DNA of 64,000 nt from Cladochytrium replicatum (taxonomy: Eukaryota; Chytridiomycota; Chytridiomycetes; Cladochytriales; Cladochytriaceae), in contig JAHLKD010000020.1 of NCBI GenBank assembly GCA_025526935.1, forward strand, positions 310,001 through 374,000, written 5' to 3'. The position numbers and the translations under genes are program-made. Within the stretch, counting starts at the first letter, position 1. Every line of letters starts with the position of its first letter. Shown here piece by piece: positions 1 to 64,000 of the stretch. The notes below the pieces were generated by a model, which did no database searches, had not been told where the DNA came from, and worked only from the letters and a program-made list of their open reading frames with translations.

Positions 1-1824
1 CTCATGATTCCCGCTCCCCGATCCGTTCGCAGTCGGATCCACCTCCATCATATCCTCAATGACCCTCAACCGCCGGTTCAACTGCGTCAACGCCATCCCA
101 AACTTCTCCCCATACGTCATCTGCATCTTTCCGAAATGCGTCTGCACGAGCCCCTCGATCATCGTCGCTGAGCCCTGCAACGTTTGAAGCAACGCCGCGG
201 ACTTGCGGATCTGATCCTTCAATGTTCGCTGAAGGGCGATCGACTCCTCCATCTGGTCGTAGATGCCCTCGAACACGCTCAGGAAGTGAGTTCGCGATAC
301 AAGCGGCGGCTGTACTGCGGTCATCGGGGGCTGGTGAGAGCCGAGGTTGTGTGGTGGATGTATGTGCGATGATGACGGTGGAGGGGCGTGTGAATCACGA
401 TGGAGGGTGTGGGGTGGGGTGGCAGCTGGATGAGCGCTATGCGAGCCGTTCGAGGACCCTCCTGAGTTTGACAGGTGATGGTTTGCTAAGGATGTGCCAT
501 GTGGTGTGTATCCTGTTGACGGAGACACTGGGTGCATGTGCGACGGGGTGGGGACAGGAAGCCTTCGAGCTGGAAATTCGGGATTTCTAGGAGAAGGCGG
601 GAATCGAGCATCCATGCCACTTCTTAGCTGTCCAGCGCCTCTTGAGCTGAGGCCACTTGGAGGATGGTGATGAGATGGTGTGTGCAACGGTGGAGGCATC
701 GCTTGGGTGTTTGCGTCGTGAGTAGTTGGGAGCGGACGAACTGGTCCATCATGCGGTGCTGACATGATCTGTGGATATCGGTTGCCATCTGATCCAGGTG
801 TTGTGATCGTAAGTCGAGCGTGGGTTCGCTTTTCACTCATCCGTCGCCCAGAAGGGGTGGGATCAGACGAAAATGGAGGTTTATCGCTATTTCCTACCCC
901 GGTGCCGGCTGGTGACTCTGTAATTGGGATAGCTGATGTATTGGTGTCAGCGTTCGAGTGAATGCCATCTTGTGCAGAGCGGGGATAGTTGTCGAGAGAT
1001 GTTGTAATTATCGAGAGTCGCTTCCGCTTTCTTCTGTCCTCACTCATTGCTGGATTTGGCGTCTCGGGCTGAGCTGAATTGGGAGGCTCCGACGAAGTGT
1101 CGTCCATGGCTCTTTTCTGTCCAATTTCAGGATCCGACCTCGATGCAGACTGCATTCCTGGCTTGACCGAGCTTGGCTGTGAAAGAACTTGTTAAGAGTG
1201 GCAGAACACCACAAATGATGACGAACATACCCTGGTACCTTCACTCTTTGGACTGTCACCTGATTGCTCCTTCAAACCCACGGCCATGTTGTCTATACTG
1301 CTTCCTCCCGACCGTTGTGTCTGCTCAAACTCAAAGTCAAGTTCGTCCACCGTCTCTCCAAATGGCCTCTTCAGGGCCAGCCCGTTCAAGCTCTTCAAAA
1401 CCTCTTCCGCTTCCGTTCCTCCCGTTTTCAGACTGGATGCATCCAGTCGGCAAAGCTTACGAATAATCTGCACACCTGGTGAATCTGTCGACCCTTTGAT
1501 CCCAGCTAACGCCTCCACAGAGACATATACATCCCCAGTATTCTCGCTGAGCGCGTGAGTCGGATCAGCCAGATACTCTGATGGGAGCATTCCCGATCTC
1601 AATAAGTATCCGACATCTTCTGAAAACACCAAGTGGTCTAAATCCCGAGAGCGAAAGAACGCACGTTGAACTATTTGGTTTGAGCTGTTGCCTTTGACCG
1701 GTACGGAAATGGTGTAGAGACAAAAGGCGTGACCGTGTCTACCAGTCCGAAAGACCCCGAGCTTCAACTTTGCGACTCGGAGGGCCCTCTCTACAGTCTC
1801 CGACCCCCCCGTGTTTTCCCGCAT
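1..1824 (-). CDS. Long disordered nuclear-type protein with C-terminal coiled coil (3' end outside window)
   Basis: Two exons, 1824-1231 and 1176-1, joined by a 54-bp GTATGT...CACAG intron (1177-1230) that keeps frame; exon 2 stays open for 392 codons to the window edge. The first ATG is at 1824; the frame is open a few codons further upstream but meets a TGA. The N-terminal ~150 residues look folded (mixed helix/strand, with YLLRSGML near residue 75). Then come ~350 residues rich in Ser, Pro, His and Asn with a basic patch (RRKRKRL) that could be a nuclear localisation signal. The last ~95 visible residues are strongly helical and heptad-like. No family is recognised. The VFSEDVGYLLRSG stretch faintly recalls the PEEALYLLERG segment of tRNA-splicing subunit Sen54, but this is too weak for a call. 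Confident that it codes, not of function. Confidence 0.75.
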
Positions 1825-2204
1825 CTGCTTATTTGCCCACTTGAGCACTGAGTTTTGGATTCAAGTGATGAGAATAAGATGGTAGATGGTGAAAGATTAA
1901 TTGAAAAAGGGCAGTGGAGAAAATCAACGGTTCCAATCTGCAGTTGATTGGGAACAGAAGACCTTTCTCAAAGCGAGTGGATTACTTCGAATCGATCACA
2001 CGACAATGTCTCAGGTGGCACTTTCTTTCTTTGCGTCGTCACGCCCCCACTTTCCGCCCCCTTCGTTCAGCTCGGTTTCCGTGATTGTTTTGTGTTTGGG
2101 GCGGTGTGAGCCACAGGGCAAATGAAGTGTTTTTACAAAAAAAAGAAATGAAACTTAAATAGATGAGCGTGAGTTATAGATGCGATACAATACAACAGAT
2201 AGCA
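1825..2204. other. Intergenic: 5' flank of the first gene
   Basis: About 380 bp between the start of the gene ending at position 1 and the stop of the next minus-strand gene. It should hold the promoter of the former and the 3' UTR of the latter. No gene or repeat is evident. Confidence 0.5.
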
Positions 2205-4095
2205 TCACGATCGCTTCCCAGTTATGCTCTCGAAAACCGCTTCGAGATCATTAATCCGATTCGTGAACATGTCCAGCACTTCCTCGTTCATCCTCGCCTC
2301 TTGTCTCACGAATGTATCTTCGCCCGTGCCAGGCCCTACAGAGTTGGCCAGTGCCTCCGCAAACATTCCGCCAAGCTCTTGAATTCCAATCACGTTTTCT
2401 CTAGAGCGTGACGAGTCTGGAAACTTGGTGGGCTGAGTTCTGTGGCCATCGCGCTCGGTTCTTCGAGCTGGAGTCGACCTGAGCATCGTGTCGCTTTTGG
2501 ATTGCACCCCTGCAGTGGTTTGTAAACGAGCGTCTCGCTTCACCGGCGGACTTGGTGTGCGCTGCATTTCACCCCTTCCCCCCCTCTTCGAATGTTCCGT
2601 AGTATCTCTAGAACTCGGAGTAACAACCATGGTGGATTTTGGGCCCGCCGATAATGTACCACCGTGCTTCTGTGCATGGCTGCATGTTGGCGGTGACTCT
2701 CCATGGCCTTGTGCGTTTCGTCCCGGCGATGGAGATTTACTCCCATGTCGAATATCCTGCTGGAATCCTGCACTGGTTCCCCGAAGCATACTAGCGTGAT
2801 CCGTTGTGATCCCATTCGCCGCCAGTGCATTCAACACGTCCAAAAGTCTGCGCTTTGCGTCTCGCGCTTCTTCCGCAGCCTGCTGTGCTGCATCCCGAGC
2901 TTCTGAGAGCTGCTTCTCAAATGATGCCGTAATTTGTTGATTTACAAGTGCTGTCGAACGTTTCTGCTCTGCCTTCGTGGATCGAAGCGCTGCTCTGTAC
3001 TTTTCAACGCTTTCCCGCCGCTCCACGACCTCGCGCTTCAGCTCCTCTTGGGCCGTCTGTAGAACAGAGATCGACGCAAGGCGCGAAGCATGGGTTGTTT
3101 TGAGAGCTTCATGTTCTAATCGTAGCTGCTCTGTTTTGACAAGGGTCTTCATCATTTTCTTTCCTAAGAACTCAATCAGTTTCCGACAAATAATAGGAAG
3201 GTTCAGCATACCTTCACTCTCAAGGGTCTTTGCGATATCTTTGAACTTTTCACGCTCCATATGTGCATGCGTGAGCTCTCTTAGAAGTTTCTGCTTCTCC
3301 ATCTCCCACTCATTCCTGTCCCGTTCCCATCCAATTTGTGACTCGCATGCTTCCTTCTGGATCTTTCTTAGCAGATATAGATTCGTCTCCCGGTCTCTCG
3401 ATTCTCTCCGCAAGCTTTCCAATTCACGTCTGAGCTGATCATTGGTTTCTAGCAATTTTGCCGAAAGCTGTTTCTCTCTCGCGAGCTGTGATTCAAGCGA
3501 CTCCCCGTCTCCAACATCTCGCTCTCTCTTCATAGATGAACCAAAAGATGAAGCAAACGACGCCACCTCTTCATCATCGCACGGATCTACCCGGCGCTCA
3601 CCAACGCCTATACTTGTCATGAATCTAACCAATCGATCCGGTGAGCCCGCCCCACCAGACTGCCCTTTCGTTCTTCTCGTTCTTGCCTTTTCAAATTCTT
3701 CCACAGCCTCGGTAAGTGATCGTTTCTGCTCAACAACTGTCCCAAAAAGCTGTCGTGTCGTCGTTGTGTCCGAATGTGCCAGCATAAGGGAAGCTTGCCG
3801 GAGTTCATCTACACATCGGATCAATTCAAGTGAGAGCGCATCCACTGAATTAAATCAGGGGGACCCACTTTTGAGACGCATGTTTTCAAGTTGCACCAGA
3901 TTTGCTTCCTCCAGTTCGCCCATTTGAGTCATTCCCCGGTTGTCCTGAATTGCCTGTGTCGCCGTTTGCTGTAGATTTACTGGTACCGTCATCCGCGCCG
4001 GTGTCCGCATTGCTCGCCCTCCAACGCCCATCCACGACGCCCTGTCCTTCGAATTGGTGGTGGTCGTCCCGTTCAACAAGGTCATCCACGTTAAG
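2205..4095 (-). CDS. Coiled-coil protein of unknown function
   Basis: The main exon 3844-2205 encodes about 546 residues: a helical N-terminal part, a long Glu/Lys/Arg/Gln-rich coiled coil over roughly residues 120-340, a disordered Ser/Pro/Thr/Arg-rich stretch, and a short helical C-terminus ending GKRS. This exon has no in-frame ATG at its 5' edge, so an upstream exon is needed. The best join is a 52-bp intron (3845-3896), preceded by an Asp/Gly/Ser/Asn-rich disordered exon ending at 3897. A competing reading uses a 24-bp GTGGGT...TTCAG intron (3845-3868) and an exon whose sequence extends the coiled coil. Both keep frame. The true start codon was not located, so the 5' limit is approximate. 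Cytoskeletal or centrosomal roles are common for such proteins in flagellated fungi, but nothing specific is visible. Confidence 0.7.
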
Positions 4096-4996
4096 CCACC
4101 GACATGACCGAACATAGTTTTGTTATTGAGTCAGGTACGTGCGGGAAAGTGTACAAGCCGAACAAGATCAGCACGTAGCATCCACTTCAACGAATCCGTG
4201 TCGACTTAAATCCATTCACTTGGCAGCGATAAAAGGAACATGCAATCAAAAAGTTCAAGCCAGAGAAAGAAGGTGAATCAGCGTTGCAGAGCCGCATATC
4301 GCAGTCCGCCATTGGCGAGATCTCACTTCGCAGCGAACCATTTCACGAGAATGTCGTTCATTTGGAGGAAGGCATGCTCGACGCAACGGATTGGTCGATT
4401 TACATGGTCCTTGACTCAGCAAATCTTGCACAGACGGGCACACCGAATACAAACCTATACCCGACTTCACTATCAAAGCCTTTCTTTTGCAACTCTTAAG
4501 AGGAGTCGAATATCTCCGTGCTAGCAGGGTACCGTAATTGCCAATCTAATGGAAGTCCCGCAACGTGAGCACTTCACTAGGTTAATTCCTTTATGCAACA
4601 GTATGATACATAGCATGTTAAATCACATTTGGTCAGCCTCAGCGCTTCTCGTTTTCGAAGCCGAAGAAGCGCTCAAGCATCCTCACATCCCAGAAGAACC
4701 TAACCCTGCATTAAAGTGAGCAGCCGGCATTTTTGCAACGTCCTTCAGCTCGTTTCGTTAATTACCGGCCAGAAGCTGTTTGACTACCCATTGAGGCGAG
4801 TACGACGGCACAGAGTCGTTTGTCTCGAGGCAGCAGCAGCAACAACCACAACGACGGAAACGCCTATATAGCGTTGACTTAACATTAGTCTTTTCTAATT
4901 TCTATTCAAGTGTACATAGTATCAAAAAAGTCGAAAACGACCACTATATTTATTCGTTATTTTTTAAGCGATCAACTTCCAGATCACAGCAATCTG
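4096..4996. other. Intergenic, divergent promoter region
   Basis: About 900 bp between the 5' end of the minus-strand coiled-coil gene and the plus-strand sugar kinase. A TATATA element at 4865-4870 lies about 130 bp before the kinase ATG. Short ORFs here show no recognisable protein. The missing first exon of the coiled-coil gene may also lie here. Confidence 0.4.
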
Positions 4997-6222
4997 ATGG
5001 CACAAAAAGTCTTCGTGTTCGGTCTCAACCCAAGCGCCGGAACTATCCTCACCTTCGACCGTCTGCAGCTCGGCAGCGTCAACCGTGCTCGAAAGTGCAC
5101 CAAAGATATCGGTGGAAAGGGCCAGAATTGTGCAAAAGCTCTGCTTTCTTCCGGTGTCAGTCCACACTCATTTGAAGTAATTCAAGTGTTGGGCGGAACT
5201 ACAGGGAAAGATGTGGAGCGGTTAGAAAAAGACCGCTATGGGATCCGATCACATACAAGTGAGCGCTCTTTTTAAGATTGCTTTCCGTCTCTGATTGGTC
5301 GTTCAACTAGTTTGGGTCGACGTCCCAACTCGACAAACCACAACCGTGGTCGATGCAGCCGGAACTATCACCGAGCTCATTGAACCCGCACCACCGCTTT
5401 CCGCACACGACGCTGCTCATCTGGACACTTTAATCCAGAACCTCCTCAACGCTTCAAATTCAGATATTGCAGGTGTTGCGCTCTGCGGAAGCCTTCCCGC
5501 TGGTTCTCCACTTGGGCTCTACACAACCATCGCGAAAAATTTGAAACGCAACCACCCGAACGCGGTGCTCTTTGTCGATTCGGTTGCTGATAAAGAGTGC
5601 CTGCGGTCAGAGGCTGTCACAATTCTGAAGATCAATCGGTCGGAAGCGATCGGGTTGCTGGGCATCGATGATTCAAATTCTCTCGGAGTATCTGGTGATG
5701 CTGACATTGCACTTCAGCTGCTTCGCGAATTTCCCATCCGAATAGTAGCCATAACCAATGGCCCAGATCGGTCAGTTTAAAAACTCATATATCAAGATGT
5801 ATCCTAATCTGATTTCACAGTGCTACCTTGGCGGAAATGACTGAACCAATCCAGGTGACCACCTTCGTAATTCCCAGCCTTGCCGGGCTTGTCGAATCAA
5901 ACCCCGGGATCCGCTCTGCCGCAAAAATGCAAGATGGAAAGTTGCTTGTAAATCCAATTGGAGCAGGGGATACTTGCACCGCTGTTTTCTTTTCCACATT
6001 TCTTATGACAAAGGTAAGAAGTTTGGTAATTCTGAGAGACGGACTGATTCGACGTGATCAACCAAATCTTCCTACTGTCAGGACTCAAGATCGGCATTTA
6101 AGGCAGGATTGGCGGCAGCTAGTGCGTCTTGCTTGGTATTGGATGAGTTAGGACGTTTTGATTTGGCGATCGCGAATCAAATTGGGAACGGCATCGAGTT
6201 TGAGTTCATCACCAGAAGTTAA
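4997..6222 (+). CDS. PfkB-family sugar kinase (1-phosphofructokinase/ribokinase-like)
   Basis: Four exons, 4997-5258, 5311-5770, 5821-6013 and 6082-6222, give 351 residues; all three introns (52, 50, 68 bp) are in phase. It is an ATP-dependent kinase of a furanose or sugar phosphate. The N-terminal segment (GLNPSAGTI, then a Leu-Gly-Ser-Val-Asn-Arg run, then GGKGQN at about residues 39-44) is the first PfkB signature in the style of 1-phosphofructokinase and tagatose-6-phosphate kinase. Near the C-terminus NPIGAGDT is the second signature, with the catalytic Asp and the anion hole. The ATG at 4997 is chosen because the frame upstream lacks another ATG. Substrate cannot be fixed from sequence. 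Ribokinase is less likely because NPS/A...D at the N-terminus is typical of the 1-PFK subgroup. Confidence 0.88.
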
Positions 6223-6289
6223 TCGAAAAATAGACATGAAAACACAATACTTATTGCCTACATCATATTTTCTACCAATAGCGTGGTGT

Positions 6290-6860
6290 TGTCGAGCGGA
6301 TTATGGCATCATCCCAAAACCTTGGTGGTGACCAACTTAGTATCTTGGTGGGCTCATGTTTAGGGTTGAAAATGCACATTTTTTGATGAAGAGCTTCTTG
6401 CAAACCGCCATGGAAACCGAGAAGTCGGAAACATATATGATACGTCCAGTAAATCCATTGGCCTCGCACTGTCTTACTTTCCAATCATATTCTGCAGTAC
6501 AACGATACTCTGAACTTCATCTTGGCTATGGCCATAGTATGAGTCAAACTTTGAACTTGAATAGACCGGTTCCGCTTCGATACTGGTCTCGAGTGCAAAA
6601 CTTAGTCTGTACGTCTTCAGTATGTCTTTGGTTCTTTCAGAACAACCTCGAACTTGTTTGACTTTTGTGTTATCTTGAAAAGTTCAGAACGGAATTGATA
6701 TGTCGAAACGTTCCTTTGCCTTCGGGCATTGCCGAACGTCTTTTGAGGTAACTTGTGAGGTTGTTGGCAAGAAATGCAACGAGAAAAAGGCTCACTTGAA
6801 ATCAGTGGAATGTTTATCCCACAATTGAAATAGACAAGAACTTTGCAAAACAAGCCTTTC
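6290..6860 (-). pseudogene. Truncated copy (D) of a decayed BTB-type gene family
   Basis: Reading backwards, fragments in different frames match the N-terminal domain seen in the neighbouring copies: a piece with FEVVLKEPKTY near 6640, then an Asn-Gly-Phe-Thr-Gly segment leading into VSDFSVSM near 6420, then KKLFIKKCAFST. Frame changes separate the pieces, and no BTB half follows. It is the most degraded member of a tandem array running to about 10.7 kb. Similarity was judged by eye to the other copies, not by search. Confidence 0.55.
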
Positions 6861-7399
6861 GGAGTCGACGCTTGTCATATTACTCGTTCAGAAACAGCAA
6901 TAATTCTCATTCCAATGGACATTATGAACAGCGAATTTAAGAATAGTTCTAATGCTCTTCTGACAGCATCAATATGTCATCCATTTCTGCAATATGTGCG
7001 ACTCACTCGAATCGAGTGCTTTCGAATTGGAGACCCTATCGCGATTGTTGTGCACAAGGGCGACAACACTCATCATCAACCTAGCCATGAATATCGTATT
7101 AATGGTATTCACGATAATTAAAATTTAACTATACCTTTCTTTGATAAATATCCATTAGTTAGCTCTAAACGATTTAATTATCACGATTTCCATCGGTTTA
7201 ATTCCAGTAGAATAGGTTTTATTTTGAACTGTTACAATTAAATAGAATTTAGAAATTAACATACTAGTCTAACGATATGCTATATCCTCAATTTGTCTTT
7301 GAACTAATAATTCTACCTTCATTAAATCGAGATTAGAAGTAGGAAAGGAAGTTATCGGTAGATCACGCAGTGCACGGACGGTAATCTCGCGGTGTTCTA
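6861..7399. other. AT-rich intergenic stretch inside the pseudogene array
   Basis: Low-GC DNA with no ORF resembling a known protein. It separates BTB copies D and A. Its base composition is clearly more AT-rich than the neighbouring genes. Confidence 0.45.
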
Positions 7400-8419
7400 T
7401 TATAAATTATAGGGGTGTAGCCCCACCGCCACGCTTTGGTGGATAAATAACCAGCCAACACAATTTTCAAACGCAGTCCAAATCATCGCCGCAATATGAG
7501 CAAGAGCAACTCCGTTGGCATTGAGTGCATCCAGCATCGAATTTTTTCTTCCTGTAGTCCCCGAGTTTAATAACGCAGTATTTTCTCAGTTCTGGTCGTC
7601 CTACAAGCACATTGACAGAAGCATCACGAGATCGTTGTTGCTCACATCCGACTGGTTAACGAATAATGACTGCGCTTCAGCAAACAGAGCATCGCCTCCC
7701 AAGTAATCTGCTGCTCGAAGCAGTGAAAGTAGGGTACTGGTATCAGCGTGATGAATTGGGGTGTAGAAAGCAAAGCATAGGAGAAGCGATATGGTTCTCT
7801 GGTCAGAGTCTGTGATTGTGATTTCCTTTGCGTTGCTCTCTGTTATTCCCGCTCGAAACAGCCCTTTGAAGTATGAGCAACTTTGGACTGAAACTTCAAA
7901 CTCAGCAAGGGTTCTTCTGTTAAACAGATAAGTTCTCACGAAGAATAGTCTTTGGGATCGAGATGGCCATATTTTCAGCGATAATGATGAAATCAGCTGA
8001 AAGCTCTTCGATATCCCCTGAGGTTTGTATCCCTGTCACTGTGTCGTGTGTGACCCGTTCAACTTCATAAGGCTTGCTCTCAGCCTTGAAGTAAGAAGAT
8101 AGTGTACATTTTTGGATGTACAACCGCTTGCAGCCGCCCATCATCGCACCGAAGTCGCAATGATCACATGTCCGTCAATATCACTGCTCGGAAGAAGTTT
8201 AAGCTTTCCTTTCATGGTCTGGTGAAAGCAAGTGCTTTTCAGTGCGCTCAAGGTGCTCTTTGCACCCAAGCGTGTCTCGAGCGGGGAACCAAGCTTGTAC
8301 GTCGCCGTCTCTTCTAGCGCGACTTCAAATGTGATTGCATTGGTTGAAAACATGAAAGATGTCAGCGGAGGAGCAGTCAATGCAAACCGGTGATCTTCAG
8401 AGAGCAGATCGTCCGCCAT
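7400..8419 (-). pseudogene. Decayed BTB/POZ-type gene, copy A (most complete)
   Basis: From ATG 8419 a domain of ~100 residues is read (HRFALTAPP, NAITFEVALEETATYKLG, MKGKLKLLP, HVIIA). The frame is then lost and resumes as DFGAMMGGCKRLYIQ at about 8150, continuing to 7920. It shifts again into a BTB half, RLFFVRTYLFNRRTLAEF, then CSYFKGLFRAGITES (a clear BTB helix with the Phe-Lys-Gly-Leu-Phe core), AADYLGGDALF and LLSMCL. It is interrupted once more before the C-terminal ALNANGVALAHIAAMIW segment near 7480. The layout (β-rich MATH/TRAF-like domain then BTB) is that of a substrate adaptor for cullin-3 ligases, a family role from established knowledge. Repeated shifts argue for a pseudogene. 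Unsplit introns could explain one of them but not all. Confidence 0.65.
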
Positions 8420-8529
8420 CAATGTCAGCAATCTCGTGAAGTGAACAGAGTGGGCTTGTGGATTTGAAGCTTTGTTTATTGCAGGCTCATTTCTGCTTTA
8501 GTGGTCGTGTGATCAAAGTTCTCGACGGT

Positions 8530-9200
8530 GAGCATGTTCTACGTGGATTCTGTCATCTCCGACTTGAACAGCACTTCAAAGTATGCGAAGCGTGTTGCTT
8601 GAAACAGATTGATTTAAATTGATTTTGGGTTCGCATTAGCTTTCATGTGATCGACTTACCCATGATCCACTTCGAAATCAGGAAGGACGCATTTCCAAAA
8701 GTCGGATGGAAGTTCCATTACCGATCCAGAGGATTCCAGTTCGTCCAAATCGTTGCATAGCTGTTGCTCAAAGTCGACCGGTTTGCTCTCCCGATTGTGT
8801 GACGTTGACAGAATGTACTCGTGGATTGAAAGTCCCTCGCAGCCACCCATAATGCCCTAAAGTCGGAAACAATAATGATGATATGTTCATTGAAACCGAT
8901 CGCTTGTGCCAATTTCAGTTCTCCTTTCATTGTCTGTCGATTCCTGATCTGATTTCTCGTTTGGCATGGGTGGATGATTGATCGCCATTACAGTTTCAGT
9001 GTGCGATAGTGAGAGTGTAGGTCCCTGTCTGTTTGAGTATGATATCAAAGGTGATGGAGTTTGTTGTCGATCTGAAAAACTTTAGGGCCAGGGCTGACGG
9101 GTCGAAAACCGTTGTCTTCCCCGTCCGCACCCTAAGGTGTGGTCTAGGCAAGCCACGACTCTCGGTTAGTTGGAAATTCTCACGGCTTTGGGAGACCAAC
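8530..9200 (-). pseudogene. Decayed BTB/POZ-type gene, copy B (truncated)
   Basis: Fragments match copy A in order: NSITFDIILKQTGTYTL near 9040, MKGELKLAQAIG to SDFRA near 8870, and then, after a one-base shift, MGGCEGLSIHEYIL and an acidic stretch ending near 8660. A GTAAGT donor follows at about 8657. Beyond a possible intron, AYFEVLFKSEMTEST (start of a BTB domain) appears near 8570 and runs into TAG, with matching residues continuing past the stop. It lacks the rest of the BTB domain. Confidence 0.6.
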
Positions 9201-9411
9201 GAAATAGTTCAAGCTCTGGCCCGTTGCTGCGATTGTCAACAGTTTCACTTGAACACACCGCGGAGATAATGTTGGCCGAGCGAGACAGCAGACAGCAGAT
9301 GCGAAATCGAGTTATGCTGTCGGTTTGGCCTTAAATTGAACAAATGAAGGTGGAATTGCCTTCCACAGCCCTTGAGTGCGTTACAATAGTGATGCGATGC
9401 AGCCGAAGCCG

Positions 9412-10703
9412 TTATGCAAATACTAAAGCCGAGGACAAGCGCGAAACAGGTCTGAACGAAACCAAATCGAATCGAATAATACTCAGGCAAGTGACAGAGT
9501 CTCGACACGAGCCACACACCTCTTGGACTTGCCAAACCATTTCGGCAATATGAGCAACCCCATTGGCTTTTAGGGTATCCAAATTTGCGTCCCTACAGTC
9601 GATGTAGTTTCCAAGCCCAGTCACGCAGAAACTTCGCAGATCACTCCACATTTTGTCCGCCGACAGGCACATTGACAACAGCGCAGGCGATTTCTTCCGC
9701 GCTGCCATTCACCCTCTCAACAAACAGCAATCGCGGTTCCTCAAACATCGGATCGCATCCAAAGTAATCAGCGGCTCGTATCAGTGACAGAAGGATGGCG
9801 GTCTCTGCATGAGGAATTGAGCCCGAAAACTCGAACGAGAGCAGGGTGATATCGTCGCGGCATCGAAATCATTGACGAATAGCTCTTTTGAGTTTGCCTT
9901 GGCCATTTCGGCTTGAAAGAGTCCGTGGAAGCATGTAAACTGGTTAACTTTGAGCGGTGAGGATCATTTCATTTTGTTTATCCCCAAAAATCCCCTCCTC
10001 AACACACCCCTAGAATGGATTTCGGATACGACGGCAATTCCGTGATGACTCCCAATAGCTTCATTTCGTTAATGCTGTCGACGGATAAACTCATCAATGC
10101 GGTCGACGGAATGCTGATCAACGTCGTAAACGACGCCCTCCGAGTTGTGCGATGTGGATACCGTACATTCCTTTTTGAGCACCATTTGGCAGCCATCAAT
10201 CGTTGCCGAGAAATCAGAAACTCGGATGACGACATCTCCAACATACCCGTTCGCCCGGGATAACTTCAACGTTTCCTTTCATCTCATGGCCAAAGTCGAC
10301 AGTTCTTGATTTGAAAAAGTCGAAATCGTCTCTCCAGTTCTAAATTGAGATGGCTCCTTTAGAACAACCTCGAGTGCATCGACGCCTTTGACGACTTAAA
10401 CTTCAAGACGGGATATTAAATGTCAAACTGATCTTTGTGGATTGTGGGAAACGAAAAACACATTTCAAAGACGCGTAGTGGTTTGCGGTTGAGGGGAGTC
10501 GGCAGTCGCGAAGACGAAATAACCTGGTTCAAATTATTCAGAAGATCGATCTCATTCCTGGATTCTGTTGGAAACGGGTTTTCTTTGAAGTTCTGTTGGG
10601 AATAGCTATTTATTAGACAAAGAGGAAAGGGGGAAGAAAGAATAAGCGACGTTGCGCGACCAAACATCGTTTCGAACCGGGAATCAGTTTCCAAACTCAG
10701 CAA
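9412..10703 (-). pseudogene. Decayed BTB/POZ-type gene, copy C
   Basis: Pieces in changing frames: a possible N-terminal stretch at 10703-10416, ALEVVLKEPSQFRTG near 10370, KLSRANGYVGDVVIRVSDF near 10250, and a continuation to about 10015 (ITELPSYPKSILGV). A BTB half follows: CFHGLFQAEMAKANSKELF near 9930, a frame change, then RAADYFGCDPMFEEP near 9770. After another shift comes ALLSMCLSADKMWSDL to ANGVAHIAEMVWQVQ, ending near 9412. The pieces align one for one with copy A. At least four frame breaks make a functional product unlikely. Confidence 0.6.
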
Positions 10704-10787
10704 CCCTTCAACCTTTGCATCCTTTTTTTTGGGCTTCTACTCTTTCAAACTCGAGAAAAGTCAATAGCTCAGATTAACCCCACCACT

Positions 10788-12189
10788 CTACGACGACGAA
10801 GACTTCTTCTTCGACAACACAATCTCCGCAAACGCTTTCATGTCCACTTTCCCCTTCTGCTCTTCAGCTTTCTTAACAAAAGGATCGCTGTTCTGTTAAA
10901 CAGCAAAAAATATAATCATTATCATTCATACTCAATACTATTAACTGTACTCACCAGCAATTCCGTCGGTGTCGGTCGCACTGGTCTCGGCGGCTTGTCC
11001 TTCTCCTGCGTCGTGTCCTTGATCAAACTACAGAGTCCCGAATCAACTAAAATGACCATTTGCAACTTTCTCAGTTTCCTCACCATGTCGCCAAGAACTG
11101 TTCCAGCTCGCTCGTGAACTTTCCAACGGGCAGCGTTGGCACTGGCTCGTTCACAATAAACTCGAGCAGCTCAAACACGGAGAGTTGTTGTTGCGGGAAC
11201 GGGAACTTGCCCATCGCGAGCTCCATAATGCTCATGCCTACACTCCACACGTCCGATTGCACCGTATATTTGCCTCCCTGTATTCTCTCGGGCTATATAT
11301 GCAAAGCAACCCGTGCGTTATGACATGTTGAAATGGGAGCGCGTAATGTAACTTACAGACATGTAAGCGCTCGTGCCAACAAAGGTGTTCGCGAACGTGT
11401 TGATGAGCTGCCCACTCACACCAAAGTCTGCAATCTTGACGTTCCCCTCCGAGTCCATCAAAATATTACTCGGCTTCACATCTGCGACAGTAATCACGTC
11501 AATTCATGCGAATCTTGCTTTCATTCTCATTTGTTAAATACCACGGTGAATGATGCGATGTGCGTCGTAGAGGTACACCAGGCCCGCGAGCACAGCGTAC
11601 GTGATCTGTCCCAGCACGTCCTCGGCTATCGGACCAACCTTCTTGTAAATGTAATCCAAGCTCCCGCACGGCATAAACTCCATGCAGATAGAAATGTCTC
11701 CCTCGTTGAGGAACGCGCCGTAGAACGACACAATATACGGTGAGTTGCACTTGTGCATGATCTGAAGCTCCCGCAGAATCTGCTTCCGCACACTCTGTTT
11801 GGCCTCCACATGGATAACCTGCATCCACCCAATAAAAAACGAACGTAAATTTGAAATTCGATCTCCATAAACTGAGTGAAATTCACCTTTCGCGCAAGAA
11901 TCTGACCGGTAAGTTTATTCCGAACCCTGTTCACCGTACCCCCGTTCCCGGCTCCAAGCTCCCCAAGCACTTCGAGATCTTCCTGTTTCAGATCTTGCTT
12001 CATCTCCTGAGGTAGTGCAAGTTCCTGCATCGGTTGTGCAAGAGCTCCAACAAGTTGGTCCCCAGCCTCAACTGCACCAGGGCTGTCCAGACCGCCCGCA
12101 CTCGGCGACATATTGTTGACGCTCACGGTCATCTTGGGGGCGTTGCGGCGCTTGTGAGAAGTTCCGCTGTGGGAGGTTGCGGCACTCAT
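10788..12189 (-). CDS. STE7: MAP kinase kinase, Ste7/Byr1 (MEK) type
   Basis: Six exons (12189-11887, 11818-11542, 11481-11357, 11292-11084, 11027-10955, 10892-10788) give 363 residues, all junctions in phase. It is a dual-specificity kinase that phosphorylates a MAPK on Thr and Tyr. Visible: the glycine loop [11 protein letters not shown] (~residue 76), the ATP lysine in ILARK at the exon 1 end, the catalytic HRD split across exons 2/3 followed by VKPSN, then [19 protein letters not shown] with the Ser/Thr activation sites, and [18 protein letters not shown]. The GAGNGG loop and activation segment match the MEK/Ste7/Byr1 subgroup better than Pbs2 or Mkk1. The N-terminal ~70 residues are disordered and basic and may hold a MAPK docking site ([12 protein letters not shown]). 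ATG 12189 is the first in frame. Pathway role (mating/development) is inferred from the subgroup. Confidence 0.92.
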
Positions 12190-12670
12190 GGTGTGTATGG
12201 ATAAGGTTGGGAAGAGTTGGTATCGCTCTAAATTTGGCGGGTCCGGTACTATGGGGAGATAGAAGATCGGTGAAGAGTAAACCTTGCAATTGGGAATCCA
12301 AAACGCTGAATCTGGAGCGTTGATCGACAAAAAGGGCGAAGTTCCCTGAGATCGAGGTTGTGTCGAGATCCGAGTCAGGAGCGGACGGAGCGATGAAAAG
12401 GGAAAGCCAAACGTGACGCACTTTCAAGCAGGGAAGGGAGCGAGAGCAACGAGTAGGTTTGGGCAAGATTTGGGCTTGAGCAGGATCGACTTTAGGTGGG
12501 GGTGGACGAGGCAAGACAGAGCCACAGGAAGTGCGTTAAAAAAAATGGAAGTTCGCTAGTAATAATGTGGACAGAACTTGATCACTGGTACCACCAAAGG
12601 GAATCAATCCCGGAGCCTAGCCCTGGTTGGTGCTGATTACCTAGCACTACTGAAATACTGTTTCGAGTCT
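12190..12670. other. 5' flank of the MAPKK gene
   Basis: Promoter region of the minus-strand kinase. The frame upstream of its ATG is open only with non-ATG starts. An imperfect inverted repeat lies at about 12587-12651. No gene is supported. Confidence 0.4.
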
Positions 12671-13086
12671 TCATCAAATTCGCCCTATTGCTTTTGAGCA
12701 ACTGACACACTTGTCGCCCACACCCATTTTTGGTCTCACTTTTCGCATCCACTTGTGAAAGCTGTCATTGACAAGTGTGAACAGTTGAGTGGGTTCCAAA
12801 TTACACGTAATTGCACCCTGCACACTACGCATGTATGCTTGATCATCGGCAAGCTGTCAATTATAGCAAACCAAAAGTGTTAACAAAGGTGCAACTTGCA
12901 ATGGTCCAAACCGCTACAGGCCCGAAGCGTCAAAGAAACGCACCATGATGTGCTTCCCTTCGATATCGACACCTTCGTTGCCCTCAACCCCGACAGTGGC
13001 CGAGTAAGAAGAATCAAAGTTGTGCCGTGCTAACTTCCGATGCACGGACTTCCTGGTTCCTACTCGAGGGGTTGTATTATTATTGC
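12671..13086 (-). pseudogene. Remnant of a Rab-like small GTPase
   Basis: A segment read from about 13086 gives PRVGTRKSVHRKLARHNFD (a worn P-loop where GxxGxGKS is expected), then SSYSATVGVE (switch I style) and DIEGKHIMVRFFDASG (the Rab WDTAG region). TAG follows. After a stretch resembling an intron, a second piece reads AYMRSVQGAITC and VNDSFHKWMRKVR, matching the Rab order Y-R-x-x-x-G-x-I then the ESF...W helix, and ends at TGA 12671. The P-loop lacks key glycines, and neither a start codon nor the NKxD motif is seen. It is called a pseudogene; a rapidly diverged GTPase is the alternative. Confidence 0.45.
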
Positions 13087-13533
13087 CTGTCAAACAATGT
13101 GGTTGCCTAATTCCGATTTGAAGGATATCGATGGAAAATCGGAGCTGCTGTTGACATTTTGCCTCTCGGCTTTAGAAGGTACCGAAGTTTCCAATCGTGG
13201 GAACATTACATCATTCGCGCCACAATGTCGAACACTTTCAGAAAGGAAGTGGGACTGAGTGTACGAAGACAGGAGTCTGCGTCTGCTTGATTGAGTCGTG
13301 AACTGTTAGTATTCAACTCGCTACAATGCATTCCCCTGTAGCAAAATCAGGAATGGCTGCACACTCTGATATTGGATGTCCGATCTCATTTACGGTTACC
13401 TTCCACCGCTCCATAACCGTGGGTATCGCCGTGTGCTTTGTTGAGATTTCAAATTTCAAATTCGAAGACAAAACACAAAAAGCTTTAAACACCAGCAGAC
13501 TGTCACCGAGACCTCATCCCGTATACAGAGACA
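13087..13533. other. Intergenic, 5' flank of the MCT-like transporter
   Basis: About 450 bp with no supported gene. It holds the presumed promoter of the plus-strand transporter and possibly the lost 5' part of the GTPase remnant. Confidence 0.4.
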
Positions 13534-15190
13534 ATGCACGACTCAACGTCCTCGTCCCCAAAGACTCCGTCTGAATCCGGCAGCGCTACTGCTCTTGAGG
13601 AGAACTACAGCACTGTCAACTATAGTACCGTCAGAACACTTGCCGACGACGACTTTATCAAAGCCGCTGCATCCCTCGACACTCCCGCCGTTCTCAAAGT
13701 ATCGGACGACGATGAAACTCCAAAGGACAGCAGACCGTCGCTTGAGAACCTCGAAAAGGGTGAACAGGAGCCCGTATTGATCGATGAAGAAGGTGACAGT
13801 CACATCGACCCGCCTCCAGACGGCGGCTACGGCTGGGTCGTTGTCTTTGCAAGCTTCAGTATGTTCCCACCATGCTTCATTTTCTTAAATCGCTCAATTT
13901 TCCATTTCCATTTCCAGTGACCCACGTCATCGTTCTTGGTATCCAGTACTCATGGGGTGTCTACCAATCCTACTTCCTCCTCAATAACACCTTCAACACC
14001 TCCCAAACCGTCCTCTCCTTCGTCGGAACCCTCGCAGCAGGAGGCATGCCCCTCTTCGGTATTCCATCCGGCCGTCTCGCCGAGCGCTTCGGTTTCCGAA
14101 CAATGATGACCATCGGCTCCATCATCCTCGTCGTAGCCTTGGTTATCGCATCTTTCGCGACTGAAGTATGGCATCTGTTGCTCACGCAGGGACTCATGTT
14201 TGGTATCGGATCGAGCTTCACCTATTTCCCGGCGGTGAGCTTGCCCAGCCAGTGGTTCGACAAGAAAAGGTCCGTCGCGACGGGTATTGCGGTAGCCGGT
14301 TCTGGAATCGGCGGTTTCATCTTCTCCAACGTCGTCGGAAAGCTCCTCGTGCTATTGGACTTTAGATGGACTCTCCGTATCATGGCTCTGATCATCCTCG
14401 GTGAGTGAATATTTCTTATCCTTCCAAAAGCATCGTTCATTTTCACTAATACTATGTCACAGTGGTTATGGGTGTTGTCCTTTTCCTTGTAAAAGCCCGC
14501 ATCCCACCGAAACCGCACTCCTCCACCAACTGGGGAATGTTCAAAGACCTCCGCTTCGCCCTGCTCTTCATCATGGGCTTCCTCGCGACTTTCGGCTACA
14601 TGATCCCCTTTGTCTACATCCCCAGCTACGGCGTCAAAGTCATCGGCCTCTCCCAAGAACAAGGCTCCCTCATCCTCTCCATCACAAACTTTGGATCCGC
14701 CGTCGGCCGGGTCATGCTCGGCATGGGTGCAGACCAGTACGTCGGCAAGATCAACATGCTGACGTTGTGTATGTTCCTCTCGTCGGTGTGCATACTGCTC
14801 TGGTGGCCCTTCACAAACTCGTTCGGGACGCTGCTGTCGTTCGGGTTCGTCAACACCTTCTTCTCGGGCGGGTTCATTTCAATGTTCCCGGTCGTCATTG
14901 CTGACTTGTTTGGCGTTGAGAGGATGGCGAGCGTGATGGGGATGTTGTATACCGCGTCGGCGGTGGGCAACTTTGCTGGATCGCCGTTGGCTGGTAAGTT
15001 TGGAAGACAGATCTGCCTATTAGCACACCAAACTGAGTTTTTTTGTCCTTTAATCTTTTCAGGTGTGATCATCGAGTCCAAGGGCTGGGTTCCTGCCATT
15101 TTGTATGCAGGATTCTTGACCCTCAGCTCGGTCATTTTCCTACTAGCTGTGCGGTTCACCGTCAGCAGAAAGATCCTTGCCAGGGTGTGA
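13534..15190 (+). CDS. Monocarboxylate transporter-like MFS protein (SLC16/MCT type)
   Basis: Four exons (13534-13858, 13918-14400, 14463-14993, 15063-15190) give 488 residues with all introns in phase. A cytosolic, acidic, Ser/Thr-rich N-terminus of ~90 residues leads into PPPDGGYGWVVVFASF, the signature motif of the monocarboxylate transporter family at the start of TM1. Hydrophobic segments compatible with 12 membrane helices follow in two blocks. Fungal members (Mch-type) are plasma-membrane or vacuolar permeases whose substrates are often unknown. Riboflavin and carboxylate transport are documented for some relatives, and nothing here singles out either. The C-terminus is short. The ATG at 13534 begins the open frame. 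Nothing unusual beyond the acidic tail. Confidence 0.9.
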
Positions 15191-16660
15191 GCATGCGAAG
15201 CTCAACCCGAATTTCGAGATGCCTGTTCATTGCCGTTTTTTCTTGGCATTCTATCTCTATCAGCCTGTCGCCCAGAAAAGCGAGAACCGTCTGAATACCC
15301 CCCTTATCCTGAATCCGCAGATCTGATTTTCGTTTTTTAATTATGGTTTCTTCGAGCTTGAAGAACACTCCGATGAGCATTTATTTGCTCTTGTTTTCTA
15401 AGGAGATTTACTGTATTGCTCCACTTATGATCCTTTAACGCTTTCCATTGTCGTGGTGCATTTGATTTATAAAAACAAATTCTATTTAAACTGGAAGCGT
15501 GATGGCATGGATTAAAGTTCTAAGGATCGACTCAATAGTGATGGAACTGCGTGTGCCTTTGAAACGTAACGCCAGTGAAGGTGCGACCTTTTCAGCATTC
15601 AAAAGGAGCACTGTAAGTCGAGGCGACCTAATGCAAACATGTTAACCCACGGTCCAGTATTTTGAATTGTTTCCCTCTCCTCGAATGGTTTAAACCACAA
15701 GCATCAACAATAGAGTGTGCAACTGTGATGGCAACCTACCCAAGCGCCTGCCGGTGGGCGATAGGAGAACACCTCCTTAACTGGAAATAAAGAAGGATTG
15801 GAAAGCACAGATATGGCAGGATTGATTTTCATGAAGAAGATTGACGTGAACAGTGCAATAAATTGAGGCTCTTAAATGAGCAAATGAGATGTGCAAACTT
15901 TCCCAGGGTGGATGGTCGGGTACGGATTGTTGAAGCTTTCGAAACGCTCGAGCGGCCATTGGAAAGGAGTGTCGTACCCCAATAATGCGAGAAGTGAATA
16001 AACCAGGGTACGTTCAACTCGCCTCAGTTAGCTCGGATATCCAAATAGCGAAGCAAAGCCAGAAGTGCAACCGGAACAATCGGTGGAAAGATCGGGAAAG
16101 TTGGAATGCGCTGAATCCTGATGCGGTGATTCAGAATCGGTTGTTTGTGTTGGATCTGAAGAGAATCCGTTGCATTTGGCAACGTCACGGTGGGGATCAC
16201 AGTATTTAAATGCCAAATTCTCCACTTTCGAGTGCTTATTTCCCCGCTTTATTTGTAATTTAGGGTTTCTTTACCCGCCAGGCTGCAGCCGTGCAATGCA
16301 AACAGTGGATTTAGTAGTGCTGGTGGATAAACAGGAGGATAAACGTTTTCTGATCAAGTACTTTCTTTCTTTGGATAAAGTATTTTAGTAAGTTATTCAT
16401 TGTTCAGCTGGGGAAACAACACAAAGAATGCAAACAAAAGAGTAGAGACCGTCGAATTTGCTTCAAAAGCCGGGGAACGCCAAATCCCCTTGTCCAAAAA
16501 AACGTAGCGATATATAAAGTTAAAAAAAGAGAAGTAGCAAAAAACACCGACAAAACAACACCGCCCAAGAACACAGAACAAGGCAGAAAACCAATTTGTC
16601 AAAGACTGCTCCTTGAATCGCCAAATTTTTTTAAAAGCACACCGCCATCACAAAAAGAAC
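15191..16660. other. Long intergenic region, convergent 3' ends
   Basis: About 1.5 kb between the stop codons of two convergent genes. I find no recognisable protein, RNA gene or clear repeat. Several short ORFs on the minus strand (15777-16225) show no family features. Confidence 0.5.
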
Positions 16661-19067
16661 TCATCTCCGCTTCCCCGTCGCTGTTGTCTTCGGCACACCC
16701 CCCTTCCCACTTCCCGTCGGCTCCTTCCGATCCGTCCCAGGCGGATGGCTATTATCCCCCGGCGCGCTCGACGGCTTCGCCGCGCACCAGCACCACATGT
16801 TCGATCTCGGGTCGCTCGCGCCACCCCCCGACGTTGGCGTCGCGCTCTCGCTCGACAAAGCACCCGTCTCCGAAACCGTCCCGAATCCGTTCGTGGACCG
16901 CGTCGTCGGCGTCGGCCGCGCGCTGATGGTGCCAGAGGGGGTGGGGCTGGTAGCGAGCCCTCCGCGTCCCCTTGTCACGGTACTAGTCCGCTCCTTGTCC
17001 TTGTGCTTGTCGTTGCGCTTGTTCCGTCGCGGCACGCGGTCCCCGCGATCCTCCTCCGCGTGCGATTCGTCGTCGTCGACGCCGGGTTCGTCACGCCTCT
17101 TGAGCCGCATGCGCATGTTGAACGATCGGCGGCTATTGTCGCTGACTTCGAGGGCGTCGTCTGCGGGCGTCTCGAGCTCGCTCTGCTCGCCATCGCTGAG
17201 CTCGACTTCGCCCGTCGGCTTCTCGCCTTCCTCGTCGTCGAAAGAGGCGATGGAACTGATGTTTCCGGAGGTGAGGGAGCTGCTGTTCCCGATAAACGAT
17301 TGTGGTTTTGGCGAGGAGGTTGGGAGCCCTGGTGGTGGCGGGGGTCTCCCAAATCGTTTGTCGTTCGCTGTGACACAATCCAATCAGCTCCGCAAACAAA
17401 AACCGGGTTCCAATTGCGAACTCACCACAGACACATGTCATTCCTTTTACGTCGCATGTCTTGCAAAACTCTGCAATGTCCGGGTTCACGCTGTACAAGA
17501 ACTTTGGCGGTGGCGGTGGCGGCAGCGTAAACGTCGCGTTGGAAATATCCGGTGCCACTTTCGGTGCACCACCCTGATCATCCATCCGCATCCCGATCAC
17601 GATCCCGGCCGTCACGCTGATGGAAATCACCACGATCGACAGACAAGTCACGACCATCAGCATCCGTCGTCCCCGCTGTGTAGACGGGTCCATGCAAACA
17701 AGCGGGTGCCGTTTCCTCCGCTTGCGATGTTGCCCACGGGACACACCCGCACCTCCTTTCCCAGGGTCGGCTTGTCTCTTCTTCCAAAACATCCACCATG
17801 GATGTCTTGGAAAGTCCTTTGCGGTCAACCGTGCGTACTCGTCAGTGTTTCTAGCCAAGGTTGCCTGAGAGTCCAAGTCATCGTCTTTGCTTTCGCTGTT
17901 ACTGCTACTGCTACTCTCGTCGTAGTCCAACTCGTGTCTCCTCGCTGACTTGCCCTTCCTGCGCGTTCGAACCCCATACATATTCTCACCCGACTGGTGT
18001 CTTACCAGTGACACAGACCCACTCGCACGTCCGAGAACTGTATCAGCATGCACTAAGCTCCCCGGATGCCGAACCTGTGTCATTTCCTGGACACTTAACC
18101 TCGAGCTGCCGCCCGTCCTTGCATTCCCTTCCGACGTCTTGTTGTCCTCAAACAGCTGAGACAAGCTCCCTAGGCCAGACATGTATCGCGGTGGCGGGAG
18201 TACTGGCGAAACCAACGCGGCAGTCTCCGACACTCTCCGACCCCAATGCCCCCTCGCCGAATCTTCCACAACAACCGCATCGTGTATCTCTTCGGGAACC
18301 GCGGGCACTTTTCCATCTCCAATCGCAGCAGAGTACGCAGGTAATGGCGGCATGTTGAACACATCGCGTCGCGCAAGTCGCAATGCTTCGGCGGCAACAC
18401 TGGGCAAAAACTCGTCCCCATTCCCGTTGCTCGCACCCTTCTCATCCCTATACACCAACGCGCCGTTCCGCATCTCCGCCTTCTCGTTCCTCTGTTCCTC
18501 CAAAACTTGTTGAGCCCAATTCGGTCTCGGGTCGTTTTGGTTGCTGTTGTTATTGGCCGAGTTTGGCGCATTTGCAGCGGCGGCGACGGCTGGCGGTCTC
18601 AAGGGGCCCGCCACAGCAATGCCAGTGACGAATTGGCTCTGCTGGTGGTTAGAAGGCTGGTATGTGGCATCATCGGCGACGGGAAAGGCTTCGGGTACAG
18701 AACTTGAAGAGCTGCTGAGGAGAGAGGGTAGCGTAGCGCTGAAGCGGGACGACGGGATATGTATTCTGAAGTTGGCAGTGGAGTGGTTTGAAGGTGGAGG
18801 GTCGTAGGCGAGAGCTGAAGAAGAGAGAGTCACGCGCCATGCAGCAACAGGAGTGGTAGAAGAGGAGGAAGAGGAAGAAGAAGATAGGACCGAGAGAGAA
18901 GAGAGAGCGGTTGAAGCGCCAGACGAGCGACGTCGAGATTCTGCTGAGGGAGATGCAGGGAGTAAAGTCGGCGAGGTTGAGTCAAGCTGAGTAGGATGGA
19001 GAGGAACAGATTTTCCTTTGTCGAGAGAGGTATTAAGTGGTAATGGATGGGCATCCTTTCCGCCCAT
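16661..19067 (-). CDS. Single-pass membrane protein with long disordered tails
   Basis: Two exons, 19067-17426 and 17367-16661, joined by a 58-bp GTGAGT...CACAG intron, give 782 residues. ATG 19067 is the first in frame; the open frame further upstream has only near-cognate codons and Thr repeats. Residues 1 to ~440 are low complexity (Ser, Ala, Pro, Asn). A basic cluster (QHRKRRKRH) precedes one strong hydrophobic segment of ~24 residues at about 466-489 (MLMVVTCLSIVVIS...). After it come a Pro run and a small Cys cluster (EFCKTCDVKGMTCVC), then an acidic/basic, Ser/Thr/Gly-rich tail containing a Cys-Trp-Cys. Positive residues before the helix suggest the long N-terminus is cytosolic. No known domain is seen. 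A wall sensor or signalling adaptor is possible but unproven. Confidence 0.78.
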
Positions 19068-20105
19068 CGTAGGATCACAAGTACTGGCGGTAGTATTGGT
19101 AGTGGTAGTGGTAGTAGTCCTGGTGGTGGTGATTGAATTGAATTGTTGAATTAATGAATTATTGAATTGAATTTTGCTATAAATCTGCAAAAATGTTGTA
19201 GTAATCTGGAACGAGCAGCAGAAAATGGTTTATGAATAAGTTTACTGGGGGTCCAATCCGCATATACCAATGTTGATAATGTTCTGATGTGATTGTAATC
19301 TGGAAGTGAAGTAAAATGCGTACAGGGACAAGAGAGATTCGTGTTTCATGTAAACTATTTGATAATTGCCGTCAACGACCCCACATATTTCTGCATCATT
19401 TTACCCTTTTTTTTTTAGTGATGTTCTGAACATGGCCTTTATGTGTAGGATATGGATCCAACGGGCAAACAAATTTGCCTCTCCCTTTGTACTTCGTTAA
19501 TGCCTGGTCCTAGGATTTGTGCAGCGCGCAAGATACGATTTTGGATAACTGTTTTGAATGGGAACCATTAAAACATCCCCTGTTGTTATTGTTGGTTTGA
19601 TTGGTTTCCAAGAATGTTTGTTCTAGTCAGTTCTATTTATACTTTGTTATGCTATTTATGGAACTGCTTGTAGTACTGCTGGTGGCTTGCAAGATTATTT
19701 GCAGCTCACTGTATGGATCCGGGCTCTGTTTGCGCCCCCAGGTTTTTCAAAATATCAAACATTGGCGGAAGCAGTGCACAGACTTCACGGCCAGGTTTAC
19801 CGCTGCGGTGCTGTGGATAAGTGTGTTCAGCGTGGATTGGAATGGGTGGTAGGAAACCCATGTATTCATTCGAAAAAATAAAAAAAGCAACAAATATAGT
19901 AAATCTCCACCTCATAGCAACACAAAAAACAATAACCACTTGAAAAACTCACACGTATGCCGCAAAACATCTTGCTGAACGCACAAAAGCACCACTGTAA
20001 CACCAGCACCCAAAACTAAATACACGCTCCACACAAAAAACCTACTTCTACAAAAACCAAACTCCCAAAAACAAACATAGCCAGCTCAAAGCAATATTCA
20101 CCTCA
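19068..20105. other. Intergenic region of about 1 kb
   Basis: Lies between the start of the membrane-protein gene and the stop of the Skt5-like gene, both on the minus strand. It contains simple-sequence Thr/Asn-type repeats just upstream of 19067 and AT-rich DNA. No gene is supported. Confidence 0.45.
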
Positions 20106-23100
20106 TCAGTTCGTCCTGGGCACAACTCCAACATGCGCCATCGCCCGCCCCCCAGCACCCCCACTCCCCGCCGCCGACGCAGCAGCCGCAGCAGCTTCTA
20201 CCGTAGCCTGCAAGTCCGCCGGCAACCCCTCCCCGCTCGCCGCAGCCCTCATCACAACAGCCCACGTCGCCTCGTCCAGATACACAACCGTGTTCGCCTT
20301 CTCCTCGTCCACGACAACGCCACCACCACCCCCCTCCTCGTTCATCACGGTCCCGATCGAGTTCGTGCTCTGCAGAGTCCCAAACACCTCCGTCCCGCTG
20401 TCACCACCAGCTCCGAGATGTGGCGAGTTGCCGCCGTCGGAATTCGGCGTCGCGTTGCGCAGGATGGGGGTCAACCCTCCGCTGCCCGCCTCGGACACGC
20501 CGCTCGCCATGGACAACATCGACGCTCGCTTGACGTTCACAGATCCGGACTCGGACATCGTCGCAAGCGACATCATTGACTCCCGCTTCTGAAGCTCGTG
20601 CACCATCGTCCCCGTCTCGGACAGACTCCGAGGCAAGTTCCCATCAGAATGGTTGTTCCGTCCGAGCGGAGAAGGGTATACATTCCCGTTGCCACTCTTC
20701 GCGCTGTGCATCGCAACGCTGGTCTGCTCATACAACCGCGCAATCGCCTCCGCCGCCAACGATATCAAATCCTCAGTATTCAAATCATTCACACCCACAT
20801 CCACAGCACCAACAACCCCACCCCCATTCGCATTCCCAGCATCCGACCCTCGCCTCTGCTTGTCACCTCCTTCCTCGCCCACACTTGCAGGAACCTTCCC
20901 AATCACCGACACCCACAACGCATTCACAGCCGAGCTCCCGAGATCTTTATGGTTGTTCCCTTTCAACCAACCCCCACTTTCTTTCCCCTTCCCTTCCTTC
21001 CCTTTCCCTCCTTTCCCAACTTTCTTTGCCGCCCTTGCGTCCCCACGCTCTGCAGCGCGTCGGTACCACTCCCCGCTCATCTTCTTCGACTCCTCGTCCA
21101 CTTCCGCGCTCGGAACACCGACACCAGTCTCGTAAAAGTACCCCACCGCATGCATCGCCCTCGCGAGTCCAAGATCGGCGGCTCTCTTCGCCCACCGGAA
21201 CGCTTCGAGGTGGCTCCGTTCAAGATGGAACCCGCTCGTCGCGTCGTCAGCGCCGGTCAGGTACCACCCTCCAATCTCAAAGATCGCCTCTGCGCTGCTT
21301 TTGCCGGCGGCGAGCGCGTAAAAGTACACGCTGCGAGCTGGGTCCACACGTACGCCGAAATGTCCGTACTCGTACGCCTCGCCGAGCTTCAGCTGGCTGC
21401 CAAGGTGACCCAAGGTAGCCGCTTCGGTGAGACATTTGACAAGGTAGGTGTGGTCCGTCCACACGTAGTTATGCACGCCCTTGTCGTGCAGCATCGCGAG
21501 CTCGTAGAGCCCGTGCGGGTACCGCTCGTCAGCGTACTTGGCACTCAGCTTGATCCATTTTACACCGTCCCGCGTGTTCCTGCCCATGCCCATCTCGCCT
21601 CGTAGCAACGCCATTCCAAGCCTGTACATCGCTCCAGGGTGGTTGCTGCGATTAAGGCAATAATTTTATATCATTGACTTATTTTTCTCATGGCCATAAC
21701 AATTTACCTGACAGCTGCTTTCCGGTAGTGCTGCAACGCCCTAGGTGTACTTGCCGGCGACCCAACCCCCATCTCAAACATCAACGCGAGCAAAAACGTC
21801 CCCTCCGCATGCTCCTTCTTCGCAGCGCTCAGCAAAAACGAGAACGCTTTCGCAAAGTCCGGTTTATGCCCCTTCTCGAAACCAGGGATACCCCGCAAAT
21901 ACAGGCGCGCCAGATAGTACTGCGCTTCAGGCAACCCCTCGCGGTCAGAGAGGCGCTTGAGACTCTTGATCGACGCCTCCGAGAAGGTTTTCTGGAGATG
22001 CTTGGGAGCGTGTTGGACGTGGTCGAGCAAGAACGTCGCGGCCTCGACGATCTCGTCGGTGTCCGCGCCGCTGCGGCTCTTGAGCCTGTTTTTCGCATAC
22101 TCCATCCGATCCGGCAGCGACATCGCGCTCAAGTCCACAATCGTCCGCTGGGCACTACCACTCTTCACCCCGTTCGCGATCTCGCTCATCACGTCGTCCG
22201 AGGATCCCACGTTCGACCGGCTGCTGCTCGACGTCCTCGTGTGACCGAGCTTCCTCACCGTCCCGCTTCCACCCGTCGTCGGCAACGGTGGCGCGTTGTC
22301 GTCCACGAAAATATCCGAATCGTTCTCGTCGACGGTCATGAAGGACGCCATGCTGCTCCGGTTGCCCGGGATCATGTTGGACAGCTTGGCGATCATGTGC
22401 GAGTCAAACATCACGGAGGGGACAAGAGACTCGCGCGCACGGCCGCCGTGGAGGTCGCCCCGTGGTGGCGGGCGGCGATGCGGCGGCACGCGCTCGTGCG
22501 GTGGAATGGATTGAGATTGCGGGTTGAGGGTGGAGCTTCGCCAGGGTCGGGTCGAGGCTGGACTGGACTCAAGGCGGACCGATGGCGCTACTATGGGAAT
22601 CATTCCGACGGTGCTCGAGGAAGAACCTGCACGCTCTCGCGTTGCGTTGGGAGGGACGGTGGATGCACCAGAATCATCTTCGGACACGGGAGACAATGTA
22701 GTTCTACCGCGCTCGTCATTGTTATCCTTTCGCAAGACGGTGTCCCATCCACCACCAGATACGCCGGATGCTGCGCTCGATGGTGTGACAGCCTCTGTGT
22801 CTTTTTCCTTCCGATCCATAGTAACTTGCTCGACAACAACAGTTGGTATGTCGAACGAATCGTTGCTGGACGATACTGACCCAGAAAACGCAGAATCGAC
22901 GCGCCCCGGCACACTGCCTGTCGACAGCATTTCTGCATTGCTGGCAGGGGCGATCGCTACGCTGAGCTTTGGAGAGGTCGAACCAACAAACATAGACTCG
23001 ACACGTGCTGGTGCATTGCTCATCCCAAGAATTTCCAAGTTGTTAGCACCTGCTTCGTTTGATATTTCCCTTTCAACGAGTTTCACGGCATCAGCAGCAA

Positions 23101-24619
23101 ACGAAATGTATGTCCCAAACTCGCTCACTTCCGAACCATCCTCCGAGCTCCTCCGGGACGCAGTCCGTTTCGGTGGGGTGGGAGGTGTTGGCAGCCCTAC
23201 AGACTGCACTCTGGTTACATCAGGCGGAGTCGCCGGACTTTCGTTTGACATCTCCTCGGGTGTCAACGCACCATCGCTGACAACCTCTTCAGGCGTAACC
23301 ACCCCAACAATAGTTTCGGAGCTCGTCGTCCCCTCAGTCACACCGGATCCAGTCCCCAAACTGTCCCGCTGCAAACTCGCGCTCCGCTCCCTGCCCTTCC
23401 CCCACAACGCGCCAAAGATCCCAAAAATTCCGGGCCGCTCTGACCCGCGTCGCTTCCTTGCACCGGTTTTCAGCGAGTCCTCGCCGGGCGAGTCACGACC
23501 TTCGCCGGCGTTGCTCGACACGCTGCGCGTGCTCGCGATGCTCGCTTTCGAGCCTCTTTTGCGCGGAATTCGCACAGAGAAGCGGCTCTCAGGGACTGTA
23601 GGCGTGCTGACGGGACTAGAGGCTCGCGCGGCGGCGAGAGTCCCGGTCGAACGTTCGGGCGCTTGCTGTTGGTTGGGATTGGTTGTTGGTGGCCATGGTG
23701 CCGGAGAGGTGGGCGAAGATGAGGTCGGTGAGTGTTGTTGTGGGAGCGACACAGCTGGTGGCCTGGAGACGCTCGCTTGGGCAAGAGATTGTTGGTAGGC
23801 AATATGTGTCATTTGCTGTTGCGAAATGCTTCCTGAGTGGAGTGGGACAATGACAGGTGGCATTGGGCGGGCATAATATTGGAATCCTAGAATGTGAACA
23901 GATTACAATCGCTCAAAATAGAGAGAGCTCTTCTTCGGCATACCTGGTGGCCCAGCCTGAGTGCCGGTGGGTGCAGATGGAAGCCGCATCATGGTAGGCA
24001 CAGGTGAGCCTTGCGGAGTAAAGTTTTGCTGTACTGGGACGAGGATTGCGCCTGGCGGGAGATTCTGAAACGGGTAAGCTGCATTCATTGGCGGTCGAGG
24101 CTGAAGGACACCAATTGGATAATTTGGGTTTGGGTTGAATCGGTCAGGAGTGATTGGAGGAGTCATCATATATCCCTGCGGAGGCAATGGCGGCTGTCCG
24201 TAGTAGTACTGCTGTGCCTGAGGATGAGGAAGGGGCGGAGGTGCAGACAAAGCCGGAGAGCCAGGCGTTGAAGATTGAACAGGCACAAAGACCGGACGAG
24301 GAGCACCATCGTTGTCGTAAAACGAGGGCTGTTGCATGAGGACGGGAACCATCTCAGAGCGAGAGGAAACCTGCTGGTTGTATACGCTGGGGCGGGAGAG
24401 CGTAGCATTTGGCGAAGCGATTGGCGAATGTTGGAGCGAGTCAGAGAATCGACGGTGGCGAGCGCTGCTGGTGGAGTCTGAGCGTTTCAGGAGAGAAGCA
24501 TCGTCGGCGAGACGGGCAGGCGAGGCGGGCAGCGGAGAGATTGGGCGAGACAGCGAAGCAGCCGGGACTGGCGACAGTTGGATGAGGGCAGCAGCAACAG
24601 CCTCGGCATTGACAGCCAT
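20106..24619 (-). CDS. SKT5: Chitin synthase regulator-like protein with Sel1 repeats (Skt5/Chs4 type)
   Basis: Three exons (24619-23944, 23886-21708, 21645-20106) make 1464 residues; both introns (57, 62 bp) keep frame. Sel1-like repeats occupy about residues 820-1165: DRMEYAKNRLK, AQYYLARLYLRG, HPGAMYRLGMALLRG, PHGLYELAMLHDKG, SQLKLGEAYEYGHFG and GLARAMHAVGYFYETGVG. Their order and spacing match Skt5/Chs4, the activator that recruits chitin synthase III to the growth site. About 800 residues before the repeats and 300 after are Pro/Ser/Thr/Gly-rich and disordered. The usual fungal Skt5 is shorter and ends in a CaaX box; here the end is VVPRTN, so membrane attachment by prenylation is not expected. 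A TATAAATA element lies ~115 bp upstream. Another Sel1 scaffold cannot be excluded. Confidence 0.85.
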
Positions 24620-25161
24620 TGAAGAAAGAGATGCACGGATGAGGGTTAATTAAGTATATGGTCGGAGGGTGGGGAGGGAGTGGGAGGCGGAGCGGAGCTG
24701 AGCTGAGGTGAGGTGAGACGGGACAGAGTCTATATTTATAGCGTCCAGATGGAACACAAGCATTAGTATTACATTCAGTTTGACACTGAGATCCATGGTC
24801 GACATCTGCATCCTTCAACAATTGTCCGGCAGCCTGGAAGAATTAGTCGCTTCTTATTTGCACTGCCGGTGCCACAATTCGGAAACGAACAGCAACAGGT
24901 TCCAAGAGCTCCGTTTTCTTTAATCTCAAGCCTTAAAGATTTACGATTGTTTCTGCTTCTGCTGATAATCAGCAGTTTGAGCATATTTGAATTATCTGTT
25001 TGCATTTGTAGGTGAGGGTTTGTTGATTGTGAAAAACAACCCACAGCAAACAAAGCCCTAGACAAATTAATTAATAGTAATATTGTTGTTATTATTATTG
25101 CTATTATTGCCACAATTTAGCACTGCCATTCCATCCCGCTGATCATTGTTTTCGTTACACA
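24620..25161. other. Divergent promoter region (Skt5-like / MFSD5-like)
   Basis: About 540 bp between two divergent start codons. It contains a TATA element for the minus-strand gene (24731-24740), a purine-rich stretch and an AT-rich trinucleotide run near 25075-25110. No gene is supported. Confidence 0.5.
24731..24740 (-). promoter_or_regulatory. TATA box of the Skt5-like gene
   Basis: The minus strand reads TATAAATATA about 112 bp upstream of the ATG at 24619. Sequence and distance fit a TATA element. Confidence 0.5.
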
Positions 25162-27123
25162 ATGGCCGCCGCCGCTGCTCAGTCTTCAAAACTGCCAGAG
25201 AGCCCTATCTACAGGGCTGTCTTCTTCTTGCTCGTCCTTCTGTGCGTCGCTCTGTGGTTCTACTTCAGAGAGGGTAAATACGCCCCAGTTGCTACAGCCG
25301 ACAACAACACAGACAAACAAAAAAAGTCAAAGAAACCCTCCGGGGCCGCCGACGAGGAATCAGGCGCAACAACTGCCCCAGATGACTTTGACGACGACGA
25401 CACAGATGCGGGAACTGAAGTCCACGCCGCGGTCGCTTACGACAAGGACGTAAACTCGCCGGACTATGTAAAGTTCAAGTGGAACTATTTGGCTGTCTAC
25501 AGTTTGGTCATGCGTATGTCAACGCTGCACTTATTCAACTCAACGTTCTCATTCGCCCGTTTCTTACAAAGTATCCGACTGGCTCCAGGGCTCGTACATC
25601 TATGGTATCACTTTTTGTGTTCTACCACTAAGCAAACCCCACACTGCTAAATGTTTGTCTTCATCAGCGCTGTACAGAAACTACAACTTTTCTCTCGACC
25701 AAATCGCCGTGCTCTTCGTCGTAGGGTTTCTTTCTTCTGCCATCTTTGGAACCTTTGTCGGATCCATCGCAGACAAAGTGTAAGTCCGTACCGGACATCC
25801 CCTCCTTGCCAAAACATCTGAAAATAACTCGTCTCCATTCAAGTGGTCGCATGCGCATGTGCCTCGCCTTCTGTCTGATTTACGGCATCTCGTGCTTCAC
25901 AAAGTACTTCCCCAACTACGTGATCCTCCTCTTCGGCCGTCTCACGGGCGGCATTGCGACCTCGCTGCTCTTCTCCGTCTTTGAAGCATGGATGGTCTCG
26001 GAACACTTCTCGCGCGGATTCCCGGCCTCGTTGCTCTCGGACATTTTCTCGTGGTCGACGTTCCTCAACTCGTCCGTTGCGATCGGGTCGGGCGTGATTG
26101 CAGACTGGGTGGCCGGGATCTGGGGACCCGTCGGACCGTTCGGTGTCGCTATTTTGGTTCTGGGCGTTTGCGCTATCATGATTGGCGGATCGTGGAAGGA
26201 GAACTACGGAGAGGTGTGTTATGAGGCGTTGATGCACTGTAGCCGTGTGCTTATTATTGCACCAGCAAAAATCGGACGACAAGCCTTTGAATCCCGGTGA
26301 AAAGTCAACCTGGCAGGTCATCTTGCAGGCCGTCGACTTTATCCGCAACGGTATTTAATGTCAGTCACTTCATTGTTATGAACGTTTAACAGTCTCGTTT
26401 TTCACAGATTTCCAGGTGCTCTCCATCGGAACCATGCAGAGTTTCTTCGAAGGTGCAATGTACACCTTTGTCTTCCTCTGGTCCCCCGTCGTCGAGAAGA
26501 TCTGTATGGCTTATAAAAAGAAACCCCTCGACTTCAAGTCCAATCTCACTCTCTCTTTCAAATAGCGGAAGCCGACCCGGCCAACAAGCGCGGCGTCCCC
26601 TATGGCACCATCTTTGCTGCCTTCATGGTCTCGATCATGCTCGGTTCCATCATCTTCCGCGCGCTTCTGACTCGTCTCGCCTGGAACCACGAGCAAATCA
26701 TCCGTCTCGCGTTCGCCATTGGCGCATGGTCGCTCTTCGTCCCCGTCATTACCAATGTAAATCATATTCGCATTCAGACCATCCTCGTTATATATATACT
26801 GAGTTATATTGTTGCAGGACGAGCTTCTGATCTTCCTGGCATTCAACGCCTTCGAGTTCTCGTGTGGGCTCTACTTCCCCTCGATCGGGACGCTGCGGTC
26901 CAAGTTCATCCCCGAGGAGACCCGCGCGACGGTGATGAACGTGTTCCGGATCCCGTTGAACCTGATCGTGGTCATCTTCTTGTTCAACACCAAGGCGCTG
27001 TCGTCGAGCGTGCTGTTTAGCCTGTGCTCGACGCTGATCACGCTCAGTTACTTTTTTGCGACAAAGTTGAACACCAGTGGAGGTGCGCAGCAGCAGCAGG
27101 GGGCTGCTATTGAGATGCACTGA
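25162..27123 (+). CDS. MFSD5-like (molybdate-anion) major facilitator transporter
   Basis: Eight exons (25162-25513, 25572-25604, 25668-25779, 25844-26213, 26266-26350, 26408-26503, 26566-26756, 26818-27123) join in phase to 514 residues. The family (MFSD5/MOT2) moves molybdate in algae and animals; the substrate in fungi is inferred only. Diagnostic stretches: YSLVMLSDWLQGSYIYALY, GFLSSAIFGTFVGSIADK, MCLAFCLIYGISCFTKYFPN, FGRLTGGIATSLLFSVFEAW, followed by MVSEHFSRGF and, late in the protein, FEFSCGLYFPSIGTLRSKFI. One membrane helix lies at the N-terminus, then a long acidic cytosolic insertion (residues ~40-95), then the MFS core. One exon is only 33 bp. Start is the first ATG. Confidence 0.92.
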
Positions 27124-27236
27124 AAGGATTAAGGAAATGTGCAGTTTTTTGTTGTTTTGAGCTTGATGAGCGACTCTCTTTTTTTGTGTTCTTTAAGCTT
27201 CCGGCTCGATAGTTTTCCTTGTTTCTTGCATTGAAA

Positions 27237-27295
27237 CTTTGAAGTGATGGTCAGTTAGACCATGCTCAACAAGAAAGAGCACTATCACTTCAAAG
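27237..27295. repeat. Imperfect inverted repeat in the 3' flank of the MFSD5-like gene
   Basis: Arms 27237-27251 (CTTTGAAGTGATGGT) and 27281-27295 (ACTATCACTTCAAAG) pair at 14 of 15 positions around a 29-base loop, about 115 bp after the stop codon. It could form an RNA hairpin in the 3' UTR or be a relic of a small element. Confidence 0.6.
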
Positions 27296-27389
27296 CAAAA
27301 TAGAGCGACAATTCCTTCTTGGTCATGTTAACCACAATCAACCCTCAACATTTTCTGTTTCTGATTGCCGCGCCGTTGGACTTGGACAC

Positions 27390-27525
27390 CATCCAGAAAC
27401 CTGCCAGGACATCCAAGGAGTACTCGAAATCACCATCGCACAAACGTGCGGGCAGGATACATCCAGAAACCTGCCAGGACATCCAAGGAGTACTCGAAAT
27501 CACCATCGCACAAAAGTGCGCGCAG
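27390..27525 (+). repeat. Direct tandem duplication, 70-bp unit, two copies
   Basis: The unit beginning CATCCAGAAACCTGCCAGGA at 27390 recurs at 27460. The copies are identical over ~60 bases and differ at only a few positions at the end, so the duplication is recent. Confidence 0.9.
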
Positions 27526-27746
27526 CCTACCCAACCCGCCCAAAGCTTTCAAGTGGGCCATCCAAAACAAACAACCTCACTTCATGTTCAAGATATTGCA
27601 GCTGTGCGGGAAGACCATCGACATGGCGACATGCCTTTGCGATGCGTGCAAGCGCGTCAAACACAAAAAGAAAACAAGGGGTAACCAACCCTGAGCTCTC
27701 TCGTTTCTCACCTACGCAATCGTTCACATCAAAGGTTCCGAATCGC

Positions 27747-27826
27747 ATCTGCTCGAGCTGGTACGCAGTCTCCTGTCTCTTGGCGTATCTGCTCGAGCTG
27801 GTACGCAGTCTCCTGTCTCTTGGCGT
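27747..27826 (+). repeat. Perfect direct tandem duplication, 40-bp unit
   Basis: 27747-27786 and 27787-27826 are identical; the unit starts ATCTGCTCGAGCTGGTACGC. A recent slippage or an assembly artefact are both possible. Confidence 0.9.
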
Positions 27827-28178
27827 GAACCGGCGTCGCGCGCGCGTGGCCTTGCTAAGTTACGAAACAAAAACTGAGCATCTCTTTTTTTTCTTTTGGT
27901 TACTTTGCTTTTGTCACACATCCACAGTAATAAAGCTGTTGTGTGACGTTCTTTCTTATGGAATTGAAGTGTTTGTAAGCATCGTCATCTGGGGTGATCA
28001 TCATATTTAAACAAAGTGTCAAGAGTTTTGTAACCCTCATTATTGGCAGACGCCCACTCGCCTAAGACCTGGACATGCCCCGATTCCTCCGTTGCAAGAA
28101 ATTCTTAGCTTAAGTATGTGTTCTGCTTGGGCTAGTTTTTCTCCAACTTCTGATCAAGTGAGCAGCAAGTCTGATTCA

Positions 28179-28187
28179 TATATAAAA
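28179..28187 (+). promoter_or_regulatory. TATA box of the methyltransferase gene
   Basis: TATATAAAA about 70 bp upstream of the ATG at 28253. Confidence 0.5.
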
Positions 28188-28252
28188 AGCGCAGCATGGT
28201 GCTATAAATTAGTGTGGGGCAACAATTCGCATCGAGCCCATCATCAACCGCA

Positions 28253-29223
28253 ATGGAGGACCGTCGTGAAGCAAACAAGGAACACTTCAGTAAGGCCGCA
28301 GCGGCCTGGGACTCCCGCTCAGAAATCCAGCGTCTCGCAACCCACGCCGCCGCCTCCATCTCCAAACACGTCTTCCCGAAACTCGCCAAACCCTCCAAGG
28401 AAGCTGTCTGCCTCGATTTTGGCTGCGGTGTCGGTGAGAATTATTTTAGCTTTTCTTTTATTTTCTATCCTCATGAATGTGTCTTCAGGCGTGCTGTCCA
28501 ATCAGCTCCGGAAGGACGCGAAGCACATCGTCGGTGTCGATCTGGCTGAGGGAATGATTGATGTTAACAAATCCAAAATCGAACCCAACTCCAACGTCTC
28601 CGCATTCTGCGTTGACCTCAGCAAAGCATCCGACGCCTCCGTCCTCCGTGGCGAACTCGACCGTCTCGGATCCGCACCCGGGTTCGACCTCATCTTCTCG
28701 CACCTTGTCTTTCACCGTGCGTTTAAAATACCAGATCCTTCCATCATACATCCAAACATTTTTTTAACTTAATTTGCTAGATCTCGACGACCCCAAAGCG
28801 ATGATAGCCATGCTCTCCAAGTTCCTCGCGCCGGGGGGTATTCTAGTCGTCACGGATATCCTCCAAACGCCCTCCTCGCACCTCTTCCACGCCGGCCACG
28901 CGCACGCGTCGAGCACCGTCGGCGCGCTCGGTGGATTCTCGAAGGCGTTTTGGGTGGACGCGGTGGATGGCGCGGGGATGAGGGACGCGGAGGTTGTCGA
29001 GAGGGCTTTTGTTATGGAGAAGGAAGTGCCGGTGAAGGATATTGAGAGGGCGGGGAGGCAGGATGTACTTACTGGGCATGGGCATGGACATATGCATGCT
29101 CACGGACATGGTGATCATGCACATGGACATGGTGATCATGGACACGGGCATGGCGGGGAAGAGAATAGTGGACCCAAGCGTGTCATGGAGTTTCCGATCT
29201 TCCTTGCGATGGCTCGATTGTAG
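28253..29223 (+). CDS. Class I SAM-dependent methyltransferase with a His/Gly-rich loop
   Basis: Three exons (28253-28433, 28489-28716, 28781-29223) give 283 residues. The Rossmann core is visible: motif I CLDFGCGVGVLS (split by intron 1), the acidic end of β2 in VGVDLAEGMID, VDLSKASD after β3, FDLIFSHLVFHHLDD for β4, and LAPGGILVVTDI for β5. It belongs to the UbiE/Coq5-like broad group; the substrate is unknown. The unusual feature is a run of ~28 residues, nearly all Gly, His, Asp and Met, encoded at 29071-29154, just before the final segment PKRVMEFPIFLAMARL. Such a run can bind Ni, Zn or Cu. The rest of the gene is ordinary. ATG 28253 follows a TATA box and is the only good start. Confidence 0.88.
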
Positions 29224-29528
29224 GTTTGCTCAAATCATTTCACTATGTCGATTTACACGGATCGACTGTAAAAGTTTAGCTTGATTGTTATTGGGAGAAT
29301 ATACATGTCTCGCTTGATTGGTTTGATTTGTGAGCACAAGCTCCGTTTAGTTGGAACATACCGATCACGAAGCCAACCCTATCACACAAAAGTCAGCGCA
29401 TTTACCGAATGTTCCAATCTTAATTATATCCATACAGCGCCTCTACATCACCATAAAATGCCCTTGAGGGAGAACAGGGAAACAGTGATTTCGAGACAGC
29501 CCTCTTATCAAAGCAAAATCGTCCTTTT
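29224..29528. other. Intergenic, 305 bp
   Basis: 3' flank of the methyltransferase and promoter of the AN1 gene. Nothing else is seen. Confidence 0.4.
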
Positions 29529-29907
29529 ATGGCCTCTGAAAACGCCGCCTCCTCAACCCCCTCCGCATCCAATGACGCCTTAAACCGGACACCGGGCTCC
29601 AGCGCGCCAAGCACTCCAGGTGGCACCCGCAAATCCAACGCCCCGCGCTGCAACGCCGAAAACTGCTCTGATCGCGCAGTAAGATCAATAAAAAACCCAC
29701 CTCCCAATCATATCTCGCAGTTGATTCATGATTGTTTAGGTAAAGATTGTTGGGGATTGCAGATACTGCTCCTCCAAGTTTTGCGCGAGGCATAGGTTAC
29801 CCGAGGCACATGCGTGCCCAAACATCCAGAGCTGCAGGGCGGACGCGCAGACGATTTTGGAGAAGAAGTTGCTGACGGAGAAGTGTGTTGCTTCAAAGGT
29901 GCAATGA
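29529..29907 (+). CDS. Small AN1-type zinc-finger protein
   Basis: Exons 29529-29678 and 29740-29907 (61-bp intron, phase 0) give 105 residues. The first ~38 are disordered (Ser, Ala, Pro, Thr). The finger follows with all ligands in order: CNAENC, then CRYC, KFCARH, LPEAHAC, typical of AN1 zinc fingers as in ZFAND proteins and yeast Cuz1/Tmc1, which link ubiquitin and proteasome function under stress. The C-terminus is a short helix (DAQTILEKKLLTEK). The single-finger layout resembles the smallest fungal members, so the role in proteostasis is inferred from the family. There is no A20 finger. Confidence 0.88.
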
Positions 29908-30212
29908 GTGGGGTGTCGATCATTGGGCAATAAGTTTGCGTTTTTGAGGGGCTGTTTCAAGGAAGTTTGTTTCCGGACAATATGAGGAGAGTAACCAAAC
30001 ATTCATTTTTTTTTCTTTTGTGGTTCTTTGATCAACATTGCTGCCGATCTCGATCTCTCACTGTGGATGAGTCACCACACTCAGTTTCTTCTTATTTTTT
30101 ATTAACACATGAACCCGTGCCTTCCAATCCAGAACACTGTTATCACTGGGCCGAAAATTTTCCACCTACAAGAACATTAACAGTCTCTCCATCACTTGCC
30201 CTCGCCAACAAC
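29908..30212. other. Intergenic, 305 bp
   Basis: 3' flank of the AN1 gene and promoter of the channel gene. The channel frame is open upstream from 29967 with an upstream ATG, but that stretch shows no protein-like pattern. Confidence 0.4.
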
Positions 30213-33200
30213 ATGGCGACAGATATCACATTCTACCCAGACGTACGCAATGTCGTTCCTGAAACGGCGATATGGGAAGACTACCGTGGCTACACCAGTG
30301 ATTTCGATCGTATGATCTACGCACACAAGAACGGCATGCCGTTCCGGCAGGGCGCCGCGAGGTCTACGTACACGATCTTTCCGTCCAAGAAACATGGATT
30401 TTATGGGAAGGCAGCTTATAGCATGGAATCCGGGGAAATCGAGGTGGAGGTGTTTGAGTGCTTGGAGAGGTCGACGGCGTTGAGTTGGTCGTCGCGGCAG
30501 GTGATTCCGGTGGTCCAGCTTCCTGATTATGAGACAGACAGGTAAGCTGTTTGGAAGGCAGAAGAAGGGAGCGAAACTGATCAGCAATATTATTGACATA
30601 GACGAGGGTATTTGGATGGTTGGATCACCTCTGATGGTACACACGTTGTGGTTCGACTGCAACGAGGATACGGTGACAACTCGACATGGATTGCTACATC
30701 GAAAGATGGTTGGAAGTCATGTAAATTTCCCGGAAGCCCTTTGCTCGATAACGTCATTCAGGTAGGAATAACCCAAACCAAACGGGGATCCAAGCAAGCT
30801 GACCATGTTTTGTCTTTTCAGTCAGATGATGGCGAGTACATCTTCAGCGAGGTCCGGAAGAATCATGGCGGGTCCCAACAGCATGCTGAAGTGCAGGCGA
30901 GAAGCCTTCGCACAATGAAGGTGGTTAAAACTTGGACATTCAAGTTTGGCGACAGCGTATACCGCCGTCATATGAGTCTCATCAGTCCGAGCATTAACGG
31001 TCGTCTTCACGCTATCATCGAAACAAAAGGCTTTGACGTCGACCGCAATAGTCCCGCTTTGATCGTATCGTCGGATGGTGCGGTTCATTTTAACGCCGCT
31101 GGAGTGAGCTGCGAAGATCAGTACATCTGGATCTCTCCGAATCAGAAGTACATGATCCGTCTCAATTACAAGGACGGCGAGCTTCAGTGCTGGGATCTCG
31201 AGCGACCCACGCTCAAACCACTCGTTACCACCCATCCCGTTCCATCAGTGGAATTTTCAAAGGCTTATCCAGTTTATCTGCTGGGCCAGTTGACCCAAAT
31301 CCGCGATTCGGTCAGCAAACAAGTGTTTAGTGGCATGTTCTCCGAATCCGGGGCCGTTTTTACGCTCGTCGGATCAGGCATCAACACCGTCTTATTTCAA
31401 GCCAGCTTCCTCGTTTTCAATCTCCAGCTGGTCGACTGCCGGGATATTCACGTAGATCTCCCAAGATCATTCGTGCCCATGAGCGTCGCGCTTGCCGAAA
31501 ACAAACGCCCCTCTGTGATTGGTGGGATCATTTCAGTTGTCACACTAGCTGGAGATCCCGCCGGAATGGATGTCGTTTATATGAAGGCGACACAGTTTGG
31601 ATTGGACATCGATGTGATCTTTGACTACTTTGAGCGTTGGTCAGCTTCGATCAGCGCAGTGCGCACGATTGCGGAGAGTAAGAGTGAGCCGCCGTTTGCT
31701 CAGTTCAAGTTTCGGCGAGACACAAGCCTGAAACTCGATTTGATGCCGTCGATTGGAGGCGCTCTTACCTCTCCTCCCCGGGACTCGATGGCCTGGAAGC
31801 ATCAGAATCTGCTTTTCAAAAGAACTCTATCAAAAGGACGGTTCCCAGATACACAAGCTTTCAGGGATCAGCGGCTTCCTTATCTTTTGACTTGCAATAT
31901 TCCTTGGTGCTTACCCCAACTTGAATCCGAGAGCAGCACATCCATCTTCGCCGCCGTGCTCGAGTATGATTTCGTCATATTGGCCGTTTCGTCGTCTACA
32001 ACTCTTGATATCGAGGCGAGCGTGGTTCGAGTACTCTACGAAAGTCACAACTCGAATATTTCTTCGATTGAGAACATCATCGAGTTTTACAGACATGGAC
32101 GGCATGTGCTGCTCAGTATCAGGATTCAAAAAAGAGCCTACGACCGAGATCGCTCAGAAGTTGTGTATACCACTGTCGCAGACGGTTTCTTTTGTCAGCC
32201 AAGCGCCGGATTTGATGTAGTGATTGCTGCAAATTCCCTCCACACTACTCTCCCTGGAGGCGGATGGGGTGTGAACATACCAGTTTTATGGTCAAATTCC
32301 TTCGCAGCATATTTTCGACCGGAGTTCTTTGATCCCAATGACCACGTCTTGACGATGGGAAACCGAAGTGCACCGGATTATAACATTGCAAAGTTTGAGA
32401 TCTGGAGGAATTACACTCTACACGAATCACGGAACGAGTTCAACGATATCATTCTGGGGGGTACCGAATTACGAAAGCAGATTGGAGAAACGTTTTCCAT
32501 GATCTACGATGACCCAGCCTACGATGATTCCCGGCCAGTTTTCGGCAGCACCTTCTTGGCCGCCATTAACCATGATCTGATGGTTGGAGGAACGCGATGT
32601 GTTGATGCGTTTTTGAAGAAAATGCACCAATCAGACGCGTTGATCATCGGGAACGGCGCGTCAATCTCAAGTGCATTCCCACTGCTACTTCGGGCTCGCC
32701 CATGGGAAGCCGTCCGTCTTATGCGCAAACTAACGCATTTAGACGTTGGTGTAGCAGACATCGGCCGGGTCACTTCCAAAACCGGCAAATCTTTCACAGA
32801 TCTTATGCTACGCCCACTCCGTGCGACTCTTGGGATACTTCGTGGCACCGGAATATCATATTTCTTCTCCGATCTCTTCTATTTGCTCTTCGGGATATTC
32901 CGGATACGTCGCACCTTCAAGCCTGGTTCAACGAACAGCAACGCCAAGAAGTATACACTCCCTCTTCCCAATTTCTGCTCATATAATCTGCGCCTGTATC
33001 GAGGTCTGACGTTTGCAGGAAGCCGGCTTGAAGAGGTTGGGGCGGACTTCAGTAACGCTGAACGGCAATGGCGTGAGCTCCAACTCGAAGCTTCAGGAAA
33101 TTTCGTCGAAGTTTTCTTTAGATCATGGGATCTCGCACGCCTTAGCAAAACAGCGCGCCGTATCAGCCCGTTTGTTAGGGTAGTGGAAGAATTAAGCCAA

Positions 33201-35072
33201 GTTCCGAATTCTGGAGACGGATGGGGAGACGACAGCGAAATGATCCAGCAGCTTCTTAACGTTCCTTGGTTCCAGAAGCTCATTCAGTGGAAGCTTCAGA
33301 AGTTTGGAATCTGGACCTTTTTGATCAGAGGCTTTCTGCCAATGCTAGCAATGTTCGGTTTGCACGTCACAACAAGCGTTCTTCTGACATCGACAGAGAC
33401 AACCGGAGCCAGCGGAAACAACATCCCACAGCTCATCAAGATCCTTGTCAGTGTCGAGGTTGCATTGGCGGTTTTCCTCTTGGGAATCAAACTTCGAAGT
33501 TTCATTCAATCGCCGAGATTGATCATATCAAACTTTTACACGTTTCTTGATGTCACCGCGATCGGACTTGCGGTTGCCATGTTTATTCAGATAGTTCTGG
33601 ATCAAGTTCCGCCTCGAGCATTCTTAGCATTTTCGGTTCCAGTTTTGTGGATCGATGTTGTGCTGATGCTGCGTATTTTCCAAAACGTTGGGACTCTTGT
33701 TTTGCTTGTTACTGAGATGGTAAAAAGGGTTTCGGGTTTCCTGGCGCTTATGGGCTCGCTAATTTTCGGTAGGTTACTTTTCAGGATCATTTGCGGCATG
33801 CTCAATTGACCATTTGTTCACAGGATTTGCCTTCATCCCCTTTTTGCTTCTGCGAAACGTTGGGAGTGAATCTTCGGTTGATAGCTCCTCAGATCCAAAC
33901 CCGTTCGACTATTTCCATCTCACACTCTTTGAAATGCTGCGTTTTGTGGGGAACGATTTTGATTCTCTCTCCGCATTCCGAACGATTGATTTCCGTGCGA
34001 ACGCAAGTAGCGGAGATTCATACTTGGCAGCATCAGTGAGAGGGTTGCAGTCACTGTTCGTGCTTATGGTGTCGATTTTGCTTCTCAACCTTCTTATTGC
34101 CCTTTTAAACATGGCTGTTGCTGGGGCTGCCGCGAGGGTATGCATTCAAAATTCCTCCCTTGGATGGTGAACTAAATACTACATATGCTGCAGGCACGGA
34201 ATATTTGGCATTATCAGATGGCGGTCCATATCTGTGAGATCGAGCTTGGATACCTTCTGCCACACGAACGCCGGAGGACCGATTGGTTCCCACCGTACTT
34301 CAGTTACACTATGACAGAAATGGAGTCGCGGCTTTGGCAGGAGTTTGTGGATAAGAATCCTCTGGTGTTTGCAGGTGATGATGAGAAGCCAGCGAAAGTA
34401 GCCACGGAAGCGGAACCAGCGCAAAGAGCAGCACCTCAAACTACGACCGGTGCTGCCCAGCCGACAACTACCCAGGTTGATGACAACGGTTCGGACATTG
34501 ACGATCAAGGAGATGACCTTGCTGCTCCAGCAACTGCAACCAGTGCAACTTCTGTCAAAACGACGATGGAAAACACAGCATCCAACAATACAGCCACGAC
34601 CGCCAACGTGACAACTAGCGCAAGCACGACCGTCCCTTCCAGCCTCCCAATGATCACGACGCCAAGCACGGGCACAGATCAAACCAGCACAAACAACACC
34701 ACCACCACTTCCGCAGCCGGCACACTTCCAAGTACAAGCACGGCAAATAGTAGAGGAAGTACAAAAAATCCAGAAATTAAGCTCACAGCACCTCCACGAA
34801 AAGATCTGACTGTTCCCAGACTCCCACCGTCTTCTTCAAACGAAAACACTTCTCCGCCATCGCCGCAGCCGCCTCCCATGGAACTAATTCCCACTGGCGA
34901 CACAGAAAGGTCTACTACCAACACAGATGCCGCTCCATTGTGCACTATATGTTCTAAACCTGGACGATATTGCACGAGATGTCGTAAAGTTGCCTATTGT
35001 TCGGTGGAACATCAAAAAGCTGATTGGAAGGCTGGGCACAAAGAAGTATGCAGGCCTTCTAAAGGTGGATAA
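30213..35072 (+). CDS. TRP-like cation channel fused to a C-terminal MYND zinc finger
   Basis: Five exons (30213-30541, 30602-30761, 30822-33768, 33824-34137, 34194-35072) give 1542 residues. Intron 2 (30762-30821) is 60 bp, frame-neutral and stop-free, so retention would add 20 residues. Residues 1 to ~870 are β-rich and repetitive (TSDGTHVVVRL and KDGELQCWDLERP style), like a divergent WD/β-propeller. Residues ~1000-1245 hold five to six hydrophobic segments: GFLPMLAMFGLHVTTSVLL, LVSVEVALAVFLLGIKL, FYTFLDVTAIGLAVAMF, LAFSVPVLWIDVVLMLRIF, GFAFIPFLLL and VLMVSILLLNLLIALLNMAV. The last is a hallmark of TRP/polycystin S6. A Thr/Ser/Asn-rich linker leads to a MYND finger (CTICSKPGRYCTRCRKVAYC...HKEVC). 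The start MATDITF at 30213 is preferred over the upstream ATG. Channel activity is inferred. Confidence 0.82.
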
Positions 35073-35427
35073 CCGTCGGTTATGTTAGTGCAGCCTTCTT
35101 AACATGATCATCTCGATCCCTGCCATGAGCCTGATTTGTATTGTGTTTGTTTGTTTCCAATAATCACTAACTTCTCCAGTTGCACAAGTTATATTTGTTT
35201 ATTGTATAGTCTAAAAGCCCCGAAAAAGTCATTTGAATATAATTGCTATGGAAGATGAGCTTCAGCTGTTTCAGTCCACTAAACAGACCTTGAGCCTACC
35301 GGCGAGATAGGAAGATCAGAAGTGCCCTCGAAATGTCCAGATTCCTGCCACATTCTCAAATACACTTTATCAGCAAGCTAGCTTTATTCAACCATAGGTC
35401 ATAAAATACGCAACATTTTCAGAAGAT
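35073..35427. other. Intergenic, convergent 3' ends
   Basis: 355 bp between two convergent stop codons. AT-rich 3' flanks with no gene seen. Confidence 0.45.
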
Positions 35428-36278
35428 CTATTCAAAAAGATGTGGCCAAACATCGCGTATTTGAGAAACTTTCCTCACTATTCGAAAGTTGCTTTCCACG
35501 GGTCCGCCCTCCTCTATACGCACCACTTCCCAGCCTAGACCCTTTTAATAGTCAATCAGTCAACATATGTTGGCGGTATTCAAAATCTCTATTACCGCTG
35601 CTACGGAGCAGTTGTCTTCCGAGTCATCGGCAAAGTAGACCTCAACTCCATCTATCGATCCACCGACTGCCTTCTCTGCTGCAGCCACATAGAACTGGGG
35701 GTCACATTTGGAAACGAAGGGTTCGGAAGCGTATTCCACTGCCACGATCCCATCCAACGTCCCCGTCAGACCCAGTCGTTCCAGCACGCGATCCGCATGC
35801 TCTTCGCTTCCGTTCGTCAAAGCCCACTTCCCCACGCCGTCTCGGACTCTTCCGATCATCTCCGAAATCTCCAAATCTCTTCGGAGCATAGAGAGATCGA
35901 GATCGTGCACGTAGCGATCAAAACGCGCAACGTCAGTTGCGGCGAAATCTGGGGGTGGAAATATTGAGTGTTTCCCTCCGTTGTCATTGAGATCGAATCG
36001 CTTATTTGTTACCATGGTGCAGAATTAATCCACGGACAGTCAATCCTGATACCATGGCGAATCAGACATTTGTGTTTGTACATTGATCCCGCATCCTTAC
36101 CATACCTCCCACTGTACTCCCTCGAAAGTCGACGGGCTGCATCGGCATCCACGCCGAGTTCATTTTTCACGAACGCTACGATGCGCTGCCCAAGTTCCCT
36201 CATGACACCCGCACTTGCCGGATACAAAGTGTTATCCACATCCAGAAACAGCACACGGTTCAATTATTTCGATGCCAT
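35428..36278 (-). CDS. HAD-family pyrimidine 5'-nucleotidase-like protein with a TAA at codon 5
   Basis: Four exons (36278-36101, 36045-36013, 35948-35596, 35541-35428) total 226 codons with introns of 55, 64 and 54 bp, all in phase. It resembles yeast Sdt1/Phm8 nucleotidases: FLDVDNTLY (motif I DxD), YGLTVRGLILHH, WALTNGSEEH (motif II), SKCDPQFY (motif III Lys) and VYFADDSEDN (motif IV). The family releases pyrimidines or phosphate from nucleoside monophosphates. Oddity: the only ATG upstream of the DxD motif (36278) is followed in the same frame by GCA TCG AAA and then TAA (36266-36264) before LNRVLFLDVD. No AG acceptor lies between that stop and the motif. Everything downstream is intact, so this is either a new nonsense mutation, near-cognate initiation at TTG 36263, readthrough, or a base error. 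Confidence 0.8.
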
Positions 36279-37085
36279 AGTAAGATTTGTGGCTTATTGG
36301 AAAAGTTGTAAAAAACAAAGAATTCTGTTCCGACTTTGGCCAACAGGGAGGCTGCTTTGGATGGATCAACGATCCTTGTATACCAACAAAGCAGATGAGT
36401 CGAGTAATCATGGGTACTGAATCGCTCGACATGGAGTTTTCACGCTCAATTGCGGTTCACGTAGTCAGGGAATATTGATGGCTCCGAAATGTTACTGTGC
36501 GCTTTCTGTAACTGAAGGTGGAGACGCATCCAATGATTCGGTTGAAGAACCTGGCGGCGATAACCACATTGAGTCATCTCATCCCATCCTTGGAAGCGTA
36601 ATGGTCGCTTGTATGAACCTATTCGCGTCAGCAAGCTAATGCTTTCGATCAAACAGCCTTCATTCGACATCGAGCGTGACGTTGAAGAGTTTATGACGAA
36701 AGTGGAGATGACCAAGTGGGCCATACGACAGGCAGTTACTTGCTCATTCCAGAAACTTATTTCGAGGGAACCCATGAATCGGATGGTGTTTGGAAGATTC
36801 CTCACAAGTAATATCGAAATAGGACGGCAGCCGAGGATGAGTTTACTTAAATTTGGTTGCGAGTGGTCGTTGTAATAATACTAAGTCTATGAAGACGATA
36901 ATTGCCTCCCAAGCTGAAGACGACAATTCGTCCAAGTATCTGGGAAACATAGTATATATTTCTGTGGAAAGCCATCCATAATAGAATGTGATGGAAAAAA
37001 TCGAAGTGCAACCGAATAAAAGTAAAGCAGAAACAGATTATCAAATACCCGAAATTCGAACATATTGTAGATTCCAATGATGACC
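36279..37085. other. Intergenic region of about 800 bp
   Basis: Between the nucleotidase-like start and the UXS stop. Open frames exist on both strands (36446-36875) but none has recognisable features. Nothing is called. Confidence 0.45.
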
Positions 37086-38520
37086 CTAGTTGATGTCATC
37101 GATCACGCCCTTGAAATATTCCACAGTCTCCTCGATCCCTTGAGTGACCATAAACCTCGGTCTCCACCCCAAAAACGTCTTTGCCCTCGTGATATCCGGT
37201 CGTCTTCGCTTCGGATCGTCCGTCGTCGCTGGTAAGTTCAGAATCCTTGTCTCCATGTTCACCACCTCCCTGATCATCTCTGCAAACTCCTGAATAGTAT
37301 ACTCCTCCGGGTTGCCCAGGTTTACCGGCTCCGAGTACGTCCCGTTCATGAGAGCGATGAGCCCGTCGACGAGGTCGTGGACGTACTGGAACGATCGTGT
37401 TTGCTCTCCGCCACCGTATACTGTGAGATCCTCGCCTTTGAGGGCCTGGATGATAAAGTTGGAGACTACCCGGCCGTCGTTCTCGTTCATGCGTGGGCCA
37501 AATGTGTTGAAAATACGAGCGACACGGACGTCGACACCGTCCTGTTTTGCGTATGCATATGTGAGAGTTTCAGCAACTCGCTTGCCTTCATCGTAACATG
37601 CTCTTGGACCAATCTACCGGAGAAACGTTGGTCATTCGTACAGAAAAATAATTTAAATCTTAATTCATACTTACCGGATTTACATGTCCCCAGTAAGACT
37701 CTTTTTGTGGGTGTTCCTCGGGGTCTCCGTAAACCTCTAAGCATTCCAACTTAATTCAGAATACATATTGATGCCACCAGCCATCCCACTTACCAGAGGT
37801 TGAGGTGATTAAAAATCTAGCTTTCGTCCGCTTCGCCAGGCCAAGCATGTTGATCGTCCCCATCACCGATGTCTTTACCGTCTTGATCGGGTTATACTGA
37901 TAATGCGGAGGAGATGCAGGGCACGCAAGGTGGTAGATCTGGTCAACCTCGATAAGGATCGGATCCACAACATCATGACGCACAAGCTCAAAGTTGGGGT
38001 GTCCGATCCAATGCTGAATATTCCTCTTGTTCCCCGTGAAAAAATTGTCCAGCACAATTACTTCATGTCCGAGGAGCATGAGCCTGTCCACAAGATGCGA
38101 GCCAACGAAACCGGCGCCGCCAGTCACAAGGATGCGTTTCTTGTCGGGAGTGCGAAGCTTGCGGACGGGAGGGTAGGTCCGCATGCCGCTGATGTTGTTG
38201 TACAGAGACGATCCTTGCGCTAAAGATGGAGCAACGGTGGAGGTGGAGTTCAGGTTGGGATTCGAGTATGCTACCCGAGGGCCATCATAGTGGAGCCAGC
38301 CGTCAGCTGATTCGTTGAAGGGGTTGAGGTTCAGGTAAAGCCTTCGAAGAGCAGAGAGCGGCAGGGATTCAGAATCGTTCCCGACATGGGTCACCCAACC
38401 TGGTTTGTATGCATTGGGGTCTTCATCTGTCTGGTGCTTCAGAGATCGACGTGTTGTGAGTGCGCTTGATGAGAATGGAGCGGGAGAGGAGTCTCTGGAA
38501 TGATTGGGATCGGAGGACAT
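37086..38520 (-). CDS. UXS1: UDP-glucuronate decarboxylase (UDP-xylose synthase)
   Basis: Three exons (38520-37794, 37736-37675, 37613-37086) give 438 residues. An SDR enzyme that converts UDP-glucuronate to UDP-xylose with bound NAD. After ~125 disordered residues comes the Rossmann loop [14 protein letters not shown], then [24 protein letters not shown], the TSTSEVYG serine, and catalytic YDEGK in [11 protein letters not shown], with [10 protein letters not shown] and GRVVSNFI later. These are characteristic of UXS rather than of epimerases. No N-terminal membrane helix is present, so a soluble form is expected, unlike animal Golgi UXS1. The product supplies xylose to glycans. UXS is absent from many Dikarya but known in basidiomycetes and early-diverging fungi. 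Confidence 0.95.
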
Positions 38521-38990
38521 CGCTGAGGAGGCAGGGGACGGAGCGCAATAATCGAAAGAGAGAAAGACAGTGTATGCGGGTGTCTCGTGGCGGTCGGCAC
38601 AACTGATGTTTTGAGGGACGGGACGGGGTTGGGTGTCTTGTCTTGCTCACGTGGACGCTTTGAGCCCATCGATTAGTGACCGATGGTGTGCTACTTCCAT
38701 GGATTTATCACACAGCAGCATGATCAAACTCTGTGCAATTTGAATGGGAGCAATATATCTTCCTCGGCGATGATAATGCCATCGATGCTTCCTCTTCTAT
38801 GCAAGAGACGTCTTGTGGTGGCGGCACTCCCTATTGTAGGAACGGGTGCGTGAGAAACTGTCGGTCGAACACGTAGTGTTGATAATATTCTGATTTATAA
38901 AACTGATAAAAACTCGGGAGCCAACTCAGATTCATAGAAAAAAAGCCATGTGCAGATTTACATAAGGCAAACAGTTTCAGATTGTCCGGT
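38521..38990. other. Intergenic, 470 bp
   Basis: UXS promoter plus the 3' flank of the MFS gene. The UXS 5' flank is rich in CT tracts on the coding strand. No gene. Confidence 0.45.
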
Positions 38991-40587
38991 CTAGGCACTA
39001 GCAGGCACAGAATCTTTCTTGGTTGCCTTCTCAGGAGCAGATTCCTCATCTGCTGCCACAACCGCAGTCGTGTCCATTTCTTCTTTGGCTTCTACAAGCT
39101 CATACTCGGACCCGCTTCCAAACTTCCACCAGATCAAGCCCGTCACTCCCATCGACGCGATCAAGAATGCGAAAACAGTCCAGTTGCCCCACGAGTACGT
39201 CGGTGACGCAGTCGAAGGGAACAAAAAAGGCGCGGTGATACCTCCAATATTTGCGATCGCAATCATGCCGCCGGTGGCAAGAGCCGTCGCCGTGGATCCC
39301 GAGACCGTTCTTGTTCGGTGCGCGATGAACGGAATCACGGCCGAGTTTGTGCACGCGATCAGGAGAACACCAATGTATCGCACTGGGATGTTGTTCGACA
39401 CGGTGGCGAGGAGGAGGTAGCCCAGTGAAGTGAGCGCGAGACCGCCGAGGATATGACGGCTGCGTTCTCTGGTCTTGTCGGAGTGGAACGAGTTTGATAC
39501 GATGATGATGAAGCCAAAGACGTTGGGCGGGATCGTGAGCGCCTGGGCCGCGGGGCCTTTGAAACCGAGTGCGGAAATGATTACGGAGTTGAAATAGCCG
39601 AAGGCATTGAGGGAGTTGGTCATCAGGAAGTACTGGATCGAGAACACCCAGAACCACGGGTCTTTGATCGTCTCCAAGGCTACTTGCACGTCAAAGTGCT
39701 TGTCGGTTGATTTCGGAGTTCCGTCTCCCAACCGGCTGACGGCAAACTCACGCTCTTCTTCCGTCAGGAACTTTGCGCTGTCGGGGTAGTTGGGCATGAA
39801 GAACAGCACAAGGATGCCGACGATGATGGCTGGCGCACCCTCGATAATGTAGAGCCATTGCCAACCTGGATGGGAAAGCAATTCAGCATTTGCTTGTTCA
39901 TATCATTCGAATTTGACATAATAACGACCTTTGAGACCACCAACGTCGTGCATGTATGAAATTCCGGTTGAAATCAAACCACCAAAAGCACCAGCGACGG
40001 ACACGGAGGCGGCGAACAATGCCATGCGGGAGGCACGCTCAGAAGGTTTGTACCAGAAGCAGAGGTAGAAGAGGGCAGACGGGAAGAAACCTTTAAAGAG
40101 TAGAACAGGTAAGTCATCGCACCACACCAAGAGGAGTTGATGCACTCACCAGCTTCAGCCAGCCCAAGGAATACACGACATATGACCAGCCCTTCATAGG
40201 TCGAAACTGCAGCAGTGCACATAGTAACAATGCCCCACGTAATCATGATTCTTCCGAGCCAAATTGACGGCGAGAAGTATTTCAGCATGATGTTGCTGGG
40301 GAACTCCATCTACATTTCACAACTATCAGGCAAATCGCATTCATTTTGCCATACCATGAGAAACATACCAACACGTAGGGCACAAAGAAGATGCTGACGG
40401 CGAAGTTGTACTTTGTTCCATCGAGCCCGAGTGATTCACCCATACTCGCACCAGGTTTGTCGTTGTTCAGCGTGTAACCGTTTCCGATGTTGGTCCGGTC
40501 AAGGTAATTGATGAGGTAGCAGACGCAGATCCATGGGAGGAGGTTCATGTCCAGCTTGCGGACCAATGCCTTTTCGTCGACAGACAT
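38991..40587 (-). CDS. MFS transporter, allantoate-permease/anion:cation symporter (Dal5-like) family
   Basis: Four exons (40587-40369, 40309-40150, 40090-39929, 39865-38991) give 471 residues, all in phase. The N-terminus KALVRKLDMNLLPWICVCYL then NYLDRTNIGN is the classic start of fungal Dal5/Tna1-type permeases. It is followed by GLAEAGFFPSALFYLCFWYK with the conserved Pro and Trp-Tyr, then TM5-6, and a central loop with LTEEEREFAVSRL. Twelve helices are expected. The family imports organic anions such as allantoate, nicotinate, pantothenate or biotin precursors by proton symport; the substrate is not evident. The C-terminal tail is acidic and Lys/Ala-rich. ATG 40587 is the obvious start. 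Confidence 0.92.
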
Positions 40588-41099
40588 GATGTTACGAACA
40601 AAACGAGACTAGTGTGGGGTAAATGGGCGTGGTGAGCAGATTTAAATGGTGAGCTGATCCGGACAACGTGGTTATCTTGTATCAAAGTTGAATCTTGATT
40701 GTTTTTGAGATGGGACAGTGTTATCGGGCATCACTCTATATTTTGAAATTTTTTGAATGCTGGTATCTAATCAGGCGAGACATTTATTGGATTGACAGAG
40801 AAACGACGAATTCGCAGGTGTGGGGCGTTTCCGATTTCGGTGATCGGTGATATCCGAGAGAAGGGGCGTTATGGCTGAGGTTCAATAAAATTTTTTGGAT
40901 GCTCAATATTACATGCAATGTGATCATCTTGAAGACATTCATCATAAACAAAACAGAAAAGCTAATACAGCGGTGCCGCAATCCCGGAATATTTCCTCAT
41001 TTCCGCTTTTTCAATGAGCGGCATTAAGAAATCAGATTTGAACGCAGGATAGACGGTTACACCATCGCCAGCACAGAGAAGCAGATATGTAATTGGTTT
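40588..41099. other. Intergenic, about 510 bp
   Basis: 5' flank of the Dal5-like gene on the minus strand. AT-rich, no gene seen. Confidence 0.4.
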
Positions 41100-43330
41100 A
41101 TATTATCCGAACACTTCAGCCAAAAGAAGATCAGACAGGTTCAGCTCGTCCTTGCTCAGCCTCAGAAACAGCTTTGCTATTCGCAGCCGTCCCGCACTGG
41201 GGTTGTTCAAACGTGTATCAGCATCTTTTGGACCATTGCTCGTGTCCTTCGTTCTACGGTCCAATAACTGCAAGAATACAACATCGTCAGTTAAAACATG
41301 GAAGCGGGTAAACTCCATGATGATTTCCAATCGCTCTGCATCACGTTTGTTGACCAGATATAAAGTATCCTGCACGGTAGGCGAAAATCCAGCGATAGAA
41401 TTATGCGCACAACTTCTTTTCTGCGAGATAACGCATTAGCTCTGAGTTTTTCTGATGTCGCTAGTGCAATTCTGTCAATCCAAACGCATCTGCAACCGTT
41501 TTGATAGAGCAATTCCGCAATTTGTTCATGCACGTTGTCGTACAGAACTGCCATAAGGAAGAATAAGCTGTGATCTTCCAATGAATCATCTTTAATGACT
41601 TTGTTTTCCGTCCGGCGGTATCGGTAGGACGAAAACACAACTCCGAAGTCCAACATTCGGTGAAGGAGAGTAAACGCTGAACTCGAAGAGCTTGCCGAAC
41701 CATTATGTCAATACCGAATTCGACCAAAGGTTCAAAGAACTGAAGGGACGTGTTGCTGCATAATTGGGATTAATCGGCATTGCTCGGGAAGCACCATTTC
41801 GAGCAACCAGCGCAAGAGAATATCTCTTACAGCGTCGAAACTGAGGAATCTGCGCCGAGTAAAACCTTTGGTGGTGTTGTAAGTGCGGTCATAATAGAAG
41901 TTTTGATGTATAATCCTGATGCGATGACACGAATTTCGTTGATACTGCCATATTCAAGCAAATAATCCAAAAGATCTAGATCTCTTGAGCGCACTTTGAG
42001 AGGTACTTTTCGAGCTGCAAGAAACTGAAGAAAATCGGCGATTTCATATGAGTATGTCTTATTTTCAGGACGAGCTTGAGAAATGTGGAGCTGTTGTTTA
42101 TCGGATTTCATTGCATGAGCCGGCTGAAGAAGAATTTCGTCTACCTCCATGTTATCGATCGAATATTGAACAGCAAAGTCGATTTCTCTACAGCTTCCAG
42201 AATTCAGTATATGCTCCAGGAATTCGGTAGGGGGGCGCAGAACAACGAGTCCTTCGCCCGAACTGATGTAAGAGCTTTTAAGGCATCTGCACTCGCAACA
42301 ATCAAAATCAATGACCATGTTACGGTTCAAAAATTCACCCAGGTATGTTTCTGGCGACATCAGCTGCAGCAAGTGCCACGATAATAGACCCCTGCTCAAT
42401 CCTTACAAGCTTTGGTGAAAAAAGTGTGTGACATGTAACTGTCGAGTGGATTGCAGTAGATCATCTTCGTGAAAATTGGAGAAGCTCCTCGAAAGATGTG
42501 CGCCGAACTTATCCTCTTTCCTCTGGGTCCCTAAACTTAGTGCAACTGACGACAGTGTCGGTCAAATCTTGTGAGCTCCACGTTTTTTCTTGAATGTGAC
42601 AACGCACGCTCCGCATTTTCAAGTGATCCCACCAGTAGAGCACCTGCCAGAAATCGCTTCACTGCCTCGGCCACCCGTTTGTCAAAGGGGATGTTTGAGA
42701 TGAAATCCCACAATATCTCCACTGATTCTGATATGCCCAGTGTAACCGCAAATTATGTCAGCTTTGGCAATGCGTCAATCACATCAATCCTTTCATCGAC
42801 GACAAGTTAGCTCTTCGAAAGATTTGGAATGGTTACGAAGCGGGAGACTCCCCGACCTTAGATAGATTCATGAGGGCCACCTTTCGGAGAATCTTTTATA
42901 TGAATGCTCTTGTATTGATCGATAAACATCGCTGCCACTCTCGGATGGTAAACTGTTTCCAATGCACAGCTGAGGTGCGGGCCACACCCATCGTTGTCAC
43001 ACTCTGGTATTGCACCAGCTTCAAAAAAAGCACCACAAAGTTCCAGCATTTGAGATTCTGAGCCCTTGATACAATCCAGCTCATCGTTAGACATTTCTAA
43101 ATGTTAAACTTTCCGGCATACTTTTTCAGAACCTTGATTGCAAATTGCTTTTTACAATGTGCCCATTCCAAAGCTGTCCGGCATCCGTCGATGCAGAAAT
43201 AATGAGCAGTGAGAGTATGTTTGCGGAAAACTCCTTATGTTCTGGTCAGCGAGTGCACATCGCCCAAGCTTAGGAACGGAGCCAAGTTATCGGGGAGATA
43301 CCTTGGCCAACAATCAACAGTGGTCTTCAT
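41100..43330 (-). pseudogene. Decayed ankyrin-repeat-like region
   Basis: Minus-strand fragments in several frames have the look of ankyrin or ankyrin-like repeats: CRTALEWAHCKKQFAIKVL near 43170, FFEAGAIPECDNDGCGPHLS near 43000, LDLLDYLLEYGSINEIRVIA near 41950, VHEQIAELLYQNGCRCVW near 41500 and LEIIMEFTRFHV near 41310. The longest open piece is 42399-41827. The pieces follow one order but need both splices and frame changes to connect. Whether this is one broken gene, two, or a live gene with several introns cannot be settled by eye. Confidence 0.4.
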
Positions 43331-44119
43331 TTCGCTGTTCATAGGGTTTTATCTGGTGTCCACAAATAGGTAAGGATGCAACTGGGGCGATCTGACACTC
43401 CGCTTTGGGGAGGGCAGCCAGTCCTATCGGCTGCTCTCGATCCCGCCGTGTTATTTTTTCTCTCGGAGCAACTAGCCTGACCGGCTTGCCTTGGTGGTGC
43501 TGGAGGCGAGACCTTGGCGTTGGGCAGCAATGAGGCTTGAGGATCTCTGCCATTCCGGTGTCTTTTGCTTGTCTTAGCTTCTTGGTTACGTATCTGTGCA
43601 CATCATTAATGTTAAAGAACAACAAAAAAGATATTGTATTCGATGCGAATCATACATACTAAAGCTTATTTTCCCTATTATTTGCGTTTGCTGTTCAAGA
43701 TAAATTTCACAGGAGGCCTCTCGCCATTCAACAGTTGAGACTGCGGCCCACTCCTGGTTGGAGGAAGAAGACGCCAGTTTCGTCTTCGTAAAGATCCCGG
43801 GCACAATGTGTTGGGCTAAGCAAAATTCTTCTTTTTTTTTAATCGGTCTCATTCATCAAGTGTTTCACGAAAAAGCAATAAATCTTATAGATTAATTGTG
43901 CCTTGCTACAGAACTTCATAAAATAGAAAGTGCCGAAATTAGCGTCAGAAGTGCCGCTCGCCGAAAAACGAAAATTGCCCGGGCTGGGTGAGCTGATTCA
44001 TACCAAGGCGGCGGAAATCGGCGTGGAGACAAATGCGCACGTGGTCTGCGCATTCCTGATAAAATGTGGGGCCATTGGTGATCCCAGCATCACAAAAAAC
44101 GAACAGCACTAGACCAGAA
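43331..44119. other. Intergenic region upstream of the monooxygenase
   Basis: About 790 bp. Minus-strand open frames at 43339-43852 show no recognisable domain. The promoter of the plus-strand monooxygenase must lie at the right end. Confidence 0.4.
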
Positions 44120-46083
44120 ATGTCTACCAGCTTCAATGTGGATGTGCTGATCGTGGGCGGCGGTCCGACGGGAATGTTCGCGGCCATGGAGCTTGCACGC
44201 TATGGAATCAAAAGCGTGCGAGTGATCGATTCTAAAGAGGTTTGGATTAGAGGAATACTGTGATGCCTTCAGTTCTGTTAACTGTCTGACATGTTTTAAA
44301 AAGACCACCTGCACTCAGCCCAGGGGACTAGTGATTCATGCTCGCTCGTTGGAGCTTTTGTCTCATCACAACGGGCTTACGGAAGCTCTTTTCCATCACG
44401 GCACGTTGGTCCGGGGAATAAAAATGAGGAATGAAGAGGGCAATGAGATTGGCGGGGTAAAGCAAACAATGTTCAGATTGGTCAATTGATCTGATGATTT
44501 TTCTTTTATTAGGTCTTTTTCGAGGACGCAAACATGAACACAAAATTCTGTATGTTAATGATCTCTTCGTATATTTTTTGTCCTCTAATCTATAATTACA
44601 GCACACATTTGTGCGATTGCTCAAACTGAAAGCGAAATGGTCCTACATCAGTATTTGGGATCCCATTACGGGATCAATGTCGAATTCAACACGGATTTTG
44701 TTTCGATGGAAACGTCAGACGACTGCGTCACGACCATTGTGAAGGACAAGGTTACCGGTGAAACAACAGCCATCACCTCTCGCTTCCTGATTGCGTGCGA
44801 CGGGGGGCGCTCAGCAGTCCGACACGCTTTGAAGGTTCCTTTCGAAGGCTACGCGGTAACGGCGGTGATCATGAACATCGATATCCATGTTACATCAGCA
44901 TCGGAAGAAGAATATTTTCATGACGACGAAGGCTTGATCATTATGGGCGATAAGGGCGTTATGGGCATCATCCCATGCGAACGAAACACTGGACGCAAGC
45001 GGATCATTGCATTTACTTCACTCATTCCGCCGGCCGATAACCAACCTATCCCTGTCACGATCGAGGATGTCCAAAAAGTGCTGGTAGGCCTTTTCAGAAT
45101 GCTGCATTATGCGAATATTTTGATCTTTCTTATAGGACGAGAGGGCCCCGTTCCTGAAAGCCAAAGTCCACGACCCAGTGTGGATGACTCACTTTTGGAG
45201 TCAACAGCGCAAAGTTCCTCTCTCGGGATACCGCCCTCACCCGCGAGTGTTCCTTGCCGGGGACGCTGCCCACGTTCATCTCCCAGTTGGAGGATGGGGC
45301 ATGAACACGGGATTCCAAGACGTCGCAAACCTTTCGTGGAAGCTGAGCCTCCACCTTCGGCATCTTCCCAACCGTCCTCTCGTCACAGACCTCCTTCTCT
45401 CCACGTACGCGGCTGAGCGCTCCCCGGTGGGCGACAATTTGGAAGCCATGACCGGTCGACCAGCGACTCTCATCACACTCCCCATTCCAAAGTTCGTAAC
45501 CACGGCTGTACGAACCGCCGTGCTTCCGACCCTCCTCCGATTCCCTATTTTCAAAGGGTTGATGCTGAATAACTTGGCGATGATGGGGATTTCGTATGCC
45601 AAGTCGGACATTCACATGAAGGGACAGAAAGGTTGGGCGATCGAGTTCTTGGAGATGGTGATGCCGCCTGCTGTTGCACCAGGCTCGCGAGCTCCCGATG
45701 GAGATATTACCGACGAGGCAACGGAGACTCAAAGTAGGATTTACGACGCCATATTGTCGCAGTCGCGTTCGTTTGTTGTGCTCTTGTTCACAGACACGAA
45801 TGAGGATGTTGAGGCGTGGGCCGGGGCGATCGACGAGCTGAAAACGATGCCTCCGAATCTGGGCGTGGATCTCCACGTTATTGCCACCAAGGCTTTTACG
45901 CCCTCGCGATCGGTCAAGGTGTGGGTGGATACGTACAAGAAGGTAGCAAAGTTGTACGGGTATGGAGAATCACGCTCGGGAGTAGCGGTGATCCGTCCTG
46001 ATCAGTACTTGAGCGGACTTCTAGCGGTTAACCAGCAGCGTGAGGCCGTTAAGTACTTCAAGGACTTGATTGGATGTGAGTGA
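44120..46083 (+). CDS. FAD-dependent aromatic monooxygenase (PHBH/phenol hydroxylase type)
   Basis: Five exons (44120-44239, 44304-44456, 44513-44549, 44602-45083, 45136-46083) give 579 residues with introns of 52-64 bp. It inserts one oxygen into a (usually phenolic) substrate using FAD and NAD(P)H. Motifs: VLIVGGGPTGMFAAMELARY at residue ~9 (dinucleotide fold), LIACDGGRSAVRH (the DG motif), and VFLAGDAAHVHLPVGGWGMN (the GD motif, FAD ribityl binding). The C-terminal ~180 residues form the thioredoxin-like domain of the phenol hydroxylase subgroup, ending RSGVAVIRPDQYLSGLL. The nearby O-methyltransferase and a duplicated C-terminal fragment make joint modification of a phenolic metabolite plausible. 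The substrate is unknown. Confidence 0.9.
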
Positions 46084-46199
46084 ATTCCTCAACCAGTCTT
46101 TAAGAACGCTCAAACCTATTGATATTGCGAATGAGAAACTGTGATGTATAGTAATAACATGCAAACTGTGATTTTGTTGTGCACACTCTTCCATCAGAA

Positions 46200-46456
46200 A
46201 GCTGCATCTGATGTGCGTAGTACAATTGAATACGCGTGTGCTCGGACCATCCAAAGTTGGTGCTGCGTTGACTCGTTGGAATGATGCTTTGAAGGACCCA
46301 GAAAGGAGGACAGGGAAATTATATTCATGTGGAGGACCGCACGGCGGAGTTGCGGTAGTAGCTCCTGATCGATACCTATTGGCATTCTTTCGATTATCAA
46401 CAACAGTAGGTGCTCGAACACTTTAAAGATCTGATGGCAGGGCTGAGTGACCTATA
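46200..46456 (+). pseudogene. Duplicated 3' fragment of an FAD monooxygenase
   Basis: The frame from 46211 includes CGGPHGGVAVVAPDRYLLAF, matching the end of the gene just upstream (SRSGVAVIRPDQYLSGLL). A one-frame shift later, VLEHFKDLMAGL matches its last residues (AVKYFKDLIG). No other part of the enzyme is present. Best read as the relic of a second tandem copy. Confidence 0.6.
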
Positions 46457-46892
46457 AATCTGAAAAATAACTAAAAGCAGTATATGTAGCGAGCTCACAG
46501 AGCAAGATGCATCATTGTTCGATTAAAGTTACCTCACAAGCAGAAGTAAAAACCGCCGCCAATTTGATCCGAACCGCGTTTGCCGCATGTGTGGGAGAAT
46601 TTTGCCAAACGGTGGAACAACAGATCATGAGTACCTCACCAAAGTGAGAGAGCGTAAAAGAGAGCTTAAGCGGATCCTTTTCTTTTCTGAAGATCCTTCT
46701 TTGTGAAACTACATTTGTTGATCATATCTCAGAGGTCCGAAAACGGGGGAGTTCCATCGAAACAAATTTGTTTTCACCCTGCAAAAAGTTTTTAAGAGTC
46801 CCCAGTCCACATTTTCACAGGGAACGCACATAAGAACAGAGGGGAAAACCTTAGATCTGTCTCCTCTTTTCCTCCTGCCAACATCAATCGCA
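46457..46892. other. 5' flank of the O-methyltransferase
   Basis: About 435 bp with no gene; presumed promoter. A CT-rich tract at 46857-46878 precedes the ATG. Confidence 0.4.
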
Positions 46893-47900
46893 ATGTCTCT
46901 GGAACAACCGAAAGCCCTGTCAGCTGTCATGGACATGGTTGGCGAGCTGTGGTCTGCTCGCTGTGTTATCGGATTGGTCAACCTTGGCGTGCCAGATCTG
47001 CTCGCGAAGGGCCCCGCGACTGCTGAAGAGCTCGCTGAGAAGCTCCAGCTCCACCCTGGTTCTCTCTTCCGTGTGCTCCGTGTGGCCACCTACCGCGGAT
47101 TCTTCGCAGTCGACCCCGCATCAAAGAAGTTCGAACTTACGGAAGCAGGTCTCTGTCTCACCACCGACCATCCGACCTCCAAGTTCGCCCTCGTCAAGAG
47201 CTGGGCTACACCGATCCACTGGCTCCCATGGGGTCATCTGGAACACTCCCTCAAGACCAGCGAGCCGGCCACGAAGGTTGCTTTCCCCAACGGTCCCTGG
47301 CAATACTACGCAGAGCACCCTGAAGATGGATTGCTGTTCTCGAAGGCGATGACCGAGTTCTCTGCTGGCGAGACCGAGCACATCTTGAAGGCTTACCCTT
47401 TCAAGGAAGGCGATGCAAAGGTTGTTGTGGATGTTGGCGGTGCCCACGGCGCACTTTTGACTGCAGTCCTCGACAGCATCCCGTCAGCCCGCGGCATCCT
47501 GTTCGATCTGCCTGAGGTGGTCGAGAAGGCCGCCGACATCCCTCGCGTAGAGAAAGTCGGCGGCAGCTTCCTTGACCCCGTCATTCCTACTGGTGGGGAT
47601 ATCTACATCTTGAAGCACATTCTCCACGACTGGTCTGACGAAGAGGGCGCAAAGATCCTCAAGAACGTTCGTGCTGCGATGGGACCTGAGTCAAAGCTTT
47701 TGGTCGGTGAGCAGCCCATCTCGTGGGGTCCCGAAGGAAAGGCGATGGCAACCATGGATGTGAACATGATGGTAATGTTTGGCGGCAAGGAGCGAACCTT
47801 GGACGAATACTCGGCTCTTTTCGACGCGGCAGACTTAAAGATCTCCCGAGTGGTGGCGACAGAAGTAAGGATTTCCATCATCGAGGTTGTCCGCAAGTAA
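46893..47900 (+). CDS. Intronless O-methyltransferase (COMT/plant-and-bacterial type 2)
   Basis: A single exon of 335 codons. The N-terminal winged-helix dimerisation domain is seen in SARCVIGLVNLGVPDLLAKG and AEELAEKLQLHPGSLFRVLR. The SAM site is VVVDVGGAHGALLTAVL, then GILFDLPEVV. Further on, GGDIYILKHILHDWSDEEG carries the conserved His-Asp-Trp and the catalytic His of this family, followed by KILKNVRAAM and LLVGEQPI. It methylates hydroxyl groups of phenols or polyketides. Nearly every other gene in the window has introns and this one has none, which could mark a bacterial origin or a retrocopy. Third codon positions are strongly C/G-biased, as in highly expressed genes. It lies 0.8 kb after an aromatic monooxyg­enase and may act with it. 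Confidence 0.9.
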   Translation: MSLEQPKALSAVMDMVGELWSARCVIGLVNLGVPDLLAKGPATAEELAEKLQLHPGSLFRVLRVATYRGFFAVDPASKKFELTEAGLCLTTDHPTSKFALVKSWATPIHWLPWGHLEHSLKTSEPATKVAFPNGPWQYYAEHPEDGLLFSKAMTEFSAGETEHILKAYPFKEGDAKVVVDVGGAHGALLTAVLDSIPSARGILFDLPEVVEKAADIPRVEKVGGSFLDPVIPTGGDIYILKHILHDWSDEEGAKILKNVRAAMGPESKLLVGEQPISWGPEGKAMATMDVNMMVMFGGKERTLDEYSALFDAADLKISRVVATEVRISIIEVVRK

Positions 47901-48168
47901 TTGATTGACAACTCGCAAATATTGACTTCCAACGTATCTGCAACTACTGGACTGCTGCTTCCTGAGTTCAACTCCTCATTACTGTAATACACTTTGAACG
48001 AAACTAGAGTCAACCATTAAAAATGTATTCTCAGATGAGTCCTGCCCATTTACAGCCCCCTTCCCGTCCAATGTCCTTCCCCCAGCCCGCTGTCCCCAGC
48101 CACCGTCGATTTTCTGGGCTACTTGTCGTGTGGGCCAACACCGACTACTTTGAAATCCTTGGACGAAA

Positions 48169-50750
48169 ATGGCCCCGGGGCTAACGTCGTCGTCTGGAAC
48201 TGTCTGGCTGCGCGTGGTTATCCTGTCGCTGATCGGGATCCTCGCCTTCTCTTCACGTCTGTTTTCGGTCATCCGTTTCGAATCAGTCATCCACGAATTC
48301 GACCCATGGTAGGACCGGGGAGGATAATTCTACTTTGGTTATAGACTGCTGCGGCTCAATCTCGGCTGTAGCTTATTGTTTGGACGGTTATTTGGGTGAT
48401 CTCATTTTTGATACCGATGTTCCAGGTTCAACTACAGAACCACTCGGGCGCTGGTCGAAAAGGGATTCTACGACTTCTGGAACTGGTATGATTAATATTA
48501 TTGCTGTCCAACGTAGTCTTCTAAAGATTTGCGAAGGTATGACCAGCTTGCGTGGTACCCACTAGGTCGTGTCGTTGGTGGAACCGTCTACCCTGGCATC
48601 ATGGTTACAGCTGGATTTATCCACTACGTCCTCACCTCTCTGAACTTCCCCATCGACATCCGTGAAGTCTGTGTGTTCCTCGCACCGCTCTTCTCTGCAT
48701 TCACCGCGGTGGCGACCTACCTTCTCACCTCCGAAATGAAGGATCCTTCTGCGGGACTTCTTGCTGCAATCTTTATGGGTATTGCCCCTGGGTACATCTC
48801 TCGCTCAGTCGCCGGTTCTTACGACAACGAGGGTATCGCCATCTTCCTCCTCATGTTCACATTTTATCTGTGGATCAAAGCCGTGAAGCTGGGCTCTGCA
48901 TTCTACGCCGGCTGGGCTGCACTCTTCTATTTCTACATGGTCTCGGCGTGGGGTGGCTACGTCTTCATTATCAACTTGATTCCTCTTCATGTGTTCGTTT
49001 TGTTGCTCATGGGAAGATATTCGAACCGGTTGTACGTGTCGTATTCTGCTTTTTACATCATCGGGACAATCGCGTCGATGCAAGTTCCGTTTGTCGGTTT
49101 CCAGCCAACCCATACGAACGACCACATGGCAGCCCTTGGTATGAAATTCCGCGTTGTTCGACAACGTTCACTTACTCTTCAACAATAAGGTATCTTCGGT
49201 CTGATACAGATTGTGGCGTTTGCCGAATTTTTGCGTAGCCATCTCTCTGCTGGCCAATTTAAGACTGTATTCAACTTTGGCATTGTTCTGTTCTTTGCTG
49301 TTGGATTTGGTGCTCTTGTGCTTTTGACGGTCAGTGGCAAAATCGCTCCATGGACAGGACGTTTCTACTCTCTTTGGTGAGACCACAATTTTCGGTGATT
49401 TTGAAAACGTTAGTAATTGCAGCTTATTCTTCAGGGACACGAACTACGCAAAAAAGCACATTCCGATTATTGCATCCGTATCCGAGCACCAGCCAACACC
49501 GTGGCCATCGTTCTTCTTCGACTTGCAATTGCTGATCCCACTGTTCCCAGCCGGAATTTACTTCTGCTTCCAAACACTCGAGGATGAGCACGTTTTCGTA
49601 ATTTTGTATGCAGTGACTGCCTCGTACTTCGCTGGAGTGATGGTTCGTCTCATGCTCACGCTTACGCCAATTGTTTGTGTCTGCGGTGGCATTTCGTTGT
49701 CAAAGGTGCTGGATCTGTACCTTGCTATTCCCGACGAGGGGCCCGCAGCTGCAGCCGAGACGACTGAGAAGGAGAAGGAGAAGAAGAAATCAAGCGATAA
49801 GCCAAAGCAAGGAATCTGGCAGATGGATACTCGCCTTCTGGTGGTCACACCGATTTACATTATCTTGGTGCTCTACCAACTCCACTGCACTTGGGTCACC
49901 TCCAATGCCTACTCCAGCCCCTCCATCGTGCTTGCCACGAGGAATCAAGATGGTTCTCAGCATATTATCGATGACTTCCGTGAAGCGTACTACTGGCTGC
50001 GTCAAAACACTCCTGATGACGCCAAGATTCTTTCATGGTGGGATTACGGCTACCAGATCACTGGTATGGCCAACCGCACCGTGCTTGTTGACAACAACAC
50101 GTGGAACAACACACACATCGCAACTGTTGGAAAGGCAATGTCATGCAGCGAAGATGTTTCGTATGAAGTGATGCGACGACACGATGTCGACTACGTTCTC
50201 GTGATCTTTGGTGCAGCGATTGGGTACTCTGGTGACGACATCAACAAGTTCCTGTGGATGATTCGTATCGGCGAGGGTGTATATCCCAAAGAGATCAGCG
50301 AGAGGGCTTTCTTCACCGCACGCGGGGAGTACAGGATCGACGACGAAGCTACTACGACGATGAAGGAGAGTTTGTTGTACAAGATGAGCTACTACCGGTT
50401 CGCAGAATTGTTTGGAGGGCAGCAGCCATATGATCGTGTACGCGGTAGTGCCGTGTCCAAGAACCCAATCAAGCTTAGTGTGATTGAAGAGGGTTTGTGA
50501 AGATCTACTCTTTTGCGATCATCACATCTGATGCTTTGTTAAGCTTACACTACAGAGAACATGATCGTGCGCATTTACGCTGTCAAGAAACCGGACAACA
50601 TTGGACGATCCATGTCATCAGCTTCAACGTGAGTGCATTGCAACTCATCTGAATTGTTCGGTCTAACTGTTCATCCACAGATTCGGACAAAAACGAAAGC
50701 GCAGGTCTCGCCGCCGCTCCAGCAGTTCGCGTCGTCGCACATCTGAATAA
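48169..50750 (+). CDS. STT3: Oligosaccharyltransferase catalytic subunit STT3
   Basis: Seven exons (48169-48308, 48426-48485, 48537-49138, 49190-49376, 49435-50492, 50556-50628, 50681-50750) give 729 residues, all phases consistent. In the ER membrane it transfers the dolichol-linked glycan to Asn-X-Ser/Thr sequons. Visible: HEFDPWFNYR (first acidic motif, split by intron 1), [19 protein letters not shown] (second acidic motif region), [10 protein letters not shown] (external loop 5 Glu), the sequon-binding WWDYGYQI, and DNNTWNNTH. About 13 membrane helices fit the usual length of ~720. The tail after the conserved [10 protein letters not shown] is a short Arg/Ser-rich stretch ([16 protein letters not shown]). 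Intron 1 (117 bp) is about twice the local norm. Confidence 0.97.
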
Positions 50751-50850
50751 GGAATGATGAGTGTTCCCTTTTGATCCTGCCGTTGTGCGTGCCTTTGCTT
50801 GTAGCAATAAAACCCATGTTTGTCCACGATAAATTTTTAAGTGGCATTTG

Positions 50851-52893
50851 ATGAACGTTGACCACCCACATTTCACCGCACTCTGCGCTGCATGCCGGGT
50901 GGGCGACCTCAAGAAGGTCACCCAGTACGTGGAGCTAGAAGGCGTGCCTGTGAACCGAACGGATGCGTTCAACTCGACCCCGCTTTACTACGCATCGCTG
51001 TGTGGGCATCTCCAGGTTTGCTAGCAACATGAGAGGTCCCGCTTGGCTAACACGGTGATGCAATCACTGTGACTGGTTCAGGTTGTAACGTATCTCCTTG
51101 ACCATGGAGCAACGTGTGATCCCAACACATTCGAGGGTGAGCGTGCATTGTACGGTGCACTCACCGACGAAATCAAGAACGTTCTCAAAGCCCTTGGTGT
51201 CAGCGTCGCAGCAACCGATCCTTTCGCATCCGACTTTGCCGTAGCCTACTTTACTCTTTACAAGAACGCCGCAGACAGACATGCGGACATTGTGTTTGCG
51301 GTGTCGCTTACACCCGAAGAAATTGTCTTGTCAGGACCGGGATCGGACCTGCGCAGTTCAGATTGGCTGAAGAGGGGTGTGAGGGAGTTCAGTGCACACA
51401 GGTCGGTTTTGGCCGCACGGTCGGACTACTTTGCGGCTTTTCTCGCAGGTCAATGGGCGTCGATGGAAGTTGTACCCGTTAAGAACCGGAAAGTGCACTC
51501 GGACATTTTTGGTGCGACGCTACATTATTTGTACACCGGCCAAGTTGTGCGGACGGTTCCAGAGGAGCTCTGGGAAGATTGGTCGCTGATGTGTCGATCG
51601 TTCAAGCTCCATCAGTTGGATGAGATGATCCATAAAGAGTTAATTGGGGATGTGAATGGAGGCAAAGATGAAGGAAAAGATATTGTGGTGGGCAGGAATA
51701 TTCGGCGCATCCAGTCGGATATCCGGACTCTTGTTCGTGCACTGGTATGCTTTGGAAATACATGGGGACTCAATCAAGCTTCCCCCGACGACCGAGCAGG
51801 ACGTCAAGCTCGTTTCAGCGACACTCAGATGTCGGTGGGAGAAGGGCAGATGGATGATTCGTCGTCATCGTCGTCAGATGAAGTGAGAGTTGATATTGGT
51901 TCGCCTCTGTCGCGCCAGAGAAACGGCTCACCAACCTCAGACGAGCTCAGCGCGTTCGCATTCATCAAAGCACCTCTTTCGAACACAAAATCCGCTCGAC
52001 AATTAATGCACAATCCTGATGGTGGCCTGCTGGAGAAGGCCTTGCGATATATTTCCGCTTCCAAACCGGACATCGTACTGAGTATCGCCGGCACACTCTT
52101 TCCGTGCCACAAAGCATTCCTGTTCCGATCTCCCTATTTCGAGGCGATGCTTGCACCTGGTGTATTTGCCGAATCGCTCGCACTAACTGCAGAGCAAAAT
52201 CAAAAGATAGGCGTCATCCCCATCACGGCCGTTGACGACGTGGATGTGTTCAGAGTCGTGCTTGAGCATCTTTACTGCGAAATTCCTGCTAGCACGCCCA
52301 GTGATCACCTCACCCCGGACCTTGCCCTCAGTGTTCTCGAAGCAGCGGACGTGCTGCTTCTTGATAGACTCAAAACCCAGATTGCCGCGTACATCGTGTC
52401 CGAGACACCTGCCGCAGTTGCACCATCGTCACAGGAGCCAATCGTTGCATCAAACTTGATTCCAGCACAGATGAACCCCGAATCCCTCCTTCCTCCATCA
52501 CCCTGGGACCTTATGCACGAGGCATGGCGTCTCAATCTCCCGCGGTTAGAGCAGCACATCACTAGACACTTTGCAGTGCATCTGGACTACTACCTAGACA
52601 AGACCAACGAAGCCGCAGCAGCGCAGTTCGCAGCTTTGATCACGGAGTCTGCGGAGTCAACAAAAAATCGTGAGGAGACGGATACGGTCGTGCTTGTAGA
52701 CGATCTACGGTATTGGCTTGCACGGGAGCACGGGATCAATTGGGAAACTGTCACGCAAGGGGAGTGGGAAACGTATGGAGAGACAGGAGGGATGAGCAGT
52801 GCAGAGAGGATTCAAGCGGATAAGGCGAAGGTGTTCTGGCGCAGAATGAAAAGATTAGATGCGGTACTCGCTGAAGTTGGATTGGACATTTAG
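50851..52893 (+). CDS. ABTB1: Ankyrin and double-BTB protein (ABTB1/BPOZ-like)
   Basis: Exons 50851-51015 and 51082-52893 (66-bp intron) give 658 residues. Two ankyrin units occur at the N-terminus (FTALCAACRVGDLKKVTQYV; DAFNSTPLYYASLCGHLQVV), followed by NTFEGERALYGALTDEI, typical of ABTB1. Two BTB domains follow: the first near residues 110-240 (DIVFAV, interrupted by a loop, then FSAHRSVLAARSDYFAAFL), the second near 400-490 (DIVLSIAGTLFPCHKAFLF, RSPYFEAML). An acidic Ser/Asp linker separates them. In animals ABTB1 is a cullin-3 ligase adaptor linked to translation factor turnover; conservation of that job here is inferred. Start is the first ATG after the STT3 3' flank, only 100 bp away. 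Confidence 0.92.
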
Positions 52894-52961
52894 AGATATA
52901 TCGTAATAATGGAATAAGGGCTTTCAAACTTCTGAGAAGGACGAATCGTTCCAACCCACCC

Positions 52962-53012
<51 letters not shown>

Positions 53013-53504
53013 GCGCTAGGAGGCGGCTAGATATACGAATACAAAAATACTGTGGATTGACCATGTTCATCGTAGACTGTATTTGGAGGAGACCTGAATC
53101 ATACAGAAGAACTCCAACACAACACGGGTAAATACGTGAGAGAGCGTTGAAGTGGTCGGTGTGGTTGAATGAAAGGCTGGCAACGCTAAGGATAGTTTCG
53201 AAACGTACAGCGGTTTGACTCGCACAAGACCTCCAACCTCGTTGTGCAAGTAGGCGAGAAAGGGTATTGAAACTGAAACATCGGATCATGCCACAAGTTC
53301 GGTTTCGCAGTTGCTGACAAAAGCCGCTCAAGGAAAGTAGAGCGGAAGTTCGGACGTGCGGTGGAGTGCTAGTATAGGGCCGCCAGCAGGTTTGCCATTG
53401 GAGTTCCCGAGGGGATTGCGTCTCCTCGGTCAAGCGGGAAAGTTGACGGGATCGAACCGCCAGGCACATTGAGCTGAGGTTTCACTCCCAACTCCCAAGT
53501 TAGC
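52894..53504. other. Intergenic, contains a long poly-C tract
   Basis: 3' flank of ABTB1 and a stretch with no supported gene. The minus-strand ORF crossing it exists only because poly-G codes for glycine. Confidence 0.5.
52963..53008. repeat. Homopolymer C tract, about 46 bases
   Basis: An uninterrupted run of C from about 52963 to 53008. Assembled length may differ from the genome because polymerases and assemblers slip on such runs. Confidence 0.95.
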
Positions 53505-54690
53505 CCCGGGCTAATGTCATGAAAATGTTAGGAAACCCTGCATCACGATCCCTCCTTCCGCCATCCACGAATACTGGCTCGAGATAGTTCTCCACCGAGC
53601 TAACGGAAATGACGTTGTAGCCATCCGATGTTCTGACGCCAGAGAGATCGACGTCTCCATCATTTCCAGCTGCCCCCGTGACGATTACACCTTGTTCAGC
53701 GCTTCTGGAGACAACAGCCTAAGTATCGCCAACGGGCTACCCGTTACTGCGTCCAAGCGATTCTGTGATGATGTGACTCTTATCTTCGAATGCTCGAAGC
53801 CATGCTTGTATCAAACTTCAACACCTCCCTAGCACCGAAAACGCGGTATATGCCAAGCTCAACTCGCGCTGCGCCTGTGAAATTAGCATCCCGGCAAAGA
53901 TTCCGGAAACTTGCGTGCCGTGTCCAGCACCATCAGTCGCGATATCGTCGCCACCGATAAGGTCTGTCCCGTTACCAATCAAGCAGCCAAGCCCAAAATA
54001 AACTCCCAGTGCAGGGTGGTTCTTGAAGTCCACTCCTGTATCAATGATGGAGATGCGAATTCCGTTCCAGTCAGCGCGGAGGCGATCAACTTGAGTCATG
54101 ACGTGGGGTGAATTGTCCGACTTGGTTGGTGACTTCGAGCCTGTGCTAAGCTTAGCAGAAGCAGATGAGTTCCACACCCAGTGAAAAGTTGGATTGGGTC
54201 ACTAAAATAGCCACACGCCGCACACAGCTTGACATTTCGCAAGTTGGAAAGCTGCTGACGCACACGTCCGTGGTGTTGCGTGCTCTTCAGCTGTAAAGAT
54301 GCACTTTTGAAAAGACGATTCTCCAAGTTCAGCCGCGGGGTGACGCTTCCAATTTGTCGCTGGACTTTGCCATAAAATCTGCCAGCGTCCTAGCGATCCC
54401 ATCGTTTGAGAACGCTCAGCAAGTGAAACGAGGCTGCCTACCTGTTTTCGTCAGAGAGCCCGACAAAGAATTCATCAGGGAGATATTTTACTCGTCGCAA
54501 CTCCTTAGAAGATTCAGCCCTTGTCGATCTGGCTACGAGAGCCCCGACAAAAGCCCAAAGATCAAGAACACATACTTGGTTCCCCACTATTTGTCCCAAT
54601 TTGTTTCTCTGTGCAGAAATCGCGCAAATCTCTTTGTCAGAAATAGTAGCACAGAAACGGTCGCGTTGCTGATACAAATGTGCCATAATG
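53505..54690 (-). pseudogene. Broken subtilisin-like serine protease (S8)
   Basis: Reading backwards: a hydrophobic N-terminal piece (CVLDLWAFVGALVARSTRA) leading into VKYLPDEFFVGLSDEN, typical of a secreted prepro-protease. Next a propeptide remnant (KLCAACGYFSDPIQLFTG), then RISIIDTGVDFKNHPALG with the catalytic Asp and DGAGHGTQVSGIFAG with the catalytic His, then a one-base change to ARVELGIYRVFGA. Stops and shifts follow before EQGVIVTGAAGNDGDVDLSG (oxyanion Asn region) and YNVISVSSVENYLEP. TAA comes at about 53510 and no GTSMA serine motif was found. With no Ser and several breaks, it cannot be an active enzyme. Confidence 0.75.
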
Positions 54691-55740
54691 TGTGTGACAC
54701 TTTTCGAATAATGTGTATATTTTCCTCGGGTAGCAATCGCCTTGACTCGAATGATCGACTGTTGAATCAGATCAGCACTGAAGGATTAGGTCAGATGCTT
54801 GGCAAATCTCACCCACTCACCTGATTTCAGTTATAGATTGATACAGTTGAGCTAAGTAACATGCTGGTACATGAGGATTCTTCGCAGAATCACTATATTG
54901 GATGGACTTCCGGAAGTGATGTGTGACAATGGAAGACCCAGAGAGTCCTTTCGCCCACACGCCAATCATGAGATCACCGCCATTCACAGAGAGGAATCAG
55001 ATTCATTTGTGCGTACGATCACGCGGATCTGCACCTGTGGGATGTGGAAGATCCTCACAACTTATTCTGTACAGACAAACTGCCTGGAAATTACCATAAA
55101 CTGAACCATACTAGTAGACGGCCGTCTTGGAGAAGCTCCGGATCTCTGATATGGACTGTACGAGTGAGTACCAAAGTACAAGAAAAGGGCACACTGTAAC
55201 AGGCTGTGGGCAATGTCTGGGGAAAGGAAGGATCTCTGGTAGGTGATGCGCCGCAATGCCACAAATACAATAAACAATTGCCCTAATCAGCTATGCATTC
55301 CACACGACGGACAGCCTCCCGGGCCGGGCCAGCAACCGGCATGATGAATGCAGTTTTTTATATTCTCTCCAACTTATGTGGATGTCGTCTAACCAAAGAT
55401 CTGAGCTCAATGGCAGCAGTAATTACAACGTGGTCCGGACTTTCTCTCTGTCCTTTTACGAATACATTGAAACACAGTTCACTGTCTGGACAACCAAATA
55501 GTGTCGGTAAACCACCTTACAAATATTGGTGCCAGGCTTACAACGTTTATAGCTCTCTGACGTTCAAGTCGCTTACACTGGACAACTGTGATCATTCTAG
55601 AAGATGCTGCTTCTTCCACCTGGAAATTGGTATTGATAGTTTGCCTGGTCCCATTCCACAAGCAGATGGTGAACTCCAGTCGTTGTGAACTGGATCTGAG
55701 TGCTGGTTACACCTTCTCCTCGGACATTTAAACAAATTTC
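54691..55740. other. Intergenic or degenerate region
   Basis: About 1 kb with short open frames on both strands and no recognised domain. A stretch near 55560-55680 has LTFKSLTLDNC and DSLPGPIPQ, faintly like leucine-rich repeats, and could be the worn 5' part of the membrane ORF that follows. Confidence 0.35.
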
Positions 55741-56175
55741 GTGGTCCTGGCTGCTTCCTGCCCAGCATTAGTATTACATGACACAAAGCTGGTAAATACT
55801 CTAACTGTTTCCATAGCTCAGTGCTTGGGCATGGTCGACATAAAGTGGTCTGATGTTGCAAATCGGTCTTTATCAACTCGTGCAATAATCGGGATCAGCA
55901 TTGGCGCATGTGTCCTTGCTATGCTAATTTGCACCTTTCCCATTGTGTGGTTCCTTCGACGCCTCCGTAGCGGACCAAAGAATGTTGGTGTGGTGCCGTT
56001 TTGGTACTTCCCGCTTGACCCAGGAGCACCTCATCAAACCTATCACCATCAGGCTCCAATGTTTTTTGGCAGTCAGCACCTCCCACCAACCCAAGGCTTC
56101 GGATACCAGGATCCCTATTTCGTGCATCGAAATGCTGAAGAGCCGGCAACAAACAATACCGATTCGGTTCTGTAG
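55741..56175 (+). CDS. Putative C-terminal part of a single-pass membrane protein
   Basis: An open frame with one strong membrane helix (RAIIGISIGACVLAMLICTF) followed by a positive stop-transfer patch (RRLRSGP) and a Pro/Tyr/His-rich tail ending at TAG 56175. This is the usual arrangement of the end of a type I receptor-like protein. No good ATG precedes it in a convincing context, and the upstream frame is closed by TAA near 55733, so an N-terminal ectodomain would need splicing or has decayed. Function is unknown. Confidence 0.35.
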   Translation: MVLAASCPALVLHDTKLVNTLTVSIAQCLGMVDIKWSDVANRSLSTRAIIGISIGACVLAMLICTFPIVWFLRRLRSGPKNVGVVPFWYFPLDPGAPHQTYHHQAPMFFGSQHLPPTQGFGYQDPYFVHRNAEEPATNNTDSVL

Positions 56176-56540
56176 AGTGAGACGTCGTTTATCCCACCGC
56201 TGCCAAATGAGAGGGAGAGTGCCTGTTTATCAGGATAGGGAGTCATTATGTTGAAGTAGATCCAAGAGAGAGCTCCAGTATACTAGTTTGCGTCCCCGTA
56301 ACTTTGGTTCATGAACAATGAGACATATGTTAAATTTTTTCTATGACTCCATTGCTTTTTTACAAAAACTTATGGTCAACCCAAATCGCGTGTATTTATT
56401 GTTGATGCAAACACTTGTGGTGCCGCCCGGGGATAGACGCAGAATGCACACTTTCCAAGAGAAAATAAAATGATCAAACTCCAAACATGATATACAAAAT
56501 GGCGAACATGAATCCCAGGTTTGCGATGAAACAAAATAGA
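56176..56540. other. Intergenic, convergent 3' ends
   Basis: About 365 bp of AT-rich 3' flank. Nothing is called. Confidence 0.4.
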
Positions 56541-57735
56541 CTAGGGAGATTTGAACCTCAGATGGGCCTCGTAGAAATCAATCATCTGTTCATGATGAGT
56601 ACCGAATGATAGACAAGCGAATAATTGCTGAGACTTACCATGTTTGGAATTGCCTTCTTGGTAACCTTGCTGTCGTGAACACTCCTCGTTCCATCTTTCC
56701 AGTGCAGGAAAACCATCAAACCATCCTTCTTCTGCTCCACGGTCTCGATCTTTGTAACCCATTCCTCCCAACTGTCCTTTCCAACCGCGTCCTTAGATAT
56801 TTCAATTCCAAACTCTGTAGAAGAACGAATTAAGTTCCTTATTGTTAAAGGATCAGGTTGCTATCACCTAGCAAATCGTCGTCTTGCTCCTCTCCCGGCG
56901 GTTTCTGTGTTTTCCGCTTGGCTAGTGCTTTCTTTGGAGTCATTTCGTCGTTCGCCTCAGACCCGTTTCGACCTTTCGCTCTGCCGTTCACCCCGCCATT
57001 TTCTGCGGCTGGTGCTACCGTCCGAGACTGCTTCGCAGGTTTTTCTTCGAATGTGTCCAAGATCGCATCCTCTGCGCTTCTTTTGTTCCCTCCGTTCTCA
57101 CCCTTCTTTGCAGAAGAGGGGGTGTCGTCCAGATTTTTTCGCAGGAGCTTTGTCTCCTTTTCGTCGAATCCTTCCTCCTCCGTCTGTTGTGAATACGATA
57201 TGTCTGCCTGTCGTTTCTGAAATGGGGGTTAGTGCCAGACCACTGCTCATCACCACAGTCCACAAACCCCATTAAGCGAACCACGCTTCCTTTTATCTGA
57301 CGTGGCCAACGCGATCACTTCGTCACGGGTTGTTCCCAACTTCTTAAAGTAATCTTCAACAAGATCATCGCACTGATGTATACAATAAAATAAAGCTCAG
57401 TCGACTTCTTTGAAGTGTATGCAGTAGTAGAAGCTCGACTCACAAATACGTTCTCCTCAGCTTCCCAGCTGTTATCGTCATCCGAGTAGCCCGCCCAGTG
57501 AATAAAGTAGAAAAGCTTTCCCTAAATATTTCGAGCAGGCGGATTGGCAAGAGGTTCTTAGAACAGCGTTTTGATGTTTCGGCCTGGAAAGTGGCCACAG
57601 TTCTAAGATCCGAACCTTTACAATTTTGTGCTGGACGATCGTTTCGACTGTGTAGAGGTTCTCTGCGTCGATTGGTAATTCATCTGTCTCATTATCTGAT
57701 TGTGGAGATGTCATTGCTTCCTTCTTCTTTGGCAT
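56541..57735 (-). CDS. HP1: Heterochromatin protein 1 (chromo plus chromoshadow domain)
   Basis: Six exons (57735-57616, 57521-57444, 57372-57268, 57216-56868, 56814-56639, 56585-56541) give 290 residues, every junction in phase. The chromodomain (residues ~24-78) carries LYTVETIV, GKLFYFIHWAGYS and NSWEAEENVF, so the aromatic cage residues (Tyr, Trp, Tyr) for methylated H3K9 are all present. A basic/acidic disordered hinge with a KRKRG patch follows, then a chromoshadow domain (EEWVTKIETVEQK, MVFLHWKDGTRSVH, MMIDFYEAHLRF) for dimerisation. The last exon is only 45 bp and is reached by a 53-bp intron. The protein implies a working H3K9me heterochromatin system in this organism. Confidence 0.94.
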
Positions 57736-57993
57736 ATTGAAAGCTTCTAGGATCCTGTCGCAGAAACCGCGAATGTGTCGGTATGCTCAATCGAATGTGG
57801 CTTGATGAATTGAAGACCAGAACCAGTCTTCTATTTTTTTATACTCTGTGAGCTATTGAAAGTATATGCCAAGAAGTGTAAAATTGAACTTGAAAGCTGG
57901 GATACAGGCTCTTGCTTTTTGATTGATATATTTCCATAAATTGAATAGCATTTCACATTTACTTCCTTTTTTGGCAACATTTAGCAAGGCACC
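57736..57993. promoter_or_regulatory. Shared divergent promoter of HP1 and HOP2
   Basis: Only 258 bp separate the two start codons on opposite strands. The stretch is AT-rich and contains no other gene, so both genes must draw their promoters from it. No specific factor site is claimed. Confidence 0.65.
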
Positions 57994-59184
57994 ATGGCAA
58001 AGCCCAAGAAAGCAGGAGGAGGCGATGGTGAGGACAAGTGAGACCGGCTACCTGTTCAAATGACTTAATACTAGCAATTTCCAGATAAAGGTTTGTGCGA
58101 AATCCACCGGTTGAGCGTCTTTTGAATCTTCCTGGCCCAGCGGAAGATACCGTTCTGGAGTATCTCCGAAAACAGAACCGACCCTACAGTGCAACCGACA
58201 TCTGCGCTAATTTACACAACACAGTCTCCAAAACCGCAATCCAGAAGATATTAACCCAGCTTCATGAAAAACGTTAGCGCGATCGAAACGAACTTTGTGC
58301 AGGTACTCATATTTTCAACATTGGCAGAACTAATTCATGGGAAGCAATATGGAAAGGCTGTATGTAGAGCTACGTAACTGTCAATTATTTGAAAGAGGGC
58401 TGATTTTCTGGCCAATCAAGTGGATTTACGCAATCAAGCAAGATGATTCCCAAACGGTATCGCCGGCCGACCTCGAAGCACTGGACCGAAAGTATGTGGA
58501 TTTAAAGGCTGAGAAGGACCGTCTTGCCGAAGAAGTATAGTGCACCTCGATATTGATTGAATGTTCTTATTAACCAATGAAAACAGCTCAAACTGGCACA
58601 ATCTGGTATTTCCTGACCGAGATTCAGCCTGATCACTCTGATCATGCGTCATTTGCCTCTCAGGACTTAACAGCCTCACCAGCGCTATGACAAACGAACA
58701 AATCCAGAAGGAACTGGCAACTCTCGCAAAGGAGGTGATTCCAACGATATTCAAATTTCTTGATCTCCACTTAACTTATTGGAAAAAAGAATGCAAAATG
58801 CGTTGAAAAATTGGAGGATTTTCGATCAGATAGGAAAGCAATCTCGGACGAAGAACGAAAGGAGGTTGAAATATATCTGGAGAAGATGCGAAAAGAGTGG
58901 AAAACAAGGAAGGCAAAGGTGAGAGGATCGCGCAAGTAAAGCTGGCACCAAAATAACGTTAACGTTGCCCTTTTTCTTTAGTTTGATGATATGTGGGGTG
59001 CAATCATGGAGGGATACCCTGGAAATCCCAAGGATCTGATGGTATTTATACATGAATCCGGGACCAGTCCGAGATGTCTTTCTAAACCAACATCCCTTAA
59101 TCGCTAGGAGGAACTTTCGATTGAAACCGACAAAGCCGTTGGCGTCGAGCTTTCTCGCGACCCCCTACAAGGGCTCTATCCGTG
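57994..59184 (+). CDS. HOP2: Homologous-pairing protein 2 (Hop2/TBPIP)
   Basis: Nine exons (57994-58037, 58091-58272, 58328-58359, 58421-58534, 58587-58605, 58664-58734, 58790-58918, 58982-59041, 59107-59184) give 242 residues, and all eight introns (52-65 bp) keep phase. One exon is only 19 bp. Hop2 pairs with Mnd1 to help Dmc1/Rad51 strand exchange in meiosis. Visible: the N-terminal winged helix (TVLEYLRKQNRPYSATDI, SKTAIQKILTQLHEK, YGKAWIYAIKQDD), a leucine-zipper coiled coil (DLEALDRKYVDLKAEKDRL, NEQIQKELATLAKE), and the C-terminal segment (KTRKAKFDDMWGAIMEGYP). ATG 57994 sits in a strong ACCATGG context. Its presence indicates meiotic competence. Confidence 0.95.
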
Positions 59185-59343
59185 ATGAGATCAAATCGCC
59201 ACCACAGCCAAGCCCCCAACACGTGGCATTGCCATCTACTATTAAACATTAGATCATCTATAAAAATGTACATCTGTTTCTCACGCTCGCCCCAGTACCA
59301 GTAACAGTAACACACCTGAAAAACCTCAGGCGGAATCCCAGAA

Positions 59344-62047
59344 ATGAGCTTGAACGCACGCATCCAGGCTGTCCTCGCGAACTCAGACAAGTCCGCCCGC
59401 AAGGTGGAATGGAACAAGAACGGCTCGCGTCTCTCATATGTGTCAGAGCTGTTCGGCGAGAACGTCTTCACCTTAGCGAAGCTGCAGCTCACCCTCCCGA
59501 AACCAGTCTACGCTCGCTTCATCCAGCAGCTTAAGGTATGTTCTGGACACAGGGGCATGCAGATCGAGCGCAAATTTCGGTTGCCTCGTTGATCTTGAGA
59601 TGGTCTTTGAGTTGGTAATTCGCCGACCATGACCTTTGTACTCGTCGATACTGTGCATGAAAATTCGATCTAGAAGCTCACATTGTACATTTCATGCGTT
59701 AAGGGTCGCCAACCTCTCGATCGACCAACTGCTGATGCGGTTGCCCATGCTGTGCGTGTCTGGGCCATGGACAAGTATGTAGCATGAGGATTTGGAGTGC
59801 GGCCTCATTTTGCTAATTTTTCTCCCTTTCTTTAACTCAGGGGTGCCACTCACTTCACCCACTGGTTTCAACCCCAGACCGGAACCACCGCTGAGAAGCA
59901 CGATGCGTTCTTGTCTCTCAAGAGCACCTACTCTGGTGGTGTTGAGGAGGTAACCTTGTTTTTGGTTTGTTTATAGAATGTCATAATTGATCACATGAAT
60001 GATGCACAGGTCTCACCAATTGATGCCTTCTCAGGATCGCAGCTAATGCAGGCTGAACCTGATGCTTCATCCTTCCCCAATGGAGGTATTCGTAACACCT
60101 TTGAAGCGCGAGGTTACACCGTGTGGGATACCACCAGGTTGGAACCATTATTTGTTGTTTGGAGTTAATCTCATCATTCATAATTTCCTAGCCCGCTTTT
60201 CATTCGCCAGGGTCCTCATGGAACCTCTGTGTTGTACATTCCTTCGGTTTTTATTTCCTACAACGGTGAAGCGCTTGACGAGAAGACCATCTTGCTGCGC
60301 TCGTCTGAGGCTCTCTCCAACGCCGCTGTTCGCCTTCTGAAGGTTATCGGAGATTCTCAAACCAAGCGTGTTTCAACGACTCTTGGTACTGAGCAAGAAT
60401 ACTTCCTTGTTGACCGTGGTCTGTACTCGCTCCGCCCTGATCTGAAGATCGCCGGACGCACCCTTATTGGTGTCGTACCACCCAAGCACCAGCAGTTGGA
60501 GGACCACTACTTCGGACAGATCCCGAGCCGTGTTCTGGCCACCATGTCGGAGACTGAGTTGGAACTCTTCAAACTGGGAGTGCCTGTTAAGACCCGCCAC
60601 AACGAGGTCGGCATTTGTACATGTTTTGCAGTGAAATGCAACGCTGACCGATCTTAAAACAGGTCGCACCGAACCAATTTGAGATGGCGCCTATTTTCGA
60701 GGAATCGACTGTTGCAGTCGACCACAATCTTCTCGCGATGGAGACCCTCCACCAGGTCGCACACCGAAATGGCTTGAAGGTGTTGTTCCACGAGAAGCCT
60801 TTTAAGGGTATCAACGGATCTGGAAAGCACTGCAACTGGTCCATGTCGACCGACAGCGGAGAGAACTTGCTGGACCCCACTTTGAAGCCCGAGACGAACT
60901 ACCGTTTCCTCTTGTTCTTGGTCGCTGTTTTGGATGCCGTCAACAAGCACGGTGGTCTCCTTCGTGCTGGTATTGCTAGTGCATCTAACGAGCACCGTCT
61001 CGGTGCCAACGAGGCTCCCCCGGGGATTGTCTCCGCTTTCCTTGGTGAACACCTGAGCGAGGTCCTCAATGCCATTGAGGGTAACCGTGATGTCCGATCT
61101 TTCTCGCAGCCCCACCTGCAAGCCGTGCGTGTTGGTGGCACTCAGCTTGATCTGAAGGTGTCGACTCTCCCTCCGATCACCCGTGATTTGACAGACCGCA
61201 ACCGAACTTCGCCATTCGCCTTCACTGGAAACAAGTTCGAATTCCGAGCTGTTGGATCTAAGCAGTCGCCTTCTTTCCCAGTTACACTTTTGAACACCGC
61301 TGTCGCTGCGTCTCTTAACCTGGTCGCCGACGCATTGATCCAGCAGAAGGGTGCCAAGCCCGAGCCTACTATCGACGATGTTCTGATTGTTGTGCGCAAG
61401 TTCATCCAATCCAGCAAGAGCATTCGTTTCGAGGGGAACAACTACTCTGATGAGTGGGTTAAGGAAGCCGAGAGCCGTGGTCTGCCCAACATCAGATCTT
61501 GCCCCGTTGCCTTCCGCCAGCTGCTTGAGCCGGCGAACAAGGAGCTTCTGGTTAGCCAAGGTATCTTCACGGAAGCTGAGCTCCAGGCGCGTTACCACAT
61601 CTTGAACGAGAAGTACGCCAAGGACATTTTGATCGAAGCCAACACTCTCCACACTATGCTGGTGCAAGGTGTCCTCCCTGCCGCGTTCACTTACCGCAAG
61701 GAACTTGCCGACTCTGTGACGTCGCTCAAGAGTCTTGGGCTCGAGGGACCGGAGGTTGCAGCTCTGAAGAAGCTTACGGAGGTGACAACAGCAGTTCAGA
61801 AGGCCGTTGAGCAGCTGAACGCTGCGATCCACGAGATCCACAAGCACGAAGGCGATGAGGAGGCAAACTTTGCGAGCACCGTGCTGCTTAAGGCAATGGA
61901 GCACGCTCGCGAAGTTACGGACGCTCTCGAGTTCGAAGTTGCCGACAAGTATTGGCCCTATCCCAAGGTACTTTGCGTTGATGGTATTATCGATGACCCG
62001 TTAAACTTATGCGTTTGCTTTTGTAGTACATTGAGCTTTTGTTCTGA
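59344..62047 (+). CDS. glnN: Glutamine synthetase type III (GlnN-type)
   Basis: Seven exons (59344-59535, 59704-59774, 59841-59949, 60010-60137, 60192-60606, 60663-61967, 62027-62047) give 746 residues. It makes glutamine from glutamate, ammonia and ATP. The length (~740, against ~350 for eukaryotic GSII) and the motifs are those of [19 protein letters not shown], the N-terminal β-grasp part [24 protein letters not shown] (metal Glu), [33 protein letters not shown] (ATP loop) and GANEAPP. The last exon codes just six residues plus stop (YIELLF). Intron 1 is long (168 bp). GSIII is mainly bacterial but occurs in several protists. The introns show it is resident nuclear DNA rather than contamination. 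Confidence 0.95.
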
Positions 62048-62491
62048 TCAACGCTTGAAAACTTGAGTCATGAAGAGCCAAAATCTAAAACTAGTACGAA
62101 GTAGGGAGGAACGGGCTAAGATGACATAATCGACCCCATCATTATTTTTTTGTAATATAGCCCCCTCCTTATTCTTTCAAAACCTGTTACTTGCACCGCC
62201 TCACGCCTGGTTTACACGAACCATCTGTCCTGCCGTGTAAACAAATTCACACTTCCGTAAACAAATTCACCCCATCGGTAAGTGCGGTCTGCAGACCTGG
62301 CAACTCCTGGCATTCCGCATTCGTATGATCGGCGCATTCCGTTTCATTCAGTGAAATATCTGGTTTTTGCACATCACTAGCATCAGCTTGGATCTTCTGA
62401 CAGTAGTCAAAGATTGTTCCTTCCGTCCGCATTTTATTTTATTTTTGTGCGCTCACGCTGACCATTGTTTTCCAGTGTCCACAACAGAACT
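62048..62491. other. Intergenic, promoter of the PP2A scaffold gene
   Basis: About 445 bp between the glutamine synthetase stop and the PP2A A-subunit ATG. It includes paired forkhead-like sites (listed separately). No gene. Confidence 0.5.
62237..62270 (+). promoter_or_regulatory. Two forkhead-type sites, 20 bp apart
   Basis: GTAAACAAATTCAC occurs at 62237-62250 and again at 62257-62270. The core GTAAACAAA equals the forkhead consensus (RYAAACAAA). The spacing of two helical turns would place two proteins on one face of the DNA. Binding is inferred. Confidence 0.5.
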
Positions 62492-64000
62492 ATGAACCCT
62501 GAAGAAGGAGACGAAGCCCTTTACCCTATCGCCGTGCTTATCGACGAGCTGAAGCACGACGATGTTGCTCTTCGATTGAACGCAATTCGGCGGTTGTCTA
62601 CCATCGCACTTGCTCTTGGACCGGACCGTACCCGCGAGGAGTTGATTCCCTTCCTTGACGGTAATTGACGGCCCCTCTTGAAGTGACATGTTTTTTTGCC
62701 GGATTGCCTCCACAGTTAGCTTTTGGTTGGAAGTGCGAACAGATTTCATTTTCGTTGTGAGCATCTTTTGCGGTTCATGTGATTGAGAATCTGTTTGATT
62801 TAGAATCGATCGATGACGAGGACGAGGTTTTGTTGGCTCTTGCGGAGGAGTTGGGTGCGTTCGTTGACTACGTCGGAGGACCTACGTTCGCTCACCTTCT
62901 CCTCGCACCGCTGGAGACCTTGGCCGGCGTGGAAGAAACCGTTGTTCGCGAAAAGGTAACGTTCTGAATGCGTAGAAGGTTTCATACATTGACTCAACCT
63001 TTAAAAGGCTGTTGATTCTATTGGAAAGATTGTTGCCGTGCTGTCGCAGCAACAGGTTGAGGAGTCGTACATCCCCATGGTGAAGCGTCTGTCTGCTAGC
63101 GACTGGTTCACGGGCCGAACAAGTGCTTGCGGCCTTTACGCACCTGTCTACTCTCTCGCCCTTCCTCAGACTCAGGAGCTTTTGAGATCGTACGTCTGTT
63201 TAATCGAACTGTAATCTTGATATTGATCTGGAGTGCGTTTATGAAGATTGTACTCTCTTCTTGCGAACGACGATACCCCGATGGTGCGCCGAGCTGCCGC
63301 AACGCACCTTTCGGTACGTAATTTGTATAGTTTTGGCAATGGTTATGCTCACATAGCCCATCAACAGAAACTAACGAAGAAGGTTCAAAAAGAATTCATC
63401 GTCTCTGATATTTTGCCAATGTTTGTCAAGCTCGCCGAGGACGAGCAGGTCAGTTAATCTGGAGATTCCATCACCATGAACAAACAATTGTGGCTGAATG
63501 TGGTATTGAAGGACTCCGTTCGTTTGTTGACTGTAGAAGACCTCATTGCTGTTGCAGAGTCTCTCACAACTGACGAAAACAAGACACACTTGTTGACCAT
63601 TCTACAGAGTCTCTGCTACGACAAGTCGTGGCGAGTTCGCTACATGGTTGCAGACAAGTACGTTCAGGTAATTTAATGCCATACAACGAGGGTATCTTGC
63701 TATAGATCTAATCCATGTCCAAAAAATCAAATAGTTGGGGAAGGCTGTGGGCAACGACATTGTTCGAGAAGTCCTGATCTCTGCCTACGTGCGCGTTTTG
63801 AAAGACGGAGAAGCTGAAGTTCGAACTGCGGCAGCTGGACAAGTCCCGGGCTTCTCCCTGCTGATCGAACCCGACACAGTTCTGAAGGAAATTCTGCCAT
63901 GCGTGAAGGACCTTGTTACAGACACCTCCCAGCATGTGCGAGCGGCTCTCGCCACGCAGATCAGCGGATTGGCTCCTATTCTTGGCAAGGACAAGTGAGT
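62492..64000 (+). CDS. TPD3: Protein phosphatase 2A scaffold (A/PR65) subunit, 3' end outside window
   Basis: Seven exons are visible (62492-62660, 62804-62955, 63008-63189, 63247-63313, 63368-63448, 63512-63667, 63735-63994), and the next donor GTGAGT starts at 63995. The 355 residues seen are HEAT repeats of the PR65 type: [20 protein letters not shown] at the N-terminus, [69 protein letters not shown] and [13 protein letters not shown], plus [20 protein letters not shown] at the edge. The scaffold holds the catalytic C and regulatory B subunits of PP2A. Human PR65 is ~590 residues, so roughly 60% is shown. Intron 1 is 143 bp; the rest are 52-67 bp. Confidence 0.96.

Follow-up and report, generated by a model that had tools for sequence, protein, structure and literature searches.

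The 64-kb stretch of Cladochytrium replicatum DNA analysed here (the window) carries on its forward strand, between positions 30213 and 35072, a gene of five exons whose spliced translation gives one product of 1,542 residues (Table 1). All four introns (60, 60, 55 and 56 nt) have GT-AG borders, and the second is in frame and free of stop codons, so that its retention would insert 20 residues. The first-pass annotation had proposed a single continuous spliced frame running through to a MYND finger, with a junction at 34138-34193, and both proposals hold: the exons join into one frame, and intron 4 has exactly these bounds. The disputed junction is further supported by the similarity to TRPV channels described below, which crosses introns 3 and 4. 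An uninterrupted open reading frame from 34176 to 35072 holds both the TRP-helix motif and the MYND finger. The other strand contains an open frame of 218 residues (34179-34835), and a tRNA scan of the window with the bacterial code returned no genes.

Table 1. Coordinates of the gene and its predicted protein features within the window
Feature	Position	Strand	Description
N-terminal region	30213..32432	+	residues 1-700, introns 1 and 2 included; strand-rich in a very low-confidence model; no known family
Exon 1	30213..30541	+	residues 1-110; ATG start at 30213
Intron 1	30542..30601	+	60 nt; GTAAGC...TAG; branch-like CTGAT
Exon 2	30602..30761	+	residues 110-163
Intron 2	30762..30821	+	60 nt; GTAGGA...CAG; branch-like CTGAC
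Exon 3	30822..33768	+	residues 164-1146; remaining beta-rich N-terminal region, helical pre-S1 region, S1-S4, first half of S5
S1-S4	33306..33692	+	residues 992-1018, 1034-1052, 1063-1089, 1097-1120; from hydropathy, with TRPV alignment from S3 on
Intron 3	33769..33823	+	55 nt; GTAGGT...CAG; inside S5; missed by a simple branch-site scan
Exon 4	33824..34137	+	residues 1146-1250; rest of S5, pore helix, filter-like FVGNDFD (to 1192), S6
Intron 4	34138..34193	+	56 nt; GTATGC...CAG; read-through meets a stop
Exon 5	34194..35072	+	residues 1251-1542 and stop; a single ORF from TRP helix through linker to MYND finger
TRP helix	34200..34268	+	NIWHYQMAVHICEIELGYLLPHE, aligned to niwklqraitildteksfl of TRPV1
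Linker	34401..34937	+	residues 1320-1498; 66% T/S/P/A/N
MYND zinc finger	34941..35051	+	residues 1500-1536; Pfam; stop codon six residues after

By sequence comparison the membrane block is TRPV-like, its S3-S6 and TRP helix being homologous to those of TRPV1 and TRPV2. In phmmer searches the block retrieved TRPV2 and TRPV1 at E values of 2e-7 to 7e-7 over S3-S6 and the TRP helix, the whole protein also yielded TRPV (E about 8e-7), and the exactly reversed sequence, used as a control, gave no match at E <= 1. The TIGR00870 trp profile matches the channel as well (E 8.5e-8); Pfam Ion_trans stays below its cut-off (15.6 versus 25 bits, E 0.0097) and is absent from the whole-protein Pfam scan. 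For PKD_channel no match was found at the locus (E <= 0.001) or in the protein (E <= 5), and a polycystin identity was rejected on these grounds; of the TRP/polycystin-type block initially envisaged, the TRP part stands and the polycystin part does not. Hydropathy windows of the block fall into six groups by our own grouping, and three windows in the N-terminal region also just exceed the limit used here. The helix first taken as the last of the block is indeed S6, with LLLNLLIALLNMAV at residues 1222-1245, and the TRPV alignment reaches into the NIWxxQxAxxIxxxE motif that follows S6 in exon 5.

Structural modelling of this part was less informative: an AF2 model of S1-S5 only has a pLDDT of 62.3 and a pTM of 0.27, and Foldseek with this low-confidence model gave no match at E <= 0.001 and nine at E <= 10, the best at E 2.3. 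The poor AF2 models and the weak Ion_trans score, together with the only relative found in the genome, a decayed duplicate of the gene that lacks exon 5, would fit a decayed or repurposed TRP-fold protein that is no ion channel. Such a protein is nevertheless highly improbable here, as the acidic filter-like segment, S6 and the TRP helix are all retained in a spliced frame without an internal stop.

No ankyrin repeats are detectable in the sequence of the ~970-residue N-terminal region, ankyrin families being absent at E <= 5 from the whole protein and at E <= 10 from three segments that together span residues 164-700 and 712-975. The first ~975 residues match no Pfam family below E 0.1 (a weak DUF4374 match lies at E 0.11), WD40 was not matched in Pfam searches of the protein, and residues 1-954 match no PDB sequence at E <= 10. 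In a poor AF2 model of 792 residues (residues 111-882; mean pLDDT 33.8), strands prevail up to about residue 690 and helices begin from about 712, according to our own mapping. With neither a Pfam nor a PDB match and such a low pLDDT, the propeller-like repeats originally suggested for this region could not be confirmed.

The protein is like TRPV1 and TRPV2 from S3 to the TRP helix, including the motif after S6, but differs from them in an N-terminal part that matches no known family and has no detected ankyrin repeats, and in the addition of a long T/S/P tether and a C-terminal MYND finger. The genome encodes further TRP-like channels, on C31, C66 (probably two genes) and C5, which also match TIGR00870 in its pore part; unlike the MYND-tailed channel, they match the N-terminal part of the profile too, between positions 121 and 219, which we take to be the ankyrin region, and their loci have no MYND match.

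The MYND finger at the C-terminus is complete, as had been noted at first sight, with a Pfam E value of 4.3e-8 (33.5 bits against a cut-off of 22.7), all eight zinc ligands (C1500, C1503, C1510, C1513, C1519, H1523, H1532 and C1536) and a PDB sequence match to ZMYND12 (E 1e-5). In the alignment with DEAF-1, its Q1524 and W1528 fall opposite a Gln and a Trp that we take to be Gln529 and Trp533, named as contacts in PMC3555993. The zinc-ligand layout, and the Gln and Trp that contribute to the proline-peptide surface, are shared with the MYND domains of DEAF-1, ETO and BS69. Those domains lie in transcription regulators (PMC3555993), whereas the Cladochytrium finger is tethered to a membrane channel. 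An extra intron deleting the finger was considered and rejected; the sole candidate returned by a scan of exon 5, 35046-35093, would remove the last Cys of the finger.

Between the TRP helix and the finger lies a low-complexity, T/S/P-rich tether of ~220 residues. A PxLxP motif at linker residue 1458 was dismissed as a self-ligand, the motif being present in 1951 of 20000 shuffled linkers as well. In-frame Met codons of the linker (residues 1375, 1403 and 1479) would allow for two genes, namely a channel that stops shortly past the TRP helix and a small MYND protein that begins at one of these codons. This division is very unlikely, since the single stop-free frame of exon 5 places no stop between TRP helix and finger, and dinucleotide shuffles disfavour an accidentally open frame: none of 5000 remained free of stops across 34299-35069, which makes a chance opening of the tail frame unlikely, and 42 of 5000 did so for the linker alone.

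The composition and relationships of the tail bear on another possibility, a real TRPV-like channel with an incidental MYND finger. In this case a PDCD2-type finger would have become attached to the tail in this species, by read-through or fusion, and would serve no selected role, or it would occur in a minor transcript only. The last 52 codons deviate in codon use, with a GC3 of 0.31 versus 0.52-0.58 in the channel body and a codon-use score of -6.2 bits, exceeded by four of the five other frames; the linker scores 0.6, with two other frames higher, and the GC3 of the finger itself (0.30) is the lowest among the 21 MYND matches of the genome. The nearest in-genome fingers among these matches are of the PDCD2 type (L044 with 52% identity, L043 with 50%), and a His at ligand six is confined to these two and the channel's finger. 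L043 carries PDCD2_C (E 4.6e-26), a domain not found in the channel protein by whole-protein Pfam search, and the L044 frame is near-identical to it by eye. Of the 21 matches, only the present one lies at a detected TRP-like channel, although other channels as divergent as this one may have escaped detection, and the missing MYND matches at the other TRP-like loci also speak for an incidental finger. The intact zinc ligands and binding-surface Gln and Trp argue against it, as does a linker frame open beyond chance, and an identity of ~50% to PDCD2 indicates that the finger is no very recent copy. We consider an incidental origin unlikely on balance, though far from negligible.

The genomic context is probably that of a fungus with motile stages. 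Flagellar genes (Radial_spoke, E 2.9e-47) and many matches to Chitin_synth_2, which hits 4 of 14 control genomes too, make a zoosporic fungus likely, and the host probably makes swimming spores. As expected for a fungal gene, no relatives were found among 2 pattern matches in viral and 24 in bacterial/archaeal contigs. The combination of a TRP channel with a MYND finger is not described in the open-access PMC literature among the matches listed, as judged from titles and the starts of abstracts.

Taken together, a TRP-type channel with a MYND finger at its end, the core of the first-pass annotation, is well supported at the sequence level, with TRPV1/2 homology crossing the junction and one open frame leading to the finger. 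The explanation that we favour, and hold to be reasonably probable, is that a zoosporic fungus here encodes a TRPV-like cation channel whose C-terminus carries a MYND docking domain. The pore would be built from four subunits, its acidic, filter-like FVGNDFD would favour cations, calcium included, and gating may depend on the TRP helix together with the N-terminal region. Four flexible MYND fingers could then dock cytosolic partners or modulators beside the pore, retaining the Gln and Trp with which DEAF-1 and ETO hold proline-rich peptides. The finger was probably joined onto a pre-existing channel tail, and the whole may reasonably be viewed as a putative sensor coupling ion flux to a protein-binding module. 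Confidence in the MYND-tailed channel is lowered by the sub-threshold Ion_trans score, the poor AF2 models and the atypical codon use of the tail, as well as by the N-terminal hydropathy windows, the opposite-strand frame and the lack of exon 5 in the sole genome relative.

In the best reading, this protein is a TRPV-like channel with an unfamiliar N-terminal half and a MYND tail. The MYND fingers whose binding PMC3555993 describes belong to transcription regulators; a MYND finger on a TRP channel, if real, would place a known reader of proline-rich peptides next to a pore for cations, and would suggest a testable path by which ion flux could lead to the recruitment of partners in a probably zoospore-forming fungus. 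It would also imply that a TRPV-like pore can persist without ankyrin repeats. It is tempting, if doubtful at present, to hypothesize that zoosporic fungi possess a distinct ankyrin-free class of TRPV-like channels, in which a large strand-rich domain replaces the ankyrin sensor and a four-armed MYND hub would be assembled at a calcium pore.

Judged from the sequence, the gene joins a TRPV-like pore and a MYND finger in one frame. It exists as outlined in the first-pass annotation, and its five exons (see table) splice into a CDS of 4,629 nt, encoding 1,542 residues and a stop. All four introns are of the GT-AG type (60, 60, 55 and 56 nt); when they were sought with a simple consensus that included a CTRA branch-like site, introns 1, 2 and 4 were recovered, intron 2 with a second possible acceptor at 30825, and intron 3 was missed. 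The source genome (50.5 Mb, 198 contigs; the window is C20:310001-374000) contains a Radial_spoke match (E 2.9e-47) and 73 pieces matching Chitin_synth_2, a model that has matches in 4 of 14 control genomes as well, and is therefore likely that of a fungus with flagellar genes. An ORF at 28768-29223, methyltransferase-like by eye and free of Pfam matches at E <= 0.01 in the pieces scanned, carries near its end a His/Gly/Asp-rich repeat (HGHGHMHAHGHGDHAHGHGDHGHGHGG) that perhaps binds metal.

Coordinates of the channel exons and of the segments duplicated on contig C70
Feature	Window coordinates	Strand	Remark
Exon 1	30213-30541	+	spliced frame
Exon 2	30602-30761	+	spliced frame
Exon 3	30822-33768	+	spliced frame
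Exon 4	33824-34137	+	spliced frame
Exon 5	34194-35072	+	spliced frame
Segmental duplication	32451-33899, 36096-36263, 37085-38559, 38977-39361		versus L040 (C70:203000-212500)

Between residues 992 and 1240, the hydropathy windows that exceed the limit form, in our reading, six segments, and three more fall in the N-terminal region. Residues 976-1288 retrieve 37 distinct PDB sequences at E <= 0.01, all TRPV1 or TRPV2 except for a TRPM2 and an 'Osm-9-like TRP channel 1' (best match TRPV2, E 2.1e-7); the exactly reversed control sequence retrieves none at E <= 1. The whole-protein search agrees with this: TRPM2 and TRPV4 rank lower, and MYND entries are also present among the best 60 of 94 matches. 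The NCBIfam trp model (TIGR00870), whose positions 95-219 we take to be the ankyrin region, matches at E 8.5e-8; the score is 30.7 bits, where the curated cut-off is 498.75. Pfam Ion_trans remains sub-threshold (15.6 bits, cut-off 25), so that Pfam alone would miss the channel, and PKD_channel matches neither the locus nor the protein. Of the 'TRP/polycystin-type' block originally proposed, the TRP part holds and the polycystin part falls away. A predicted AF2 model restricted to S1-S5 is helical (pLDDT 62.3, pTM 0.27) and has no significant fold match.

Upstream of this block, residues 1 to ~975 match no Pfam family at E < 0.1, and a PDB search with residues 1-954 has no hit at E <= 10. An AF2 model built without an alignment from residues 111-882 plus 20 intron-encoded residues (pLDDT 33.8) is, by our mapping, strand-rich up to residue ~690, where helices are few, and helical from residue ~712 onwards; it agrees with the β-rich N-terminus originally suggested and says nothing about a propeller.

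In the alignment with TRPV1, S6 is followed in TRPV1 by ...niwklqraitildteksfl and in the channel, beyond intron 4, by ...NIWHYQMAVHICEIELGYL, NIW beginning with base 7 of exon 5 (34200). Because conserved TRPV sequence flanks the intron on both sides and read-through meets a stop, the homology is good evidence for the removal of 34138-34193 by splicing. Exon 5 has no stop ahead of the MYND finger and closes six residues past it. Dinucleotide-preserving shuffles of 34299-35069 were stop-free in the channel frame in 0 of 5000 cases, those of the low-complexity linker alone in 42 of 5000, and the five other linker frames contain 4, 8, 2, 3 and 9 stops. The opposite-strand ORF 34179-34835 (218 codons) is also open, and an open frame is therefore, by itself, weak evidence in this region. 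The last 52 codons have a GC3 of 0.31, against 0.52-0.58 in the channel body, and their codon score, -6.2 bits, is lower than in 4 of the 5 other frames; the linker scores 0.6, lower than 2 of 5, with the channel's own residues 1-1260 as reference, which makes the positive scores of the body partly circular. The GC3 of the finger (0.30) is the lowest among the genome's 21 MYND matches (others 0.43-0.79). This atypical codon use counts against the proposed reading: it is compatible with a tail that was added later or is under weaker constraint, and it leaves room for one that is rarely translated.

The C-terminal MYND finger is complete, as first annotated: the zf-MYND model matches at E 4.3e-8 (33.5 bits; cut-off 22.7) and all eight zinc ligands are in place (C1500, C1503, C1510, C1513, C1519, H1523, H1532, C1536). 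Among solved structures it is closest to ZMYND12 (E 1e-5) and then to DEAF-1, with whose Gln and Trp, presumably Gln529 and Trp533, Q1524 and W1528 align. According to PMC3555993, these two DEAF-1 residues contact proline-rich corepressor peptides; of the five positions named there, the finger, in our alignment, keeps Thr, Gln and Trp and lacks Met and Glu. The closest MYND matches within the genome are loci L044 (52%) and L043 (50%), the only ones of the 21 to share with the channel finger a His at ligand six; L043 carries PDCD2_C (E 4.6e-26), and the L044 ORF is near-identical to that of L043, the one scanned for this domain. The finger therefore looks like a PDCD2-type finger added to the channel tail. 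ZMYND12 has the same ligand-six His, so the finger may instead derive from another finger of the His type. Five other MYND ORFs (L005, L008, L042, L046, L047) have their finger close to the C-terminus, too. L046 and L047 share an identical finger, and a single residue separates the finger of L005 from that of L008, which suggests duplicates.

Residues 1-1323 find one relative in the genome, on C70, within an old segmental duplication that includes the neighbouring epimerase-type gene (GDP_Man_Dehyd/Epimerase-type; window 37085-38559, 86% identical to positions 6074-7540 of the C70 locus L040; the two contigs both keep long open frames in it). This decayed channel copy covers about residues 707-1171, with stops inside, and lacks the N-terminal region and exon 5; it is uninformative on whether the finger is ancestral. 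A reverse transcriptase fragment lies upstream of it (L040 2217-2450; RVT_1 E 1e-4, under cut-off). The genome seems to have at least four further TRP-like genes (on C31, two on C66, and on C5), with no MYND match at these loci. On C66, the trp-model matches fall into two sets separated by about 3 kb (232941-238072), which are likely a tandem pair of TRP-like genes. The 19 Ion_trans matches in the genome share contigs with MYND matches only on C35 and C4, >200 kb apart; scanned singly with the trp model at E <= 0.01, two ORFs among these 19 matches score (L030 on C31, L035 on C66). The union with a channel concerns 1 of the 21 MYND matches. These genome searches were run exon by exon, their counts being lower bounds, and the Ion_trans and trp-model searches miss the window's own channel, so an equally divergent one may have gone undetected. 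The viral and bacterial/archaeal collections searched contain no relatives. PMC8778642, whose main text lacks the word MYND, reports that TRP-CC is expanded in Neocallimastigomycota and Glomeromycotina, and according to PMC11526382 TRPV predates the origin of animals, being present in choanoflagellates.

From this anatomy we infer, by analogy with TRPV channels, a tetramer, its permeation, a stimulus and a partner. Four subunits would assemble the channel, cations would pass a filter near FVGNDFD (our alignment), and the N-terminal region would act through the TRP helix (residues 1253-1275) on gating. The tail would hold four MYND fingers in the cytosol on ~220-residue tethers, as possible docking sites for proline-rich partners or modulators.

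The N-terminus excepted, the parts are all of known kind; their combination, seen in the sequence of one gene from a single genome, is unusual. Ankyrin repeats are a family feature of TRPV channels, and annotations from other early-diverging fungi include TRPV-like proteins that lack ankyrin repeats and have repeat-rich N-termini. If such proteins do occur there, the MYND tail would be the sole unusual part of this channel.
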